Shown here piece after piece: positions 1-64,000 of a DNA stretch of 64,000 nucleotides; position 1 is the stretch's first letter, and each line of letters opens with the position of its first letter. The notes beneath the pieces were generated by a model. The model was not told the origin of the DNA. It saw nothing but the letters and a program-made list of their open reading frames with translations, and did no database searches. Source of the stretch: Bacteroidia bacterium (GTDB lineage: Bacteria; Bacteroidota; Bacteroidia; UKL13-3). The position numbers and the translations under genes were made by a program. Location of the stretch: positions 81,028 through 145,027 of the forward strand of contig JAIBAK010000001.1 in the NCBI GenBank assembly GCA_019695215.1. The letters are read 5' to 3'.

Positions 1-75
1 AAAAGTCCAGGATTGCGCCTGAACATGCAAAGCAAGCATTGTCATAATTGCTGTAAATAAGGTGAGATGTTTCAT
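1..75 (-). CDS. N-terminus of a secreted protein (3' end outside the window)
   Basis: An ATG at 75-73 opens a reading frame that runs off the left edge after 25 codons. The visible residues form a signal peptide: Met-Lys-His, a hydrophobic core, and a likely signal peptidase I site after VQA, before QSW. It follows the aspartate kinase stop by 19 nt on the same strand, so the two are probably co-transcribed. Function cannot be told from 25 residues; it is a periplasmic, outer-membrane or secreted product. The frame is open to the last base and the start is inferred from the signal-peptide pattern. Confidence 0.6.
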   Translation of the reverse strand, partial: MKHLTLFTAIMTMLALHVQAQSWTF

Positions 76-94
76 AAGGTTGTAATTTATCAGG

Positions 95-1351
95 TTATTT
101 TAAAACAAATTGTACGGTAGCCCTGGTTCGCTGTTCGAGTAAAATTTCTTTCCCTTTCAATAAGGAGTTAAGCGAAGCATCATCATAATGCATCACTGTT
201 AGCAGTTCAACTCCTGTATTTACTTTCACATTATAATCTTTGCTCAGGTCTTTCTTAAGGGCGGCTACTTTGTTCTCATGATTATCGGCACACACACTAA
301 AACTAATGGCAGAATTCTGCATCAGATTTATAGGAAGTTTCTGATGAGCAAACACCGAGAATATTTTGCTTAGGTTATCTTCAATTATAAACGAAAAATC
401 CTTGCTGCTTATGGAAAGTAATACCTGATTACTTTTGGCAATGAAAGTAGGAATATTTTTTTCCTTGCTGTTATTGGCAACCGTGGTGCCTTTTCCCTTT
501 GGATTTAAAAAGGAACGTACATACAGCGGGATGTTTTTGCTTTGCAGCGGCTGAATGGTTTTAGGATGAATGACGGTAGCTCCGTAATAGGCCAGTTCAA
601 TGGCATGTGAATACGAAAGTCCGTCAAGTTTTACGGCATCCGGGAATTTTTTCGGGTCGGCATTCATTACTCCGTCCACATCTTTCCATATAGTAACCGA
701 ATCAGCCCCTAATCCGTAGGCAAAAATGGCTGCTGAATAGTCAGAGCCTTCCCGGCCCAATGTTACTGTTTTTAAATCGGCCGACCGGCCTACGAATCCC
801 TGCGTAACCACCATTTGTTTTTTAACAATAGGTTTCAGTTTTTTACTTATTATTTCAGTGGTGAGTTCCCAATCTACTTTTCCCTCTCTGAAATTGGCAT
901 CGGTACTTATAAAATTCTGAGCATCCATCCACCGGTTGCGTACATTGCTTTCATTTAGGTAAGTGCTTACAATGCGCGAGGAAAAAATTTCACCGTAACT
1001 TACAATCTGATCATAAACGCAGTCAAAACTGCTCTCCGGTTTGGTTTCCAGCAGGCATTCCAGTTCAATAAACAGGTTTTCGATATCGTTATAGGCATGC
1101 GAGTTTTTATTTTTCAGCAACCCTGAAATCACCTCGTCATGAAAGGATTTTATTTCTTTATAAATTTTATGTTTGGCTTTATCTTTTTTGAAATAAGCCT
1201 GTGCAAGTAATTCAAGCGCATTGGTGGTTTTACCCATGGCCGATACCACAATTAATAAATCCTCTTTTTGAAAATTGCGCAGAATACCGGCAACATTTTT
1301 TACGGCCTCCGCATTTTTAACCGAGGCTCCTCCAAATTTAAAAACTTTCAT
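95..1351 (-). CDS. Aspartate kinase (monofunctional)
   Basis: Phosphorylates L-aspartate at the first step of the Lys/Met/Thr branch of amino-acid synthesis (cytoplasm). The protein starts with the family signature KFGGASV (residues 5-11), has the amino-acid kinase core to about residue 290, and ends in a regulatory ACT-domain region (about 305-418), suggesting feedback control by an end product. At 418 aa it is the size of a monofunctional enzyme; no homoserine dehydrogenase is fused. Its promoter lies back-to-back with that of fbp: a -7 box TAACTTTG reads on the minus strand at 1388-1381. Which of lysC, thrA or metL it corresponds to cannot be decided from sequence alone. Confidence 0.93.
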   Translation of the reverse strand: MKVFKFGGASVKNAEAVKNVAGILRNFQKEDLLIVVSAMGKTTNALELLAQAYFKKDKAKHKIYKEIKSFHDEVISGLLKNKNSHAYNDIENLFIELECLLETKPESSFDCVYDQIVSYGEIFSSRIVSTYLNESNVRNRWMDAQNFISTDANFREGKVDWELTTEIISKKLKPIVKKQMVVTQGFVGRSADLKTVTLGREGSDYSAAIFAYGLGADSVTIWKDVDGVMNADPKKFPDAVKLDGLSYSHAIELAYYGATVIHPKTIQPLQSKNIPLYVRSFLNPKGKGTTVANNSKEKNIPTFIAKSNQVLLSISSKDFSFIIEDNLSKIFSVFAHQKLPINLMQNSAISFSVCADNHENKVAALKKDLSKDYNVKVNTGVELLTVMHYDDASLNSLLKGKEILLEQRTRATVQFVLK

Positions 1352-1380
1352 ACCTAATGAATCGCAGTGGTTGGTGCCGG

Positions 1381-1388
1381 CAAAGTTA
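1381..1388 (-). promoter_or_regulatory. -7 promoter box for aspartate kinase
   Basis: Minus strand reads TAACTTTG, a perfect fit to the Bacteroidota -7 consensus TAnnTTTG, 29 nt before the ATG. No convincing -33 TTG is seen at the usual 19-nt spacing. Confidence 0.5.
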
Positions 1389-1445
1389 GGTGTTCGAAGT
1401 ATATTTTTTAGAGGAATTTACGCTCGTTTAGTGATGCAACTTTTT

Positions 1446-1453
1446 TATATTTG
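1446..1453 (+). promoter_or_regulatory. -7 promoter box for fbp
   Basis: TATATTTG matches TAnnTTTG perfectly, 26 nt before the fbp ATG and divergent from the aspartate kinase promoter. The -33 region is weak (TCG at the expected place). Confidence 0.5.
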
Positions 1454-1479
1454 CCTTCTTTATTTTTAAACAAACAACT

Positions 1480-2487
1480 ATGTCACAGTTCAACATTACT
1501 ACCCTCGGACAATTTATTATTGAGCGTCAGAGTGAATTTAAATACGCTAAAGGCGAACTTTCCCGTTTGCTGCGTGATATTGGTATTGCTGCTAAAGTAA
1601 TTAGCCGTGAGGTGAATAAGGCAGGTATTGCCGAAATTATTGGAGATACAGGGGAGGTGAATGTGCAGGGAGAAGACGTGAAAAAACTTGATATGATAGG
1701 GAATGAAATGTTTATTTCTACCCTTAGCCGCGGGGGCGAATGCTGTGCTTTTGCCAGCGAAGAGGAAGATAACATGATTGCCCTTAAAGGAACTTACTCA
1801 AAAAATGGTAAATATGTTGTTTGCATCGACCCGTTGGATGGCTCTTCCAATATTGATGTGAATGTTTCCATCGGAACAATTTTTTCTATTTACCACCGTA
1901 TTTCCGAGCCGGGAACCGAGCCTGATTTGAAAGATGTATTACAGGCCGGCAATAAACTCGTAGCTGCCGGGTATGTAATTTACGGGTCATCCACTATGCT
2001 GGTTTATACCACCGGCAAAGGGGTTAATGGTTTTACACTCGATCCGTCAATCGGAGAATTTTGTTTGTCACATCCTAATATTAAAACACCAAAGGATGGA
2101 AGTATTTATTCCCTGAACGAGGGAAACAGCCTTGATTTTCCTGCCGGCATTGTTGAGTACATTAACTGGTGCAAACAAAAGGACAAAGAAACAAAACGAC
2201 CCTATAGCGCCCGCTATATTGGCTCAATGGTGGCCGATTTGCACCGGAATTTGTTAAAAGGAGGGGTGTTTATCTATCCTCCCACAGCCAAAGCTCCCAA
2301 TGGCAAACTTCGCCTCATGTTTGAGTGCAACCCAATGGCATTTATTGTAGAGCAGGCCGGAGGGATTGCCACTACAGGTAAAGAACGCATAATGGATATT
2401 GAGCCGGCCGAGTTGCATCAGCGAGTGCCTATTTTCATCGGGAGCGAAAATATGGTGAAGAAAGCTCTTGAGTTTGTAAACAAATAA
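1480..2487 (+). CDS. fbp: Fructose-1,6-bisphosphatase, class I
   Basis: Hydrolyses fructose-1,6-bisphosphate to fructose-6-phosphate, the committed step of gluconeogenesis, with Mg2+ in the cytoplasm. Metal-binding signatures of the inositol-phosphatase fold are visible: the acidic loop SEEED (93-97) and DPLDGSSN (117-124). The C-terminal part has the [11 protein letters not shown] and [10 protein letters not shown] segments typical of class I enzymes. Length (335 aa) is normal. It is monocistronic, with its own promoter upstream and a separate gene 79 nt downstream. Together with pyruvate kinase elsewhere in the window it indicates two-way carbon flow. Confidence 0.97.
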
Positions 2488-2566
2488 TAAATTGGCAGTC
2501 GTTCGTTTCAGCATCATTATTGCTTAAAACACGCATTTAACTTATTTATTCAACACCATACATCAT

Positions 2567-5146
2567 ATGAAGAAAATAACCATCATCATTCTCGCCTTAG
2601 CAATGGCAGTACCGGCTATGGCGCAGAAAAAGGGAAAAGGCAATGATAAGCCGGCCATGCCCGAAATGCCTAAGGGCGATAAAAAGGCCACCATTGGTGA
2701 AAAAACCAAGTCGTGTAAAAAAATTGACGGGCTGTTTCCCCTTTATCAGGATACGGCCAGCGGAAGTATGTACCTGCTGGTGAAAAAACAGCAACTGGGC
2801 AAGCAGTTTATTTATTTCTCCTATACCGAAAACGGTGTGGTAGCTGCCGGGCATTTCAGGGGTAGTTTCAGAGACAATAAAGTGTTTACCATCCGCAGGT
2901 ATTTTGACCGGGTAGAGTTTGTGGTACAAAACACTTCGTTTTATTTTGATCCAAAATCGGAATTAAGCAAATCACATAATGCAAATATCAGCGAGGCTAT
3001 TTTAGTAAGTCAGAAGGTATTGGCAGAAAATACCGAAACAGGCGATATGCTGCTTGACGGTAATCAAATTTTTCTGAGTGAGGTGATGCATCAGGTAAAA
3101 CCTTCACCCGCTCCGCCTCCGTTTGGAGGTTCTTCATTGCTTGGTATGCTGAGCCGCGAAAAAACAAAGTATGTAAATTTACGTAACTACGAAAAGAATA
3201 CAGATATCGTGGTGGAGTATGTGTATGATAATCCTTCACCCACAACTTCGGGAGGATCGGAAGTTACTGATGAACGTGCAGTGAGTATTGTATTGCAGCA
3301 TAGTTTGATTGAAGCTCCCGAGCAACCCATGCGTCCCCGTTTTGATGACCCTCGTGTGGGGTACTTTTCCGAGCAATCAAACGATATGACTACCCCCGAT
3401 GCCGTAAATTACCGCGATATGATTCACCGGTGGAGGCTGGAGAAAAAGGAGAAAGGAGTTGCTGTTTCTGAACCCGTAAAACCAATTACCTGGTGGATTG
3501 AAAACACTACTCCAAAAGAATTTCGTGAAGTAATTAAAGCTGCCGGAATGCAATGGAATCTTGCCTTTGAAAAAGCAGGATTTAAAAACGCTGTTGTAAT
3601 AAAAGAACAACCCGACCATGCCGACTGGGATGCCGGTGATATCAGATATAACGTATTGCGCTGGACATCTTCTCCGCAACCACCTTTTGGCGGATACGGG
3701 CCAAGTTTTGTTGATCCCCGCAGCGGGGAAATACTCGGGGCGGATATCATGCTCGAATATATTTTTGTTACAAACCGCATTAAGCAGGAAAAATTGTTTG
3801 ATGCAGCAGCCATGTTTCATCAGGAAACTACCCCGCCCGACAAACATTTTTGTAATATGGATGAATACCTGCACATGACTTCACTTTTTGGGTTGTCGGT
3901 ATTGGATGCACAGGGAACCGATGGAGTTGAAAAAAGAGAATACCTGAAACAATCGTTGTTTTACCTGGTATTGCACGAAATGGGACATACTATGGGCTTA
4001 ATGCACAATATGAAGGCATCGCAGTTGTGGAATACCGCACAGGTAAATGATAAAAAATTAACACAGGCAGTGGGGCTTACTGCTTCGGTAATGGATTATC
4101 CTGCGGCCAATGTAGCTTCCGATAAATCAAAGCAGGGAGATTATTTTACCACACGTCCCGGCCCCTACGACTTATGGGCTATTGAATTTGGTTACTCCGA
4201 AGCATTGGATGATGCCGGTAAAGAACAGGAGCGTTTGCAAAAAATTCTGAGCCGTTCACTTGATTCAACACTTATTTTCGGGAACGATGCCGATGATATG
4301 CGTTCACCTGGTAGTGGTATTGACCCGCGCGTGAATATTGGTGATATGAGCAACGATGCCATCAGCTATTCGGTTGAACGGATAAAATTAGTAAATCAGA
4401 TGTTGCCAAAGCTTAAACAAAAATATACTGCTAACGGCCAAACGTATCAGGAATTAGTGCAGGCTTACAGTATTAGTATGGGCGAATGGGCCACCGCCAC
4501 CACGGTTATTTCCCGCTATGTGGGAGGAGTGTACGTAGAGCGTGCCGTAGCCGGACAAACGGGAGCCCGACAGCCTTACACGCCCGTTGATTATAAAGAT
4601 CAGAAACGTGCCATGCAGGCGTTGAATACTTACCTATTCTCTCCCAATGCCTTTAATGCAACCAATGGATTATTTAATACCCTTCAGGTGCAGCGCAGAG
4701 GGTTTAACTTCTTTGGCCGCAATGAAGACCCAAAACTGCATGACCGCTTTGGTCTAATGCAGGAAATGGTATTGATGGAATTGCTGCATCCTAAAACATT
4801 GCAACGAATTACCGATACGCGCCTGTACGGAAACAAATACAGCGTATATGAAATGATGAGCGATTTAACGGCTGCCTGTTTTAATGAAGATTTAACGGCA
4901 TCGGTAAACACCATTCGTCAGGGATTACAGGCCGAGTATGTGCGCAGGCTTATTGTGGCTGCCGGATTGGATGAGAATAACCCGATGGCTGCCTCTATGT
5001 ACGACCCCACCGCTAAGGCAGCAGCTATGGCTCAACTGAAAAAAATACGCAGTATGCTGGCCGCCTCGTTAGCTACCGCCACTGGCGAAACCAAAGCACA
5101 CCGCGAGTATATCATGCTCTTAATTGATCAGGCATTTTCGAAATAA
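2567..5146 (+). CDS. Secreted zinc-dependent metalloprotease (DUF5117/DUF5118 type)
   Basis: A large exported protein with a clear signal peptide (cleavage after AMA, before QKK) and a Lys/Gly-rich start to the mature chain. The zincin motif HEMGHTMGLMH sits at residues 470-480 (HExxHxxxxxH), followed by a Met region (SVMDYPA) consistent with a metzincin-like Met-turn. The region before it fits DUF5117, the extreme N-terminal part DUF5118, and the C-terminal half is helical. This family is widespread in Bacteroidota; the substrate is unknown to me, and a periplasmic or cell-surface location is expected. Length 859 aa is typical. It ends 14 nt before a strong terminator. Confidence 0.88.
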   Translation: MKKITIIILALAMAVPAMAQKKGKGNDKPAMPEMPKGDKKATIGEKTKSCKKIDGLFPLYQDTASGSMYLLVKKQQLGKQFIYFSYTENGVVAAGHFRGSFRDNKVFTIRRYFDRVEFVVQNTSFYFDPKSELSKSHNANISEAILVSQKVLAENTETGDMLLDGNQIFLSEVMHQVKPSPAPPPFGGSSLLGMLSREKTKYVNLRNYEKNTDIVVEYVYDNPSPTTSGGSEVTDERAVSIVLQHSLIEAPEQPMRPRFDDPRVGYFSEQSNDMTTPDAVNYRDMIHRWRLEKKEKGVAVSEPVKPITWWIENTTPKEFREVIKAAGMQWNLAFEKAGFKNAVVIKEQPDHADWDAGDIRYNVLRWTSSPQPPFGGYGPSFVDPRSGEILGADIMLEYIFVTNRIKQEKLFDAAAMFHQETTPPDKHFCNMDEYLHMTSLFGLSVLDAQGTDGVEKREYLKQSLFYLVLHEMGHTMGLMHNMKASQLWNTAQVNDKKLTQAVGLTASVMDYPAANVASDKSKQGDYFTTRPGPYDLWAIEFGYSEALDDAGKEQERLQKILSRSLDSTLIFGNDADDMRSPGSGIDPRVNIGDMSNDAISYSVERIKLVNQMLPKLKQKYTANGQTYQELVQAYSISMGEWATATTVISRYVGGVYVERAVAGQTGARQPYTPVDYKDQKRAMQALNTYLFSPNAFNATNGLFNTLQVQRRGFNFFGRNEDPKLHDRFGLMQEMVLMELLHPKTLQRITDTRLYGNKYSVYEMMSDLTAACFNEDLTASVNTIRQGLQAEYVRRLIVAAGLDENNPMAASMYDPTAKAAAMAQLKKIRSMLAASLATATGETKAHREYIMLLIDQAFSK

Positions 5147-5160
5147 ATTGATTTTACTTC

Positions 5161-5203
5161 AAATAGAAAAAGCCCAGACCGCAGGCCTGGGCTTTTTCTA
5201 TTT
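5161..5203. terminator. Bidirectional intrinsic terminator
   Basis: A perfect 17-bp inverted repeat (arms 5161-5177 and 5187-5203, 9-nt loop) has a GC-rich centre (GCCCAG/CTGGGC) and A/T-rich outer arms, so a run of U follows the stem on either strand. It lies between the plus-strand metalloprotease and the minus-strand tRNA-Ser and can end transcription of both. Confidence 0.9.
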
Positions 5204-5208
5204 ATTTG

Positions 5209-5295
5209 CGGAGAGTGAGAGATTCGAACTCTCGATACGGTTTCCCGTATACACACTTTCCAGGCGTGCTCCTTCAACCACTCGGACAACTCTCC
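5209..5295 (-). tRNA. tRNA-Ser, anticodon GGA
   Basis: 87 nt on the minus strand. The acceptor arm GGAGAGT (5295-5289) pairs with ACTCTCC (5216-5210), with discriminator G at 5209. The anticodon loop reads CTGGAAA, giving GGA (reads UCC/UCU Ser codons). There is a long variable arm as in class II tRNAs and a TTCGAATC T-loop. The 3' CCA is not encoded (the genome reads CAA), so it must be added by nucleotidyltransferase. Confidence 0.96.
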
Positions 5296-5334
5296 GTAAA
5301 AGGACGACAAAGGTACAAAAAGCGATGAATATTT

Positions 5335-6531
5335 TTAAATGAACTGCATAGAGGCAAATGGCTTTTGCAAAATCTTGGTACTGTCGCTTTCCAGCCATTT
5401 GTCAATAAGGGTGGCATGTACTTCTCTAAAATCAACGGTGAAACGGATATCCCCGTTTTCGTCCAGATTTTTAAGATCAGGGCCTTCGTTATAAAACCCT
5501 TGTTTTTTTAGGGCTCCGCTTACCAGCATCACTTGATTAGCCGCACCATGGTCGGTGCCTCGGCTGCCGTTTTGTTTCACCCTGCGGCCAAATTCCGAGA
5601 AAAGCATCAGCAGGGTATCGTTAAACAATTTGGCTTCTACCATATCATTTACAAATGCAAGTACCGCATCATTTACTTGTGCAAGTAATCGCCCGTGAAA
5701 GGTGTTTTGGCCGGCATGCGTATCAAAGCCTGAAATAGAAACATAATACACCGATGTGTTGCAGTCTGACAGAATTAAATCGGCTACCAATTTTAGTTTT
5801 TGGCCAAGCAGGGTATCGGGGTATTCTCCTTTTCGCTCTCTTATTTTTAGTTTGCTGTGAATGTACTGAGCCGAGGAGGTAGCCTCGGTTAACGTTTTTT
5901 GAAGGTAAGCTAATTGATGATTCATGCTGCTGTTTTGCGATTCCTCCTTTGCAATTGCCTGAATGAGCGGGTTGGCAGCCGATGAATAAAACTGAGCTGG
6001 ATGATTGAATGCAAGTCCCTTTTGTAATTCACCTTTCAAAGCTAAACTCAGCGCATCATCGGTTTCAATGGCATAGTATGGTTCGCATCCGTTTTTACAC
6101 GATGAGTCGAGCCAGCGGCCCACCCATCCGGTATTCACATATTTTTCGGCATCGCTTGCACTGTGCCATATATCCATGCTGCGGAAATGAGAGCGGTTAG
6201 GATTGGGGTACCCTACATTGTGAATGATGCTTAAATAGCCTGCATCATACAGTTCTTTAAATCCATGTAATCCGGAATGAATTCCAAACTCATCGGTTAA
6301 CTTAAGGGCATCGGCCAGTTCAATGGAAATATTGGGCCTTAGCCGGTAATAAATATCATTTCTATAAGGAATAATAGTGTTGAGCCCGTCATTCCCTCCG
6401 GATAATTGAACAATCACCAGCGGTCGTTTACGGTTGTTCCCCAAATGCCCTGCCGATGCCTGAATAAATTCGGGAACAAATGCCGAAGCAGAGAGTAAAG
6501 AAGATAAACGAATAAACTCTTTTCTGTTCAT
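5335..6531 (-). CDS. DUF1501 domain protein
   Basis: 398-aa protein beginning with a hydrophobic export-type leader containing NRKEFIRL, compatible with but not proof of a Tat-type signal. The remainder fits DUF1501, a family in the alkaline-phosphatase-like superfamily: it has the early QLSGGNDGLNTIIPY segment and the late FSEFGRRVKQNGSRGTDHG segment with conserved polar residues. The biochemical role is unknown. It lies 7 nt downstream of a DUF1800 gene, a pairing that recurs in Bacteroidota, Planctomycetes and others and implies a joint role. It is the last gene of a five-gene minus-strand operon. Confidence 0.88.
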   Translation of the reverse strand: MNRKEFIRLSSLLSASAFVPEFIQASAGHLGNNRKRPLVIVQLSGGNDGLNTIIPYRNDIYYRLRPNISIELADALKLTDEFGIHSGLHGFKELYDAGYLSIIHNVGYPNPNRSHFRSMDIWHSASDAEKYVNTGWVGRWLDSSCKNGCEPYYAIETDDALSLALKGELQKGLAFNHPAQFYSSAANPLIQAIAKEESQNSSMNHQLAYLQKTLTEATSSAQYIHSKLKIRERKGEYPDTLLGQKLKLVADLILSDCNTSVYYVSISGFDTHAGQNTFHGRLLAQVNDAVLAFVNDMVEAKLFNDTLLMLFSEFGRRVKQNGSRGTDHGAANQVMLVSGALKKQGFYNEGPDLKNLDENGDIRFTVDFREVHATLIDKWLESDSTKILQKPFASMQFI

Positions 6532-6538
6532 AGGCCGT

Positions 6539-7945
6539 TTATATCAATTGAAATTCGGGCAAACACAAAATAGACGTCATGCAACTTTTAATAAAATTGG
6601 CTGAAGAAGTCCGGTCGGCATTCAGCGTAATTGCTTCATTGCTCACCGAGGTGGGCTGCTGCAGGAAATACCGTTTCAACTCCTGTATCAGTTCTTTTTC
6701 GTTTCCGGTATAGCGCAGAAAATAATTACTCAGAGCACTCAAATCATAATTAACTTTTATGCTTCCGGTGCGTTGTTTTTTCAAATGGCTGTCGGTAGCA
6801 TTATCTTCAAATGAAGTTTTTGATTTGGCATTCAACGGTTGTTGTGCAAAAAGCACCAGTGGCAATCGCATGCGCAATAAGAGGGAAGAGCTGTCAATCC
6901 AGTTTTTGTCGCCACTCCAGCCTGCCACATTTGGCGGAACAAATAATTCCTGACCCAGTAACTGCATTATTTTAGCAGGTAATTTTTCATCCTCAAATTT
7001 AATACGAAAAACACGGGTGTACCGCGCTAATAAATCAACCGGTGAACTTATTTTTACACCAATATTTTCGGTGTCAAAAAACCAGGGAGATAGTATCATT
7101 TGCCGAATAAGCATGGATATATCATATCCCGAATAAAAAAATGGTTCGGCCAGTTCTTTTATATGTACTTCGTTTACCTTAGGGTTTACAAATTCTTTAT
7201 ATATTTTTCGACACAGAAAATAGGCAGTTTGTTTTTGCTCAAGAATGATATTGATAATATCTTCCCCGTTCAGATTACCCTTTTTGCCGAAAAAGTCTTT
7301 CTCTCCGTTGTCGTGTTCTTTTGCTATAATTTCAAATTCGCCTTTCCGGTTTACTTTCCATCCGGTAAAACAGCGGGCGGCTTCTTTAATTGCTGCTTCG
7401 GTATAATGTCCTTCTCCCAAAGTAAACAGCTCCATTACTTCCCGGGCAAAGTTTTCGTTGGGAGCGTCTTTTTTGTTTTCAAACGTATTTAAAAACATCA
7501 TCATTGCCGGATCTTTGGCAATGGCATGAAGCATATCCGGGAATTTTCCGAGTGCATGTTTGCGCAGCGTATTATGCTGTAACTGCATGATAAAACCAAA
7601 CGGCAAACGGGTAGCAAAATGATTGTGCCAGAAAAAAGTCATCCGTTCACGCAACTGCCCTTTTCCATAGGCCATTTGATTAATCCAGTGCAATCCAAGC
7701 GAACGTAATTCCTTTTGCGACCTCACCAGCATTTTCAGGAGTTTAATATTGGTTACTTCTCCTTCATTATTTTCTCCCAAAGGGTTTGGGATTATTTCTA
7801 TGAAATTCAGTTCCTGTGAATTTGCAAATAACTCTTCGGCCAGTTGTTCTCTGAATTTACCAACACGCTCGGCAATATAGCCCGGAGACTCTCCAAAGCC
7901 GGTTCGTAAATACAAGTGCTGAATTTGCGGCTGGGTTAATTGCAT
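6539..7945 (-). CDS. DUF1800 domain protein
   Basis: 468-aa protein of the DUF1800 family. It contains the family hallmarks: MTFFWHNHFATR near residue 100, NENFAREVMELFTLGEG around 160, and the PPNVAGWSGDKNWID stretch near 335-350. No obvious signal peptide is seen. Function is not established; the family almost always sits beside DUF1501, as here (7-nt gap), and the stop of the upstream TatD gene side is 6 nt away. The tight spacing argues for a single transcript. Confidence 0.9.
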   Translation of the reverse strand: MQLTQPQIQHLYLRTGFGESPGYIAERVGKFREQLAEELFANSQELNFIEIIPNPLGENNEGEVTNIKLLKMLVRSQKELRSLGLHWINQMAYGKGQLRERMTFFWHNHFATRLPFGFIMQLQHNTLRKHALGKFPDMLHAIAKDPAMMMFLNTFENKKDAPNENFAREVMELFTLGEGHYTEAAIKEAARCFTGWKVNRKGEFEIIAKEHDNGEKDFFGKKGNLNGEDIINIILEQKQTAYFLCRKIYKEFVNPKVNEVHIKELAEPFFYSGYDISMLIRQMILSPWFFDTENIGVKISSPVDLLARYTRVFRIKFEDEKLPAKIMQLLGQELFVPPNVAGWSGDKNWIDSSSLLLRMRLPLVLFAQQPLNAKSKTSFEDNATDSHLKKQRTGSIKVNYDLSALSNYFLRYTGNEKELIQELKRYFLQQPTSVSNEAITLNADRTSSANFIKSCMTSILCLPEFQLI

Positions 7946-7951
7946 AGAGAT

Positions 7952-8728
7952 TTACGCAGGGAGTTTGGTAAAAATTTTTCGAACATTGTTCATGCTTATT
8001 TCCGCCATTTTTTCAAGTGAAATATGAAAGGTGTCGGCCATTTTATGTGCAATGATGCGCGTATAGGCACTTTCGTTGCGTTGTCCGCGGTGAGGAACAG
8101 GAGGCAGGTATGGAGCATCGGTTTCAAACACGATATGTTCAGGTGAAAAGTGACCGAGTGTTTCCGGAAGATTACTGTTTTTGTACGTGAGCACTCCGCC
8201 AATACCCAGATACATGCCAAGTTTTATAATTTCTCGAGCTTCCTCCACACTTCCGCTGAAGCAATGAAAAATACCGGTAAGGTTTTTTAAATGATGTTGC
8301 TTAATTAATTCAATACATCGGTAAGTGGCATTGCGCGAATGAATGGATACCGGCAGATTATATTTGATGGCCCACTCGCATTGTTTCACAAAAGCATCTT
8401 CCTGCTGCGGGATGTAGGTTTTTTCCCAGTAAAAATCCAAACCTATTTCTCCTACTGCAATGTATTTCCCGGTACTCAGTTCGTTCTCCACTTTAAGCAG
8501 GTATTCAGCGTAGTTGTCGGTAACCGAACAGGGATGAATGCCCATCATTGGGAAACAATTGGCCGGAAAAGCATGGCATAATTCCCACATGCTGTCAAAA
8601 GATTCATGGTCAATATTGGGGAGTAACATGTAATTCACTCCGGCTCTGATAGCCCGTTTAACCATTTCGTTTCGGTCGTGGTCAAATTGCTTTGAGTACA
8701 AATGAGTATGTGTATCGGCTAAAATCAT
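7952..8728 (-). CDS. TatD-family metal-dependent hydrolase
   Basis: TatD-type TIM-barrel DNase/hydrolase (cytoplasm). The N-terminal metal motif DTHTHLY is intact, as are GEIGLDFYW, the SIHSRNA strand with its His, FHCFSG, and the late ETDAPYLPP. The ATG used here lies eight codons inside the longest frame, which would need a TTG; this ATG overlaps the TGA of the glycosyltransferase in an ATGA arrangement, implying translational coupling. 258 aa from this start is normal for the family. The cell-wall-like neighbourhood does not suggest a specialised role. Confidence 0.92.
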   Translation of the reverse strand: MILADTHTHLYSKQFDHDRNEMVKRAIRAGVNYMLLPNIDHESFDSMWELCHAFPANCFPMMGIHPCSVTDNYAEYLLKVENELSTGKYIAVGEIGLDFYWEKTYIPQQEDAFVKQCEWAIKYNLPVSIHSRNATYRCIELIKQHHLKNLTGIFHCFSGSVEEAREIIKLGMYLGIGGVLTYKNSNLPETLGHFSPEHIVFETDAPYLPPVPHRGQRNESAYTRIIAHKMADTFHISLEKMAEISMNNVRKIFTKLPA

Positions 8729-9825
8729 TGCTGGTAATTCCTGTTTTTCCAATTAAACGGAAGCGGAAGATAATAAAAAATACTTAATGAAAGATTGAGC
8801 ATAAGGGTATAAAACTGGTGCCAGATATGTGAAATAAAAGAAGGGCGCATTCCGGCAAGGGTAAGGATGATATTGGTAATAATTAGTTCCAATATCATTT
8901 TAATCCCCATCAGGGTTAAAGCAGTAACCGGAGAAATAAAAAGAGCCATAATAAAAAGCGGGCTGAACAATCCGTAAATCCCCAAAATTAATTTCCAGTG
9001 CATGGGAAGGGCGCGCCCTCCGGTTAACCATCTTTTGCGCTGATGAAGTATAGCTTTAAACGAATCGAGTGTTTGGGTAAATGTACAGCTGCCCGGTGTA
9101 AATATGTTTTTTGTAAGCCATCCTTTTTTTCGTACTTCTTCGTAAAGTTTATAATCTTCGGTAACCGAAAAATCAAGGGCTTCATATCCTCCGGTGCTAA
9201 AATAAGCTTCGCGTTTTACAGCCATATTATTTCCAACAGCTGTGCAGGGCAAACCGGCTGTTGTAATACCCACCAACATACCGCTGAAATAAGTCCAGTC
9301 AATGGCCTGCATGCGCTCAAACCAGGTAGTTCCGTTGGCAAGAGTAGTTCCAGAAACAATACCGGTGTCTGTCTCAAATTCGGCTAACAACGAATTTATC
9401 CAGTTTGCATTTAACCGAATATCAGCATCTGTAATAAAGAAAAATTCACCCGTAGCATGGTGCGCCAATTGTGCCAGTACATTTGCTTTGCCCTGCGCTT
9501 TTCCTTTGGTGTCGGTAATTGAAATAAGCTGCATATACGGTTTGTGAATGATAAAATCGTTCACCAGTTTTTCTGTCTGGTCTTCCGAGCGGTCGTTTCC
9601 AATCAGTACCTGTAGTTTTTCTTTCGGGTAATTGAGCCGGTCGATAAAATGCAAACAGGATTCAATATTTTGTTCTTCGTTGCGGACAGCCAAAAGTATG
9701 GAAACCATTGGTTGATGAGGCAAGGGTTTGTCGGGGTGAAAGGCAGCTATAATACCTGCTCCCGTTACTAGCTGAATAAAAAAATGCAGTACACAGCAGG
9801 CAATAAAAATTTGAAGAATAATCAT
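8725..9825 (-). CDS. Family 2 glycosyltransferase, membrane-bound
   Basis: 366-aa processive-type GT2. An N-terminal membrane helix (about 2-28) precedes the GT-A domain with nucleotide-binding DRSEDQT (78-84), the metal-binding D133-A-D135, the catalytic-base TED (222-224) and QRKRW (262-266, the QxxRW acceptor motif). Two or three membrane spans follow (about 278-360). These motifs are those of enzymes that build beta-linked polysaccharides or transfer sugar to lipid at the inner membrane. It overlaps the deacetylase upstream by 4 nt and the TatD gene downstream by 4 nt (ATGA both times). The sugar and product are unknown. Confidence 0.9.
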   Translation of the reverse strand: MIILQIFIACCVLHFFIQLVTGAGIIAAFHPDKPLPHQPMVSILLAVRNEEQNIESCLHFIDRLNYPKEKLQVLIGNDRSEDQTEKLVNDFIIHKPYMQLISITDTKGKAQGKANVLAQLAHHATGEFFFITDADIRLNANWINSLLAEFETDTGIVSGTTLANGTTWFERMQAIDWTYFSGMLVGITTAGLPCTAVGNNMAVKREAYFSTGGYEALDFSVTEDYKLYEEVRKKGWLTKNIFTPGSCTFTQTLDSFKAILHQRKRWLTGGRALPMHWKLILGIYGLFSPLFIMALFISPVTALTLMGIKMILELIITNIILTLAGMRPSFISHIWHQFYTLMLNLSLSIFYYLPLPFNWKNRNYQQ

Positions 9826-10436
9826 ACTTTTAATGCGTCAAACCGATAACCTTTTTCGTGAAAATAGCTTAAGGTTTCGGGTAAAAGTGATTTAAGATTG
9901 AGAGCTGTTTTTTCGCTGTCGTGAAAAACAAGTACTGAGCCGGGCCGGCTTCCGGTTTTGATTGCGTTTAGAGAACTTTTCAGGGATAAACCCCGTTCGT
10001 AATCTCTCGAAAGAATATCCCACATTACCAGTGTGTATTTTTTTCTGAGATGGCGCGCCTGTGTCGGAGTGATGCGCCCGTATGGCGGTCTGAACAAATT
10101 GCTTTTAATAACTTCTGCCGCCCGGTTAGTGTTTTCGAGGTATTGGGTTAATGGTGTTTTCCATCCGTTCAAATGATTGAAGGTATGATTGCCCACCGAA
10201 TGGTTTTCTGCAAGTATTCTGTGATATATTTCGGGGTATTTCTGCACATTTTCGCCAACGCAGAAAAAAGTAGCTTTGGCATTAAACTGCTTCAATGTAT
10301 CCAGCACAAAAGATGTCATTTCAGGGTGAGGCCCGTCATCAAACGTCAGGTATAAAACCGGTTCGGTGGTAGCAACCCGCCATAAAAATCCCGGCATCAG
10401 GGTTGGTAGTATGTCGGGAACCTTAAATCGGTACAT
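9822..10436 (-). CDS. Polysaccharide deacetylase (NodB homology)
   Basis: 204-aa carbohydrate esterase 4 domain protein. The metal triad is present: Asp34 in TFDDGPHP (31-38), and His84 and His88 in HSVGNHTFNH (79-88). The RPPYG motif is at 116-120. These de-N-acetylate GlcNAc-type polymers or peptidoglycan. No signal peptide is evident, so it may act at the inner membrane with its partner or be short at the N-terminus. It is first in the operon and overlaps the GT2 start by ATGA, which suggests that one sugar polymer is made and modified by the pair. Confidence 0.9.
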   Translation of the reverse strand: MYRFKVPDILPTLMPGFLWRVATTEPVLYLTFDDGPHPEMTSFVLDTLKQFNAKATFFCVGENVQKYPEIYHRILAENHSVGNHTFNHLNGWKTPLTQYLENTNRAAEVIKSNLFRPPYGRITPTQARHLRKKYTLVMWDILSRDYERGLSLKSSLNAIKTGSRPGSVLVFHDSEKTALNLKSLLPETLSYFHEKGYRFDALKV

Positions 10437-10467
10437 TCAGTATTTTGGTCGAATTAAAACCTGTAAA

Positions 10468-10499
10468 TTGGTAAGAGTACGAATAAGCTTATAACTTCG
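10468..10499 (+). promoter_or_regulatory. Candidate promoter for the TolC-HlyD operon
   Basis: TTG at 10468-10470, a 21-nt spacer, and TAACTTCG at 10492-10499 (one mismatch to TAnnTTTG). It lies 36 nt upstream of the TolC ATG. Confidence 0.35.
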
Positions 10500-10535
10500 C
10501 TGCACGAAAATTGCGTAAAAAAGCGAATTAAAAAA

Positions 10536-11954
10536 ATGAGTACGAAAAGTTTTTTACTTATAGTTCTTCTGTCTCTTAGCTCATTTGCCCGTGCTCAAAA
10601 AAAATGGGGGCTGCAGGAGTGTATAGATTATGCCCTCAAAAATAACCTCACCGTTCAGCAAAGTGCACTCAACAACAAGGATTCAAAGGTTGCCCTTAAC
10701 CAGAGTAAAGCGAATTACCTGCCTACCGTAAATGGTTTCGGGACCAATAATTTTAATTTCGGGCGAAGCATTGACCCCTTTACCAATACCTTCCAGAATC
10801 AGCAGATACGGAGTAATAATTTCGGGGTTACCGGAAGTGTGGTATTGTTTAACGGACTGCAAAACTATACCTCCATGCAGCAAAATGAACTTTTGTACAA
10901 AGCGAGCGAATACGATTTGAATCAGGCCATAAATAACCTTTCACTCTCGGTGGCCAATGCTTATCTTACCATTTTACTTAATGACGAAATTCTTTCCTCT
11001 GCACGTATACAGGCTGAAAATACTAAAAAGCAGCTGGAGCGTACCGAAAAATTGTACAATGCAGGTAGTGTAAGTATAGGAAATGTACTTGATTTAAAGG
11101 CACAGTATGCCAATGAGCAATTAAATATTACCAACGCTCAAAATCAGGTAAAATTAGCTTATCTGGTTCTTTGGCAGTTACTGGAGTTACCCTATGATGA
11201 AACTAATACCATTGAAAAGGTTGCGGTTGATGTTCCAAAAGAAGAACCGGCCATTTCAACCAATGCACTGGTAACAAGTTATTCTGCCAGAGGCCCAGAG
11301 ATTCAGTCGGCAGAGATAAGACTTTTAGCAGCCCAAAAAGGATTAACTCTGGCAAAATCCGGCCGCAGTCCCAAACTTACCATGAACGGAAGTGTGAATA
11401 CCACCTACTCGCAATCATTTATGCGATCAACGGGATATGATTATTTAGGCACAAGAATTTTATACTTCGATCAAAATAATGTTCCTGTAACTGCTCCGTA
11501 TTATAGCAGTACAGGTACCGAGGTTACTCCGTTTAATCAGCAACTAAAAGACAACCTGGGAAAGTCGCTTGGATTTACCTTAAGCGTTCCTGTATTGAAT
11601 AACTGGCAGGTAAATAATAATATTCAGCGGTCAAAAATCAGTCTGGAACGCAGCAAGCTTAACCTGAATCAAACCCGAAATCAGGTTTATCGTACCATTA
11701 CCCAGGCGGTGCTTGATTTGGAAGCCGCAAAAGCACGCTATGCTGCAGCCATGAATAGTTACGAAGCGGGTAATTTAAGCTACAAAAATGCTGAGCAGCG
11801 TTTTAATGCAGGGGCAATGAATTTTACGGATTACACAGTATCTAAAAACAATTTTATGCGTGCCGAGGCCACCATGCTTCAGGCAAAATATGAATTTATT
11901 TTCCGCCAACGGGTGGTTGATTTTTATAATGGAAAACCAATCACTCTGCAATAA
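10536..11954 (+). CDS. TolC-family outer membrane efflux protein
   Basis: 472 aa with a cleavable signal peptide (cut after ARA, before QKK). The mature part has the two-repeat TolC architecture of long helical segments: coiled-coil stretches near 150-200 and 390-450, with beta-strand regions between them (for example around 90-120). TolC trimers form the outer-membrane and periplasmic duct of tripartite exporters. The adaptor gene starts 7 nt after its stop. No inner-membrane pump (RND, MacB/ABC or MFS) follows, so the partner must be elsewhere. Confidence 0.92.
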   Translation: MSTKSFLLIVLLSLSSFARAQKKWGLQECIDYALKNNLTVQQSALNNKDSKVALNQSKANYLPTVNGFGTNNFNFGRSIDPFTNTFQNQQIRSNNFGVTGSVVLFNGLQNYTSMQQNELLYKASEYDLNQAINNLSLSVANAYLTILLNDEILSSARIQAENTKKQLERTEKLYNAGSVSIGNVLDLKAQYANEQLNITNAQNQVKLAYLVLWQLLELPYDETNTIEKVAVDVPKEEPAISTNALVTSYSARGPEIQSAEIRLLAAQKGLTLAKSGRSPKLTMNGSVNTTYSQSFMRSTGYDYLGTRILYFDQNNVPVTAPYYSSTGTEVTPFNQQLKDNLGKSLGFTLSVPVLNNWQVNNNIQRSKISLERSKLNLNQTRNQVYRTITQAVLDLEAAKARYAAAMNSYEAGNLSYKNAEQRFNAGAMNFTDYTVSKNNFMRAEATMLQAKYEFIFRQRVVDFYNGKPITLQ

Positions 11955-11961
11955 TATCATT

Positions 11962-13338
11962 ATGAATATAAACAAAAAAAAGAAACCGCGTGTATTAACA
12001 TACTTACTCATATTGGCAGGGCTGCTTGTACTTTTTTTTATCATTGGAAAGAGTGCAGGATGGATTGGTAAAAAAGAAGTAACGAAAGTTGCCGTTGCCA
12101 AAGTTACTTACCGTACCATTGTAGAAACGGTATCGGCCAACGGAAAAATACAACCGGAAAAGGAAGTGAAAATAAGTTCTGACGTATCGGGTGAAATAGT
12201 AGATATGTATGTGAAGGAAGGAGATTCGGTGGTAAAAGGAAAATTGTTATGTCGAATCAATCCTGAAATTTACATCACTTCGCTCGACAGAGCGAATGCC
12301 TCATTAAATAATGCCCGCGCTCAGTTGGCCAGTTCCAAAGCAAGGCTGTTGCAGTCGGAGGCGCGCTATAATGAATTGCGTTTAACTTACGACCGAAATA
12401 AAAAGTTGTATGATCAGAAGGTGCTTTCGGATGCTGAATTTGAAACAACCAAATCTTCCTATCTGAATGCGCAGGCCGAAGTTGAAGCAACTAAACAAAG
12501 CATCAAAGCAGCCGAATATACAGTTGCCAGTTTTGAAGCCTCGGTAAACGAGGCAGGGAAAAGTTTAAATCGTACCGAAATTTTTGCACCCGTAAGCGGA
12601 ATTATTTCGAAACTGAATGTAGAAAAAGGAGAGCGCGTGGTGGGAACATCACAAATGCCGGGTACCGAAATGATGCGCATTGCCAACCTTGCCGATATGG
12701 AGGCACGGGTGGAGGTAAATGAAAACGATATTATACGAGTAAGTGTGGGTGATACAGCTACTGTGGAAGTGGATGCATACCTGAATCGGAAATTTCTTGG
12801 CATTGTCACCGAGGTGGCCAACTCGGCTAATTTAGCAGGAGTATCTGCCGATCAGGTAACCAATTTTACCGTGAAAATCCGAATGCTCAAATCATCATAC
12901 AGCGATTTGCTAAAAGCGAGCCGTGCTCCGTTTCGTCCGGGTATGAGTGCCTCGGTTGAAATACAAACAGACATGGTGGTAAATGTTCCAAGCATACCGG
13001 TGGTGGCTGTAACTTCGCGCGGAGGAGATGGAAAAGAAACCGGGAAAGCAAAAAAAGAGGAATCTGAGAAAGAAGACGGGAAAAAGGAAGAGTTGAAAGA
13101 AGTGGTGTTTGTTTACAAAGACGGCAAAGCGGTAATGCATGAAGTAAAATACGGAATTCAGGATCAGGAGTTCATTCATATCATCAGCGGCATCGAGAAA
13201 AATGACGAGGTAATCAGCGGGCCTTATAATACCATTTCCAAAAAATTAAAGGACGGTGAGACCGTGATGAAAGTAACCGAAAAGGAATTGTTTGAATCAA
13301 CTATGAAAGCAGGCTCTGCGGCAAAAGAAGGAGATTGA
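11962..13338 (+). CDS. HlyD/RND-type periplasmic adaptor subunit
   Basis: Membrane-fusion protein that bridges an inner-membrane pump and TolC. The start is the ATG at 11962, giving MNINKKKKPR and then a membrane anchor (about 10-30); the longer upstream frame lies inside tolC and is rejected. It has a biotinyl-lipoyl half (SGEIVDMYVKEGDSV), a coiled-coil hairpin (about 95-185), the second lipoyl half (APVSGIISKLNVEKGERV) and beta-barrel/MP domains. Near residues 355-380 is a highly charged Lys/Glu/Gly insertion. It resembles MacA-type adaptors. The 7-nt gap to tolC implies one operon; the next gene is gpsA, not a pump. Confidence 0.92.
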   Translation: MNINKKKKPRVLTYLLILAGLLVLFFIIGKSAGWIGKKEVTKVAVAKVTYRTIVETVSANGKIQPEKEVKISSDVSGEIVDMYVKEGDSVVKGKLLCRINPEIYITSLDRANASLNNARAQLASSKARLLQSEARYNELRLTYDRNKKLYDQKVLSDAEFETTKSSYLNAQAEVEATKQSIKAAEYTVASFEASVNEAGKSLNRTEIFAPVSGIISKLNVEKGERVVGTSQMPGTEMMRIANLADMEARVEVNENDIIRVSVGDTATVEVDAYLNRKFLGIVTEVANSANLAGVSADQVTNFTVKIRMLKSSYSDLLKASRAPFRPGMSASVEIQTDMVVNVPSIPVVAVTSRGGDGKETGKAKKEESEKEDGKKEELKEVVFVYKDGKAVMHEVKYGIQDQEFIHIISGIEKNDEVISGPYNTISKKLKDGETVMKVTEKELFESTMKAGSAAKEGD

Positions 13339-13375
13339 TGTAATTTGGTCATTCAAGTGTAATTTTCACAAAAAA

Positions 13376-14404
13376 ATGCATCTTTGCATGGTGCAGTCAG
13401 TTTCTAAACATATTGCAGTTATTGGCGGAGGAAGTTGGGGAACAGCTTTAGTTAAAATACTCAGCGATAACCTAACTTTAAATGACCCACCGCTAAACTG
13501 GTGGGTGAGGGGTGAGGATAATGCCTCCTATATCAACCAATATCATCATAACCCGAAATACCTGAGTTCGGTTCAGATAAACTCAGGCAAGGTTAAGGTC
13601 TCCTCTGATTTAATGCACACCATTGCTTCATCCGATATGCTGCTTTTTGCTATTCCTTCTGCCTTTCTGGCCGATAGTTTAAAAGAGGCTAACGGCAATA
13701 TGTTGCAAAATAAAATAGTGATTTCGGCTATCAAGGGCATAGTGCCGCAAACGAGTAACCTGGTAGCGGAATATTTTCATAACAGTTTTGGTGTTCCTTA
13801 TCCCGATATGCTGGTGATTTCGGGGCCGTGCCATGCCGAGGAGGTGGCGCTTGAAAAACTTTCTTTTCTAACTATTGCCGGACAAAACAAGGATTACGTT
13901 CAGCAGTTTGCATCAATGCTGGCAGGCAGGTTTATTAAAACGGTGGCCAGCGATGATATATTCGGGACTGAATATGCGGCAGTACTCAAAAATATTTATG
14001 CGCTTGCCAATGGAATTTGCCACGGACTTGGGTATGGTGATAATTTTCAGGCGGTGCTCATCGCTAACTCAATAAAGGAGATAGAACGTTTCCTCGATAA
14101 AATATTTCCAACCCACCGCGAGGTGACCGATTCGGCCTATCTGGGCGATTTGTTGGTAACGGCTTATTCACAATTTAGCCGGAACCGCACTTTCGGAAAT
14201 ATGATAGGGAAAGGATATTCGGTACAGGCTGCACAACTTGAAATGAACATGATTGCCGAAGGTTATTATGCCGTAAAGTCTATGCATGAGCTTAATAAAC
14301 AATATCAGGTGAATATGCCCATTATGGAGGCAGTTTATAAAATACTTTACCGGGGAGCTTCGGCTAGTGATGAAATCAGGACACTGATCCCTTCGTTAAG
14401 TTAA
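13376..14404 (+). CDS. gpsA: Glycerol-3-phosphate dehydrogenase [NAD(P)+]
   Basis: Reduces dihydroxyacetone phosphate to sn-glycerol-3-phosphate for phospholipid synthesis (cytoplasm). The Rossmann motif IGGGSWGTAL follows the first strand. ISAIKGI, ISGPCHAEEV and EYAAVLKNIYALANGICHGLGYGDN are family landmarks, the last holding the catalytic Lys. Length 342 aa is normal. Two starts are possible: ATG 13376 (MHLCMVQ) or ATG 13388 (MVQSVSK); the second gives the more usual N-terminus, but a CATCTTTG box at 13379-13386 leaves no room for a leader, so the choice is open. It follows the adaptor by 37 nt and may be read from the same transcript. Confidence 0.95.
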   Translation: MHLCMVQSVSKHIAVIGGGSWGTALVKILSDNLTLNDPPLNWWVRGEDNASYINQYHHNPKYLSSVQINSGKVKVSSDLMHTIASSDMLLFAIPSAFLADSLKEANGNMLQNKIVISAIKGIVPQTSNLVAEYFHNSFGVPYPDMLVISGPCHAEEVALEKLSFLTIAGQNKDYVQQFASMLAGRFIKTVASDDIFGTEYAAVLKNIYALANGICHGLGYGDNFQAVLIANSIKEIERFLDKIFPTHREVTDSAYLGDLLVTAYSQFSRNRTFGNMIGKGYSVQAAQLEMNMIAEGYYAVKSMHELNKQYQVNMPIMEAVYKILYRGASASDEIRTLIPSLS

Positions 14405-14445
14405 TAAATCGTAAAAAATAATTTTCGACCATACTAAACAGGGCA

Positions 14446-14453
14446 TAATTTTG
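14446..14453 (+). promoter_or_regulatory. -7 promoter box for the 73-aa gene
   Basis: TAATTTTG is a perfect TAnnTTTG match, 36 nt before the ATG at 14490. No clear -33 element is seen. Confidence 0.5.
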
Positions 14454-14477
14454 GTTAATCAATCCGAAAGCTAATTT

Positions 14478-14485
14478 AAGGAGGG
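14478..14485 (+). promoter_or_regulatory. Strong Shine-Dalgarno AAGGAGGG
   Basis: The AGGAGG core ends 5 nt before the ATG at 14490. This is near-perfect anti-SD complementarity, unlike almost every other gene in the window, where leaders are A-rich with no SD, as is normal in Bacteroidota. Confidence 0.7.
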
Positions 14486-14489
14486 AACC

Positions 14490-14711
14490 ATGAAATCAAA
14501 AATGCTCGATTATTATCAGCACGTTCTGCAGGCGGTAAGTTTTGATAAAGCCCTGTTTGAAAAGGAATTAATCAAATCGGTAAAAGCGTTGGTTTTATAT
14601 GAAGAATTTGCCGACTTAAAGCAATGGTGCATTACAAAGTTTAATGATTCTTACAGCTCAATCCTGGATCGGGTTTTTAGCGAGTATGAGCTGAAGTTTA
14701 GCTCACGGTAA
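14490..14711 (+). CDS. Small hypothetical protein (73 aa)
   Basis: Not recognised as a named family. A soluble, mostly helical 73-aa protein with alternating charged and hydrophobic residues (DYYQHVLQAV, LFEKELIKSV), a single Cys near residue 52, no signal and no membrane segment. Coding is supported by its own -7 box, an exceptional Shine-Dalgarno and composition like its neighbours. It converges on rnc, with only 3 nt between the stops. It may be a conserved small cytoplasmic protein. Confidence 0.75.
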   Translation: MKSKMLDYYQHVLQAVSFDKALFEKELIKSVKALVLYEEFADLKQWCITKFNDSYSSILDRVFSEYELKFSSR

Positions 14712-14714
14712 TAG

Positions 14715-15476
14715 TTAGCCTTTAACTTCAAAAATATTTAAAAGTTCACAGGCTTTTTCGGCTGCAATTTGCTCGGCTTTTTTCTTGGAATAATCTTCCC
14801 CTATTCCATACTCTACACCATCTACCATCAGTTTAATTTTGTACAGTTTCATCTTCCCGCTTTTTATTTCTTCCAGCAGTTCAAAATCAAGTGTGCGGTT
14901 ATTACGCTGGGCCCACTCCAACAATCTTCCTTTAAAATTCTTTTCGGTAGTTTCCAGTTTATCTACATCAATATGGTAACTCAAAATTTTGCGGTAGATA
15001 AATTTTTTTGCCGCCACATATCCGTGGTCAAGGTAAATAGCCCCGATTAAAGCTTCAAACGCATTGCCAAATAAGGCTCGTTTGTTTATTGGATTATCAA
15101 ACTGACGGGCATCGTATTTTACCAACTTGTCCACTCCCATTTTCAAAGCCAGATCATTTAATGACTCCCTGCTCACCACCTTTGAGCGCATTTCCGTAAG
15201 AAAGCCTTCATTTTTATAGGGGAATTTAAGAAAAAGGTATTCGGCTACTACCGTACTCAGAACCGAATCTCCTAAAAACTCAAGTCGCTCGTTACTATTT
15301 CTGAACCCGTTGTCCTTAAGTGTGGCAGAAACGGAATGGTGCCTGAAAGCCTGCCTGTATAATCGGAGTTTGTACGGGCGTAAACCAATAATATTTTTGA
15401 TGGTGCGGTAGAATAATCGCTCTTTGGAAAGAAGGAGGCGGGGCCATTTTATCCAAAAAAGAAATCGGGATACCAA
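14715..15476 (-). CDS. rnc: Ribonuclease III
   Basis: Double-strand-specific endoribonuclease that processes rRNA precursors and structured mRNAs. The signature NERLEFLGDSVLS starts at residue 62 and holds the catalytic Glu and Asp; a second acidic site occurs in the FGNAFEALIGAIYLDHGY segment; a dsRNA-binding domain covers about 180-250, ending in the KKAEQIAAEKACELL helix. At 253 aa it is slightly long at the N-terminus. The frame has no ATG near its 5' end; a TTG is the only plausible start, with a stop a few codons upstream. It lies 21 nt after fabF in the acpP-fabF-rnc operon. Confidence 0.95.
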   Translation of the reverse strand: MVSRFLFWIKWPRLLLSKERLFYRTIKNIIGLRPYKLRLYRQAFRHHSVSATLKDNGFRNSNERLEFLGDSVLSTVVAEYLFLKFPYKNEGFLTEMRSKVVSRESLNDLALKMGVDKLVKYDARQFDNPINKRALFGNAFEALIGAIYLDHGYVAAKKFIYRKILSYHIDVDKLETTEKNFKGRLLEWAQRNNRTLDFELLEEIKSGKMKLYKIKLMVDGVEYGIGEDYSKKKAEQIAAEKACELLNIFEVKG

Positions 15477-15497
15477 ATTTACCTTTGTTTAATACGC

Positions 15498-16751
15498 CTA
15501 ATCTTCAAATTTTTTGAAGATTACTGTTACATTATGCCCGCCAAACCCAAAGGTATTGCTTAGGGCTGCGCGAATATTGCGCTTTTGAGCAGTATTAAAG
15601 GTAAAGTTTAGTTTATTGTCTAATTGCGGATCATCCGTGAAGTGGTTGATGGTAGGCGGGATGATTCCTTCTTTTAAAGCCATAATGGTGGCAATAGCTT
15701 CAACCGCACCTGCACCGCCCAGCAAATGGCCGGTCATAGATTTGGTTGAACTGATATTGAGGTTATAGGCATGGTCGCCAAAAACTTTCTGAATAGCCAG
15801 TGTTTCGGCCACATCACCCAATGGGGTAGAGGTTCCGTGAACGTTAATATAATCTATATCTGACGGGTTAAGGCCGGCATCATTCAAGGCGGTATTCATT
15901 ACAGTTATAACACCCAAACCTTCAGGGTGCGGGGCTGTAATATGGTAAGCATCGGCTGATAGTCCGCAGCCTGCTACTTCGGCATAAATTTTTGCACCGC
16001 GCGCTTTGGCGTGTTCGTAATCTTCAATTATTAAAGCTCCTGAACCTTCTCCCAGCACAAAACCATCACGGTGAAGATCGAAAGGACGTGACGCAGTTTT
16101 AGGATCATCATTACGTTCTGAAAGTGCTTTCATGGAATTAAATCCACCCATAGCAGGTTCATTTACGCAGGCTTCTGAACCACCGGTCACAACAACATCG
16201 GCTTTACCTGCTTTAATGTAAAAGAAAGCATCGGCCAAAGCATTGTTTGATGAAGCGCAGGCTGAAACAGTGGTGTAATTGGCACCTCTGAATCCGTGAC
16301 GAATAGAGATATGTCCGGAAGCGATATCCGCAATCATCATCGGAATAAAAAATGGGCTAAAGCGTGGCGGTCCGTTACTTTTTACATAATCAACGACCTC
16401 TTTGTAAAAACTGGTAAGTCCTCCAATACCCGAACCCCAGATAACTGCAACCCGGTCTTTGTTGATTTTTTCAACATCAATTCCCGAATCTTTAATGGCT
16501 TCATCTGTGGTTACCAACGCATAATGCGTATAGGGGTCCATTCTTCTTGCTTCCTTGCGGTCAATAAAATTTTGAACGTCAAAATTTTTGACCTCACAGG
16601 CAAATTGCGTTTTAAATGAACTGGCGTCAAAACGGGTAATAGGCGCAGCACCACTCACACCGTTGGTTAAACCGGCCCAATATTCAGCCAATGTATTACC
16701 AATCGGTGTAAGTGCACCCAGTCCGGTAATAACGACTCTCCGAGACGTCAT
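15498..16751 (-). CDS. fabF: 3-oxoacyl-[acyl-carrier-protein] synthase II
   Basis: Condensing enzyme of fatty-acid elongation (cytoplasm): adds malonyl-ACP-derived two-carbon units to acyl chains. The Cys-His-His triad of KAS I/II is complete: Cys165 in TVSACASS, His305 in VHGTSTPLGD and His342 in SMTGHLLGG. The C-terminal SNTFGFGGHN is also canonical. 417 aa is normal. It starts 12 nt after acpP on the same transcript, so it sits directly beside its carrier protein. Confidence 0.97.
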   Translation of the reverse strand: MTSRRVVITGLGALTPIGNTLAEYWAGLTNGVSGAAPITRFDASSFKTQFACEVKNFDVQNFIDRKEARRMDPYTHYALVTTDEAIKDSGIDVEKINKDRVAVIWGSGIGGLTSFYKEVVDYVKSNGPPRFSPFFIPMMIADIASGHISIRHGFRGANYTTVSACASSNNALADAFFYIKAGKADVVVTGGSEACVNEPAMGGFNSMKALSERNDDPKTASRPFDLHRDGFVLGEGSGALIIEDYEHAKARGAKIYAEVAGCGLSADAYHITAPHPEGLGVITVMNTALNDAGLNPSDIDYINVHGTSTPLGDVAETLAIQKVFGDHAYNLNISSTKSMTGHLLGGAGAVEAIATIMALKEGIIPPTINHFTDDPQLDNKLNFTFNTAQKRNIRAALSNTFGFGGHNVTVIFKKFED

Positions 16752-16763
16752 TCAGTATCTAAA

Positions 16764-17000
16764 TTATTTAGCGTTTTTTTCGATGTAATCAATCGCGTCA
16801 GCTACGGTGCCGATCTTTTCAGCCTGATCATCAGGGATAGCGATATTGAATTCTTTTTCAAATTCCATAATCAGTTCTACCGTATCTAATGAATCTGCAC
16901 CCAAATCGTTGGTAAAACTCGCCTCTGGAGTAACCTCTGCCTCTTCAACCCCCAACTTGTCAATGATAATTGACTTAACTCTTGTTGCAATGTCTGACAT
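16764..17000 (-). CDS. acpP: Acyl carrier protein
   Basis: 78-aa acidic four-helix carrier. Ser37 in [10 protein letters not shown] is the 4'-phosphopantetheine attachment site. It is first in the acpP-fabF-rnc operon. The leader upstream is AT-rich; no perfect -7 box was found on this strand, so the promoter is not assigned. Confidence 0.98.
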
Positions 17001-17098
17001 AATGGTATGTTTAATATTATTTTAAATTGAGAGTGCAAATAACAGATATTTGCATAAAAAAGACAAAAAAAAATAAGACGTTTAAAAACAGCTCATTA

Positions 17099-17530
17099 AT
17101 GGCTAAAAGTACTAAAAAGCTGGTGTTGGAAATAGAGCCTGATTACGATTTTAGGCTTATGGGCATCGTTTGTTCTCAGCCGGGATATAAACTTGGGTGG
17201 TTATTTAATCAATCTTTAAACTTTGATTTAAGCAGAGATGAAGATATAGAAGTACATTTGCCCCGAAAAAAGGAGATTGCCTGTTTTGAGTTTTATCAGT
17301 TTAAGGATGATGAACAGAGGCTTGAGTATTATTTTTTGTCCAATAAGTCGTTAGGAAACTACCTGGTGGCCGAAATGAAACAGGTGGATTACTGGTTGCT
17401 GATTAAGGGTCTTTTTGAAAACCTTAATGAACCGCGTTTGTTAGCCAAAGTAAAAGCTATTCAACAGATTCAAACAGCGTTTTATTTAGATATTGAGTCA
17501 TTAAAGTCAAAAGAGAATTTAATTTTTTAG
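17099..17530 (+). CDS. IPExxxVDY family protein
   Basis: Small protein of a Bacteroidota-restricted family named for a C-terminal motif, seen here in degenerate form as VAEMKQVDY (I and P replaced by V and A), just before WLLIKG. The first part has the usual pattern of acidic/aromatic residues (EPDYDFRLMGI) and hydrophobic strands. Function is unknown. Start is ATG 17099 (MAKSTKK), which removes 24 improbable Lys-rich residues from the longest frame and gives 143 aa, normal for the family. Its stop is 1 nt before the pyk ATG, and the family is usually linked to pyk. Confidence 0.82.
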   Translation: MAKSTKKLVLEIEPDYDFRLMGIVCSQPGYKLGWLFNQSLNFDLSRDEDIEVHLPRKKEIACFEFYQFKDDEQRLEYYFLSNKSLGNYLVAEMKQVDYWLLIKGLFENLNEPRLLAKVKAIQQIQTAFYLDIESLKSKENLIF

Positions 17531-17531
17531 C

Positions 17532-18962
17532 ATGATAAAGTTTAACAGAACAAAGATTGTTGCCACTATCGGGCCTGCGTCTTCAAGCATAGAGATGTTG
17601 CGTAAAATTATTGAACAGGGGGTTGATGTATGCCGGTTAAATTTTTCACATGGCAGTTATGACGATCACTTAAAGGTAATAGAAAACATTAATAAGGTAA
17701 ATGAAGAGCTGGATAGTCCGGCTTGTATTCTTCTCGATTTGCAGGGACCAAAATTACGAATTGGAGAAGTGGCAGCCGGAGGGATTCATTTAACCTCCGG
17801 AGAGACAATTGAAGTTACCACCGAGAAAATGATTGGTACCGCTCAGTTATTATCTGTTGATTTTCCGCACCTGCCCGTAGATATTAATGAAGGAGAACGC
17901 ATTTTATTAGATGACGGTAAAATTGAATTATTGGTGCTGGAAACCGACAGAAAAAAGAAAATCAAGGCAAAGGTAATTTATGGCGGAGTCCTTACTTCAA
18001 AAAAAGGATTCAATTTGCCTGATACCAAGCTGTCGATTCCAAGTCTGACAGAAAAAGATAAACGTGATTTAGAATTCGGCCTTCAGCATGGAGTTGATTG
18101 GGTGGGTTTATCTTTTGTGCGAAAAGCCGATGACATTATTGAACTGAAACAGCTCATAAAACAACATGGCAGCGATGCATATGTGGTGGCTAAAATAGAA
18201 AAGCCCGAAGCCGTGCGCAATCTGGAAGAAATTCTTCAGGTTACCGATGCTGCCATGGTGGCCAGAGGTGATTTGGGTGTGGAAATGCCAATGGAAGACG
18301 TACCAATTATTCAAAAACGCATTGTAAAGCGCGGGTTAGAACTTTCGAAACCGGTAATTATTGCTACCCAAATGATGGAAAGTATGATTACCAATCCCAA
18401 TCCAACCCGTGCCGAAGCAAATGATGTGGCCAATGCTGTAATGGATGGTGCCGATGCCGTGATGCTAAGTGCCGAAACATCGGTTGGACAATATCCGGTA
18501 AAAGTGGTGGAAGCCATGCAGCGCATTATTGCCAATGTGGAAGAAAATACCAATGCTCCTTTTTTTAAAGGAAAACGACCCGATGATAATTCGCCAACTT
18601 TTATGTCGGACGAAGTGTGTTTCACGGCAGTTCGTATGTCTGATCACTTAAATGCAAATGCCATTACCGGACTCACGCAATCGGGGTACACCGGATTTAA
18701 AATTGCCAGCTTCAGGCCCAAAGCACATATTTATATTTTTACTGCCAATAAACGATTGCTCACCCGAATGAATCTGGTGTGGGGAGTGAGAAGTTTCTAT
18801 TACAATAAAATGGTATCAACCGATGAAACCTTCAATGATATCAATCAGGGATTAAAAAAACAGGGACTGGTTGCTAAAGGGGAAGTGGTAATTAATACGG
18901 CCAGTATGCCAATTCACGAACGGTTGCGCACCAATAGTTTAAAAATTACGGTTATTGACTAA
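17532..18962 (+). CDS. pyk: Pyruvate kinase
   Basis: Last step of glycolysis: transfers phosphate from phosphoenolpyruvate to ADP (cytoplasm). The N-terminal RTKIVATIGPASSS, LNFSHG, the ILLDLQGPKLRIG substrate loop, the B-domain insert, the active-site VAKIEKPEA and VARGDLGVEMP, and IATQMMESMI are all present in order; a C-terminal allosteric-type domain covers about 355-476. 476 aa is usual. It sits between the IPExxxVDY gene (1-nt gap) and DUF2480 (5-nt gap), so the three are one operon. Confidence 0.97.
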   Translation: MIKFNRTKIVATIGPASSSIEMLRKIIEQGVDVCRLNFSHGSYDDHLKVIENINKVNEELDSPACILLDLQGPKLRIGEVAAGGIHLTSGETIEVTTEKMIGTAQLLSVDFPHLPVDINEGERILLDDGKIELLVLETDRKKKIKAKVIYGGVLTSKKGFNLPDTKLSIPSLTEKDKRDLEFGLQHGVDWVGLSFVRKADDIIELKQLIKQHGSDAYVVAKIEKPEAVRNLEEILQVTDAAMVARGDLGVEMPMEDVPIIQKRIVKRGLELSKPVIIATQMMESMITNPNPTRAEANDVANAVMDGADAVMLSAETSVGQYPVKVVEAMQRIIANVEENTNAPFFKGKRPDDNSPTFMSDEVCFTAVRMSDHLNANAITGLTQSGYTGFKIASFRPKAHIYIFTANKRLLTRMNLVWGVRSFYYNKMVSTDETFNDINQGLKKQGLVAKGEVVINTASMPIHERLRTNSLKITVID

Positions 18963-18967
18963 GTACT

Positions 18968-19474
18968 ATGGGCGATGAACTGGTAAATAAAGTAGCGGCA
19001 AGTAATCTTGTTTCTATCGATTTGGAAGAATTTGCCGATAAACATCCGGTGGCCGAACTTGACATTCGCATGCAATTGGTAAACGGATTATTGCTTCGCG
19101 AAAAAGATTTCAGGGAGTTTATTTCTTCACATAACTGGGAACAGTACAAAAATGCCAATGTGGCTGTTTATTGCAGTACCGATGCCATTATTCCTAAATG
19201 GGCTTTTATGCTGGTGGCACAGGCGCTGCAGCCTTTTGCAAGTATGGTTGTTTTCGGCACCCGGGAGGTGCTCGAAACTGTTTTGTTTCAACAGGCCCTT
19301 TCCAAAATTAATCCGGAAGATTACCGTGACAAACGCATTGTAGTAAAAGGATGCGGAGACAAAGAGGTTCCTGTTGCAGCTTATGTTGAAATTACGCGCC
19401 TTCTTACTCCTGTTGCAAAAAGCATTATGTACGGAGAACCCTGTTCAACCGTGCCGGTTTTTAAACGTAAATAA
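18968..19474 (+). CDS. DUF2480 family protein
   Basis: 168-aa cytoplasmic protein, read as DUF2480, a Bacteroidota family without assigned function. Landmarks are the start LVNKVAASNLVSIDLEEF, the WEQYKNANVAVYCSTDAIIPKWA segment, and a Cys-containing end VVKGCGDKEVP and GEPCSTVPVFKRK. Two Cys near the C-terminus (in KGCGDK and GEPCST) could bind metal or a cofactor, which is inference. It starts 5 nt after pyk in the same operon. Confidence 0.82.
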   Translation: MGDELVNKVAASNLVSIDLEEFADKHPVAELDIRMQLVNGLLLREKDFREFISSHNWEQYKNANVAVYCSTDAIIPKWAFMLVAQALQPFASMVVFGTREVLETVLFQQALSKINPEDYRDKRIVVKGCGDKEVPVAAYVEITRLLTPVAKSIMYGEPCSTVPVFKRK

Positions 19475-19555
19475 TTTTCGGGTTTCACAGGTATGATTTT
19501 AATCAGCGCAAACTGTGGAATATTATTCAATAAATTCGCATAAAAATTTTATCAT

Positions 19556-21082
19556 ATGAATCAGCAACTAAAAGATTCGTTATACGAGCTCATTGTTCAA
19601 ACCTCCACCAATCTTCCTTCAGATGTTAGGTATGCTGTGGCCAATGCCTACAAAAAGGAAGACAAGGGAACCCAATCGGGGCTGGCATTAGATACCATTG
19701 CTAAAAACATTGATATGGCCTGCAGCAATACAGGGCCTATATGCCAGGATACGGGGATGCCTACTTTTGAAATTCACACTCCCGTGAGTACCGATCAGAT
19801 TGAAATGGAAGAAGCTATTATTGAAATGGTGGCCAAAGCTACTAAAGATGGTAAACTGCGAACCAATTCGGTTGACCCGATAGATGGTAAAAACACAGGT
19901 ACCAATATAGGCCCGGGAACACCGGTAATTCATTTTAAACAATGGAGAAAAGACTATATCGAAGTACGTCTGATTTTAAAAGGCGGAGGATGCGAAAATA
20001 AAAATATTCAGTACTCCGTACCATGTGAGCTGGAACATTTAGGAAAAGCCAACCGTGATCTGGACGGCATTCGTAAGTGTATTATGCATGCGGTGTGGCA
20101 GGCACAGGGACAAGGATGCTCAGCAGGGTTTATTGGTGTGGGTATTGGTGGCGACCGAACTTCGGGTTATGCGCTGGCAAAGGAGCAACTTTTTCGTAGA
20201 GTAGATGATACGAATTCTGATCCGGTATTAGCCGATTTGGAAAGGTATATCATGGAAAACTCCAATAAACTCGAAATAGGAACAATGGGATTTGGCGGAG
20301 GCCTTACACTTTTAGGTTGCAAAATCGGAAAGAACAACCGGCTGCCCGCTTCCTTTTTTGTATCGGTGGCCTACAATTGCTGGGCATACCGCAGATTGGG
20401 AATTAAAATGAATCCTGAAACTTTTGAAATTACCGAATGGGAATACCGGGATAAAGATGAAATCAAGAAGATTTACGAAGATTCCATTATTACATCATCC
20501 GTAAAAGTACATAAACTCACTCCTCCGGTAACCGAAAAGCAGATTCGCGAAATAAAGGCAGGGGATGTAATTGACCTGAACGGAATCATTTTTACCGGTC
20601 GCGATGCCATGCATCATCACATGCTGGAACATGATGCACCATTTGACCTGAATGGGGGAGTGATTTACCACTGCGGCCCCGTAATTAATAAAGACGATTC
20701 CGGTAAGTGGAAAATTACCGCAGCCGGGCCCACTACTTCCATCCGCGAGGAGCCTTATCAGGGAATCATTCTGAAGAAAACAGGTGCCCGCATTGTTATC
20801 GGTAAGGGTGGAATGGGTCCCAAAACACTTGCCGCCTGTAAAGAACACGGTGCAGTGTATTTGAATGCTATTGGCGGAGCAGCTCAATATTATGCCGAGT
20901 GTATTAAGGAAGTGGAAGATGGCGCCTGTTTGGAATTTGGAACTCCGGAGGCCATGTGGAAATTGCGGGTGGAAGGGTTTAAAGCTATTTGTACTATGGA
21001 TTCGCACGGCAATTCGCTGCATAAGGAAGTGCTCGAAAAATCGGGAAGTAAATTAGATCAGTTTGCCGATAAGGTTTATTAA
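19556..21082 (+). CDS. Fumarate hydratase, class I (iron-sulfur)
   Basis: Reversible hydration of fumarate to malate in the TCA cycle. It has the class I alpha and beta regions in one chain (508 aa): N-terminal PICQDTGMP with Cys63 as a likely [4Fe-4S] ligand, GGGCENKN, GIGGDRTSGYALAKEQLF, and in the C-terminal beta part GRDAMHHHML, YHCGPV, AAGPTTSIREE and VIGKGGMG. The oxygen-sensitive cluster distinguishes it from fumC-type enzymes. It has its own leader (81 nt after DUF2480, with a near-consensus TAAATTCG box) and is probably a single-gene unit. Confidence 0.95.
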   Translation: MNQQLKDSLYELIVQTSTNLPSDVRYAVANAYKKEDKGTQSGLALDTIAKNIDMACSNTGPICQDTGMPTFEIHTPVSTDQIEMEEAIIEMVAKATKDGKLRTNSVDPIDGKNTGTNIGPGTPVIHFKQWRKDYIEVRLILKGGGCENKNIQYSVPCELEHLGKANRDLDGIRKCIMHAVWQAQGQGCSAGFIGVGIGGDRTSGYALAKEQLFRRVDDTNSDPVLADLERYIMENSNKLEIGTMGFGGGLTLLGCKIGKNNRLPASFFVSVAYNCWAYRRLGIKMNPETFEITEWEYRDKDEIKKIYEDSIITSSVKVHKLTPPVTEKQIREIKAGDVIDLNGIIFTGRDAMHHHMLEHDAPFDLNGGVIYHCGPVINKDDSGKWKITAAGPTTSIREEPYQGIILKKTGARIVIGKGGMGPKTLAACKEHGAVYLNAIGGAAQYYAECIKEVEDGACLEFGTPEAMWKLRVEGFKAICTMDSHGNSLHKEVLEKSGSKLDQFADKVY

Positions 21083-21139
21083 ACCAATTCAATTCAGATA
21101 ATTTTGGCAGGGAGACCTTAAAGAATACAACAGCATTAA

Positions 21140-21601
21140 ATGGAGACATCACTCATTGATACGTGGGAGATAAACAATCGGATAAATCTTTATTTACTAA
21201 AGTCGGTAAAGGAGGAATACTTAACGGATGCTTTAGTATCAAAAGGGCGAAATACGGGTCAGCAGTTTGCTCATATGCACAATGTACGGTTGATGTGGTT
21301 AAAAGTGGCCAAACCCGAATTGATGGAGGTAGTAAGTAAGATTGAAAAAGAAGACAGGATAACAAAAGAGCTTCTTCATGATTCACTTACGGCAAGCACC
21401 AATGCCATGACTCAATTATTGCAGGAAGCTTTTATTAAGGGGAGGGTAAAAAATTTTAAACCACACCCGCAGGCCTTTTTAGGTTATTTAATAGCCCATG
21501 AAGCACACCATCGCGCTCAAATTATACTTGCACTGAAACAAAGCGGGCATCCTATTGATAAAAAAGTGCAATACGGATTGTGGGAGTGGGGAGTTAGATA
21601 A
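21140..21601 (+). CDS. DinB-family protein
   Basis: 153-aa four-helix-bundle protein of the DinB/YfiT superfamily. The metal-ligand His residues are at the usual places: one in QQFAHMHNVRLMW and a pair in AHEAHHRAQIILAL. Members are metal-dependent thiol-S-transferases or uncharacterised stress proteins. It is first of four same-strand genes (zinc ribbon, SRPBCC, AlkD-like) that look like a stress or detoxification set. The substrate is unknown. Confidence 0.85.
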   Translation: METSLIDTWEINNRINLYLLKSVKEEYLTDALVSKGRNTGQQFAHMHNVRLMWLKVAKPELMEVVSKIEKEDRITKELLHDSLTASTNAMTQLLQEAFIKGRVKNFKPHPQAFLGYLIAHEAHHRAQIILALKQSGHPIDKKVQYGLWEWGVR

Positions 21602-21682
21602 CAAAAAGATTTCTGCGAAAGTCAGCGCAATCTGCGGGAAAAAACAAATAATTCAAAAAGGTCAGAATTAATTTTTACGAGT
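21602..21682 (+). repeat. Possible intergenic repeat with CTGCG/CAGCG units
   Basis: Between 21611 and 21640 the sequence carries three short related words (CTGCG, CAGCG, CTGCGGG) spaced 4-5 nt apart. I recall similar strings between genes in other Bacteroidota genomes. Only one copy is seen in this window, so its status as a repeat is unproven. Confidence 0.25.
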
Positions 21683-21946
21683 ATGAGTTACAAAAATTGT
21701 CAGAGTTGCAGCATGCCGCTCAAAAAAGACCCAGCCGGTGGAGGTTCAAATGCCGATGGTTCAAAAAGTACCATGTATTGCAGCTATTGCTACGAGCATG
21801 GTAAGTTTAAACAGCCTGATATCACAGCTAAAGAAATGCAGGTATTTGTAAAAGGGAAACTGAAAGAAATGGGTTTCCCGGGTTTTCTGGCTTACTTTTT
21901 TACCATGGGAATTCCCAAACTCGAACGCTGGAAAAACAAAAAATAG
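21683..21946 (+). CDS. Small zinc-ribbon protein
   Basis: 87 aa. Four Cys in a ribbon pattern, CQSCSMP near the start and YCSYCYEHGKF about 25 residues later, would bind one Zn2+. It matches the putative zinc-ribbon family of small bacterial proteins; the C-terminal half is helical and basic (KLERWKNKK). There is no catalytic motif. It starts 82 nt after the DinB gene and ends 3 nt before the SRPBCC gene, so it is co-transcribed at least with the latter. A role in detoxification or regulation is inference. Confidence 0.82.
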   Translation: MSYKNCQSCSMPLKKDPAGGGSNADGSKSTMYCSYCYEHGKFKQPDITAKEMQVFVKGKLKEMGFPGFLAYFFTMGIPKLERWKNKK

Positions 21947-21949
21947 CAG

Positions 21950-22378
21950 ATGACAAATAAATTTATTGCAAACATAAGCGGTAACCTACATGCAACGCCC
22001 GAGGAGGTGTGGAATGCATTGACCAATCCCGATATTATTGCACAATATTTTTTCGGTACTGAGGCAATTTCTGATTGGAAAGTGGGGAGCCCCCTGCATT
22101 TTAAAGGTGTTTGGGAGGGGAAAGCATACCTTGACAAAGGAACAATTCTAAAGTCAGAATTTGCCAGATTATTTGAATACGATTATATCAGTTCCTTCTC
22201 CGGTCTTGAAGACAAACCCGAGAATTATGCCATTATTACTTACCGGCTTTTCCCTGAGCAGGAGGGGACGCGCTTAGAAATAACTCAAACCAATATTGCT
22301 ACTGAAGAAATGCAGAAACACTCGGAGCAAAACTGGGGCTATATATTAACAAACCTGAAACAACTGCTGGAAAAATAA
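21950..22378 (+). CDS. SRPBCC / AHSA1-like domain protein
   Basis: 142-aa START-like fold protein of the AHSA1 (activator of Hsp90 ATPase homologue 1-like) group. Typical order: an opening strand ending ATPEEVWNALTNPD, the helix IIAQYFFG, the WKVGSPLHFKG strand, LFEYDYISSFSG, then TRLEITQTN and a long final helix. These proteins bind small hydrophobic ligands; the ligand here is unknown. It lies 3 nt after the zinc-ribbon gene and 12 nt before the AlkD-like gene. Confidence 0.88.
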   Translation: MTNKFIANISGNLHATPEEVWNALTNPDIIAQYFFGTEAISDWKVGSPLHFKGVWEGKAYLDKGTILKSEFARLFEYDYISSFSGLEDKPENYAIITYRLFPEQEGTRLEITQTNIATEEMQKHSEQNWGYILTNLKQLLEK

Positions 22379-22390
22379 TTTTACTTACTT

Positions 22391-23473
22391 ATGGCCGAAC
22401 CTCTGAAAAACTTGTACTCGCGCGACTTATTGATGCAATTAGCCGATGGCATTAAGAAGGAATATCCGGATTTTAACAAAAAGGCATTTCTATTATATGT
22501 TTTTGATGAGCATTGGGAGCAGCGCGAATTGAAACAACGAATGAGGCATATTACGCAAAAAATGCATCAGTTTCTGCCGGTTGATTATGCAAAGCAGGTT
22601 AAAATTCTTAAAAAAATTGCTCCTTCTTTCAGCGGATTTGTCGCTATCCTGTTCCCCGATTTTGTGGAAGTGTATGGATTGGAGTACCCGGATATTTCCA
22701 TTCCGGCTTTGGAGTTGTTTACGCAATACAGCAGCAGCGAGTTTGCGGTTCGCCCGTTCATTCTCAAATACAGGCAGCGCATGATTGAGCAGCATCTCAC
22801 ATGGGCACAACATAAAAATCATCACGTACGCAGGCTGGCAAGTGAGGGTATTCGACCACGTTTGCCCTGGGCAATGGCACTTCCTGTGTTTAAAAAAAAT
22901 CCGGATCCCATTTTTCCTGTACTTGAATTACTCAAAAACGACCCGAGTGAGTATGTGCGAAGAAGTGTGGCCAATAACCTGAACGATATTTCAAAAGATC
23001 ACCCGGATAAAGTACTTGCCATTGTGAAGGCATGGAAAGGAGTGAGCAAAGAGACAGATTGGATATTGAAACACGCAAGCCGCGGATTACTGAAAAAGGG
23101 ACATGTAGAGGCCTTGTCATCTTTTGGGATTAACCATAAAGCAAAGGCTGAGGTTAAAAATTTGCAGTTAAGCAAAACAAAATTGCATATCGGGGATGCT
23201 TTTGGTTTTACATTCAAAGTAAGGCTAATTGATAAAAAGGCACACAGCTTGAGACTGGAGTACAAAATTTATTTTGTTAAATCCAATGGAAAAACATCTC
23301 CCAAAATCTTTCAAATAGGAACCTATTCGGTACAGCCGGGAGAAACAGTTGATATAAGCCGCACCCATCGTTTTGCCAACCTGACTACGCGCAAACATTT
23401 TCCGGGACAACATACCCTTGCCATTGTGGTAAACGGAAAGGAGTATGTACAAAATAATTTTATCCTGAAATAG
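22391..23473 (+). CDS. AlkD-like DNA alkylation repair protein with C-terminal beta domain
   Basis: 360 aa. Residues about 1-235 are HEAT-like helical repeats of the AlkC/AlkD type, with landmarks FVEVYGLEYPDISIPALE, FAVRPFILKYRQRMIEQ, NHHVRRLASEGIRPRLPWA and DPSEYVRRSVANNLNDIS. AlkD enzymes remove N3- and N7-alkylpurines by base flipping-independent capture of the lesion. The last 110 residues (about 250-360) are different: beta-rich, beginning KLHIGDAFGFTFKVRL, and look like an immunoglobulin-like add-on. Last of the four-gene cluster. It could bind structured nucleic acid rather than excise bases. Confidence 0.83.
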   Translation: MAEPLKNLYSRDLLMQLADGIKKEYPDFNKKAFLLYVFDEHWEQRELKQRMRHITQKMHQFLPVDYAKQVKILKKIAPSFSGFVAILFPDFVEVYGLEYPDISIPALELFTQYSSSEFAVRPFILKYRQRMIEQHLTWAQHKNHHVRRLASEGIRPRLPWAMALPVFKKNPDPIFPVLELLKNDPSEYVRRSVANNLNDISKDHPDKVLAIVKAWKGVSKETDWILKHASRGLLKKGHVEALSSFGINHKAKAEVKNLQLSKTKLHIGDAFGFTFKVRLIDKKAHSLRLEYKIYFVKSNGKTSPKIFQIGTYSVQPGETVDISRTHRFANLTTRKHFPGQHTLAIVVNGKEYVQNNFILK

Positions 23474-23529
23474 GGAATTCCGGCTGATATTCTTCTGTAT
23501 TCCATAAATATTTCTATATTCGCCACTAC

Positions 23530-24786
23530 ATGGAATATATACAACTGGCCGCAGTTGCCGCCTGTGTTTTTTGGGCATTCAAAAAGAAGAAACTTACATA
23601 TTGGATTTTTGCCAGTTTGGCTGCCGGTGTGTTCATCGGGCTAAATTTTCCTTCACTTGGGCTTGAGTTAAAAATTTTCAGCGATATTTTTTTACGGCTC
23701 ATTAAAACCATTGTGGCTCCATTGCTTTTTGGAACACTGGTAGTGGGTATAGCCGGTCATTCAAATTTGAAACAGGTAGGCCGAATTGGAATAAAATCGT
23801 TAATCTATTTTGAAGTGGTTACCACGCTGGCTCTGGTAATTGGTCTGGTTGCAATCAACTTGTCGGGAGCCGGAACAGGAATTGATGTGAAGCCCGGTGA
23901 TGTGGCAGAGTTACCTCAGGTAAAACAATCGGCCAAAGATATTATTCTGCACACCTTTCCCGAGAATATTGCCAAGGCCATTGCCAACGGAGAAGTATTG
24001 CAGGTGGTAGTGTTTAGTATTTTGTTTGCGATGGGAGCTGCCTTAGTAGCTGAAGAGAAACGCAAAACAATGATTGCGTTTTGTGAAAGTTTATCGGAGG
24101 TTATGTTTAAATTTACTCACCTCATTATGTACGCAGCTCCTCTGGCTGTTGGAGGTGCTATAGCTTACACTATCGCAAAAAACGGAACCGAGGTGTTTGA
24201 TAATTTGTTAAAGTTGCTACTTACCCTTTACGGGGCACTGGTAGCTTTCATCTTTTTGGTATTATTACCCATTGCATGGCTGGCAAAAATTCCGGTTCGA
24301 AAATTTATCAATGCGGTTACCGAGCCCGTGTCCATTGCATTTGCAACAGCCAGTTCCGAGTCGGCCTTACCTAAAGCGATGCTGGCTATGGAAAAAATTG
24401 GTGTTCCGCGCAAAATAGTAGCCTTTGTTATACCTACCGGATATAGTTTTAATCTGGATGGGACCACGCTGTACCTCTCTCTTGCTTCTGTGTTTGTTGC
24501 TCAGGCTGCAAAGGTCCCTATGGACTGGTCGGCACAGTTATTAATGGTTTTTACTTTGATGTTAACCAGTAAGGGAGTAGCGGGGGTCCCCCGTGCCTCC
24601 CTGGTTATTCTGGCGGGTACCGTAGCATCCTTTAACCTGCCCTCCGAGCCGATTCTTATTATTATGGGAATTGATGCGCTGATGGATATGGGCCGAACGG
24701 CTGTGAATGTGGTGGGCAACTGCCTTGCTTCGGCAGTGGTGGCTAAATGGGAAGGTGAATGGAACGAAGAGGTAATGCCTGAATAA
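23530..24786 (+). CDS. Dicarboxylate/amino acid:cation symporter
   Basis: 418-aa inner-membrane carrier of the DAACS family (GltP/DctA). Hydrophobic helices alternate through the chain. The serine-rich re-entrant loop ASSESALP (about 274-281), the FNLDGTTLYLSLA helix and the second hairpin GVAGVPRASLVIL are characteristic. It takes up glutamate, aspartate or C4-dicarboxylates with H+ or Na+; the choice cannot be read here. A -7-like box TATATTCG ends 7 nt before the ATG, so the leader would be only a few nt. It converges on the acyltransferase with a 1-nt gap. Confidence 0.94.
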   Translation: MEYIQLAAVAACVFWAFKKKKLTYWIFASLAAGVFIGLNFPSLGLELKIFSDIFLRLIKTIVAPLLFGTLVVGIAGHSNLKQVGRIGIKSLIYFEVVTTLALVIGLVAINLSGAGTGIDVKPGDVAELPQVKQSAKDIILHTFPENIAKAIANGEVLQVVVFSILFAMGAALVAEEKRKTMIAFCESLSEVMFKFTHLIMYAAPLAVGGAIAYTIAKNGTEVFDNLLKLLLTLYGALVAFIFLVLLPIAWLAKIPVRKFINAVTEPVSIAFATASSESALPKAMLAMEKIGVPRKIVAFVIPTGYSFNLDGTTLYLSLASVFVAQAAKVPMDWSAQLLMVFTLMLTSKGVAGVPRASLVILAGTVASFNLPSEPILIIMGIDALMDMGRTAVNVVGNCLASAVVAKWEGEWNEEVMPE

Positions 24787-24787
24787 A

Positions 24788-25921
24788 TTAACGCGTTTGA
24801 ATATGCGAAAATCGCTGCTTTAGTTTTAAAAAGGGTGTTTCGAAATAGTGAAATGAAACATAACAAACAATATGTGTTAAAGACAGCGCAATCACACCTG
24901 CAAAAAGCGTGTTCAATACAATCTGATCTTTAAATAAATATTTTCCAAACCACTCATGCGAATAATCTATTGCCAGCGGATGAAGCATGTACATGCCATA
25001 GGTATATTTGCCCCATTTACTCAGAAAATCATTGCCCGAAAATTTCATTGTGCCTGCTGATGCATAACACTGATCCATGATGATGAAAGCAAAAAACGTA
25101 GTAGATAAAATGCGCTGAATTATAAGATACCATTCATCGGGTTGAATTGATTTTCCGAAGATGATTAGTAAAATTCCGGTGGTATAAATGACCACTCGCT
25201 CTGTGAAAGTGCGGGATTCAAAGAAGAAACGAAAGGCACTTTTATTAAAAGCGAGCCATGCAGTTAGTCCACCTAAGGCCAAATCATAAAAGTTGGCAAA
25301 AGTGTGGTAATACAATACATCGTAGCTGGCATGATGCTGTATCCTGAATGAAATGGAGAGCAGCATTACTGAAGGGAAAATCCATTTTGACCACCTGAAG
25401 GGGATAGCTAAAAATAACAATGGCCATATCAGGTAAAACTGTTCTTCAATAGCAACCGACCAACTTATACCTGCAGGATGAATGCCGCCTCCCGGAATGA
25501 GGTAAGCCATATTGGTGAGAAAATAAAAATACTTCCATTTTTCAGGAGTAAGCTGCGGAAACAAGGTGCCATGTTGAGGCGAATACACAAAAAAAGTAAA
25601 TAGCACCAGCGCAAAATATAAGGGCCAAATCCGAAGGGTTCTGCGCATATAAAATGCCGGGACATCAATTTTCCCGGTGCGTTGTTTTTCCAGCAGGAGG
25701 AGGTAGGTAATCAGAAATCCGCTCAGAACAAAAAAACAGGATACACCATATCCTCCAGCCCAGAAAAAAGCATTGGATAGTTTATTAAGCACATAGGATT
25801 TAGGGAAAAATGGCTCGAACGGAATAGAAAACGCATGCTGAATAAAAACCACGGCAAAGGCAATATACCTCAGCCCGTCAAGGTTGGGGAAGAATACTTT
25901 TTCGGTTATCGTTTTGTTCAA
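24788..25921 (-). CDS. Acyltransferase family 3 membrane protein
   Basis: 377-aa integral-membrane acyltransferase (OafA/NodX/ExoZ type), which O-acylates surface sugars or lipids. N-terminal FPNLDGLRYIAF with the family's RYIAF/xxVF pattern, followed by about ten membrane helices; the polar segment RRTLRIWPLYF and the SWSVAIEEQFYLIWP stretch are highly diagnostic. There is no ATG at the 5' end; the start must be the TTG at 25921, placed 20 nt after a perfect -7 box. Substrate unknown; no polysaccharide locus adjoins. Confidence 0.9.
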   Translation of the reverse strand: MNKTITEKVFFPNLDGLRYIAFAVVFIQHAFSIPFEPFFPKSYVLNKLSNAFFWAGGYGVSCFFVLSGFLITYLLLLEKQRTGKIDVPAFYMRRTLRIWPLYFALVLFTFFVYSPQHGTLFPQLTPEKWKYFYFLTNMAYLIPGGGIHPAGISWSVAIEEQFYLIWPLLFLAIPFRWSKWIFPSVMLLSISFRIQHHASYDVLYYHTFANFYDLALGGLTAWLAFNKSAFRFFFESRTFTERVVIYTTGILLIIFGKSIQPDEWYLIIQRILSTTFFAFIIMDQCYASAGTMKFSGNDFLSKWGKYTYGMYMLHPLAIDYSHEWFGKYLFKDQIVLNTLFAGVIALSLTHIVCYVSFHYFETPFLKLKQRFSHIQTR

Positions 25922-25941
25922 ATTATGCTTTTATGTGGCTT

Positions 25942-25949
25942 CAAAGATA
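25942..25949 (-). promoter_or_regulatory. -7 promoter box for the acyltransferase gene
   Basis: Minus strand reads TATCTTTG, a perfect TAnnTTTG, 20 nt before the TTG start. It supports that start. Confidence 0.5.
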
Positions 25950-25958
25950 GGTTTTCCT

Positions 25959-25966
25959 TACTTTTG
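25959..25966 (+). promoter_or_regulatory. -7 promoter box for aminopeptidase P gene
   Basis: TACTTTTG fits TAnnTTTG, 20 nt before the ATG at 25987, back-to-back with the acyltransferase promoter. Confidence 0.5.
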
Positions 25967-25986
25967 AATTTTAATCGTTATTTAAA

Positions 25987-27276
25987 ATGAAGTACCACTC
26001 ACTGAAAAATGATATGTTTAAGCAAAACCGGAGCAACTTTGCCTCAAAGCTTAAACCTAATTCCATTGCGATTATCAATTCAAATGATGAGCAGCTGAAA
26101 AACGGAGATGCAAGTTTTGATTTTAAGCAAAATTCGGATTTATTTTACCTAAGCGGGGTAGACCAGGAAAATACCATTTTGATTATTTACCCTGATTGTC
26201 CGGTACCGGCTTTCCGTGAAGCCTTGTTTGTGAAGCGAAGTAACGAGCATATCGAAAAATGGTATGGCCATAAGCTTTCGGTTGACGAGGCCAGAGCAGT
26301 GTCGGGTATTCAGACAATTATGTTTGAAAATGAATTTGAATCGCTTATTAAGCCGGTAATTCAGTATGCAGAGAATATTTACCTTAATCTGAACGAGAAC
26401 GACAGGAGCAGCAATACTACTTATTACAAAGACTTACGATTTGCCAATGAGTTAAAAGCGAAGTTTCCGTTGCATCATTATGATCGGGCCGCTCCCATTC
26501 TTCATCGCCTTCGTTCCATTAAATCAGCCTACGAACTTGAGTTGATGAAAACTGCCGTAGGTATTTCTGAAAAAATGTTTCACCGCCTTCTTCGTTTTGT
26601 AAAGCCAGGTGTTTGGGAATATGAAATAGAGGCTGAGATAATCCACGAGTTTATACGAAACAGAGCCACCGGCCATTCTTTTCAGCCAATAATAGCTTCA
26701 GGCGGAAGGGCATGTATTTTACATTACGTAGATAATAACCAGCAGTGCAAAGAAGGCGAACTGGTACTTATCGATTCAGGTGCCGATTATGCCAATTATG
26801 CTTCCGATATGACGCGCACCATTCCGGTTAGCGGTCGCTTTACTCCCCGTCAAAAAGCTGTTTATAATGCCGTTTTGCACGTTCAGCGCGAAGCCATGAA
26901 ATTGCTGAAACCAGGAGTAATGCTGATGGAATATCAAAAGCAGGTAGAATTAATTTGCGAGGAGCAATTAATTAAACTCGGATTGTTTACTTCCGAAGAT
27001 GTGAAAAAACAGGATGCCGGCAATCCATTGTTCAGAAGGTATTTTTATCACGGAACTTCACATTTTTTGGGAATAGATGTTCATGATGTGGGGATGCGTT
27101 ATGAACCTATGAAAGAAAATATGGTATTCTCATGCGAGCCGGGTATTTATATCAAGGAAGAAAACATTGGTATCCGTCTGGAGAACGAAGTGCTTATCAC
27201 AGCCAAAGGGTGTGAGGACTTAATGGCGCATATTCCAATTGAAGCTGATGAAATTGAACAGTTGATGAACAACTGA
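25987..27276 (+). CDS. Aminopeptidase P-type Xaa-Pro peptidase
   Basis: 429-aa M24B metallopeptidase removing N-terminal residues preceding proline (cytoplasm). The N-terminal creatinase-like domain spans about 1-165 and the pita-bread catalytic domain about 175-425. The dinuclear metal ligands are visible: Asp in LIDSGADY, Asp in YASDMTRTIPVSG, His in GTSHFLGIDVHD, Glu in SCEPGIYI and Glu in IRLENEVLI. Length is normal for bacterial PepP. It ends 1 nt before the convergent tonB-like gene. Confidence 0.94.
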   Translation: MKYHSLKNDMFKQNRSNFASKLKPNSIAIINSNDEQLKNGDASFDFKQNSDLFYLSGVDQENTILIIYPDCPVPAFREALFVKRSNEHIEKWYGHKLSVDEARAVSGIQTIMFENEFESLIKPVIQYAENIYLNLNENDRSSNTTYYKDLRFANELKAKFPLHHYDRAAPILHRLRSIKSAYELELMKTAVGISEKMFHRLLRFVKPGVWEYEIEAEIIHEFIRNRATGHSFQPIIASGGRACILHYVDNNQQCKEGELVLIDSGADYANYASDMTRTIPVSGRFTPRQKAVYNAVLHVQREAMKLLKPGVMLMEYQKQVELICEEQLIKLGLFTSEDVKKQDAGNPLFRRYFYHGTSHFLGIDVHDVGMRYEPMKENMVFSCEPGIYIKEENIGIRLENEVLITAKGCEDLMAHIPIEADEIEQLMNN

Positions 27277-27277
27277 G

Positions 27278-28078
27278 TTATTCAAGTTCGTACCGTATAG
27301 GTAAAAGCAGTTTTACGTACACATTAGTATTGGCATTTTTGCCCGGAGTCCATTTTGGCATTTTGCGAAGCACTTCTTCCACCGCCTCTTCCATTCCATA
27401 ACCGTTGTGCGAAACGGCTTCTATTTGTGTAATATTTCCATCCGGATCAATAATAAAAGATACCACTACTTTGGCATGTTCTATCCCGGCCTGTTTAGCC
27501 TTTGCAAAATTGACTTTTGATTTGATGCAACGGTCAAACGCTTCGGCTCCTCCCGGAAACTGAGGAGGAACCTCGGCATAGGCTGTCGGATTGTTAATAC
27601 TGCCTCCTTCTGTTGTGGTGATTCCGGCTGTTGAAGTAGTTGAAGTGCCGGTGTGGCCGCTTTCTCCATGTGCTGCGCCAGTGGTGGCTGCAGATGTTTG
27701 AGACATCTGAATGGATTGGGTATCGGTAAAAGTAGTTTGGGCTGAATCTGATATTCTGAATGAAGTGCGGGTTTGGGACGCGGGCGGAGGTGGTTGTATT
27801 CTTGTTTCAGTTGTTTTGGGTACTACCGTTTCAGGTACCGTGAATATTTCGGACAGGACGTAAGGCTTTGGTACCACCGGTGCAGTGGCGGCAGTACCCC
27901 TTGATTTCAGGTAGAATACAACAGCCAGAGCAAAAAGGGCACTGATGGTGTAAATGTAGGCTTTTAGAACAGTTTGGTTGTACCCGGTGCGTAATACATA
28001 GGCACCATAATTTTTGTTTCTGTTTTCGAAAACAAGTTCATTCCACTCGTTCTCCCGGTTCAAAAAATTAGTTTTCAT
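27278..28078 (-). CDS. Energy transducer TonB
   Basis: 266 aa. The N-terminal ENEWNELVFENRNKNYGAYVLR is the Bacteroidota TonB cytoplasmic start; a single membrane anchor covers about 38-57; a Pro/Thr/Ser-rich periplasmic spacer rich in TTT/TST (about 60-175) follows; the C-terminal TonB domain (about 175-266) has the PPQFPGGAEAF motif and the YELE end. It couples the proton motive force via ExbBD to outer-membrane receptors. No exbB/exbD or receptor gene is adjacent, so it is probably one of several TonB paralogues. Confidence 0.92.
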   Translation of the reverse strand: MKTNFLNRENEWNELVFENRNKNYGAYVLRTGYNQTVLKAYIYTISALFALAVVFYLKSRGTAATAPVVPKPYVLSEIFTVPETVVPKTTETRIQPPPPASQTRTSFRISDSAQTTFTDTQSIQMSQTSAATTGAAHGESGHTGTSTTSTAGITTTEGGSINNPTAYAEVPPQFPGGAEAFDRCIKSKVNFAKAKQAGIEHAKVVVSFIIDPDGNITQIEAVSHNGYGMEEAVEEVLRKMPKWTPGKNANTNVYVKLLLPIRYELE

Positions 28079-28161
28079 ATCAGGTTTATTTTACTGTTCA
28101 ACGCTGAAATGAAGACCTTGAGATATACTGTTGCCGAATTTTACGCTGTTTTTACAAAGCG

Positions 28162-28611
28162 CTATAGAAGTTGTTCCGAATGGCGTGCCGTTTCTACCTT
28201 GCTGATGATTTCCTCGATTACTCCCCGTTCATTAATCACAAAGGTAGTTCGTACAATTCCCATATAAGTTCGGCCATATAATTTTTTTTCAGCCCACACT
28301 CCGTATTGTTCGCAGATAATATGGTCGGGGTCTGAAATAAGTATAAAGGGCAACTGATATTTGGCAATAAAATTCTGATGTTTTTTCACACTGTCGGTAC
28401 TTACTCCGATTATTTCGTACCCCGATTTTTTAAATTTTTGATAATTGTCGCGCAGGTTACAGGCCTGTGTGGTACATGCCGGGGTATTATCTTTAGGATA
28501 AAAGTAAAGAATGATTTTTTTTGATAAAAAACTTTTAAGGGTTATTGTATTTCCGTTGTGGTCGGTTGCGGTAAAAAGAGGGGCTTTTTTGCCAACGCTT
28601 AATGTACTCAT
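28162..28611 (-). CDS. bcp: Thiol peroxidase / peroxiredoxin, Bcp (PrxQ) type
   Basis: Reduces H2O2 and organic hydroperoxides (cytoplasm). 149 aa with the thioredoxin fold; DNTPACTTQACNLRD holds the peroxidatic Cys46 and the resolving Cys51, five residues apart, as in E. coli BCP. It is translationally coupled to the M23 gene upstream: its ATG overlaps that gene's TGA (28608-28611). Confidence 0.95.
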   Translation of the reverse strand: MSTLSVGKKAPLFTATDHNGNTITLKSFLSKKIILYFYPKDNTPACTTQACNLRDNYQKFKKSGYEIIGVSTDSVKKHQNFIAKYQLPFILISDPDHIICEQYGVWAEKKLYGRTYMGIVRTTFVINERGVIEEIISKVETARHSEQLL

Positions 28612-30332
28612 TGAATAAAAATTTGCTTGCTCAGGATGCTTTTGTTTTTCTTTTTATCTGTAACAACAAGCTCAAAATTTAGTTTTCTGTTGCGCGGAGT
28701 TTTTTTATCAAATTCATAAATGAGCAGACTGTTTTTAGGGTCGTATTTACATAATACCCATTTCCCGTCCATAGTAAGACGGTAGGATTCAATACCTGAT
28801 AAATTATCGTCTATCTGAATTTGCAGAGCCAATGTATCCTGACACAATGAATCGTTTCTAAGATATAAAAATTTAAGACGCGGGGCTACCGTATCGGCAG
28901 CAAGAGCAAAGTCTCCAAATGTTCTGCTGGGCGACCATATCCATCCGTTCACCACCTTTCCGCCAATATAACTTACATAGCCTTTGTCTGAAACTTTGCC
29001 AATAATCATTTTACTAAGCAAAGAAGTATCTTTTACGCTTGGTTTTATACTAACCGCTACGTTACTGCTAAGGGGAGAATACGGATCACCCAATGAATAT
29101 ATTTTAGACATGGTTCGTTTGTTCCCCGGTTCTGATTTATAACAAAAATCGAGGGTGTCGTAGAGTGCTCCTTTCGGAACGTCCATCCGCACTTCGCGAA
29201 ATTCAAATGTATTGTCTTTTTCGGGGGCAAATCGTTCATAGGAGCATGGAGAAAAGTATCCCGAAGAAAGACGCTCGGACGAATCTCCTTTGATAAAAAA
29301 CGTAAGTAATGATGCTTTCCCCGCCACGTCTTTTGCGAGTACCTGAACCCGGTGAACGAGTGTATCTCCCAGCCAGAATTTGCCCTTACCCGGATAGTTC
29401 TTGTAGAGTTCTATCAGATTCCCGTCATCAATAAAACACTTCTGAATGCGTATGCGGTCTTTTTGTAACCGCTCAAAGTCGATATGGGTGTTGATGTATC
29501 TGGTGTCGAAAAAACTGAAAGATTCAATATCCATTCTGAAATAAGGAATGGAATCAATAGCCATTTTTACCGTGTAAATATTTTGCTCCCGGTCAATATC
29601 GGTGATATAATCGTATACTTCGGTGCCAATTCCTATTAATCCCTGCGGTAATGTAATAATATCGGGCACTTCAAAAAAGTTGGTATCAGTGGTAAATTTT
29701 TTTGCCGGAAGGTTTTTCTGAAAGATCAAATAAGGCCTGTTGGGCATCAGATTATAAATGGCAATTGTTTTGAAAAAGGGCGACAATGTATCGGTAACAG
29801 GCATATTAAACAACAGGGGGTTGATGGGGTATTCTGTTTTTGTGTTGCGCAGTTCAAAATGTAAATGAGGTCCTGTTGACCCGCCTGAATTTCCTGAATA
29901 GGCAATCAAATCACCACGTTTTATAGGGAGTTGATTTTTTTTCGGAAAAATTTCCACTTCGAACGATTCATTGCGGTATTGTTCTTCCTTTACAAATTCG
30001 GTAATAGAGTCGTTGTAACGTTGCAAATGTGCGTACACCGAGGTATATCCGTTCGGGTGATCAATGTAAATGGCATTACCATATCCCCAGGGCGAAATTT
30101 TTATTCGGGAAATCCATCCATCGGCAACGGCTTTTACCGGCAGGCCTTCCTTTTCAAATGTTCGTATATCAAGTCCCGAATGAAAATGATTGTCGCGCAG
30201 CTGACCGAATGGTGCTGATAAAAGCATGACAGTATCGATGGGGGAACGGAAATAATTTTGAGGGTAAACAGTTTGAGCTAAACTGCAGAATGAACTTATT
30301 GTGAGTAAAAATATGGCTAAAAGAAATCTCAA
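28608..30332 (-). CDS. Secreted M23-family metallopeptidase
   Basis: 574 aa with a signal peptide (LLAIFLLTISSFCSLAQ). LytM zinc ligands are present: His51 and Asp55 in HSGLD, His102, and His156/His158 in GPHLHFELR. Beyond about residue 175 is a long beta-rich C-terminal part, possibly several Ig-like folds. LytM enzymes cleave peptidoglycan cross-links or regulate other hydrolases. The frame starts at a TTG; the near ATG is in another frame and stops at once. A perfect -7 box TAGCTTTG at 30363-30356, 24 nt upstream, supports the TTG. It overlaps bcp downstream. Confidence 0.9.
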   Translation of the reverse strand: MRFLLAIFLLTISSFCSLAQTVYPQNYFRSPIDTVMLLSAPFGQLRDNHFHSGLDIRTFEKEGLPVKAVADGWISRIKISPWGYGNAIYIDHPNGYTSVYAHLQRYNDSITEFVKEEQYRNESFEVEIFPKKNQLPIKRGDLIAYSGNSGGSTGPHLHFELRNTKTEYPINPLLFNMPVTDTLSPFFKTIAIYNLMPNRPYLIFQKNLPAKKFTTDTNFFEVPDIITLPQGLIGIGTEVYDYITDIDREQNIYTVKMAIDSIPYFRMDIESFSFFDTRYINTHIDFERLQKDRIRIQKCFIDDGNLIELYKNYPGKGKFWLGDTLVHRVQVLAKDVAGKASLLTFFIKGDSSERLSSGYFSPCSYERFAPEKDNTFEFREVRMDVPKGALYDTLDFCYKSEPGNKRTMSKIYSLGDPYSPLSSNVAVSIKPSVKDTSLLSKMIIGKVSDKGYVSYIGGKVVNGWIWSPSRTFGDFALAADTVAPRLKFLYLRNDSLCQDTLALQIQIDDNLSGIESYRLTMDGKWVLCKYDPKNSLLIYEFDKKTPRNRKLNFELVVTDKKKNKSILSKQIFIQ

Positions 30333-30355
30333 CTTTGTACTTTCTTCATTTGTAA

Positions 30356-30363
30356 CAAAGCTA
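30356..30363 (-). promoter_or_regulatory. -7 promoter box for the M23 peptidase gene
   Basis: Minus strand TAGCTTTG, perfect TAnnTTTG, 24 nt before the TTG start at 30332. Confidence 0.5.
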
Positions 30364-30431
30364 AGAAGTGATTGATTAGTAAACGATTTGTGTTATAAAC
30401 AGGTGTAATAAGAAATGTACAGATTTGAGCC

Positions 30432-31043
30432 TTATTTCACCTCTGTATGCAACAGCTTTTGACCTTCTAAAAATGCCTCTAATTTGTCACCTATCAGCAC
30501 TTTCCCTACCCCGGCCGGAGTACCTGTGTAAATCAGGTCACCGGTTTTAAGAGTGAAAAATGTGGATATATAGCTAATGATGTGGTCAAAGTTAAATAGC
30601 ATTTCTGCCGAGTTGCCTTCCTGAACGCGTTCACCGTTTTTTAGCAGATGGAAATGAATATTTTCTTTTTTCTTCAGGTTGCTGAGGGGAACAAGTGAAC
30701 CAAGCGGTGCAGAACCATCAAATGCTTTGGCAATTTCCCAGGGTAAACCTTTTTCTTTTTGTTTTTGTTGCAGGTCACGTGCGGTAAAGTCAATGCCTAC
30801 TGTAATGTGGTCGTAATACTTGTGTGCAAATCGTGGCTCAATTCGTTTTCCGTTGCGGCAAATACGAATAACCAGTTCAAGTTCGTGATGTACATCGGCT
30901 GAGAAGTCGGGAAGAAAAAAAGGCTCATTATTTTTTAACAGGGCGGTTTCGGGTTTGCAAAAAATAACCGGGGCATCAGGTACTGCATTGTTCAGCTCTT
31001 TGGCATGTTCGCTGTAATTGCGGCCTACGCAAAAAATCTTCAT
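30432..31043 (-). CDS. Fumarylacetoacetate hydrolase (FAH) family protein
   Basis: 203-aa short FAH-domain protein; members are decarboxylases, isomerases or acylpyruvases. FCVGRNYSEHAKEL opens the chain, the metal-binding acids come in HHELELVIRI and in GIDFTARDLQ, and TGTPAGVGKV closes it. In size it fits the acylpyruvate hydrolase/YcgM group (about 200 aa) rather than FAH itself, so a role in acylpyruvate or oxaloacetate turnover is likely, not certain. Monocistronic by spacing. Confidence 0.9.
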   Translation of the reverse strand: MKIFCVGRNYSEHAKELNNAVPDAPVIFCKPETALLKNNEPFFLPDFSADVHHELELVIRICRNGKRIEPRFAHKYYDHITVGIDFTARDLQQKQKEKGLPWEIAKAFDGSAPLGSLVPLSNLKKKENIHFHLLKNGERVQEGNSAEMLFNFDHIISYISTFFTLKTGDLIYTGTPAGVGKVLIGDKLEAFLEGQKLLHTEVK

Positions 31044-31111
31044 ACTCGTTTATGTTTACAGGGCAAAGGAAAGCATAGCCGTGAATAAAAAAAAGAAACT
31101 GAAAAAGAAAA

Positions 31112-31131
31112 GACAGGCACAATGGCCTGCC
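31112..31131 (-). terminator. Intrinsic terminator after the 56-aa lipoprotein gene
   Basis: On the minus strand a 7-bp stem (GGCAGGC with GCCTGTC, one G-U pair, 6-nt loop) is followed by a T-rich tail at 31111-31101. Confidence 0.75.
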
Positions 31132-31159
31132 TTCTCAACCTAAATCCTGAACAGCAACA

Positions 31160-31330
31160 TTACTTCACACGCGTGGTGTCGCCCCAGGGGTCGTCAATTG
31201 GGCCGCCACCGGGAGGGCAGCAACTGGTGATTGAAGATGCCGCTGCAAGTACCAATAGCACAAGCGCCACTTTTGCATAGCCCGGCATTCTCAAAAAACC
31301 GGCTACTGTTGAAATCATTTTAGCTTTCAT
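31160..31330 (-). CDS. Small lipoprotein (56 aa), unrecognised
   Basis: Too short for most gene finders and not matching a family I know. It starts ATG 31330 after an A-rich leader (12 A of 17 nt), which is typical of translated Bacteroidota genes. Residues 1-20 are basic (MKAKM, then R14 and K20); 21-33 are a hydrophobic core; ITSC (34-37) is a good lipobox with Cys37 as lipid anchor, followed by a second Cys and PPGGGPIDDPWGD. The mature peptide would be only about 20 residues, Pro/Gly/Asp-rich. It is bracketed by two hairpin terminators, so it is a separate transcription unit. Lipid-anchored small peptides are found in this phylum; function unknown. Confidence 0.65.
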   Translation of the reverse strand: MKAKMISTVAGFLRMPGYAKVALVLLVLAAASSITSCCPPGGGPIDDPWGDTTRVK

Positions 31331-31378
31331 GTTTTTGTTTTTTTAGTTGAACATTTAATTGCATTCTAAAGACAAAAC

Positions 31379-31404
31379 CCGTTGCGCAAAATGTTGCACA
31401 ACGG
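31379..31404. terminator. Hairpin terminator behind the propeller sensor gene
   Basis: Arms CCGTTGCGC (31379-31387) and GCACAACGG (31396-31404) pair with one wobble over an 8-nt loop. A T-rich stretch follows on the plus strand and a shorter TTTTG on the minus. It lies 36 nt past the stop of the minus-strand sensor gene. Confidence 0.65.
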
Positions 31405-31440
31405 TTTTTAATTTTTTTAAATCCTTGTTTTTTAAGCCGA

Positions 31441-34431
31441 TTAGTTTTGTTGCGGTAAATGTAAAATCACCTTAGTTCCGCTGGATTCACCATTGTTGTC
31501 AATCAGGTCAATAATTTCCAGCCGGGTTTCGAGCCCGCGTGTTTTTTCCAGTAACTCTATTCTTTCTTCAGCTACTTTGGTAGGCGAGGTTTTGTGAAAA
31601 TCTATTTTGGTTGAACGCATGCGTGCAGCCGCTTTGCGGCCAATACCATTATCCTCAATAGTGCATAGCACATGTTTTTTACTCCATTGCTCAAACCGGA
31701 TTGAAATTTTTCGTTCTTTTATTTTTTGTTTCAATCCAAGGTTTACGGCATTTTCTACATAAGGCTGCACCAACATATTCGGCACCATTGTTTTAAATGC
31801 ATCTACATCGGGTGCAATATCTATCCGGTATTCAAGTTGCCCGCCCAGGCGCATTTTTTCGATACCCAGATAATATTCCAATACCTTCCATAGCTGGTCA
31901 ACCGATATAAATTCCAGATCGGCAAATTCAATCAGGCAACTCATGAGTGACGAGAATTTCGACAGGTAACTTCGTGCTGTAGTCAGATTATTATTGTCAA
32001 TGCAATCCTGAATGGCGAGTATGATATTAGCAATATACTGCGAGTCAATTTGCGATTTGTAGGCATTTAATTCCAGTTGCATGGCCCGTTTGGCTAATTC
32101 ATGTTTTTCTGCCTCCGAACTTTTGATGCGTTTAATATATCGAGCAATAAGCAGCCATAGAACTCCGGCAACTAACACCAGTATCAGAATCCGGAAGGCA
32201 AAGCTTTTCCAAAACGGGGGAACTACATGAATAGTAAGTAATGTTTGTTCATTGATTATTTTGCCGTCTGTCAATTCGGCTACTTTCAATTGGTAGGAGC
32301 CTTCACTCAGGTTATTTAAATGCACCTGCCCGTCAAGGCATTTTTTCCACTTGGTGTCCAGCCCTTCAATTCTGTATTGAATTTGATGGGAAGACGGATC
32401 GCTGAAATCGTTTGTTCCGAATTGAATGGTGAGGTATTTTGTTTTGGGTTGCAGTTCGAGCGTATTGTTGGTGAATGAACCGGGTTTGCCGTCAAGTAAA
32501 ACCGAACTTAATAAAAAACTAAATGCAGGTGGCCCCGGAGTTTTATATGCTGTATTTAAAACGTAAAGGCCGGAGGAAGTACCGAACAGAATATTGTTAT
32601 CTTTCAGCAAACACACCGAAGCTTTTTGGTGTTCGGTTGCCTGTAATCCATCAGATGCATTAAACAGGCGATACCTGCCGCTGGTTCTTAACTGCACCAC
32701 ACCCCCAACAGTACCCACCCAGGTTTCTCCCGATGGATGAATGATGAATGACTCACAAAATAAATCAGGGATCAGCGTATTTACTTTTCTTGTCTCCGGA
32801 TTCAATTCAAAAAATCCGGCATTGGCTACAGCAATTTTTAATAAGGCGGCAGATCCTTTTTTAATTTCTGTTATTTCAGAAATATCCGGATGAATAATAT
32901 TAAGTGTGGTGGAGTAGTGTGTGAAATAACTGCCATTTGGATTAAACAAATCCAATCCGGTTTGTGTGCCTGCCCAAAGTTGATTACGCGAATCGAGCAG
33001 AAGTGCTTTTACTTTCCCTGAACTAATACTGTTGGCCTGATTTGTTTTATGTGTATATATAAAAATGTCAAGCCGTGACGGAACGTATCGTATCAACCCG
33101 AAATTAGTTCCCGCCCAAATGTTCTGTCCTTCCGATACTGCTATGGAGGTAATTTCCTGATCAAGGGTGTCGGTATAAAGCTTATGTAAAGTAAAAATAT
33201 TTGTTGAGGGCACCCAGGCAAATAGTCCCTTTTCGGTACCTATCCAAAACAAATCGGGATCAGGGGTACTGCTTATGCAATTAATTTTTTGTGCCGCAAG
33301 TTTATTTACCTGTGTAACGGTATTTGACGGATATGCCCAGCTGAATAATCCCTTATTCTCGGTTCCCACCAATACGCCATAAGCGTAGGTTTTAACCGCG
33401 GTGATTCGGGTTTCTTTAAACTCGGGTAGCTGGTAGGGGAGAAATAGATTTTTTATTGTGCCTGCCACAAAAATTCCGCGATCACGCGTGCCGGCCCACA
33501 ATAATCCCGACTGGTCGAAAAACAAACACGTGATATGCTTATTCGCCAGTAAGGCATCTTCTGATTGGGTGAATTCGTTTATTTTATTCAGGGATGAGTC
33601 GGAGGGATGATACACAAATAATCCCGTTACACAGCCAATCCAGATATTTCCCAGGGAGTCATTTAAATGGCAAACAGGTTTAAATACCTGCGACCCGAAC
33701 GGGTCTATTTTTAAGTAGTGTTCCCTGCGCGTATTGGCGGCAAAAAAGCCCGTGAGGGCATTTGTAATATATAACTCATCGGTGGTGGCCGTAACGGTTG
33801 ATGGCTGATAAATCATTCCGCCAAGTCCGGTAAACTGATCGGTATAATTTCCATGTATTTTGTTTTTAGAAGGGTCAAAACTATAAATGGCATTACGGGA
33901 GGTTAAGGCCAGAAAGGGGTTTTTAAAATCAATATCATAAACCGGCTTATCAAGTATCTTTTCAAAATTCTTTGTTTGGCTGTTGAATAAATACAATCCA
34001 TTATCACAACCTGCCCAAATTCGGTTTTGAGCATCTTCGTACAGGCAGTAAACTTTTAGTGAATTAGGAATAGTAAAATGGGTAAAGTTTACACCTCCGC
34101 TCATTAGCAAACTTATTTTTCCGCGACCTCCCACCCATATGCTGTTTTCGTGGTCTGATAAAATACATTGCACATAACTGTCGGCTATGCTCAGCGAATC
34201 CCATGCGCTGTGGTAGAACGTGCGAAACCGTAATCCGTCATACGAGTTGAGTCCGTTGGCGGTTCCAATCCACATAAGGCCGTTTTTGTTTTGTGCAAAA
34301 CACGTTACCTGATTAGATGACAACCCATCCTTATCGGCCAGTTGTTTAAACCGAAGCGGTGGCTGTGCATACTGCCGGTTACTTGTCAGCAGTAAAAACA
34401 ATGCAGCGAGCAGTTTTATTATCCCTTTCAT
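31441..34431 (-). CDS. Two-component-type propeller sensor with degenerate HisKA-type (PF06580) domain
   Basis: 996 aa. A signal peptide is followed by a periplasmic domain of repeated propeller units (about 25-640, with recurring W-GT-GL patterns such as MWIGTANGL and IWVGGRGK), a Y_Y_Y-like domain (about 655-735), a membrane helix (about 745-762), a coiled coil, and a LytS-type His-kinase region. The residues that matter there are altered: the usual QINPHF reads QIDSQY, so the phospho-acceptor His is Gln798; the N box has E893 and N894 but Leu898 where a His is usual. The G box DNGIG (927-931) is intact. No LytTR regulator is adjacent. It may bind ATP and signal as a dimer without autophosphorylation. 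Confidence 0.9.
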   Translation of the reverse strand: MKGIIKLLAALFLLLTSNRQYAQPPLRFKQLADKDGLSSNQVTCFAQNKNGLMWIGTANGLNSYDGLRFRTFYHSAWDSLSIADSYVQCILSDHENSIWVGGRGKISLLMSGGVNFTHFTIPNSLKVYCLYEDAQNRIWAGCDNGLYLFNSQTKNFEKILDKPVYDIDFKNPFLALTSRNAIYSFDPSKNKIHGNYTDQFTGLGGMIYQPSTVTATTDELYITNALTGFFAANTRREHYLKIDPFGSQVFKPVCHLNDSLGNIWIGCVTGLFVYHPSDSSLNKINEFTQSEDALLANKHITCLFFDQSGLLWAGTRDRGIFVAGTIKNLFLPYQLPEFKETRITAVKTYAYGVLVGTENKGLFSWAYPSNTVTQVNKLAAQKINCISSTPDPDLFWIGTEKGLFAWVPSTNIFTLHKLYTDTLDQEITSIAVSEGQNIWAGTNFGLIRYVPSRLDIFIYTHKTNQANSISSGKVKALLLDSRNQLWAGTQTGLDLFNPNGSYFTHYSTTLNIIHPDISEITEIKKGSAALLKIAVANAGFFELNPETRKVNTLIPDLFCESFIIHPSGETWVGTVGGVVQLRTSGRYRLFNASDGLQATEHQKASVCLLKDNNILFGTSSGLYVLNTAYKTPGPPAFSFLLSSVLLDGKPGSFTNNTLELQPKTKYLTIQFGTNDFSDPSSHQIQYRIEGLDTKWKKCLDGQVHLNNLSEGSYQLKVAELTDGKIINEQTLLTIHVVPPFWKSFAFRILILVLVAGVLWLLIARYIKRIKSSEAEKHELAKRAMQLELNAYKSQIDSQYIANIILAIQDCIDNNNLTTARSYLSKFSSLMSCLIEFADLEFISVDQLWKVLEYYLGIEKMRLGGQLEYRIDIAPDVDAFKTMVPNMLVQPYVENAVNLGLKQKIKERKISIRFEQWSKKHVLCTIEDNGIGRKAAARMRSTKIDFHKTSPTKVAEERIELLEKTRGLETRLEIIDLIDNNGESSGTKVILHLPQQN

Positions 34432-34487
34432 ACTTGGCTAATGTAAGGGGTTTATTTTAATTACCCGAATATTTGGTCGGAACAGTT

Positions 34488-36194
34488 TTACAAAAGCTTT
34501 TTTAGCTCGGTATTTACAAACTGCATCAGTTCTTCAATATAACTTCGGGAGAAATCAAAGCGAATACCGGCTGTTTCATAAATTTCTTTCATGGGTTTGG
34601 TATACCCCAAACTTAAAGCCTTTTTGTACAGTTCAACTGCATTTGTGGGGTCGTGTTTAAAGTTTTTCCAGATAGAAACAGCTCCCAGTTGGGCAATACC
34701 GTACTCAATATAATAAAACGGCACTTCAAACAGGTGCAATTGTTTTTGCCACGTATAGGCAAAATTTTCTTCCAGCCCGGTGTAATTTACCATGCCTGTG
34801 CTGAATTCATTACTGATGTCAATCCATGCCTTTTTTCGTTCGGCAGCGGTGTGTTCAGGATGGGTATAAATCCAGTGCTGAAATTTATCAATAGTGGCTA
34901 TCCACGGAAGTACTTTTAAAATTCCTTCCAGATGCTCCTGCATGGCCCGGTTAAATTCTTCTTTGTCGTGGTAAAAGGCATCCTGACCTTCGTGCGAAAG
35001 CAATTCCATACTCATACTGGCCAGCTCCGCCACTTCGCTCGGGCAATTTTTAAAAGCCGATAACTCCAGGTCCTTGCTTAAAAACGAGTGGACCGCATGG
35101 CCCCCTTCGTGCACCATAGTCTCCACATCGCGCACACTGCTGGCAGCATTCATAAAAATAAACGGCACATTGGTTTCCGACATAGGGTAATTATAACCAC
35201 CCGGAGCTTTACCTTTTCTGCTTTCAAGGTCCAAGCGGTTCATTTCATCCATGGTTTCAATGCACCAGGCAAAGTAGGGGTCAATTTTATTAAAGCATTT
35301 AATGGTTTTATCTAATAAATCCTTTCCGCTGGTAAATGGCTCTAACGGCAATCTGCCTTTGGTATCAACATCCATGTCCCAGGGGCGCAATTCTGTGTAA
35401 CCTAATTCTGCTTTTCTGCGTTCATTAATTTCTTTACATAATGGCAGCACCGCGTCCCGTACCGAATCATGAAAAGCAAAACAATCTTCGGGGGTATAAT
35501 CAAACCGGCCCAATGCGGCAAACATATAATCTCTAAAATTGCTGAAGCCTGCATTTACGGCCACCCGATGACGCAGTTTTACCAGCCGGTTAAATAAATC
35601 ATCCAGTTCTTTTGAATGACTAAGCCGCTTGTCCATTATTTTCCTGTACACCTCTTCGCGTTTTTTGCGGTCGGTATTTTTAAGGTAATTTGATGCCTGC
35701 TGCAGAGTAAGTTCTTTGCCGTCTACTTCCACCATCATGCTTCCTACAATGGCTCCGTATTTTTGAGATTCGGTTTGTATTTCGGCAAAAATCGGAACGT
35801 TTTCCTCTCTGAAAATTTCTAATTCTTTGCGTATTCCTCTCAGGTAAACAAAATATTTATCTTTGTCCAGTTCGCTGGTAAAAGGACAATCTATCAGTTT
35901 TCTGTTCAGCTTATCATTGAGCGGAGAAATTTTTGGTTCAATCTCGGTTACAAAAAACAGGTAGGCCTGCTCGAGTTCTTTGTTGGTGGTATCGCAGGTC
36001 ATTTTTACATATCGCCAGGCTAAGTTCTCACTCACAAAAGCTTCCAGTTCGCTGCGGTGTTTGAGCCATAATTCCAGTTCGGATTTTGAGGTTATGTTAC
36101 GCTCAAGCAATTGGGTGAAATAAGGCTCAAGGGCTTCCCATGAAGTAATTTTTAATTTATCCGGTAAAAATTTGTGGTGGGTTATAACTAACAT
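34488..36194 (-). CDS. M3-family oligoendopeptidase
   Basis: Cytoplasmic zinc peptidase that degrades oligopeptides (PepF/thimet type). The HEGGH zinc motif is at residues 362-366 (HExxH), followed by the second-site helix ending ASMSMELLSHE that gives the third ligand. The start chosen is ATG 36194, giving 568 aa; the longer frame would start at a TTG lying inside the promoter's -7 box. PF01432 fold, mainly helical. Monocistronic. Confidence 0.93.
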   Translation of the reverse strand: MLVITHHKFLPDKLKITSWEALEPYFTQLLERNITSKSELELWLKHRSELEAFVSENLAWRYVKMTCDTTNKELEQAYLFFVTEIEPKISPLNDKLNRKLIDCPFTSELDKDKYFVYLRGIRKELEIFREENVPIFAEIQTESQKYGAIVGSMMVEVDGKELTLQQASNYLKNTDRKKREEVYRKIMDKRLSHSKELDDLFNRLVKLRHRVAVNAGFSNFRDYMFAALGRFDYTPEDCFAFHDSVRDAVLPLCKEINERRKAELGYTELRPWDMDVDTKGRLPLEPFTSGKDLLDKTIKCFNKIDPYFAWCIETMDEMNRLDLESRKGKAPGGYNYPMSETNVPFIFMNAASSVRDVETMVHEGGHAVHSFLSKDLELSAFKNCPSEVAELASMSMELLSHEGQDAFYHDKEEFNRAMQEHLEGILKVLPWIATIDKFQHWIYTHPEHTAAERKKAWIDISNEFSTGMVNYTGLEENFAYTWQKQLHLFEVPFYYIEYGIAQLGAVSIWKNFKHDPTNAVELYKKALSLGYTKPMKEIYETAGIRFDFSRSYIEELMQFVNTELKKLL

Positions 36195-36215
36195 GATCGT
36201 GTGATTTAAGACAAG

Positions 36216-36223
36216 CAAAAATA
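36216..36223 (-). promoter_or_regulatory. -7 promoter box for the M3 peptidase gene
   Basis: Minus strand TATTTTTG, perfect TAnnTTTG, 21 nt before ATG 36194. It overlaps the alternative TTG start, ruling that start out. Confidence 0.55.
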
Positions 36224-36263
36224 GAAAACTAAATCACTTTTGCAGGTAATGCACACAAAATAA

Positions 36264-36289
36264 AAAAAGCCACCCGAAGGCGGCTTTTT
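36264..36289 (-). terminator. Intrinsic terminator with UUCG loop, after DUF5606
   Basis: On the minus strand an 11-bp stem (one G-U wobble) is closed by the stable tetraloop TTCG and followed by T5. Arms lie at 36289-36279 and 36274-36264, 18 nt past the DUF5606 stop. Confidence 0.88.
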
Positions 36290-36306
36290 ATGCTGGACTA
36301 AATTTT

Positions 36307-36864
36307 TTATACTGACTTGGGCCGGTAAGTGGTTTTTGCACCACCGGCACTTTTGCTGTTGGCTTTTACTGCCGTATTTTTGGGAGCTACCGTTTTTGGA
36401 GCAACAGGATGTTCGCTCTTTTTCAAATCTTTATCTTCCGTTTTTTCTTCTTTACCCTCCGCTTCATTCTTCTCAGCTTCGGCAAGCAATGCTTTAAAAT
36501 CCATTTCACCATTTAAAATATTAAACCACGAAATGGCTTTGCGAATATCCGAAGCATACACTCTTTCGGAGTCATAATCAGGGAGTGCCTCTTTAAAAAA
36601 GTTAATTAACACATCATTCTCGGCTTTTGCATCAACTGTTTTACCCAGTGCCTGCATATTAGCAAATACCTGAATTAAACGTACTTCACCCGAGGTGGTG
36701 TACATGGCAATATCATCTAGCACCGATATTTTTTGGGTAAAGGTAGTAGGCATCCGGTTTTTGGCAGCATCAATTGATTCTACTATCAAACCTGTTGGCC
36801 TTCTGCCAATAACCTTAAATAATCCGCTTTTGCCTGAGATTGAAATAATATCTTTTAAATCCAT
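36307..36864 (-). CDS. DUF5606 domain protein
   Basis: 186 aa from ATG 36864. The N-terminal half (about 1-120) matches DUF5606: MDLKDIISISGKSGLFKVIG, then VESIDAAKNRMPTTF and VRLIQVFANMQ. The rest is an acidic, then Lys/Ala-rich tail (EAEKNEAEGKEEKTED; basic KSAGGAKTTYRPKSV end) that is low-complexity and probably disordered. Function unknown; restricted largely to Bacteroidota. It diverges from icmF (start-to-start 125 nt). Confidence 0.85.
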   Translation of the reverse strand: MDLKDIISISGKSGLFKVIGRRPTGLIVESIDAAKNRMPTTFTQKISVLDDIAMYTTSGEVRLIQVFANMQALGKTVDAKAENDVLINFFKEALPDYDSERVYASDIRKAISWFNILNGEMDFKALLAEAEKNEAEGKEEKTEDKDLKKSEHPVAPKTVAPKNTAVKANSKSAGGAKTTYRPKSV

Positions 36865-36956
36865 TTTTTGTTGCTTTAAACTTAAGGGTGCAAATAAAAA
36901 CATTTTACTGCTAAAATCCTTGTACAAACTGCAAGAGGCAAATCGGGTAAAAAGTG

Positions 36957-36964
36957 TAAATTTG
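36957..36964 (+). promoter_or_regulatory. -7 promoter box for icmF
   Basis: TAAATTTG, perfect TAnnTTTG, 25 nt before the icmF ATG. Confidence 0.5.
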
Positions 36965-36989
36965 ACGGCTATTTTCAGGCAATTAGCTT

Positions 36990-39900
36990 ATGGAAAGTGT
37001 AGAAAAATATATTCCCAAAAACAAAATCAGGGTGGTAACGGCCGCCAGTTTATTTGATGGTCACGATGCTGCCATCAATATTATGCGCAGAATTATTCAG
37101 GCCAGCGGGGCCGAGGTAATTCATCTGGGCCACGACCGCAGTGCCGAGGAGGTAGTAAACTGTGCCATTCAGGAAGATGCCAATGCTATTGCCATGACCA
37201 GTTATCAGGGCGGGCACGTAGAGTACTTTAAATTTATGTACGATTTGCTTCAGCAAAAAGGTTGCGGACATATCAAAATTTTTGGAGGCGGAGGTGGAAC
37301 AATTCTCCCTGAAGAAATGGAAGAACTGCATCAATATGGCATTTGCCGCATTTACGGACCCGATGACGGTAGGGCAATGGGGTTGCAGGGCATGATAAAT
37401 GATATGCTGGAGCGGTGCGATTTTAAAACAGGTGAAAACCTGAACGGAGAAGCCAAACACCTTAAAGAAAAAGACTGGAAATCGATTGCACGTTTAATAT
37501 CGGCAGCCGAGAATGACCCTAAAGGATTTCAGCCTTTCCTTGATGCTATTAAAAAAGATGTGAAACCGGTGCCGGTGCTTGGCATTACCGGAACGGGCGG
37601 GGCAGGAAAATCATCATTGGTTGATGAATTAGTACGCAGGTTTCTGCTCGATTTTAAAGATAAAACCATTGCTATCATTTCGGTCGACCCAAGCAAACGA
37701 AAAACCGGGGGAGCACTGCTTGGAGACCGTATACGAATGAATGCAATTAAAAATTCGCGGGTGTATATGCGCTCATTGGCTACACGCCAGAGTAATCTGG
37801 CGCTTTCAAAGCATGTACAGGAGGCCATAGATATTGTAAAAGCAGCCTCATTCGATTTAATTATTCTGGAAACATCAGGCATAGGGCAAAGTGATACCGA
37901 AATTATGGATCACAGCGATGTGGCTCTGTATGTAATGACCCCTGAATACGGTGCGGCCACACAACTCGAAAAAATTGATATGCTCGATTTTGCCGACATA
38001 ATTGCCATTAACAAGTTTGACAAAAAAGGAGCTCAGGATGCTTTGCGTGATGTGAAAAAACAATACCAGCGCAACCATCAGCAGTTTGATAAATCGCCCG
38101 ACAGCATGCCGGTGTTTGGTACCATAGCCTCCCAGTTCAACGATCCCGGAATGAACCGTCTGTATAAAGCGGTAATGGATAAGGTAGTTGAAAAAACACA
38201 GGCCGGCCTCAAGTCTACTTATACAATAACAGAGGAGATGAGTGAAAAAATTTACATCATTCCTCCGTCACGCACACGTTACCTTTCCGAAATTTCGGAG
38301 AATAACCGCAACTACGATAAGTGGGTGAAAAAACAGGCCGCTATAGCCGATAAACTTTACGGACTGAAATCATCCATCGATACACTGAAAACATCAGCCA
38401 TTGATGATAAAGACCGCCTGATTAAAGCATTGGACGAAACATATCATCAGGTAGCACTTGACTTAGACCCGCGCAACCGAAATATTCTGGAAACATGGGA
38501 GCAGAAAAAAGATTTGTACCGTAACGAGTACTACGTGTTTAAGGTGCGCGATAAAGAAATTAAAATTAAAACACATACCGAATCGCTTTCACACACGCAG
38601 ATTCCTAAAGTGGCTGTCCCAAGATTTAAAAGCTGGGGCGATATTTTGCAGTGGGCACTGCAGGAAAATTTCCCCGGTGATTTTCCGTACACCTCCGGAA
38701 TTTATCCCTTTAAACGTGAGGGCGAAGATCCCACCCGTATGTTTGCGGGCGAAGGTGGACCCGAGCGCACCAATAAACGCTTTCACTATGTGTCGCAGGG
38801 AATGCCCGCCAAACGACTCAGTACGGCTTTTGATTCGGTGACCCTGTATGGAAACGACCCCGACCATCGCCCGGATATTTACGGAAAAATTGGAAACTCG
38901 GGAGTAAGTGTGTGGAGTTTGGATGCCGCCAAAAAACTGTATTCAGGTTTTAATCTGGCCGATCCAAAAACTTCGGTTTCCATGACCATCAACGGGCCGG
39001 CAGCTATTATTTGCGCATTTTTTATGAATGCCGCCATCGATCAGCAGTGCGAAATGTACATAAAAGCCAACGGACTGGAAGCGGAGGTAAATAAAAAAAT
39101 TGACGCCATTTTTAAAGCGAAAGGAACCAAACGACCTGCTTACAACGAACTGATGCCCGAAGGAAATGACGGCCTGGGATTGATGTTACTGGGTGTTACC
39201 GGTGATATGGTTTTACCTGCCGAAGTGTACAACAAAATAAAAATTGAAACACTTAAACAGGTGCGCGGCACTGTGCAGGCCGACATTTTAAAAGAAGATC
39301 AGGCACAAAATACCTGCATTTTTTCTACCGAGTTTTCGCTGCGCGTAATGGGCGATGTGCAGCAGTATTTTATTGATAACAATGTGCGCAATTTTTACTC
39401 TGTTTCAATAAGCGGATATCATATTGCCGAAGCAGGCGCCAATCCCATTACTCAGTTGGCTCTTACGCTTTCCAACGGGTTTACTTTTGTTGAGTATTAC
39501 CTGAGCCGTGGAATGCATATTGACGACTTTGCTCCGAATTTATCGTTCTTTTTCTCCAACGGGATTGATCCCGAATATTCGGTCATCGGTCGCGTGTCGA
39601 GGAGAATATGGGCCAAAGCCATGAAACTGAAATACGGTGCCAACGAGCGCTCACAAATGCTCAAATACCATATTCAAACTTCGGGTCGCTCGCTGCACGC
39701 ACAGGAAATTGATTTTAATGATATACGCACTACGTTGCAAGCCTTGTATGCCATTTACGATAATTGCAATTCGCTTCACACCAATGCCTATGACGAAGCC
39801 ATTACCACCCCAACAGAAGAGAGCGTGCGTAGGGCTATGGCCATACAACTTATCATTAACCGTGAACTGGGACTGGCTAAAAACGAAAATCCGTTGCAGG

Positions 39901-40364
39901 GCTCCTTTATAATTGAAGAACTAACCGACCTGGTGGAAGAAGCCGTGCTGAGTGAGTTTGATAAAATTACCGAGCGGGGTGGTGTGCTGGGTGCCATGGA
40001 AACCATGTACCAGCGCAATAAAATACAGGAAGAAAGTATGTACTACGAAATGCAGAAACATACCGGAGAGTTCCCCATTGTTGGAGTAAATACTTTTTTA
40101 AGCAGCAAAGGTTCCCCTACTATTTTGCCTAAGGAAGTGATACGCTCTACCACCGAGGAAAAAGAGTACCAGATAGCCATGCTGAATGAACTGAAGAAAG
40201 GAAATGAGGCCAAAGGGAAAGAAATGTTGCAGCACCTGCAGCAGGTAGCCATTCACAACCAGAATATTTTTGCCGAACTGATGGAAACGGTAAAATATTG
40301 CTCGCTGGGGCAGATTACTTCTGCTCTGTTTGAGGTAGGCGGGCAGTATAGAAGGAATATGTAA
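36990..40364 (+). CDS. icmF: Fused acyl-CoA mutase (isobutyryl-CoA mutase IcmF type)
   Basis: 1124-aa adenosylcobalamin enzyme in one chain. Residues about 10-145 are the B12-binding domain with DGHDAA (23-28), His25 being the lower axial ligand. About 180-430 is the MeaB-like GTPase chaperone with P-loop GTGGAGKSS (201-209) and NKFDKKG. About 540-1124 is the mutase TIM barrel with [19 protein letters not shown] and [16 protein letters not shown]. This domain order is the IcmF layout. It interconverts branched and linear acyl-CoAs (isobutyryl/n-butyryl), possibly also pivalyl or isovaleryl. An imperfect copy of its last 20 codons lies at 44679. Confidence 0.93.
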
Positions 40365-40374
40365 GTAGGTTGGC
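40302..40374 (+). repeat. Left copy of icmF-3'-end direct repeat
   Basis: The last 20 codons of icmF plus its stop and 10 nt beyond are repeated at 44679-44751, in the same orientation and on the other side of the restriction-modification cassette, with 62 of 73 positions identical. The exact shared core is 23 nt, ending just past the stop codon. Confidence 0.85.
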
Positions 40375-40499
40375 CATGAGCGACTTCTTTGATACTTGCC
40401 AACAAAAGGATGAGAGAGAACAATTGAAAGGTATTCAGCAACTAATGATAAAGGATGACCTTTATCTGAGATAAGTAGGTTAGAAGTACTTGATGGAAT

Positions 40500-41237
40500 T
40501 CAATCTAATATCAGGTCATTGTAATCAAGCACTATATGGTATATAGTAATTGGTTGTCTAAGGTTGTCTCTATTATGAGAACTTACAAAAACATACTGAT
40601 ACTTTTCAATGTATTCATAACCCGCGCAAATTAGCTTTTGAGAAGCTAGATTGGTTTGGATTTTCAGTAAATCTTTGTGCTTTTTTAAGGCAACATCAAT
40701 TTCCTTAAAGGAATTAGCAGACTCTATTTTCTCCTTCGGTTCTGTTGATTCAAGAAATGAGATCATTCCAGCCAAATTAGTTGCAGATTCCGGATAGTAT
40801 TGGTTGCTTATAAACCTGGCTACACCTTCTTTTATATAGTTGTCAATGATTTTTTTGTTTAGACGTTTGCATTCAAAAATGTAATAAGTATTTCCATTGT
40901 ACAATGGTGAGCAAACTTTAATATCTAAAATGCCAGTTTTGATGTTGTTAAGAAATTCTTCTGCCCCTGACTGAAATAGGTAATAATCTAGTCCAAATAA
41001 AGAGCGGTTTGGTTCTATGTATTTAGAAACTAGGTCGTGCCTCAGATAATCCTCAAGTTCTATTTTTTTAGCTTCTTTCTTTCGGGCAACCGTTGTTTGA
41101 TTTAATATATCTTTTCGTGAATACTTAGTATTCTTTTCAAGTTCTGAGTAAGCATGTAAAATTAAGTGCAAACACGAATTAAAGGTAGAATTCTGCCCGC
41201 CAAAGTTGTTCGATGTAAATTCTTCAACGCCTTGCAT
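40500..41237 (-). CDS. PD-(D/E)xK-like nuclease, restriction partner of the adjacent methyltransferase
   Basis: 245 aa, unrecognised at family level. The region LDIKVCSPLYNG then YYIFECKRLNK gives D105-(16)-E122-x-K124, a good PD-(D/E)xK catalytic core (strand with Asp, next strand ExK). It is 4 nt downstream of the methyltransferase and would be co-expressed. The most likely role is the restriction subunit. Local A/T content is higher than in icmF, a sign of acquisition. It could also be an accessory or immunity protein. The 135 nt between icmF and its stop hold one 32-codon frame (40376-40474) that I do not accept as a gene. Confidence 0.65.
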   Translation of the reverse strand: MQGVEEFTSNNFGGQNSTFNSCLHLILHAYSELEKNTKYSRKDILNQTTVARKKEAKKIELEDYLRHDLVSKYIEPNRSLFGLDYYLFQSGAEEFLNNIKTGILDIKVCSPLYNGNTYYIFECKRLNKKIIDNYIKEGVARFISNQYYPESATNLAGMISFLESTEPKEKIESANSFKEIDVALKKHKDLLKIQTNLASQKLICAGYEYIEKYQYVFVSSHNRDNLRQPITIYHIVLDYNDLILD

Positions 41238-41241
41238 TATC

Positions 41242-44200
41242 CTACTTTTGATGGTTTTTAATTTCGGCTTTGGTTATCTCCTCCTCAAACTCCATAGTAT
41301 CAAGGTATGCAACTGCGTTATGCCATAACTTATGCTCATTAGGCTTAATTACATAAAAGGAGTTTTTCGTAAAGCCTCGCACATCCTGCTGTATATATAG
41401 GTTTTTACAAACATTGTAAACACCAAGGTCACCCAACAACATTTCTAAATCATCATTTCCTGTTTTCCTAAAGGTATTGGTAGGTTGTTTTTTATCTTTA
41501 TTTTCTACGTGAAAATTAATCCGTATAAAAAAATCTGTATATAAAATTTCAGGCCGTAACCTTTTATTTATTCTATCAAACCTTACTTGAAACGATTTGA
41601 GAAACACCCCAAGATATTCGTTCATGTAATCGACATCTTTTTGCTTCTCAAAATTCAGGGGCTTAAAAACTCTTGCTTCCTTTTCTCTCAATAAAACTGG
41701 TATAGAAACAGTAGTTGCATAATCAAGTAAGGATAATTCCATTTGAGTTAATCCATACAATTGATTTATCTTTTTCTCAATTGCCTTTTTCGATTGAGCA
41801 ACAACATTACCGCCAAATCCGTCCATCTTATTAGTTATATTTAAAGCAAGTTCCGCAAGTTTATTATCGTATTTTATCGGGAAGTTAAAGAATTCATCAA
41901 AGTGAATGCGGCTTTTCTCTATTCCTAATGACGAGCCAGTGTTTAATGTATAATATGTGAAAAGTTTAGAATTGAATAGCGAAGATAAAGAACTCAAAAA
42001 TTCTTTAACATTGTCAGCATCTTTTGATATAGGAATTAAAGAGGCAACCGTAGAACTGAAGCTTATTTTTCCTTCATGAAATGCGGTTACAGCTCCAAAA
42101 TGATGCTCGGTCTCGGTAGGAGTAAGCACAACGCCCTTTTTAAAAAGAAGTTTATTGCCTTTGAAGAATTTTAAATCCGGCAAATACCCAACATTATTAT
42201 GTTTGATTTGCTTTAATTCAGCTTCTCGTTTCCACTTTTTGTTTGGGAATACAACAAATGGCCTAAATTCACTTTCTGCTTCTAAATAATCATAATTAAG
42301 AATTTTTGACGTATCATTTTTTTTGCTGCCATCTTTAATCTTCAATCCACCTTTCCAATCATACTTTTGAAGTTCAACATTATTTTCTTTATGCTTTAGC
42401 TCCTTCAATCTACGTATGAAATGAATATCAAGCGCATTTCCATGAACCAACACTTTCCATAGCCAATCAAAGCCACCTTTTCCTTCAATAAAATAACTCT
42501 GTTTAATGTTCTTGACATCGTGCTTTTCAATTACAATAGTTTTATAATAGCGAAAAAAACGATTTGGCTTTACTGTTATGTGTTGGATAACATTTTCAGT
42601 AGTAGTCTTATTCCCCGTTTCGGGTATGTATGTAATAACGGCAGCAGGATATCTAGCATTATCAAAAATATGGTTGCCACCCCTTATCTTATTGTTTACA
42701 GGTGACAGCTCAACTACCTGTTTAACGTGAAATTTATTTAAAAAGTAGTTTCTGAATATCTTTGAGGTGTCTTCTGAATTATATAAAACTTTACTTGACA
42801 CTACGAAAGAACACTTAAGCGCTTTTTCTTGTGAAGCAAAATCGCTGGTGCGAACTAAAAACGCCTGGCATATTTCTTTGTCGCCAATATTAAGTATTAA
42901 CCTTTCGTCTTTAAGCTTCTCTTTGTTTTCTTTCTCGTTACGGTCCTTTATGTATTTTATATACTTGGATTTAGGGACTTTCCCCCAAGGCGGATTCCCG
43001 ACTATGAAATCTAATCCACGTATCTGCGTGTTGAATGGGTGATTTGTATTAAAAAAATCAGCCTCAATTCCCCCGAAGAAATTTTCGTCTTTTAATTTAT
43101 GAAAGCGAAATTTTTCAATTTCGGCTGGTTGTTTGTAATCAAGAATAGTAACGTAAAGCGAAAAAATAGATATATCAATTGCATCAGGATCAATATCAAT
43201 TCCATAAATATTCGATTTGATAAGTTGCCATAAACGCGCATCAGATATCTTTTTTCGTCCTGTAAGAGCAAGTTCCTTTTCAAGGATTTTACGCAATGTT
43301 TCTACAAGGAAAATTCCCGATCCACACGAAGGATCGAGGACTTTACACATAGAATCTTTTTTAAGAGGATCTTCTAAAAATGGGCTTACGGTTTGGGACA
43401 AAACATAGTCAACCAAATATGCAGGGGTATAGTAGGCTTTGATATCTTTTTGTTTGGAAAGCTGAAGCTTTTCGTTTTCATATTCATTGCCAATAAAGTT
43501 TTCATAAATACTACTAATCAGCTCTACCGGTATGATCTCAAAATCATATAAATCAAAAAAAGATTTTTGTACAGTATATCCCTTATAATCTCGGCCTGTC
43601 TTAAAAAATTCGGAACAGTTGAACAAATGGTACAAAACTTCCAAATGCTCATCGTTAACTAATTCCTCTTCCTTATAAACTACTTTTTGACCACTTGATT
43701 CCTTAAGTGGAAACATATCGCCATTATACTTTTCATTTAAATACTTGAAAAATTTATATAAGGAGGTTTTAGTTTTTATTAACTCTCTGAACGAATCTTT
43801 TCTTGCACCCTTATTAGTTCCTATAATATAATTTTGGTCGCTAAAGGTTACATCTCTGTCAATTAAGTAACGTACAAAAAGCAATCGTCCAATGAGCCTG
43901 TTTGCGGCTTTAGGCAATAAATTCAACCCATTTTTAGCAACCAATATCCTACGTGCATCGGTAATATTATTCAGCAGGTAAGTATCTATAAGGTTTTTCT
44001 TCGTTCCTAACTTTTCAAGTGAGTGACCCAAAAGCATATTTACAAACGAGAAATCTTCAAATCCATCAACATTATTGCTTTGCTGCAATTTTCGTAATCG
44101 TTTAAAATCCGCTAATGTAAACTCGTTTCCATGATAAAGATCAAGCGTGCTCCTTCTATTAATAAAAACAGCTTGGGCTAACCCAAAGTTAATTACATGT

Positions 44201-44460
44201 TTATGTAAAACTTCCTCTTCATCTTGAGACGGATTATCAAAGAATAGAATAAAAGACTGATTGAATGGCTTAGGATGTGATTTTTCTACTTCAGCATCGT
44301 TATATAAACAGTAAAAAGCTTGCGGTTTAATAACATCCTTTAAGATGCGGCTGATACGGTAAGGGAATTTATGAACCCATGAATCAGCCTCACTTATTAG
44401 GTATAAGCCATTTTCTTTATTAATACCTAATTTTTTGTATAGCTGTTCAAGCCTATTCAT
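41242..44460 (-). CDS. N6-adenine DNA methyltransferase (Eco57I class), restriction-modification
   Basis: 1072 aa from ATG 44460 (a GTG 36 nt upstream is the alternative). Gamma-class MTase motifs: motif I DPSCGSGIF (376-384) for S-adenosylmethionine, and motif IV NPPW (489-492). The N-terminal 300 residues carry a helical region (FVNMLLGHSLEKL), and the C-terminal part about 700-1072 should be the target-recognition and accessory region. No PD-(D/E)xK is apparent in its own N-terminus, so cutting is probably done by the 245-aa product downstream. Resembles type IIG/BREX PglX-like enzymes in architecture. Minus strand, opposite to icmF. Confidence 0.88.
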   Translation of the reverse strand: MNRLEQLYKKLGINKENGLYLISEADSWVHKFPYRISRILKDVIKPQAFYCLYNDAEVEKSHPKPFNQSFILFFDNPSQDEEEVLHKHVINFGLAQAVFINRRSTLDLYHGNEFTLADFKRLRKLQQSNNVDGFEDFSFVNMLLGHSLEKLGTKKNLIDTYLLNNITDARRILVAKNGLNLLPKAANRLIGRLLFVRYLIDRDVTFSDQNYIIGTNKGARKDSFRELIKTKTSLYKFFKYLNEKYNGDMFPLKESSGQKVVYKEEELVNDEHLEVLYHLFNCSEFFKTGRDYKGYTVQKSFFDLYDFEIIPVELISSIYENFIGNEYENEKLQLSKQKDIKAYYTPAYLVDYVLSQTVSPFLEDPLKKDSMCKVLDPSCGSGIFLVETLRKILEKELALTGRKKISDARLWQLIKSNIYGIDIDPDAIDISIFSLYVTILDYKQPAEIEKFRFHKLKDENFFGGIEADFFNTNHPFNTQIRGLDFIVGNPPWGKVPKSKYIKYIKDRNEKENKEKLKDERLILNIGDKEICQAFLVRTSDFASQEKALKCSFVVSSKVLYNSEDTSKIFRNYFLNKFHVKQVVELSPVNNKIRGGNHIFDNARYPAAVITYIPETGNKTTTENVIQHITVKPNRFFRYYKTIVIEKHDVKNIKQSYFIEGKGGFDWLWKVLVHGNALDIHFIRRLKELKHKENNVELQKYDWKGGLKIKDGSKKNDTSKILNYDYLEAESEFRPFVVFPNKKWKREAELKQIKHNNVGYLPDLKFFKGNKLLFKKGVVLTPTETEHHFGAVTAFHEGKISFSSTVASLIPISKDADNVKEFLSSLSSLFNSKLFTYYTLNTGSSLGIEKSRIHFDEFFNFPIKYDNKLAELALNITNKMDGFGGNVVAQSKKAIEKKINQLYGLTQMELSLLDYATTVSIPVLLREKEARVFKPLNFEKQKDVDYMNEYLGVFLKSFQVRFDRINKRLRPEILYTDFFIRINFHVENKDKKQPTNTFRKTGNDDLEMLLGDLGVYNVCKNLYIQQDVRGFTKNSFYVIKPNEHKLWHNAVAYLDTMEFEEEITKAEIKNHQK

Positions 44461-44630
44461 TGCGTACTTTGTTATTTGGAGTAATTGAAGATTCACGCAA
44501 AACCTTGCAACAAATTAAGTAATTTATATAGAAATTTTAAGCATGGATGGAAGTACAAAGTGTTTGTTAATAGTTAACAAGTTGAAATGTTTATAACTTA
44601 AGGTATGGATGTAAGTTCGACCCCCTCGCT

Positions 44631-44653
44631 GTTCGGGATTTGCAATCCCGAAC
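44631..44653. repeat. REP-like palindrome, with imperfect second copy
   Basis: Perfect 10-bp arms (GTTCGGGATT and AATCCCGAAC) around TGC. Immediately downstream (44656-44680) is a degenerate copy of the same unit beginning CTTGCTGTTCAGAATTTG. Similar palindromes are common between genes in Bacteroidota and are linked elsewhere with REP-associated tyrosine transposases; no transposase is in this window. Confidence 0.6.
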
Positions 44654-44678
44654 CCCTTGCTGTTCAGAATTTGTAATC

Positions 44679-44741
44679 TCATTGGCGCAAATTACGTATG
44701 CGTTGTTTGAGGTGGGCGAGCAGTATAGAAGGAATATGTAA
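44679..44741 (+). pseudogene. Fragment of a second icmF 3' end (20 codons and stop)
   Basis: Reading in frame gives SLAQITYALFEVGEQYRRNM and a stop, against [20 protein letters not shown] for the resident icmF. Of ten nucleotide differences within the 63 coding nt, seven are synonymous third-position or Leu-codon changes and three are replacements (G/A, S/Y, G/E). That pattern shows it comes from a functional, diverged icmF allele and not from a fresh duplication. It has no start, no promoter and no upstream icmF. Confidence 0.85.
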
Positions 44742-44742
44742 G

Positions 44743-44766
44743 AAGGTTGGCAGAGATGCCAACCTT
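44743..44766. terminator. Hairpin behind the icmF fragment
   Basis: Perfect 10-bp arms (AAGGTTGGCA, TGCCAACCTT) closed by a GAGA tetraloop, 2 nt after the stop of the icmF fragment. No U-run follows, so it may be a transcript-stabilising hairpin or a weak terminator. The resident icmF has only the separated half-elements GTTGGC and GCCAAC over a longer loop. Confidence 0.6.
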
Positions 44767-44788
44767 GGACAAAAGGAATCTGCGTTCA

Positions 44789-44928
44789 CATCCCCCTACC
44801 CACTTCTCTTCCCCGCCACCAGCCGCACAAAGGGGACAGATACGTTTCAAAAAAACTTTCGGTAAAGTGAGGTTCCAGTCCCCCTTGCAGCGGGGGCATG
44901 AAGCGTAAGAGAAGGGGGTAGGGGGATG
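44789..44928. repeat. MITE-like inverted-repeat element
   Basis: Terminal arms of 22 bp (44789-44810 and 44907-44928) are inverted with a single mismatch, enclosing about 96 bp that hold a further small hairpin (CCCCC...GGGGG near 44880-44896). It encodes no protein. The C/G-run ends (CCCCCTACCC / GGGTAGGGGG) recall intergenic palindromic elements in other Bacteroidota. Only one copy is present here. Confidence 0.5.
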
Positions 44929-45026
44929 AACTACGGATACCTGTGGCTACCCGGTTCTTTATCTCTAACTAATTAGGAAATGGGGCCGGATTTACCTAAA
45001 CTTTGCATAATTAAAATAATAATCTT

Positions 45027-45473
45027 ATGATGTACATATCCATTTGCGTTACGCTGCTCACCATGATTGCAGCCATGCACCTGTTAGCAAAAACCAATAA
45101 AGAAGCCCTTGGCTCTCTTTTTAAGTGGGTTTCTTATGCAGTACTTATTGTGGCTTCGCTGTTGTTGCTTTGCCAGGTAACACGCGGGATTGCTAAAATG
45201 TGCTGCCATAAGGAATGCAAAGAAAAAAGTCATTGTGAAATGGGGAAAATGGGTGGCCACAGAGGAATGATGATGATGGAAAAAGAATGCCGCATGCATG
45301 GTGATGATGGATGTTGCGAAATGGGAAAAATGCATAAAGGAATGGGTAAGGAAGATTGCCGCCATATGGAATGTGAAGAGGGAATGGAAAAATGTGGTGG
45401 CAAGATGAAAACGGGCATGGGCCATCAGGAAATGGAACCCGATAGTGCCGCTGGTCACCATATGGGCAAATGA
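45027..45473 (+). CDS. Two-helix membrane protein with Met/His/Cys-rich tail
   Basis: 148 aa, unrecognised. Two membrane helices (about 2-20 and 34-53) are followed by a 94-residue hydrophilic tail (55-148) that contains 10 Cys, 17 Met and 9 His, in groups such as MCCHKECKEKSHCEMGK and MMMMEKECRMHGDDGCCE. Such composition is typical of copper- or zinc-binding tails of metal-handling proteins; this is inference, and the side of the membrane on which the tail lies is not known. It ends 12 nt before a palindrome (45486). The tail is low in complexity, so homology search will be noisy. Confidence 0.7.
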   Translation: MMYISICVTLLTMIAAMHLLAKTNKEALGSLFKWVSYAVLIVASLLLLCQVTRGIAKMCCHKECKEKSHCEMGKMGGHRGMMMMEKECRMHGDDGCCEMGKMHKGMGKEDCRHMECEEGMEKCGGKMKTGMGHQEMEPDSAAGHHMGK

Positions 45474-45485
45474 TTGTACCGCGCT

Positions 45486-45508
45486 ATCCGTAGTTTGTAA
45501 CTACGGAT
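45486..45508. repeat. REP-like palindrome / possible terminator
   Basis: Perfect 10-bp arms (ATCCGTAGTT, AACTACGGAT) around TGT, followed by TTTTCC. The right arm recurs exactly at 44929-44938. The layout (10-bp arms with a T-T-T-G-centre) parallels the palindrome at 44631. It lies just after the Met/His/Cys-rich gene and could end its transcript. Confidence 0.55.
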
Positions 45509-45616
45509 TTTCCAAGCTTACGTTTTGCCCTCTTGTTTCAAAAACCAATTGACCTAAATCATTTAATTTTTATACCTGCAATGATGCGTGTCATCCGTTT
45601 GCATTATTGCGGCCGT

Positions 45617-45624
45617 TAGTTTTG
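45617..45624 (+). promoter_or_regulatory. -7 promoter box for the small outer-membrane protein
   Basis: TAGTTTTG, perfect TAnnTTTG, 17 nt before ATG 45642. A TTTG at 45598-45601 is 15 nt upstream, shorter than the usual 19. Confidence 0.4.
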
Positions 45625-45641
45625 TAATAAATTTAAACGAT

Positions 45642-46139
45642 ATGAAACGATTTATAGTTATTACATACGCTTTAGTACTCTGTATGCAGGGCTATGCACA
45701 GTATCCTTTAGCTAAAGGGCAAAAACAGTTTAATGCCGGTTTGGGGTTTTCATCGTGGGGGCTTCCAATCTATGCAGGGATTGATTTTGGTGTGCACAAG
45801 GATATTTCGGCCGGAGGAGAATTTTCATTTCGCTCCTACAGCGATAATTTTAAAGGGACAAGTTACAGCCATACCATTATAGCATTGGGAGCTAACGGAA
45901 ATTATCACTTCAACAGTCTGCTAAAAATTCCAAAGGAGTGGGATGCCTATGCAGGACTGAATCTGGGATTTTACAGTTGGAGTTCGCCAAACGGATATAG
46001 AGGCGGAGGCAGTTCAGGCATTGGTATGGGCGCCCAATTCGGGGGGCGCTATTATTTTAACACAAAGTTTGCCATCAATCTTGAATTAGGTGGTGGTACT
46101 GCTTCAGGCGGCAAGATTGGGGTAACATGGAAACTATAA
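45642..46139 (+). CDS. Small outer-membrane beta-barrel-like protein
   Basis: 165 aa from ATG 45642 (the longer frame adds 18 residues that are rejected because they precede a good signal peptide). Cleavage after GYA, before QYP. The mature chain alternates short strands rich in Gly and aromatic residues (NAGLGFSSWGLPIYAGIDFGV, AYAGLNLGFYSW, GMGAQFGGRYYF) and ends in WKL, with an aromatic near the C-terminus as expected of an outer-membrane barrel. This resembles the small OmpA-like/opacity barrel type. No partner is evident. Confidence 0.8.
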   Translation: MKRFIVITYALVLCMQGYAQYPLAKGQKQFNAGLGFSSWGLPIYAGIDFGVHKDISAGGEFSFRSYSDNFKGTSYSHTIIALGANGNYHFNSLLKIPKEWDAYAGLNLGFYSWSSPNGYRGGGSSGIGMGAQFGGRYYFNTKFAINLELGGGTASGGKIGVTWKL

Positions 46140-46144
46140 AGCCG

Positions 46145-46678
46145 CTATTTTATATGTTGTGTGAAATAAGATAATAGCCGGTGTACTTCGGCTCTTGTTG
46201 TTTCATCTGTGATGCCTTTTGCTGCATCTGTTTTTCCTTTTATTCCCTGAATGAGCAGAGTAGTGTTAGGGGTAAAATCTGCTCCCAGTGTTTTCATAAT
46301 TAATTGCAGTTCTTCGTGGCCTTTTTGTCCGTGTGCCGATGCTGTAATAAGTGCCGTGGGTTTACCCGAAAAAATGGTTGTTGCTACGCACCATTCTATT
46401 GCATTTTTTAGTCCGCTTGGAATACTGAAAACATACTCGGGTGTACAAATAAGAACTGCATCGGTTTGCTCTACATTGTTTCTGAAATCAACAACTGGCA
46501 AGGGAACTTCGCCTACCGACAACTCGGGGTTAAAATGCGGAAGGGAAGCTAACTCATCAAAAATGGCAACATGATATTCTTGCTGCAATGCGCCTGCTAT
46601 GTAGTCAATCAAAATCCTGTTGCCCGACTGCGTGCCGGCACTTCCCACTATGCATAATATGTTTTTCTTTGCAGTCAT
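46145..46678 (-). CDS. NADPH-dependent FMN reductase family protein
   Basis: 177-aa flavodoxin-like oxidoreductase (cytoplasm), using FMN and NAD(P)H to reduce quinones, azo dyes, metals or free flavin. It has the phosphate-loop segment VGSAGTQSGNRILIDYIA, and TPEYVFSIPSGLKNAIEWC, which lines the flavin. It is 20 nt downstream of the ArsC-like gene and probably in its transcript. The substrate cannot be told from sequence. Confidence 0.88.
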   Translation of the reverse strand: MTAKKNILCIVGSAGTQSGNRILIDYIAGALQQEYHVAIFDELASLPHFNPELSVGEVPLPVVDFRNNVEQTDAVLICTPEYVFSIPSGLKNAIEWCVATTIFSGKPTALITASAHGQKGHEELQLIMKTLGADFTPNTTLLIQGIKGKTDAAKGITDETTRAEVHRLLSYFTQHIK

Positions 46679-46698
46679 AATAAGGTTACATCAGAGCT

Positions 46699-47043
46699 TT
46701 ATTTTTTAAGAATGCTCCATTCTTTTTCATTAAATCCAATGAGGTAGCCTTTTTCACTTTCAAGTAAAGGGCGTTTTATCATGGATGGGTTGGCCATCAT
46801 CAGTTGAATGGCTTTGCTTTTATGGTTGATGGATGCTTGTTCGGCTTCACTCAACTTTTTAAATGTGGTGCCTTTTGTGTTAATTAAGGTGGTAACAGGT
46901 ATTTCTTTAAGCCACTCCTGCAATTTTGCTTTGGTAATGCCTTCTGTTTTATAATTGTGAAAGGAGTAAGCTATCTTGTTTCGATCGAGCCAGGTAAAGG
47001 CTTTTTTCATTGTATCGCAGTTTTTAATGCCGTAAATAACCAT
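46699..47043 (-). CDS. ArsC/Spx-like thioredoxin-fold protein
   Basis: 114 aa. YGIKNCDTMKKAFTWL holds the active-site Cys9 of the ArsC/YffB group; NTKGTTFKKL and KAIQLMMANPSMIKRPL match the arsenate-reductase-like core. It lacks the CxxC of Spx. The YffB group are uncharacterised glutathione-linked thiol proteins, so arsenate reduction is not assured. Its -7 box ends 4 nt before the ATG, predicting a leaderless mRNA; it is divergent from the esterase. Confidence 0.88.
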   Translation of the reverse strand: MVIYGIKNCDTMKKAFTWLDRNKIAYSFHNYKTEGITKAKLQEWLKEIPVTTLINTKGTTFKKLSEAEQASINHKSKAIQLMMANPSMIKRPLLESEKGYLIGFNEKEWSILKK

Positions 47044-47047
47044 GGCT

Positions 47048-47055
47048 CAAAAATA
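47048..47055 (-). promoter_or_regulatory. -7 box of the ArsC-like gene, 4 nt from the ATG
   Basis: Minus strand TATTTTTG (perfect TAnnTTTG) ends 4 nt before ATG 47043, so transcription would begin at or within about 1 nt of the start codon. Confidence 0.5.
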
Positions 47056-47063
47056 AGCAGTTG

Positions 47064-47093
47064 TTGAATAAATTCACAGAGGTTGTATACTTG
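47064..47093 (+). promoter_or_regulatory. Promoter of the esterase gene, 4 nt from the ATG
   Basis: TTG at 47064-47066, a 19-nt spacer, and TATACTTG at 47086-47093 (one mismatch) give the best full match to the Bacteroidota promoter in the window. The box ends 4 nt before ATG 47098, predicting a leaderless mRNA. Confidence 0.6.
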
Positions 47094-47097
47094 CATT

Positions 47098-47838
47098 ATG
47101 AATAAGTACAGGTTATTTCTGAGAAAAAGTTTCGGTTATTTTTTGGTAACGGTATTGGTCATTGCCGGCAGTGCATTTTTTGTACCCGAAAAAATTCCGT
47201 TAGTTTATAAAGTGCGGGAAGCAAGTATAAAAACCGCTCATCCGGGTTTAGTGATTATGCTGCACGGGTTAGGAAGCAATGAAGATGATATGTTTGGGTT
47301 AGCCGCGCATTTACCTAAAGAAATGGTTGTTATTTCGGCCCGTGCTCCCATTGTACTTGCGAATAGATCGTTTGCCTGGTATAAGGTTGACAGAAGCAAT
47401 GGGAAATTTATTTATGATGCAGCCGAAGCCGAACGTGCCCGGGTGGTGATATCGCAGTTTATTGATGCGGTAAGTAAAAAATACCGGGCTGACCCTAAAC
47501 GCATTTTTTTATTAGGGTTTAGTCAGGGTGCTATCATGAGTTACAGCGTGGCATTAGCCGAGCCGGAAAAAGTGAAAGGGATAATGGCTTTAAGCGGTCG
47601 GTTAATGGCTGAGTCGAGATTAAAAACAGGCAGCCCTGATAAACTGAAACAACTTCATGCATTTATTGCACATGGCACCGATGACGAAATATTGCCGGTA
47701 ACCGACAGCAGGGAAGCCGCTGCATTCTGCAAAATGCAGGGTGTGCAGGTGCTTATGAAAGAATATTCAATGAAACATCAGATTAATGAACAGGAAATGG
47801 CAGATTTACTACGATGGCTCACCGAGCTGAACAAATAA
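47098..47838 (+). CDS. Carboxylesterase / phospholipase-like alpha/beta hydrolase
   Basis: 246 aa from ATG 47098. A basic start then a hydrophobic helix (about 8-30) anchors or exports it. The alpha/beta-hydrolase core has the oxyanion HGLGSNEDDMFGLA, nucleophile Ser in LLGFSQGAIMS, Asp in the HGTDDEILPV turn and a likely catalytic His in YSMKHQINEQE. This is the type of enzyme that hydrolyses short acyl esters or lysolipids. Start choice rests on the promoter geometry. Confidence 0.9.
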   Translation: MNKYRLFLRKSFGYFLVTVLVIAGSAFFVPEKIPLVYKVREASIKTAHPGLVIMLHGLGSNEDDMFGLAAHLPKEMVVISARAPIVLANRSFAWYKVDRSNGKFIYDAAEAERARVVISQFIDAVSKKYRADPKRIFLLGFSQGAIMSYSVALAEPEKVKGIMALSGRLMAESRLKTGSPDKLKQLHAFIAHGTDDEILPVTDSREAAAFCKMQGVQVLMKEYSMKHQINEQEMADLLRWLTELNK

Positions 47839-47844
47839 ATGCTG

Positions 47845-48318
47845 TTAGATCCCGAATTGCGTGAAGTGATAATTGATATGGGAATAAAAGTGATTTCCCC
47901 AGTCTTCCCGTTTCATTTTACCAATTAAAGGATGCGTTTCAACAAACAACTCAATGCCCGGCAGTAAATGAAACGCTGCTATAAAGTTTTCTTTTTCCGT
48001 ACTGAAACTGCTTTCTTTTACGGTGGTATTCAGTTGTACATCTATTTCCGGAAAAGTCATTGGCGGATTTTTTTCAATTCGCTTAAGGGAGGGAACTTTT
48101 GCACTTAATAAAAAATGGCGCAAAAAATTTCGGGTAAAAAAAGTGCTCCGGTCGCTCACTTTTATTTGCCCGGTTGAAATTTTAAATGCCAGTTGCAGGT
48201 GCTTCAGCATTTGAGCCGGAGTCATTTCACCCCATAAGGGAAGGGTGGTCTCACTAAGTTTTTCCAAACGACTCAATATTTCGGTTTGTACCTCTGTAGA
48301 AAAAACGGACTTCTTCAT
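47845..48318 (-). CDS. DUF1569 family protein
   Basis: 157 aa from ATG 48318. DUF1569 is a DinB-related four-helix family of unknown function. Landmarks are WGEMTPAQMLKHLQLAF (His in the bundle) and the closing segment WGNHFYSHINYHFTQFGI, with three His. The first 15 residues of the longest frame are dropped because the ATG follows an A-rich leader. It converges on the esterase stop with 6 nt between. Confidence 0.85.
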   Translation of the reverse strand: MKKSVFSTEVQTEILSRLEKLSETTLPLWGEMTPAQMLKHLQLAFKISTGQIKVSDRSTFFTRNFLRHFLLSAKVPSLKRIEKNPPMTFPEIDVQLNTTVKESSFSTEKENFIAAFHLLPGIELFVETHPLIGKMKREDWGNHFYSHINYHFTQFGI

Positions 48319-48413
48319 TTTTTTAATAAAAAAGCAAAGTAGGACAGAACAGGAGAATAACAAAGCATTCCGTCTAAATTGAATTTTGCCCGCTTAAGGG
48401 AGCTGTTAACAAA

Positions 48414-48716
48414 TCAATTCTTCGGTTCGTTTTCGGGGCTAATGTATTGTTTAAGTGTCTGAATATATTCTTCAAATGCTTTAATGCCGGTGGGTGTAAT
48501 GCGGCAGGTAGTGAGCGGATAATTGTTTTTAAATGTTTTCTCCAGTTCAATGTACCCCGCTTCTTTTAATTTGTTCAGTTGCACACTCAGGTTTCCGGCT
48601 GTGGCCGATGTTTTTTCCTTCAGGAAAGTAAAATCGGCCTCCTTCACACCAATAAGTAATGATATGATGGCCAACCGGAGCTGAGAGTGTAATATAGGAT
48701 TGAGTTCTTTAAACAC
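48414..48716 (-). CDS. Winged-helix transcriptional regulator
   Basis: 100 aa, single wHTH domain: LHSQLRLAIISLLIG, then TFLKEKTSATAGNLSVQLNKLKEAGYIE (helix-turn-helix with the recognition helix) and the wing FKNNYPLTTCRITPTG. Resembles the HTH_34/ArsR-like regulators that usually accompany a membrane protein. Its 5' end overlaps the membrane-protein gene by 8 nt, so it is last in a three-gene operon whose upstream region has a 33-bp palindrome (50255-50287). Autoregulation is the natural hypothesis. Confidence 0.88.
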   Translation of the reverse strand: MFKELNPILHSQLRLAIISLLIGVKEADFTFLKEKTSATAGNLSVQLNKLKEAGYIELEKTFKNNYPLTTCRITPTGIKAFEEYIQTLKQYISPENEPKN

Positions 48717-49302
48717 TTTTGTTGTATTTAGCTTTTAACAAATGTCCGGGAATTATATATCCGCCAAGCACCCCAACCGCTATCGACAACAAATGCAATT
48801 GATGTGTCGATGAAAAATAAGTAGCACCCGCCAGTAAAAAGTTTAAAATGCCGCCATACATTAATGGTTTAAATTGAAGCATTCCTCCGGATACATAAAG
48901 CCAAATGCCGTAAATAATCATAATGCTTGGATAAAATGCCTGCCATTGTCCGGATGCGGGCATGCAAAAACATACCGTAAACATGGCAATGCAAAATGCC
49001 TGAATAACGAATTTAAGATTTTCATTCACGTAGGATTTTACTTTTACCGGTTGTATTTTTTTTTCGCGCACACTCACAATCATGGTTACAATGCCTCCTA
49101 ATGGCATTAATACTAACCATGGCAGTGAATGATAAGTGAAATCGGTAAATTCAAGCAGGAACCAATTGGTTAAAGCAGCCACAAAAACCAGATAGCCCCA
49201 GAAAAGAAAGAAGAAACTTTTGTCCTGTATATCTTCTTTTGCTTTGCCAATCATTTGCTCAATAAGCTGCAGGGCATTTTTTTCGTTAAATTCTTTTTCC
49301 AT
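48709..49302 (-). CDS. Hypothetical membrane protein (197 aa)
   Basis: A cytoplasmic N-terminal helix rich in Glu/Lys (about 1-28) precedes six predicted membrane spans (about 30-50, 60-80, 100-118, 122-140, 145-165, 170-190), ending in a short basic tail. No named family is recognised; genes of this type are commonly found next to a small winged-helix regulator in Bacteroidota. It overlaps that regulator (8 nt) and follows the T9SS-protein gene by 11 nt, so all three share a transcript. Confidence 0.8.
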   Translation of the reverse strand: MEKEFNEKNALQLIEQMIGKAKEDIQDKSFFFLFWGYLVFVAALTNWFLLEFTDFTYHSLPWLVLMPLGGIVTMIVSVREKKIQPVKVKSYVNENLKFVIQAFCIAMFTVCFCMPASGQWQAFYPSIMIIYGIWLYVSGGMLQFKPLMYGGILNFLLAGATYFSSTHQLHLLSIAVGVLGGYIIPGHLLKAKYNKSV

Positions 49303-49313
49303 TGCAGGTAGTA

Positions 49314-50225
49314 TTAATACGTAATAATCAGGTTAGAGTTAAGAACAGTTATTCCATGCTCGTTTGTAAGTGTCATCTGGTAAACACCTTTCTTCAGTTT
49401 GTTTACTAAAATGGGTGTACCCGAAACAACATACGGGAGGGTGAACACTTCCTTTCCGTTCACGTCAAAGATATGAAGATCTGCCTGGTTTAGCTTGTGT
49501 GTAATAGTAATTGATTCATGGGTTGGATTGGGATAGAAATTTATCTCACTTGCCTGGGGATTATTATGTACGAAGGTGCTTGGGTTATATACCAATAAAA
49601 GGTCGTCAACAAACAGCCTGGAACCAACAGCGGGTGTATAGGCATCGGTACTGGTTGAAAACAGAAATGACATGGAATCCGGAATTTCGTTGCTGTAATA
49701 AATGAAAGGAGCAGAAGTTTGGGTGTAGGTAGTAATTTCCTGTTTGTTTTGCCAGTACAATTCAGCTACTGTATCCCGCTGCATTGTGGTTGAATTCCAT
49801 TTGGTAAGTACAACGGAGCATAGTACCGAATCATTTGGGGCCGGAGTTGATTTAAACCAGAAATGCAAAGCCGAAGGACGACCGTTAAATGGAATAAAGT
49901 TGTGGTCAAAATCGGGTTGGTTATCGGCCCCCAGCATATTCCCCGAGGTAAGAATCCCCGGAATATCGGAAAAGGGGCCGGCCTTTGTTTCAAGAAGGAT
50001 AGCGTAATTTCCTGAATGTGCATCGGTGGTTTTTACGCAGGTTGACGGATAGCCGAATTGTTTTAACGGACTTAAGGTGAACCACGAAACGGGCTCTTCG
50101 TGATAGGACAAAGCGCGTTTGTTCCAGCCTTCAAAACCCGGGTTCATTGGTTGAGGGTTGTTTTGTGCGGCAACTCTACCTTGTAAAGCCACCAGCATTA
50201 AAATGGGGTAAATGATGTGTTTCAT
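49314..50225 (-). CDS. T9SS-secreted protein, PCMD-like
   Basis: 303 aa. A signal peptide (cut after VAA, before QNN) is followed by a beta-rich domain beginning MNPGFEGWNK and ending GSRLFVDDLLLVY. The opening and closing patterns recall the putative carbohydrate-metabolism domain; the assignment is tentative. Residues about 225-303 are a type A T9SS sorting domain, with FYPNPT, IFDVNGKEV and KGVYQMTL. After export it is likely attached to the cell surface or released. First gene of the wHTH operon. Confidence 0.82.
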   Translation of the reverse strand: MKHIIYPILMLVALQGRVAAQNNPQPMNPGFEGWNKRALSYHEEPVSWFTLSPLKQFGYPSTCVKTTDAHSGNYAILLETKAGPFSDIPGILTSGNMLGADNQPDFDHNFIPFNGRPSALHFWFKSTPAPNDSVLCSVVLTKWNSTTMQRDTVAELYWQNKQEITTYTQTSAPFIYYSNEIPDSMSFLFSTSTDAYTPAVGSRLFVDDLLLVYNPSTFVHNNPQASEINFYPNPTHESITITHKLNQADLHIFDVNGKEVFTLPYVVSGTPILVNKLKKGVYQMTLTNEHGITVLNSNLIITY

Positions 50226-50245
50226 GTATTAAATATTTTATGGCA

Positions 50246-50253
50246 CAAAGGTA
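50246..50253 (-). promoter_or_regulatory. -7 promoter box of the T9SS-protein operon
   Basis: Minus strand TACCTTTG, perfect TAnnTTTG, 20 nt before the ATG at 50225. The -33 region lies inside the palindrome at 50255-50287. Confidence 0.6.
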
Positions 50254-50254
50254 T

Positions 50255-50287
50255 TATAAAGTAGTTTATAAAATAAACTAATTTATA
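50255..50287. promoter_or_regulatory. 33-bp palindrome, candidate operator
   Basis: The arms are TATAAA, one unmatched base, TAGTTTAT; a 3-nt centre; then ATAAACTA, one unmatched base, TTTATA. 14 of 15 positions pair on each side. The half-sites face the -33 region of the promoter, so a dimeric repressor would block polymerase. The winged-helix protein encoded at the end of the operon is the obvious candidate. Confidence 0.55.
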
Positions 50288-50400
50288 CATGATTCAAATC
50301 AAATATTTGAAAATCAATGAATAAAAAATTAATTTGATGTAAAAATCAATTTTTTAGAACGGGTTTCGTGTCTTAGTATTGCATTTTTAAAAACCAAAGT

Positions 50401-51138
50401 ATGAAGCAAATTGAACCCTGGATGGGGCGCACCCGTTTGTTACTGGCCGATGAACAATTGGAGAAATTAATTAACTCTAATGTATTGGTAGTAGGATTGG
50501 GAGGAGTAGGCGGTATAGCGGCCGAAATGATTGCCCGCAGCGGGGTTGGTAAAATGACCATTGTTGATGCTGACACCGTTGATACCACAAACCGAAACAG
50601 GCAAATTCCGGCATTGTACAGCACCGTAGGAAAAGTAAAAGCTGATGTACTGGCGGGCCGACTATTGGATATTAATCCGGATTTGGAGCTCACCGTATTG
50701 CCCGAGTATTTTAAAGATAAACGCACCAATGAGGTTTTAGATGAGGGGAAATTTGATTATGCCCTTGATTGTATTGATACACTTTCGCCCAAAGTATTTT
50801 TTATAAAAGCTTGTATTGAAAAAGGAATTCCAATTGTAAGCTCAATGGGAGCGGGTTCAAAAGTTGATCCCACGCGGGTTCGTGTAGCCGATCTTTCAGA
50901 AACGCATACATGCAATCTGGCCCGGTACGTTCGTAAATACCTGCACAAACTTGGAATACATTCGGGTGTGAAGGCTGTTTTTTCGGATGAAGAACGAATG
51001 TCAACCGCTCAGGTGGTAATTGCTGACGGAAGAAATAAAAAGTCGGTGGTTGGAACCATCAGTTATATGCCTGCGGTGTTTGGCTGTACGGTAGCTTCGG
51101 TTGCCATAAGGGATTTATACGACCGGAAAACTATTTAA
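50401..51138 (+). CDS. tcdA: tRNA threonylcarbamoyladenosine dehydratase
   Basis: ThiF/E1-like enzyme that cyclises t6A37 to ct6A in ANN-decoding tRNAs, with ATP. 245 aa. The nucleotide-binding VVGLGGVGGIAAEMIARSGVG and NRNRQIPAL match TcdA/YgdL; FDYALDCIDTLSPKV and SSMGAGSKVDPTRVRVADLS are further landmarks. Its 3' end overlaps the convergent 174-aa gene by 8 nt. Confidence 0.95.
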   Translation: MKQIEPWMGRTRLLLADEQLEKLINSNVLVVGLGGVGGIAAEMIARSGVGKMTIVDADTVDTTNRNRQIPALYSTVGKVKADVLAGRLLDINPDLELTVLPEYFKDKRTNEVLDEGKFDYALDCIDTLSPKVFFIKACIEKGIPIVSSMGAGSKVDPTRVRVADLSETHTCNLARYVRKYLHKLGIHSGVKAVFSDEERMSTAQVVIADGRNKKSVVGTISYMPAVFGCTVASVAIRDLYDRKTI

Positions 51139-51655
51139 CCTTGGTAAGTATTGCTTCCTGATAAGCCATAATTTCAAAATCCTGTACTATAGGAATGTCA
51201 CCTTTTCCACCCGTTGTGCCGGCAGGAGTGGCGTTGGCACTTATAATTCTGAAACGAATTTGCTCCCGCTCAAAACTGTATAAGGCAGTAAGTATTTGCC
51301 CTTCTACCACAAACTGACTTATAAGCGTGGTGCCAAAAAGGTATTCATTAATTTTTATTCCGTTTCCTTCATCCATAAAATAATGTCCCGGATTAAGTGT
51401 ATCGGCAATGAGCGTGTAGCTGCGCACATCTTCTTTGCCTCCGTTTGAATATACTATGGTAAAATAATATTGATTCGGCTTTTTAGAATTCTCTAATATC
51501 AGTTGCATACCCACATTGTTCACGCTTCCGTTGTTGGTAGCCACCTGCAGGGTTCCTTTCCACTGGCCAATCCATGTTTTAGGAAAAAAGATGCTCTGAG
51601 CCTGTGATGCAATTACTGCCAGAGAGAATAAAAAAAGTAAGAATGTTTTTTTCAT
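51131..51655 (-). CDS. Exported protein of unknown function (174 aa)
   Basis: Signal peptide ending SQA, then QSIFF. The mature chain is mainly beta-strand (WIGQWKGTLQVA, QYYFTIVYSNGG, LISQFVVEGQILTALYSFE) and looks like a small lipocalin-type or sandwich fold; this is inference and no family is recognised. It has no membrane segment after cleavage. It converges on tcdA with an 8-nt overlap and is 2 nt from the aldose epimerase gene. Confidence 0.75.
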   Translation of the reverse strand: MKKTFLLFLFSLAVIASQAQSIFFPKTWIGQWKGTLQVATNNGSVNNVGMQLILENSKKPNQYYFTIVYSNGGKEDVRSYTLIADTLNPGHYFMDEGNGIKINEYLFGTTLISQFVVEGQILTALYSFEREQIRFRIISANATPAGTTGGKGDIPIVQDFEIMAYQEAILTKVK

Positions 51656-51657
51656 GA

Positions 51658-52521
51658 TTAATGTATTTCAATATGATATGCCGCTTCAAATATACCATTG
51701 CCTTTTAATGATTGGATACCTTCTTTTTCTTCAAGTTTCCCGTTGTGGGTGGTGTAGTCGGCAAGGCCATACCAGGGTTCAATGCAAATGAAACGGGCCT
51801 CCGGTTTCTTCCAAATACCCAAGTACGGAAACCCATTGAATGAAACGGTAATGCAGTGGGGGTGCGCGGAAGAATGAAGAGTAACCGAGTTAGAATGTAG
51901 ATTTTTTAGCACCACCGCATCTTTTGTAAATAATAATTCATCAAGGGGCAACACATTTCCGCTGAGTACGGGTTCTTCTCTTAAATCAAAAAGTCCGTTG
52001 GTAAGCAGATGCCGGTTTAAATGTTCTTTCCGGTTAAACATAAGCGAATAATTATTTAACGTTTCATTTTCATATAACGGACATATAAATCCCGGATGCG
52101 CACCAATGGAAAAATACATCATTTCATCACCCGGGTTAATAACCTTATAAGTACAGCAAAGCGTGGAATGAACAAGTGTATATCCAAGTTCAAGATGAAA
52201 CATAAAGGGAAAACGTTGCAAAGTGCTTTGAGAATAGCTTAGTTTCAGCTTAACCGATTCTTTACTTTGGTTAATCACTGAAAATAGTTCGTTTCTGGCA
52301 AAACCATGCTGACTGCAGGTATAACTTTTGTTATTCCATATAAACGAATCGTTTTTTAGTTTACCAACAAACGGAAAAAGTACGGGAGCATGTCGGTTCC
52401 AATAAGAAGCATCAGCCTGCCACAATAACTCTTTCTGAATATCCTTGCGGTATATACTGGTAAGTTCCGCACCTTTCTCGCTGATGGATATTTTTAGAAA
52501 ATCATTTTCAAGCGTAATCAT
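51658..52521 (-). CDS. Aldose 1-epimerase family protein
   Basis: 287-aa galactose-mutarotase-like sandwich enzyme of the LacX/YeaD subgroup. It has QHGFARNELF, the SIGAHPGFICPL loop with its likely catalytic His, and a Trp-rich FICIEPWYGLAD near the end. It interconverts alpha/beta anomers of hexoses or hexose-6-phosphates. Its ATG overlaps the upstream DMT stop (52518-52521). Sugar specificity unknown. Confidence 0.9.
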   Translation of the reverse strand: MITLENDFLKISISEKGAELTSIYRKDIQKELLWQADASYWNRHAPVLFPFVGKLKNDSFIWNNKSYTCSQHGFARNELFSVINQSKESVKLKLSYSQSTLQRFPFMFHLELGYTLVHSTLCCTYKVINPGDEMMYFSIGAHPGFICPLYENETLNNYSLMFNRKEHLNRHLLTNGLFDLREEPVLSGNVLPLDELLFTKDAVVLKNLHSNSVTLHSSAHPHCITVSFNGFPYLGIWKKPEARFICIEPWYGLADYTTHNGKLEEKEGIQSLKGNGIFEAAYHIEIH

Positions 52522-53372
52522 GTTGCTTTGTTTTTTGTGGTGTATGAAAGAAACAGATTCAGTACCATTCCGCCAATAATCAATACCATTCCAATTAAAC
52601 TCCAGTGGTTAAATGTTTCACCAAAAAGAAAATACCCGGTTGCCAGTGCGTAAATTGTTCCCAGGTAAGTAAGTATAGAAACATCCGAGACACGCTCGAG
52701 CTGATAAGACTTAGTCATAAAATATTGGCCAAACTGAGTGAAAACTCCGGTTGCAATCAACAATCCCCAATCGGTAAGGGTGGGAGTGGTCCAGTTCGTA
52801 AGGGTGTAGGGAGTAACAAACGGAAGGGTAACCAATGGAAAATAAAATACAATAACCAGCGCGTGGTCCGACTGATTCACCCTTCTAATACAACTATAAG
52901 CCAATCCGGACATGAGGGCAGAGAACATGCCCAGTAAAAGCAACCCATTACTGATGCGTGGGTCAAAACCTTTTACCAATACTACTCCCGCAAAAGATAA
53001 AATAGTAAAAAGCCAGTTGCGAAGAGTCAGGCGGTCGTCTAACAAAAAATACGCGAATATGAGCGTAAAAACAGGAGAGAGGTACTGAATGGTAACAGCA
53101 CTGGCTAACGGAATTTTTTGCACGGTGATGATATAGCATAATAATCCGGCAAAACCGGCCAACCCGCGAAGCACAAGCCATTTTCGATCATTTCCCCAGG
53201 GACTGATATGTTGTTTTCGCAGAAAATACAGTGTTATAAGAAAAGTAATGATAGAACGAACAAATACAATTTGATGAGCCGGAATATGATTCAGGTATTT
53301 TATACAAAGATTCATGCCGGCATAATACACGGTTGCCTGCAGCATATACCTTATTCCGGGGCGTAGTTTCAT
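52518..53372 (-). CDS. DMT-family transporter (EamA)
   Basis: 284 aa from ATG 53372 (a TTG 12 nt upstream is the alternative). Ten membrane helices in two EamA repeats (about 1-135 and 145-284). The first repeat has RSIITFLITLYF and VQKIPLASAVTIQYLSPVF, the second the YLGTIYALATGYFLFGETF helix. The family exports amino acids, nucleotides or amines. ATGA overlap with the epimerase gene downstream indicates coupling; function not predicted further. Confidence 0.9.
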   Translation of the reverse strand: MKLRPGIRYMLQATVYYAGMNLCIKYLNHIPAHQIVFVRSIITFLITLYFLRKQHISPWGNDRKWLVLRGLAGFAGLLCYIITVQKIPLASAVTIQYLSPVFTLIFAYFLLDDRLTLRNWLFTILSFAGVVLVKGFDPRISNGLLLLGMFSALMSGLAYSCIRRVNQSDHALVIVFYFPLVTLPFVTPYTLTNWTTPTLTDWGLLIATGVFTQFGQYFMTKSYQLERVSDVSILTYLGTIYALATGYFLFGETFNHWSLIGMVLIIGGMVLNLFLSYTTKNKAT

Positions 53373-53408
53373 TATGCGTTGCAAGATACGCTGCCTTGAT
53401 GTAAATGA

Positions 53409-53438
53409 AAAAGCCTTCCCTGTAAAGAGAAGGCTTTT
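53409..53438 (-). terminator. Intrinsic terminator of the lipoprotein gene
   Basis: Perfect 10-bp arms (53409-53418, 53429-53438) of AAAAGCCTTC and GAAGGCTTTT around a 10-nt loop, 20 nt past the lipoprotein stop. Confidence 0.82.
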
Positions 53439-53457
53439 GTATAAGTTGTTTTAAAGT

Positions 53458-54294
53458 CTATCGGAGTGTAATGGTTTTTGTTCTGTTCTTATAGGTAATC
53501 CGGGCAATCTTATCGCAGGGTTCATTTCCAATCGGATCAAAATCCAATTCCATTGAGTTGCCGTTTGAATTGGTAATAGTGGTTTTACCGCTCACAATGC
53601 GAGGGCAGCCAATTTTCTTTTTTAATGCTTTAGTAATGTTCACCGAGAAATTTTTTCCTCTTCGGCTCACACCATTGGCAGATCCGGTAATCAGGTACAC
53701 ATCGTCAAACGGATTAAGTGTGGCATCGCCTTCTATGCGGTCAATTTCTCCCTGCGAACTCCAGGTAATAGTTCCGGTAGAGGTGATGGCGCTGGCACCG
53801 GTAACAACGTAGGAATATTTAAAATGTCCGGATGCATTACCCAAATTTGTAACCGTGCGGGTTCCGGTGTACTGAACATCGTTTACATAATAATTCAGCA
53901 GGGTAATAACCAAGGTAGATCCCTGCGTACGATATGCGCCCGTAAACTCGGCTCTTATTTTTCCTTTTCTGTAATTTCCGTCAGAGCATAAGCAACCCGA
54001 AGAACTGCTTGAGTCGGAAAATGTGATTTCAAGAACTTTCGGGTTTGAGCTGATATCGGTATAAACCGAGGCGCAGGCCGGTAAAATCGAAATATTCACT
54101 TTGCCAAAGCCGGGTTTATCCTGCGCCTGATTATCTACATTGTCGTGAATGTTTGAAAACTCACCGTCAAGCAATGCCTGATCTTCGGCCGATTGGAAAA
54201 TCTCTTCTAAGTCTTCTTTATCCCTGTTGCAGGAAACATTCACTAAACTCCCCGACAGGGTAAGCATCAGTGCAAAAAGTGTAATTTTTTTCAT
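53458..54294 (-). CDS. Lipoprotein of unknown function (278 aa)
   Basis: A signal peptide of 22 residues ends in VNVSCN, a lipobox with the lipid-anchored Cys at 22. The mature part is acidic at first (DKEDLEEIFQSAEDQALLDGEF), then beta-rich with TGT and ITS repeats. Four conserved-looking Cys (positions near 76, 101, 103, and the pair of CP/CD near 231 and 260) may form disulfides. Likely at the inner leaflet of the outer membrane. It lies alone between terminators. Confidence 0.75.
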   Translation of the reverse strand: MKKITLFALMLTLSGSLVNVSCNRDKEDLEEIFQSAEDQALLDGEFSNIHDNVDNQAQDKPGFGKVNISILPACASVYTDISSNPKVLEITFSDSSSSSGCLCSDGNYRKGKIRAEFTGAYRTQGSTLVITLLNYYVNDVQYTGTRTVTNLGNASGHFKYSYVVTGASAITSTGTITWSSQGEIDRIEGDATLNPFDDVYLITGSANGVSRRGKNFSVNITKALKKKIGCPRIVSGKTTITNSNGNSMELDFDPIGNEPCDKIARITYKNRTKTITLR

Positions 54295-54337
54295 ATAGTG
54301 GTATTTTTGTGGTTAGAGTTATAAGTTGAGTGAAAGT

Positions 54338-55534
54338 TTAACCGTTGTTACAAATTTCTGAAATACTTTCATTAATCACACCACATGCCCACTCAATTTG
54401 TTCACAGGTAATGGTTAAAGGCGGTGAAATGCGCAGTTTATTGGTGGCAAAAAGGAACCAGTCGGTAATAAGGCCTTTTTCAATACAGCGGTCAATAATC
54501 TTTTTATTTGTTTCAAATGAATCAAATTCAAGCGCCAGCATAAGGCCTTTTCCGCTCAGGCTGCGAATGGCAGCATGAGAAAGTAATGAACGGAATAAAG
54601 CTTCTTTGCTGCTTATTTCACTTATAAGTGACGAGGTGGTTAATTCATGGAGTACTGCCATAGCCGAGGCACAACTTACAGGATGTCCTCCAAAGGTAGT
54701 GATATGCCCCAGATACGGGTCGTTTGTAAAGGACTGCATTATATTCCGGTCGGTAATAAGCGCGCCTATGGGCATTCCGCCTCCCATTCCTTTAGCCAGC
54801 ATCAGCATATCGGGAACTACATCATATTGTTCAAAAGCAAACAAAGAACCTGTGCGGCCAAAACCTGTTTGTATTTCATCAAAAATGAGCAGTGTGCCGG
54901 TTTCGAGTGTTCGTTCTCTTAATTTTTTAAGATATTTTTTCTGTGCAGGTAAATACCCGGCCTCACCCTGCACCGGCTCAATAAACACGCAGGCTGTTTT
55001 TGGGGTGATAAGTGTTAAATCCTTTTCCTGATTAAAACGAATAAAGCGTATATCGGGCAACAAAGGGCGAAATGCGTTTTTAAAATACTCTTCACTGTTT
55101 AAACTTAAAGCTCCCTGTGTGCTTCCATGGTAGGATTGCCTGCAGGCAATAATTTCAGATTTTCCGTTGTACCTTTTGGCTAATTTCATAGCTGCTTCGG
55201 TTACCTCGGCTCCCGAATTTAAAAAATATACCGAGTTTAAGGATGAAGGCAGTGTTTGACTAAGTGCCGTTGCAAGCTGCACCTGCGGACTCTGTACATA
55301 TTCGCCATAAACCATCAGGTGCATATAGCGGTCAAGCTGCTGCCGGATGGCGGCCAAAACTGCCGGATGGCGATGCCCGATATTGCTTACCGAAATTCCT
55401 GAAATCAGGTCAAGGTATTTTTTGCCGCTTACATCAAACAGGAACACACCTTCCGCTTTTTCAATCTCCAGCATAAGGGGTGCATCGGAAGTTTGAGCCA
55501 CATGTCGCAAAAAAAGTTGACGATTACTGATCAT
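54338..55534 (-). CDS. Class III (acetylornithine-type) aminotransferase
   Basis: 398 aa from ATG 55534 (M8 of the longest frame, chosen because the upstream Met precedes a Leu-rich non-family stretch). PLP-dependent fold I; VFIEPVQGEAGYLPA, LIFDEIQTGFGRTGSLFAFE with the conserved Asp, and DMLMLAKGMGGGMPIGA, where the PLP-binding Lys is, are the family motifs. Substrate could be acetylornithine, GABA, or another omega-amino donor; no arginine genes adjoin. Divergent from the flippase gene (63 nt). Confidence 0.9.
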   Translation of the reverse strand: MISNRQLFLRHVAQTSDAPLMLEIEKAEGVFLFDVSGKKYLDLISGISVSNIGHRHPAVLAAIRQQLDRYMHLMVYGEYVQSPQVQLATALSQTLPSSLNSVYFLNSGAEVTEAAMKLAKRYNGKSEIIACRQSYHGSTQGALSLNSEEYFKNAFRPLLPDIRFIRFNQEKDLTLITPKTACVFIEPVQGEAGYLPAQKKYLKKLRERTLETGTLLIFDEIQTGFGRTGSLFAFEQYDVVPDMLMLAKGMGGGMPIGALITDRNIMQSFTNDPYLGHITTFGGHPVSCASAMAVLHELTTSSLISEISSKEALFRSLLSHAAIRSLSGKGLMLALEFDSFETNKKIIDRCIEKGLITDWFLFATNKLRISPPLTITCEQIEWACGVINESISEICNNG

Positions 55535-55597
55535 GTGTACAAAACTAAGCAGCAATACGCGGTGAACACAACCTTTTTCGCTTTTTTTGAATACAAA

Positions 55598-56935
55598 ATG
55601 TTAATTCCCTTTTTTAACCGCATTTTTAAGAGTGAACATACTGCCGAATTGCTACGGGGCGGGGTATATGCAGTTTTTTTCAGAATGCTCTCCTTTTTTA
55701 GCGGACTGCTGATAACCTCCATCATTGTAAGGTATTACGGGGTTCAATCATATGGGGTGTACGTGTTGTTTATTAGTTTTTGGGGAATAGGTGCTTTTGC
55801 CGGTAGGTTTAGCTTAGATACTGCTGTAAATAAATACATCGCTCTTCATCAGGCAGCCGGAAAGTTTGATTTAATTAAACCTACCCTGCAAAAAGCTATG
55901 AGATTATCATTGGGAGCCTCGGTTCTGGCTGCACTCTTTGTCTTTATTCTGGCTACACCTATTGCCATTTATTTTTTTAAAGATGCAAGCCTTGTTGTGT
56001 ATGTGAGAATTTTCTGCTGGTTTATTATTCCAATTACTTCAGGAATGATTTTACAAAGCGGGCTGGGCGCAACGAAAAAAGTAAAATCGTTTGCATTCTC
56101 TTCATTTGCCTCCAACAATCTGGTGGTACTTCTGTTGCTTTTAGTAACTGTATTTTTCAGCAGGCATTTTTTTACTCCGGTTTGGCTTGCGGCCCTCGCA
56201 TCGGTAATTGTATGGTTAACGGCTCAGGTTTTATGGATAAAAAATTCAACGGCCTTATCTGCTCAAAAACTTCCGGAGGGTGAAACTAACAAACTGATAC
56301 AATTGGCCCGGCCGGTATTTTTTTCTTCGGTTTGGGTGGTAGTTAGTCACTACGTGCCATTGCTGCTGCTTGGGTATTTTACCGATATAGTGCAGGTGGG
56401 GTTGTTTGAGGGAGCTTTTCGTTTAAGTAAGTTGGTTATCATCGGGCTGTTTTTGGTAAACACTATTGCCGCAACAAAATTTACCGAATTATTGCATAAG
56501 GAAGATAACAATGAGTTGCAGCGTTTGTTGCAGCACAAAGCGATGATTGTATCCGGAGTTGCGGTTGTGGTTTTTATTTTGTTTTTATTTTTTCCGGAGA
56601 TATGGCTGAGGTTACTTCACGAACAATTTGCAGCCGGCCGTTCGGCTTTTATTATTCTCGGGTTGGCACAATTGGTAAATGCACTGGCAGGTTCCGTAAA
56701 TATTTTACTGACGATGGCCGGGTACGAAAAACAACTGATGCGAATAAATATGTTAGGTGTTTTGTTAAGCACGGGTTTATCATTTATACTCATTCCATCC
56801 ATGCAATTAGAAGGCGCTGCCATTGCCCGTAGTGCCGGCATTATTCTGGTAAATGTGGCCGGGGGTATTTTTATTTACCGAAAAATAGGGGTGCTCACTT
56901 TTTGGTGGCCTTTTTTAAAAAGCAAAAGGGACTAA
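55598..56935 (+). CDS. Polysaccharide flippase-like membrane protein (MATE/MVF)
   Basis: 445 aa from ATG 55598; the longest frame adds 35 residues that overlap the divergent aminotransferase and lack the pattern. The segment GGVYAVFFRMLSFFSGLLITSIIV is the family opening, followed by about 12 membrane helices, such as FWGIGAFAGRFSLDTAVNKYIAL and LLLGYFTDIVQVGLFEGAFRLSKLV. Flippases of this type move lipid-linked oligosaccharides outward. No glycosyltransferase cluster is adjacent, so its cargo is unknown. Confidence 0.85.
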   Translation: MLIPFFNRIFKSEHTAELLRGGVYAVFFRMLSFFSGLLITSIIVRYYGVQSYGVYVLFISFWGIGAFAGRFSLDTAVNKYIALHQAAGKFDLIKPTLQKAMRLSLGASVLAALFVFILATPIAIYFFKDASLVVYVRIFCWFIIPITSGMILQSGLGATKKVKSFAFSSFASNNLVVLLLLLVTVFFSRHFFTPVWLAALASVIVWLTAQVLWIKNSTALSAQKLPEGETNKLIQLARPVFFSSVWVVVSHYVPLLLLGYFTDIVQVGLFEGAFRLSKLVIIGLFLVNTIAATKFTELLHKEDNNELQRLLQHKAMIVSGVAVVVFILFLFFPEIWLRLLHEQFAAGRSAFIILGLAQLVNALAGSVNILLTMAGYEKQLMRINMLGVLLSTGLSFILIPSMQLEGAAIARSAGIILVNVAGGIFIYRKIGVLTFWWPFLKSKRD

Positions 56936-56984
56936 AGCCCCTTCTGCCTGTGTAAACCTAAACCTTATTATAAAAACAATATCA

Positions 56985-57461
56985 TTACCTGCCCGGTGGT
57001 GGTCCGCCTGCGGGTGGTCCCATCCTTCGTTCACGTATTTTTCGAATCAGTTCGCGTTTAAAATCTTCTTCGGCCCGGTAAAGCAACAGAATTTTTTTAG
57101 ACGAAATCACTTTTTTGAACTCAATCTGATATTTTTTTATCAGGGCAACCTGAGCCTCTCTGAAACTAATCATTTCACCAATGCGTTTTTCGGCTTCCTG
57201 TTCGCTTAAATCTGCCGGTAATTCTTCTTCTTCGCTAAGCCTGTATTTTCTTCTTAACTCTTTCATTTCTGTTTCCATTTTGTTATAAATGGGCCAGAAT
57301 CCCTTCGCTTCTTCGGGGGTGAGTTGAAGCCTGTCGGTAATAAAAGCAATTTTCATAGCTTCTATCCGTTCCTTTGCAGGGCGTGCATCTCCCTGTGCCT
57401 GTACAGTTGCGGGCACAGTTAAAAGGCAAAAAAGCCATATTAATAACTTTACTTTTTTCAT
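56985..57461 (-). CDS. Spy/CpxP-like periplasmic protein
   Basis: 158 aa with a signal peptide (cut after VQA, before QGD). It is helical with repeated LTPEEAKGFWPIYNKME and SFREAQVALIKKYQIEFKKV, the LTxxQ-like elements of Spy chaperones in Bacteroidota sigma operons. The end is a Pro/Gly-rich tail GPPAGGPPPGR. It overlaps the putative anti-sigma gene by 4 nt. Its role in envelope stress or sigma sensing is inferred from position. Confidence 0.8.
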   Translation of the reverse strand: MKKVKLLIWLFCLLTVPATVQAQGDARPAKERIEAMKIAFITDRLQLTPEEAKGFWPIYNKMETEMKELRRKYRLSEEEELPADLSEQEAEKRIGEMISFREAQVALIKKYQIEFKKVISSKKILLLYRAEEDFKRELIRKIRERRMGPPAGGPPPGR

Positions 57462-58021
57462 AACTCCTCCAGTATTAATTGTTCATCGGCATTATCCAGA
57501 ATATATTGTTCAATAAGTGTATTGCTGTCGGGGGCACTGTTTACCGGCTTGTTTTTTACCGTTTCAGTTTCGGTGTAAACTTCGGCCACCAGATCAATAC
57601 TCACATTATTGTTTTCTAAGTAAGTGAAAATTTCATCATCCGTTGCCTGTTCAATTGAAACTGCTGTTTCGATACTGCGAGGTGCTGTTTTTGAAAGCAG
57701 CAAAACCAATCCGACAGCAAGCAGAGCTACCGCGGCTGCGGCAATACGGTTTATAAATGGGAAACGGATAATTCGCCCACCGGTTTTAATAGCATGACTT
57801 TTTGCAATAACCTTTGAAGGGAGCTGTTCAAAATATGCTTGCGGTACTTCAAATGCTGAATCTATTGTCTGTGACAATTGTGGTGTTTCACTACCCTTTA
57901 CCTGCATTAAAATACTTTGAGGTAATTCCTCAAAATAGGAGGGAGGCAGGGTAAACGGGTTGTTTTTAGGAAGTCCGTTTACAAATGCTTCTTCAGGCGA
58001 TATGGGATTTTGTGTATCCAT
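57458..58021 (-). CDS. Putative anti-sigma factor (single-span membrane protein)
   Basis: 187 aa. The N-terminal 80 residues, expected cytoplasmic, have repeated PPSYFEELPQSIL and VPQAYFEQLPSKVI-type motifs (a pattern seen in these operons, possibly sigma-binding). One membrane helix (about 90-112) is followed by a periplasmic part ending LEEL. No zinc motif of the ZAS type is seen. It is between the sigma factor and the Spy-like gene with a 4-nt overlap, so it is the likely negative regulator. Confidence 0.72.
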   Translation of the reverse strand: MDTQNPISPEEAFVNGLPKNNPFTLPPSYFEELPQSILMQVKGSETPQLSQTIDSAFEVPQAYFEQLPSKVIAKSHAIKTGGRIIRFPFINRIAAAAVALLAVGLVLLLSKTAPRSIETAVSIEQATDDEIFTYLENNNVSIDLVAEVYTETETVKNKPVNSAPDSNTLIEQYILDNADEQLILEEL

Positions 58022-58044
58022 TTTGGGTTAGAGCAATTCTCTTT

Positions 58045-58608
58045 CTAAAGGTTTAATGTGTGGTTAAAATAGGTTTCTATTTTTTTTACGGCATGGTGGT
58101 ACGATGCCTTAAGGGCACCTACCGAGGTATCTGTAATTTCTGCAATTTGTTCGTATGGTAATTCATCAAAGTAGCGCATATTAAAAACGGCTCGTTGTTT
58201 TTCCGGAAGCTCAAGAATGGCTAATTGCAGTTTTTTCTGTATCTGATTTCCGTTAAAACCAATTCCATTGGTAATTTGATGGGAGAGGTAGTGTTCGGCA
58301 TCTTCCATATTTACGTGCAGAGAGGCTTTTTTCTTATTAATAAAAGTAAGTGCTTCATTGGTGGCAACCCTAAACAGCCAGGTAAATAATTTCGATTCTT
58401 CCCTGAATCCGTCTAATTTTTCCCAGGCACGTATAAAGGTATTTTGTGTTACATCATCGGCATCGTCATGATCAATAACCAGTCTGCGCACATGCCAGTA
58501 AACCTTTTGCTGATATTTTTTAATAATTGCCTCAAACGCCTGTATCCGGCTTTCTTCCCTGCGAAAGGCCTCTATCAGTTCTTTATCGCTTGCCGCGGCT
58601 CCTGTCAT
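58045..58608 (-). CDS. ECF-type RNA polymerase sigma factor
   Basis: 187-aa sigma-70 family protein. Region 2: YWHVRRLVIDHDDADDVTQNTFIRAWEKL then FRVATNEALTFINKK; region 4: AILELPEKQRAVFNMRYFDELPYEQIAEITDTSVGALKASYHHAVKKI. No region 1 or 3, so it is ECF-type. It leads the three-gene operon (23 nt to the anti-sigma). Its own promoter would be expected to be autoregulated; no repeated motif was identified. Confidence 0.95.
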   Translation of the reverse strand: MTGAAASDKELIEAFRREESRIQAFEAIIKKYQQKVYWHVRRLVIDHDDADDVTQNTFIRAWEKLDGFREESKLFTWLFRVATNEALTFINKKKASLHVNMEDAEHYLSHQITNGIGFNGNQIQKKLQLAILELPEKQRAVFNMRYFDELPYEQIAEITDTSVGALKASYHHAVKKIETYFNHTLNL

Positions 58609-58665
58609 GTAGTTTCCGGTTTACTTTGTTTCTGATAGCTTAGAGTTAAAAAGGTTTAACCGGAT

Positions 58666-58992
58666 TTATTTTAATTTTTCATTTTCCTTATGCCGGTTCG
58701 AATCACGCAGCGTTTTTTTATCCATGTTCTTCTTAAATGCCTCGGTCAGATTCACCCCGGTTTGGTTGGCAAGGCATATCAGTACCCACAACACATCCGC
58801 CATTTCATCTGCCAGGTCAACTTTGGTATCGCTTTCCTTAAATGATTGTTCTCCGTATTTTCTGGCCATAAGACGGGCCACCTCGCCCACCTCTTCCATC
58901 AAAATAGCCGTATTGGTAAGCTCGCTAAAATAACGGACTCCTGTGGTTTTTATCCAGCCATCAACTGTTTCCTGTGCTTCCTGTATAGTCAT
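58666..58992 (-). CDS. MazG-like nucleotide pyrophosphohydrolase
   Basis: 108-aa all-alpha NTP pyrophosphohydrolase. The Mg2+ site is EEVGEVARLMA (ExxE) and DEMADVLWVLICLAN (ExxD). The single-domain size is typical of house-cleaning MazG-type enzymes. It is 59 nt downstream of dtd on the same strand. It hydrolyses non-canonical NTPs. Confidence 0.9.
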   Translation of the reverse strand: MTIQEAQETVDGWIKTTGVRYFSELTNTAILMEEVGEVARLMARKYGEQSFKESDTKVDLADEMADVLWVLICLANQTGVNLTEAFKKNMDKKTLRDSNRHKENEKLK

Positions 58993-59051
58993 GTTTTATA
59001 ATTTTTATTACAATTCAAACACTCACAAACTCACAAATTCATCTCTCACCA

Positions 59052-59504
59052 TCACTCCCTATTCCTCGAATCCATCACAATGGTAACAGGTCCGTCATTT
59101 ATTAATGCTACTTTCATATCGGCACCAAATTGTCCCGTAGCTATTTTATTTCCGAGTTCTTTTTCCAGCAGCGTTATCAGGTATTGAAATAAAGGAATCG
59201 CTTTTTCGGGTCGGGCTGCTTTTATATACGAAGGGCGGTTTCCTTTTTTGGTAGAGGCATGTAAGGTAAACTGACTTACCAGCAATACTGTTCCTTTTGC
59301 ATCCTTAATGTTTTTATTCATTACCCCGTTTTCATCAGGGAAAATGCGCAGGTTGCAGATTTTGCTACAGAGCCATTCGGCATCTTCATTCCTATCTGCA
59401 TCTTCAATTCCGGCCAGTATCATCAGTCCTTTTCCTATGGAAGAAAAAAGTTGTTCATCTATAGTTACCGATGCCTGATTTACCCGTTGGATTACTACGC
59501 GCAT
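59052..59504 (-). CDS. dtd: D-aminoacyl-tRNA deacylase
   Basis: 150 aa. It removes D-amino acids wrongly attached to tRNA. The two signature motifs are SQFTLHASTKKGNRPSY (cross-subunit SQxT) and INDGPVTIVMDSR (GP motif). The dimeric chain is of normal length. It follows rsgA by 9 nt in the crcB-rsgA-dtd run. Confidence 0.95.
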   Translation of the reverse strand: MRVVIQRVNQASVTIDEQLFSSIGKGLMILAGIEDADRNEDAEWLCSKICNLRIFPDENGVMNKNIKDAKGTVLLVSQFTLHASTKKGNRPSYIKAARPEKAIPLFQYLITLLEKELGNKIATGQFGADMKVALINDGPVTIVMDSRNRE

Positions 59505-59513
59505 AAATTTATT

Positions 59514-60434
59514 CTAATGGTGAATATCTTCATTGCGAAGCATACTCAGGTAGTTTCGGTAACGTTCTTCGTCCAGTTTTCCTTCTTGCAGTGCTTTTAA
59601 TACAGCGCAGCCCGGTTCGTTTACATGCTGGCAATTGTTGAAGCGGCAATTGTTCAGAAGTGCCCTCATTTCCGGGAAATAGTGCGAGAGTTCCTGCTCC
59701 GAGATATCAACCAACCCTAAATCTTTAATTCCGGGAGTGTCGATAATAAAACTGCCGGGCATCAACTCAAACATTTCGGCAAAGGTGGTGGTGTGCATTC
59801 CTTTTTCTGAATAGGCAGAGACCTCGCCAGTCTTGCGTTCAGTTTCCGGATGAATGGCATTAATGAGTGAAGATTTTCCAACTCCCGAATGACCTGCCAG
59901 CAGTGTAACATGGCCTTCGAGTAATTTTTTTATATCAGTTATCCCTTCCTTTTTTACTGCCGAGGTACGAATTGTTTTATAGCCGAGCGATTGATAGAGT
60001 TTTTCATATTCAGAAAGAATATGTTTTGCCTCCTCGTTATATAAATCAATTTTATTGAACGCTATAGTTACGGGAATATGATACGCCTCGGCCGTAACCA
60101 GAAAACGGTCAATAAACCCGGTACTGGTTCTCGGATAAAACAGGGTTACGATGAGCAGAGCCTGATCAATATTGGCAGCGAGCACCTGTGTTTGCTTGGA
60201 AAGGTTGTTTGATTTACGAATGATGTAATTGTTCCGGTCCTTTAATTCGGTAATTATTCCGGTTTCTTTCTCGGGCTCCCGTTCAATTGTTACTATATCG
60301 CCTACGGCAATAGGGTTGGTATGTTTAATACCATCTAATCTGAATTTTCCTTTCAGGCGGCATTCCATATAAGTGCCATTTTCCAAACGAACCGTGTACC
60401 AGCTTCCGGTTGATTTGGTCACAATGCCTTTCAT
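59514..60434 (-). CDS. rsgA: Ribosome small subunit GTPase
   Basis: Circularly permuted GTPase that helps mature the 30S subunit. 306 aa. An OB-fold N-terminal domain (about 1-70) precedes the G domain: IAFNKIDLYNEE (G4), TSAVKKEG (G5), then P-loop GHSGVGKSSLIN (G1) and DTPGIKDLG (G3). The C-terminal zinc motif is NNCRFNNCQHVNEPGC. Its start overlaps crcB's end by 4 nt (ATGA). Confidence 0.96.
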   Translation of the reverse strand: MKGIVTKSTGSWYTVRLENGTYMECRLKGKFRLDGIKHTNPIAVGDIVTIEREPEKETGIITELKDRNNYIIRKSNNLSKQTQVLAANIDQALLIVTLFYPRTSTGFIDRFLVTAEAYHIPVTIAFNKIDLYNEEAKHILSEYEKLYQSLGYKTIRTSAVKKEGITDIKKLLEGHVTLLAGHSGVGKSSLINAIHPETERKTGEVSAYSEKGMHTTTFAEMFELMPGSFIIDTPGIKDLGLVDISEQELSHYFPEMRALLNNCRFNNCQHVNEPGCAVLKALQEGKLDEERYRNYLSMLRNEDIHH

Positions 60435-60799
60435 ATTCCGGAGATTTTGTAGCCGATAAAAACCAGAGCAAATCCGCCTATATTGGTGAGTAAAATATAG
60501 GAGGCGGCAATAAAATATGCTTTAGCCTGTAACAGGTGAAATGTTTCGAGTCCGAATGAGGAAAACGTAGTGAAGCCACCCAGCACACCGGTAATAAGAA
60601 AAAAATAAAATGAACGGTCGGCTACATTTTTATTAAGTAAAGCCCATAGAAGTCCGATGGCAAAACAGCCGATTAAATTTACGGCAAAGGTGTGCCACGG
60701 AAACTGAGATACATCGCGCACGCCCACCCATTGGCCAATTAAATACCTGAACACTGAACCAAGGGCACCGCCCAACCCAACCCAAATCAAAGGATTCAT
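60431..60799 (-). CDS. crcB: Fluoride efflux channel
   Basis: 122-aa Fluc channel protein, dimeric in the inner membrane. Four helices; GGALGSVFRYLIG at the start and GVLGGFTTFSSFGLETFHL (the Phe-rich TFSS break) in the middle. There is a single crcB here. No fluoride riboswitch was recognised in the 98 nt upstream. Its ATGA overlap with rsgA gives a coupled pair. Confidence 0.95.
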   Translation of the reverse strand: MNPLIWVGLGGALGSVFRYLIGQWVGVRDVSQFPWHTFAVNLIGCFAIGLLWALLNKNVADRSFYFFLITGVLGGFTTFSSFGLETFHLLQAKAYFIAASYILLTNIGGFALVFIGYKISGI

Positions 60800-60897
60800 G
60801 GGATAAAGATACGGGATTCGCTTAAAAGTGCAGAAATATGAACCGGAATTAGGTGAAAAAATACTAACTTTATAGATGATTAGTTTTATTTGCTCTT

Positions 60898-61821
60898 ATG
60901 AAAAAGATGGCCGTTTTGGATTTAGGTACTAATACCTTTCACCTGCATATAGCCTATGTGAAGGAGACTGATTTTGAAACGGTTTTCAAAATGCAGATTC
61001 CTGTAAAATTGGGAGAGGGCGGCATAAATCAGGGATATATTGGAGAAGAGCCGTATAAAAGGGGAATAGCAGCCATGAATGATTTTTCAGTTGAATTAAA
61101 GAATTATCAGGTTGAAATAATTAGAGCATTTGCCACATCAGCCATCAGGGACGCTTCAAATGGGTTGAATTTTTTGGAAGAGGTAAAACGAAACACTCAA
61201 ATTGAAATTGGTACAATCACAGGAGAGCAGGAGGCCTTGTTTATTTGTGAAGGGGTACGTCATTCATTACCTTTTTCAACAGACCCTAAATTAATCATGG
61301 ATATTGGTGGAGGAAGTGTGGAGTTTATTATTGCTAATCAAACAACTGTTTTTTGGAAACAAAGTTTTAGACTCGGGGCGGCACGTCTTATTGAAAAATA
61401 CCATCGGCAGGATCCGATGGGGGAAGAGGAGTGCACTGGTTTATATGAACACCTGCGGCTGCAACTTACTCCTCTTTGGGAGGCACTGTTACAATTTCCG
61501 GTAACCGATTTAGTTGGTTCAGCCGGTTCTTTTGAATCGGTGGTGGAGCTTATTGGTGATTTGCTTCAAAAACCGGCACAAAAGTTTTCGTCTAAAAGCC
61601 ATTTAATTGAACTGGATGATTTCTTTCAAATTCACCCGATACTCTTGCAGTCAACCACTGCCGAAAGAAAAAAAATGCAAGGATTGGTTTCGTTCAGAGT
61701 AGAAATGATGGTGGCTGCTTCCTGTTTAATTGATGTGGTTTTGAAACACGCCCGTATTAGGCGGCTTATTGCATCGGAGTATTCATTGAAAGAAGGAGTT
61801 TTTTTCTCGGAGAAAAATTAG
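60898..61821 (+). CDS. Ppx/GppA-type phosphatase
   Basis: 307 aa, the short form without the C-terminal HD half. The actin-like ATPase fold: LDLGTNTFHL, then ATSAIRDASNG, ITGEQEA, and MDIGGGSVEFI. It removes phosphate from polyphosphate or pppGpp; short-form members favour short polyphosphates. It diverges from crcB and overlaps maf's end by 4 nt at the 3' end. Confidence 0.92.
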   Translation: MKKMAVLDLGTNTFHLHIAYVKETDFETVFKMQIPVKLGEGGINQGYIGEEPYKRGIAAMNDFSVELKNYQVEIIRAFATSAIRDASNGLNFLEEVKRNTQIEIGTITGEQEALFICEGVRHSLPFSTDPKLIMDIGGGSVEFIIANQTTVFWKQSFRLGAARLIEKYHRQDPMGEEECTGLYEHLRLQLTPLWEALLQFPVTDLVGSAGSFESVVELIGDLLQKPAQKFSSKSHLIELDDFFQIHPILLQSTTAERKKMQGLVSFRVEMMVAASCLIDVVLKHARIRRLIASEYSLKEGVFFSEKN

Positions 61822-62384
61822 AGGTGTAATTTTTTTAACTCTTCGTTCACCCTGCTAACCGGAAGTCCCATTACGTTGTAAAAGCATCCGTTTATTTTTT
61901 CAACGGCTGTATAGCCAAACCAATCCTGAATGCCATAGCTTCCAGCTTTATCAAACGGGTGATATTGGTTAATATAATGCCATATTTCATCGTTAGAAAG
62001 GCGTTTGCAGGTTACTTCGGTACGTTCAAAAAAAGTATGCACTTTTTCAGTTGTGCGCAAGCACACTCCCGTAAATACCTCATGGGTGGTTCCGCAGATG
62101 GTTTTCAGCATTCTGAAAGCATCATCCCCGTCTTCGGGTTTGTTCAATACACGGTCGTTCACCCACACAATTGTATCGGCTGTGAGTAAAATATGATTTG
62201 TTAAATCACCCGGGAAATGCATGGCTTTCTTTTTAGCCAGATGTACAGCTATTTCGTAACTGTGCAATTCAACCGGAAAACTCTCATCCACTTCATAGGT
62301 GTGAATTTCATAAGACAGTTCAAGACCTTTGATAAGTTCCTGCCTGCGCGGAGATTTGGATGCAAGGATTATTTTTTTATTCAT
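61818..62384 (-). CDS. maf: Maf-family nucleotide pyrophosphatase
   Basis: 188 aa, hydrolyses modified or non-canonical NTPs such as dTTP/UTP-type. It has SKSPRRQEL (residues 9-17) and LTADTIVWVND with the catalytic Asp, then HEVFTGVCL. It is 7 nt downstream of the Ldh-family gene. No extra domains. Confidence 0.93.
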   Translation of the reverse strand: MNKKIILASKSPRRQELIKGLELSYEIHTYEVDESFPVELHSYEIAVHLAKKKAMHFPGDLTNHILLTADTIVWVNDRVLNKPEDGDDAFRMLKTICGTTHEVFTGVCLRTTEKVHTFFERTEVTCKRLSNDEIWHYINQYHPFDKAGSYGIQDWFGYTAVEKINGCFYNVMGLPVSRVNEELKKLHL

Positions 62385-62390
62385 ATCTGA

Positions 62391-63467
62391 TTAAAGTGAA
62401 ATATTAAACCTTTCACCTAATGCAGCTAAATCTTTTACCACATTCCCGTTTAATGGAATTCCGTTTTTCAGCCTGTACTCAGTCATGCTGAACTCCGGTT
62501 CTCCGGGTATCAAAACACGTTCGGCAATATCTATTGCAGGAGCACTTTTAAAACGTTGAATCCAGTTGTCCATATGTTTCTTAAAATCGGCAGCCGGTCT
62601 GAAGGCATCTATGCGCATGGCACCTACAAAGTGGCCAAGTCCTTTCCCAGGTAAATCGGGAAGCGGATCAAGAAAGGCTACAAATGGCGGAACCCACGGA
62701 CCATAGTTGGCACCGCCCAGCACGGCACTCATAATATCAACCAATGCACCCAAACCATATCCCTTGTGCCCTGCGGCATCGTGCGAACTTCCCAGTGGCA
62801 ATAAGGCTCCACCGTTTTTTACGGCATTGGCATCGGTACTGTCATTTCCTTCCTTATCCTGCACCCAACCAAGGGGTATTGATTTTCCTTCGCGCTGTGC
62901 AATTTCTAATTTTCCGTTTGCTGCCGATGAAGTGGCCATATCAAGTACAAATGGTTTTTCTTTTAATGCAGGAATGGCAACACTAATAGGATTTGTTCCA
63001 AGCAATCGTTCTTTACTAAAAGTAGGTGCTACCAGCGGACTGGCATTCGTCATGGCAAAACCAATCATGTCATGGTTCAGAGCCATCATGCTGTGATAGC
63101 CGGCAATACCAAAGTGATTTGAGTTCATTACACTCACCCAGCCGCTGCCGCATTGTTTCGCTTTTTCAATGGCAATGTTCATAGCAAACGGGGCGGAGAT
63201 CAATCCTAAAGCCGCATCAGCATCTACAGTGGCCGTAGATGGGGTTTCGTGTATCACCTTCATGTTGGGCTTGGCGTTCACCCTGTTTTTCTCCCACAGT
63301 CGGACATAACCAGAGAGTCGTGCTACCCCGTGCGAGTCAATACCTCGAATGTCGGCTGCCAGCAGTACATCGGCTGCTAATTGTGCGTGCTCGTTGCTGT
63401 GTCCGATTTTTAAAAGTATGTTCTTGGTGAACGAATAAAGCTGGTCTCTGCTATAAATAGCTGACAT
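62391..63467 (-). CDS. Ldh/MDH-family NAD(P)-dependent oxidoreductase
   Basis: 358 aa of the malate/L-lactate/L-sulfolactate dehydrogenase family, which has its own (non-Rossmann) fold. RGIDSHGVARLSGYV holds the catalytic His; SNHFGIAGYHSM, MTNASPLVAP and GHKGYGLGALVDIMSAVLGG are diagnostic. The substrate (malate, 2,3-diketo-L-gulonate, ureidoglycolate and others) is not clear. Last-but-one of the minus run, 7 nt from maf; the SPFH gene end lies 17 nt upstream. Confidence 0.92.
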   Translation of the reverse strand: MSAIYSRDQLYSFTKNILLKIGHSNEHAQLAADVLLAADIRGIDSHGVARLSGYVRLWEKNRVNAKPNMKVIHETPSTATVDADAALGLISAPFAMNIAIEKAKQCGSGWVSVMNSNHFGIAGYHSMMALNHDMIGFAMTNASPLVAPTFSKERLLGTNPISVAIPALKEKPFVLDMATSSAANGKLEIAQREGKSIPLGWVQDKEGNDSTDANAVKNGGALLPLGSSHDAAGHKGYGLGALVDIMSAVLGGANYGPWVPPFVAFLDPLPDLPGKGLGHFVGAMRIDAFRPAADFKKHMDNWIQRFKSAPAIDIAERVLIPGEPEFSMTEYRLKNGIPLNGNVVKDLAALGERFNISL

Positions 63468-63483
63468 AAGAAAAGAAGTAAAT

Positions 63484-64000
63484 TTATTTTGTATCGATGA
63501 TTAACGGAGAGTTTCCTTTGTTAGGAATAACAATTACTTTGGAGTTGGGCGACTTGGCTAATTCGAGATTGGCTTTTATACTTTCGTATTGTAATTGTTT
63601 ATCGCTAAGTCCGCTGCTTATAATTTTTTGATAATCGGCAATACCTTGTGCTTCCACTCGTTTACGTTCGGCTTCCTGTTGCTCTTTTTGTAAAACAAAT
63701 TGCATTTTTTGTGCTTCCTGCTCGGCATTTATCTTTGATTCAATACTGGTTTTTACCGATTGAGGAAGAGTGATATTACGCACAAGCAATTGTTCAAGCA
63801 CCAGCCCTCTGTTTTTAAAATCTTTTTCTATGCTGTTAAAAATACGGGTTTGAAATTCATCTCTTCTTTTTGAATAGAGCGATACAGCATCGTAATAAAC
63901 GGCATTGTCACGTATTTTAGTCCGGGTAAGCGGTCGCACAATTTTATCCTGATAATCTAATCCTGTTTGTTGCAATAATCTGGGAGATTCTGACGGAATG
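63484..64000 (-). CDS. Prohibitin/SPFH-family protein, 5' end cut by the window edge
   Basis: The reading frame is open to base 64000; only the C-terminal part is seen (about 172 aa). It has the SPFH core end and then a long Glu/Gln/Lys-rich coiled coil (INAEQEAQKMQFVLQKEQQE) and IADYQKIISSGLSDKQ, which fits prohibitin-like proteins. The apparent TTG start at 63975 is an internal residue, since the frame continues with IPSESPRLL upstream. These oligomerise on the inner membrane. The N-terminal anchor would be beyond the window. Confidence 0.86.
   Translation of the reverse strand, partial: IPSESPRLLQQTGLDYQDKIVRPLTRTKIRDNAVYYDAVSLYSKRRDEFQTRIFNSIEKDFKNRGLVLEQLLVRNITLPQSVKTSIESKINAEQEAQKMQFVLQKEQQEAERKRVEAQGIADYQKIISSGLSDKQLQYESIKANLELAKSPNSKVIVIPNKGNSPLIIDTK

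Follow-up and report, generated by a model that had tools for sequence, protein, structure and literature searches.

The window analysed here, a stretch of 64,000 nucleotides of Bacteroidia DNA, holds a palindrome in front of three genes, the last of which encodes a small winged-helix protein. The question that this arrangement raises is whether the protein acts on the palindrome and, if it does, what the pair does for the other genes. We consider it probable that the protein, which belongs to the HTH_34 family, binds the palindrome as its operator and autoregulates, probably by repression, an operon of envelope genes. The features of the window are collected in Table 1.

Table 1. Features of the window (position 1 is its first letter; strand. 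where the feature has no direction)
Feature	Position	Strand	Remarks
Exported 303-aa protein gene	49314-50225	-	First in the operon
Membrane 197-aa protein gene	48709-49302	-	Second; 11 bp gap after the first gene
Winged-helix 100-aa regulator gene	48414-48716	-	Last; 8 nt overlap with the membrane-protein gene
Palindromic operator, 33 bp, TATAAAGTAGTTTATAAAATAAACTAATTTATA	50255-50287	.	Arms of 15 nt, 14/15 (93%) complementary, 3-nt centre
Operator core GTTTATTTTATAAACTACTTTA	50257-50278	-	Three alternating half-sites; matches the phylum-wide pattern GTTTATNNTATAAACNNNTTTA exactly
-7 promoter element TACCTTTG	50246-50253	-	Perfect TAnnTTTG; one base from the palindrome
ThiF/E1-like protein gene	50401-51138	+	PF00899, 1.6e-39; divergent from the operon; surroundings retained in the congener G001 despite operon loss
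148-aa protein gene	45027-45473	+	Met/His/Cys/acidic-rich, metal-binding in appearance; overlapped by a long antisense ORF
1084-aa protein gene	41242-44496	-	Adenine-methylase motifs DPSCGSGIFL and NPPWG; probably a restriction-modification or defence methylase

A sequence-only reading of this DNA had described a palindrome paired at 14 of 15 positions next to a perfect -7 box, and both features held up under a recount, under shuffling and in a reading of the minus strand. The palindrome lies on the promoter side of the first gene, in an intergenic region of 175 bp that is 80% AT. Of 2000 dinucleotide shuffles of this region, 2 produced a dyad with at least 14 of 15 pairs and a gap of 0–7; the window as a whole has just one further dyad of this quality, at 5164, where the sequence forms a GC-rich hairpin resembling a terminator. 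The 33 bp may alternatively be read as two 16-bp TATAAAnnnnTTTATA dyads in tandem, 17 bp apart, which were detected as a direct repeat. The Bacteroidetes promoter consensus for the -33 and -7 elements is TTTG/TAnnTTTG (PMC6847099). At a spacing of 20 the -33 element of the window is TTTA (50274-50277, within the palindrome), an imperfect match with three of the four bases of TTTG.

The same reading had placed a 100-aa winged-helix gene at the end of the operon, overlapping the membrane-protein gene, and this is indeed what the locus contains. The regulator matches PF13601 (HTH_34) over positions 1-80 of 80 with 103.2 bits against a gathering cut-off of 27 (8.5e-30); its nearest solved chain is 1ub9. 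An identity as an ArsR/SmtB metalloregulator (NF033788) was rejected, the score being 23.9 bits against a curated cut-off of 55. The 197-aa membrane protein has six predicted helices (model pLDDT 81.6) and belongs to no family in Pfam or NCBIfam; it has no sequence match in the PDB, and a Foldseek search with its model gave no fold at E<=0.001, so that neither sequence nor fold assigns it to a known type of transporter or sensor. The 303-aa protein begins with what looks by eye like a signal peptide, followed by a PCMD-like jelly-roll domain at about residues 56-211 and a T9SS type A C-terminal sorting domain at 231-294. The sorting domain scores 37.2 bits against 23 (TIGR04183) and 39.7 against 27 (PF18962), is present in all 16 orthologues, and matches the T9SS sorting domain in 8glk with 0.83 in the structural model. 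The PCMD score (PF13201) is 27.6 bits, just under the cut-off of 28 (E 3e-6), and 13 of the 16 orthologues match this family at a threshold of 0.001. The model (pLDDT 85) matches the PCMD structures 3hbz and 3s30, as well as family 16 carbohydrate-binding modules (CBM16) with TM up to 0.70 by target length. Because of these fold matches and the family matches of the orthologues, carbohydrate binding by this T9SS cargo can reasonably be predicted.

Absence of the palindrome upstream of orthologous operons had been proposed as the observation that would speak against a functional operator; the orthologous operons do carry it. The gene order T9SS protein, membrane protein, HTH_34, with the palindrome in front, recurs in more than 12 genomes of the window's family, and nearly all of these operons have AGTTTATNNNATAAACT directly upstream of their first gene, with TAnnTTTG usually following it. 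In the order, 64 genomes were compared: 16 of the 25 that have the operon contain an exact operator core, and none of the 39 without the operon does (Fisher 4e-9). Cores are imperfect in G033 (two mismatches) and G026 (three), and no clear core was seen in G028 and at locus L021. Genome G008 (L027, L135) is missing the membrane-protein gene and keeps the T9SS gene, HTH_34 and the operator. In the congener G001 the operator and the T9SS gene are gone together with the greater part of the membrane-protein gene, window positions 48807-50372 being absent from an otherwise syntenic stretch; there (L180 3650-4290) HTH_34 is recognisable as DNA with a decayed open frame, next to a 33-aa remnant of the membrane protein. 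The 3.3-Mb genome of the window has one PF13601 gene, that of the 100-aa regulator, and the core pattern GTTTATNNTATAAACNNNTTTA, even with one mismatch allowed, occurs in it at a single place, that listed in Table 1. A second, more distant HTH_34 group is also present in the window's family (E ~1e-16 to 1e-20; G016:C76, G073:C35, G031:C56 and others).

The pairing extends over the phylum. A profile of the membrane protein matches 40 of 395 Bacteroidota genomes, and in nearly every locus examined an HTH_34 gene follows the membrane-protein gene, the two overlapping or abutting in nearly all operons. Thirteen of the 15 exact cores in this sample of 395 genomes lie at such loci; counted by genome, 10 of the 40 with the membrane protein have an exact core as against 1 of the 355 without it (Fisher 4e-10). 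One of the two exceptions (L169 4813-4834) belongs to genome G206, which has its HTH_34 operon elsewhere; the site is 46 bp upstream of a lone DUF2306 gene, which is likely a regulon member controlled in trans. In other families, genes for DUF2306 membrane proteins are found repeatedly within the operon or next to it (L081, L082, L124). Off-pattern sites with no HTH_34 nearby, such as G145:C122, G418:C53 and G192:C15, are comparable in number with the counts of a reversed-pattern control and were treated as background.

The cargo of the operon changes from family to family. In family f26 the first gene of the operon codes for a protein like a TonB-dependent receptor (about 740-780 aa, with carboxypeptidase-regulatory-like and plug domains); a gene for an exported protein of about 215 aa comes next, then those for one or two membrane proteins and for HTH_34. 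No more than about 60 bp separate the operator from the receptor start. Family f14 has two copies of the operator, one before the membrane-protein gene and the other before the gene that follows HTH_34 and encodes an alpha/beta hydrolase, a DUF1579-like protein or a TPR protein. This second site (L129-L134) directly precedes the start codon, and no -7 box is obvious between the two. Some operons of f32 and f33 open with a DUF2141 gene and a gene for a barrel protein of the outer membrane; these operons have a pair of operators, spaced by about 80 bp. Operator-like sites paired 79-81 bp apart were noted before the operon at L172, L173, L174 and L175, suggesting looping or two promoters. At L218 the membrane-protein gene is gone and the receptor, judged by eye, is seemingly a remnant, leaving intact the operator and HTH_34 only. 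The link to a surface-exported T9SS protein, which the sequence-only reading had taken as a mark of the unit, is thus particular to the window's family and gives way elsewhere to operons with TonB-dependent receptors. The operator is retained where the membrane-protein gene is absent (L027/L135, L218), and therefore it tracks HTH_34.

Forty operators located before first genes give the consensus TTTGGTTTATANTATAAACTASTTTATRTTTG, in which half-sites alternate in direction: GTTTATA forward, TATAAAC reverse and (A/C/G)TTTAT forward. What is conserved across homologues is these three promoter-proximal half-sites; the outer fourth is weak in most families because the -33 box uses its place. The full 33-bp symmetry of the window is accordingly weakened as a candidate functional unit, its outer left half-site being poorly conserved and replaced in many families by the -33 TTTG. 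A perfect -7 box is present in 31 of the 40 operons, and in 14 a perfect TTTG-N18-22-TAnnTTTG promoter surrounds the operator, the spacer being exactly 20 in 13 of these 14. The -7 box of the window lies five bases further away. Distant families have AAAG in the half-site in place of AAAC. In the recognition-helix region of HTH_34, the residue in front of a conserved GN tends to vary with this change: Asp accompanies AAAG, while Lys, Ala or Ser mostly go with AAAC; within one clade, two proteins with Lys (L168, L181) accompany AAAC. This correlation between residue and half-site is confounded by phylogeny and is suggestive only, and because the f45 proteins break the rule, having Ala or Ser with AAAG, we regard it as a lead.

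Part of the order and phylum data had guided the choice of the pattern, and therefore the operator was sought at fresh loci. HTH_34 genes were located in further f26 genomes, which gave 20 previously unseen loci, and at all 20 a core matching the pattern at 15 or more of its 17 positions stood directly before the first gene of the operon, be it a TonB-dependent receptor gene, a membrane-protein gene or, after loss of the rest, HTH_34 itself. The reversed pattern scored 14 at best, and of 60 simulated loci one scored 15; at L204 a chance match inside a gene scores as well as the true site. The proposal that the palindrome is an operator belonging to the regulator encoded beside it thus gains strong support from comparison, since the pair travels together across the phylum, these fresh loci included. 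Because of this co-conservation, a functional link between HTH_34 and the operator is very likely.

The most economical reading of these patterns is repression. HTH_34 would be a one-component transcription factor controlling the single promoter of its own operon, and because the operator has three to four alternating (G)TTTATA half-sites, the palindrome would probably be bound by two dimers or by a dimer and a half-site. With the operator placed between the -33 and -7 elements, negative autoregulation would be the simplest outcome, the bound protein keeping RNA polymerase away. A signal, perhaps a ligand or a protein partner, would then release HTH_34, and the T9SS cargo, the six-helix membrane protein and the regulator would be expressed together. 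A role in the cell envelope is suggested because nearly all recurring cargo genes encode exported or membrane proteins.

Other explanations of the same locus differ in what they make of the palindrome and of its partner. The palindrome could in principle have nothing to do with HTH_34 and be an RNA element, a terminator or an AT-rich dyad that arose by chance, and weak dyads are indeed common at 80% AT, several weaker ones being present in the intergenic region itself. Yet it lies upstream of the -7 box and therefore outside the operon's transcript, and it lacks a G+C stem, on which grounds we rejected the terminator or RNA hairpin. Chance was likewise rejected, given the rarity of such a dyad among the shuffles, the base-by-base conservation between genomes and the co-occurrence with HTH_34 across the phylum, so that this whole group of explanations is extremely improbable. 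It is also improbable, if less so, that an unlinked regulator binds the operator and that HTH_34 is merely one of the operon members under its control: operator and HTH_34 stay paired while all other genes of the operon change, and the operator is kept both at L218, where HTH_34 is the only intact gene, and at the loci without the membrane-protein gene.

Repression is harder to separate from activation, since sites located in the promoter spacer can also serve activators of the MerR type. HTH_34 might bind the operator in that role, or act as a switch that can both repress and activate, and the operator does fill the -33/-7 spacer in many homologues, which is where spacer-binding activators act. 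The complete promoters, however, are canonical, with the 20-nt spacing that prevails among them, so that promoter remodelling seems unneeded, and several half-sites reach the -7 box; we hold activation to be rather unlikely. Slightly better placed, though still unlikely, is a three-gene sensing circuit in which the membrane protein is the sensor and sequesters HTH_34 at the membrane or releases it. The close association of the two genes throughout the phylum speaks for such a partnership. Against it, L135 and L218 keep HTH_34 and the operator without the membrane-protein gene, f26 has the membrane protein in one or two copies, and a soluble interaction domain is not evident in the model. Since the operons without this gene keep operator and regulator, the membrane protein is dispensable for the link between them, and it may be a cargo, a transporter or a sensor. 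The idea of a self-contained sensing or response unit, put forward in the sequence-only reading, survives in its first half, as the window's genome has one operator and one PF13601 gene; the sensing or response part gains no support, and the membrane-protein gene is missing from some operons that keep the other two elements. A wider proposal can be made tentatively: HTH_34 and the six-helix protein may form an undescribed, phylum-wide envelope-response module, in which one operator grammar in the sigma-ABfr promoter spacer is kept, varied surface machines (TonB-dependent receptors, T9SS carbohydrate-binding-like proteins, DUF2141/DUF2306 proteins) are plugged in, and the membrane protein conveys the signal. 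We regard this as possible but doubtful.

Small winged-helix repressors that control their own operon and share it with a membrane protein are familiar from one-component systems of the ArsR, MarR and PadR types. The window system shares with them a small DNA-binding protein encoded in its own operon, a palindrome over the promoter and a membrane partner; it differs in the protein family, in the three to four alternating half-sites in a sigma-ABfr spacer and in the varying surface cargo. It has two of the features expected of an autoregulated one-component repressor, namely a regulator encoded in an operon with a palindrome over its promoter and an operator that is kept together with the regulator gene from genome to genome. 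As a PF13601 protein the regulator resembles its solved relative 1ub9 (PH1061), with a full-length match, about 100 aa and a single domain, and is set apart by the conserved operator and operon that we infer for it. The model of its cargo matches the fold of the PCMD proteins BT2081 and BVU_0247 (3hbz, 3s30; PMC2954218) and the cargo differs from them by its T9SS sorting domain and by a score just below the Pfam cut-off; as a T9SS type A cargo (TIGR04183/PF18962) it is an ordinary member. In the open-licence literature searched, we found neither a characterised target or operator of a PF13601 HTH_34 protein nor a description of the window's regulator or operator. The mechanism thus seems to be that of an autoregulated one-component system of a known kind, while the operator, the regulon and their breadth seem, within that literature, to be new for the HTH_34 group.

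From this point of view, the comparison would provide a precise operator and a regulon across a phylum for a regulator family without a characterised target in the literature searched. It would tie the HTH_34 family to genes of nutrient receptors and surface proteins, and the arrangement TTTG-GTTTATANTATAAACTASTT-TAnnTTTG may offer a compact promoter-operator part for use in Bacteroidota.
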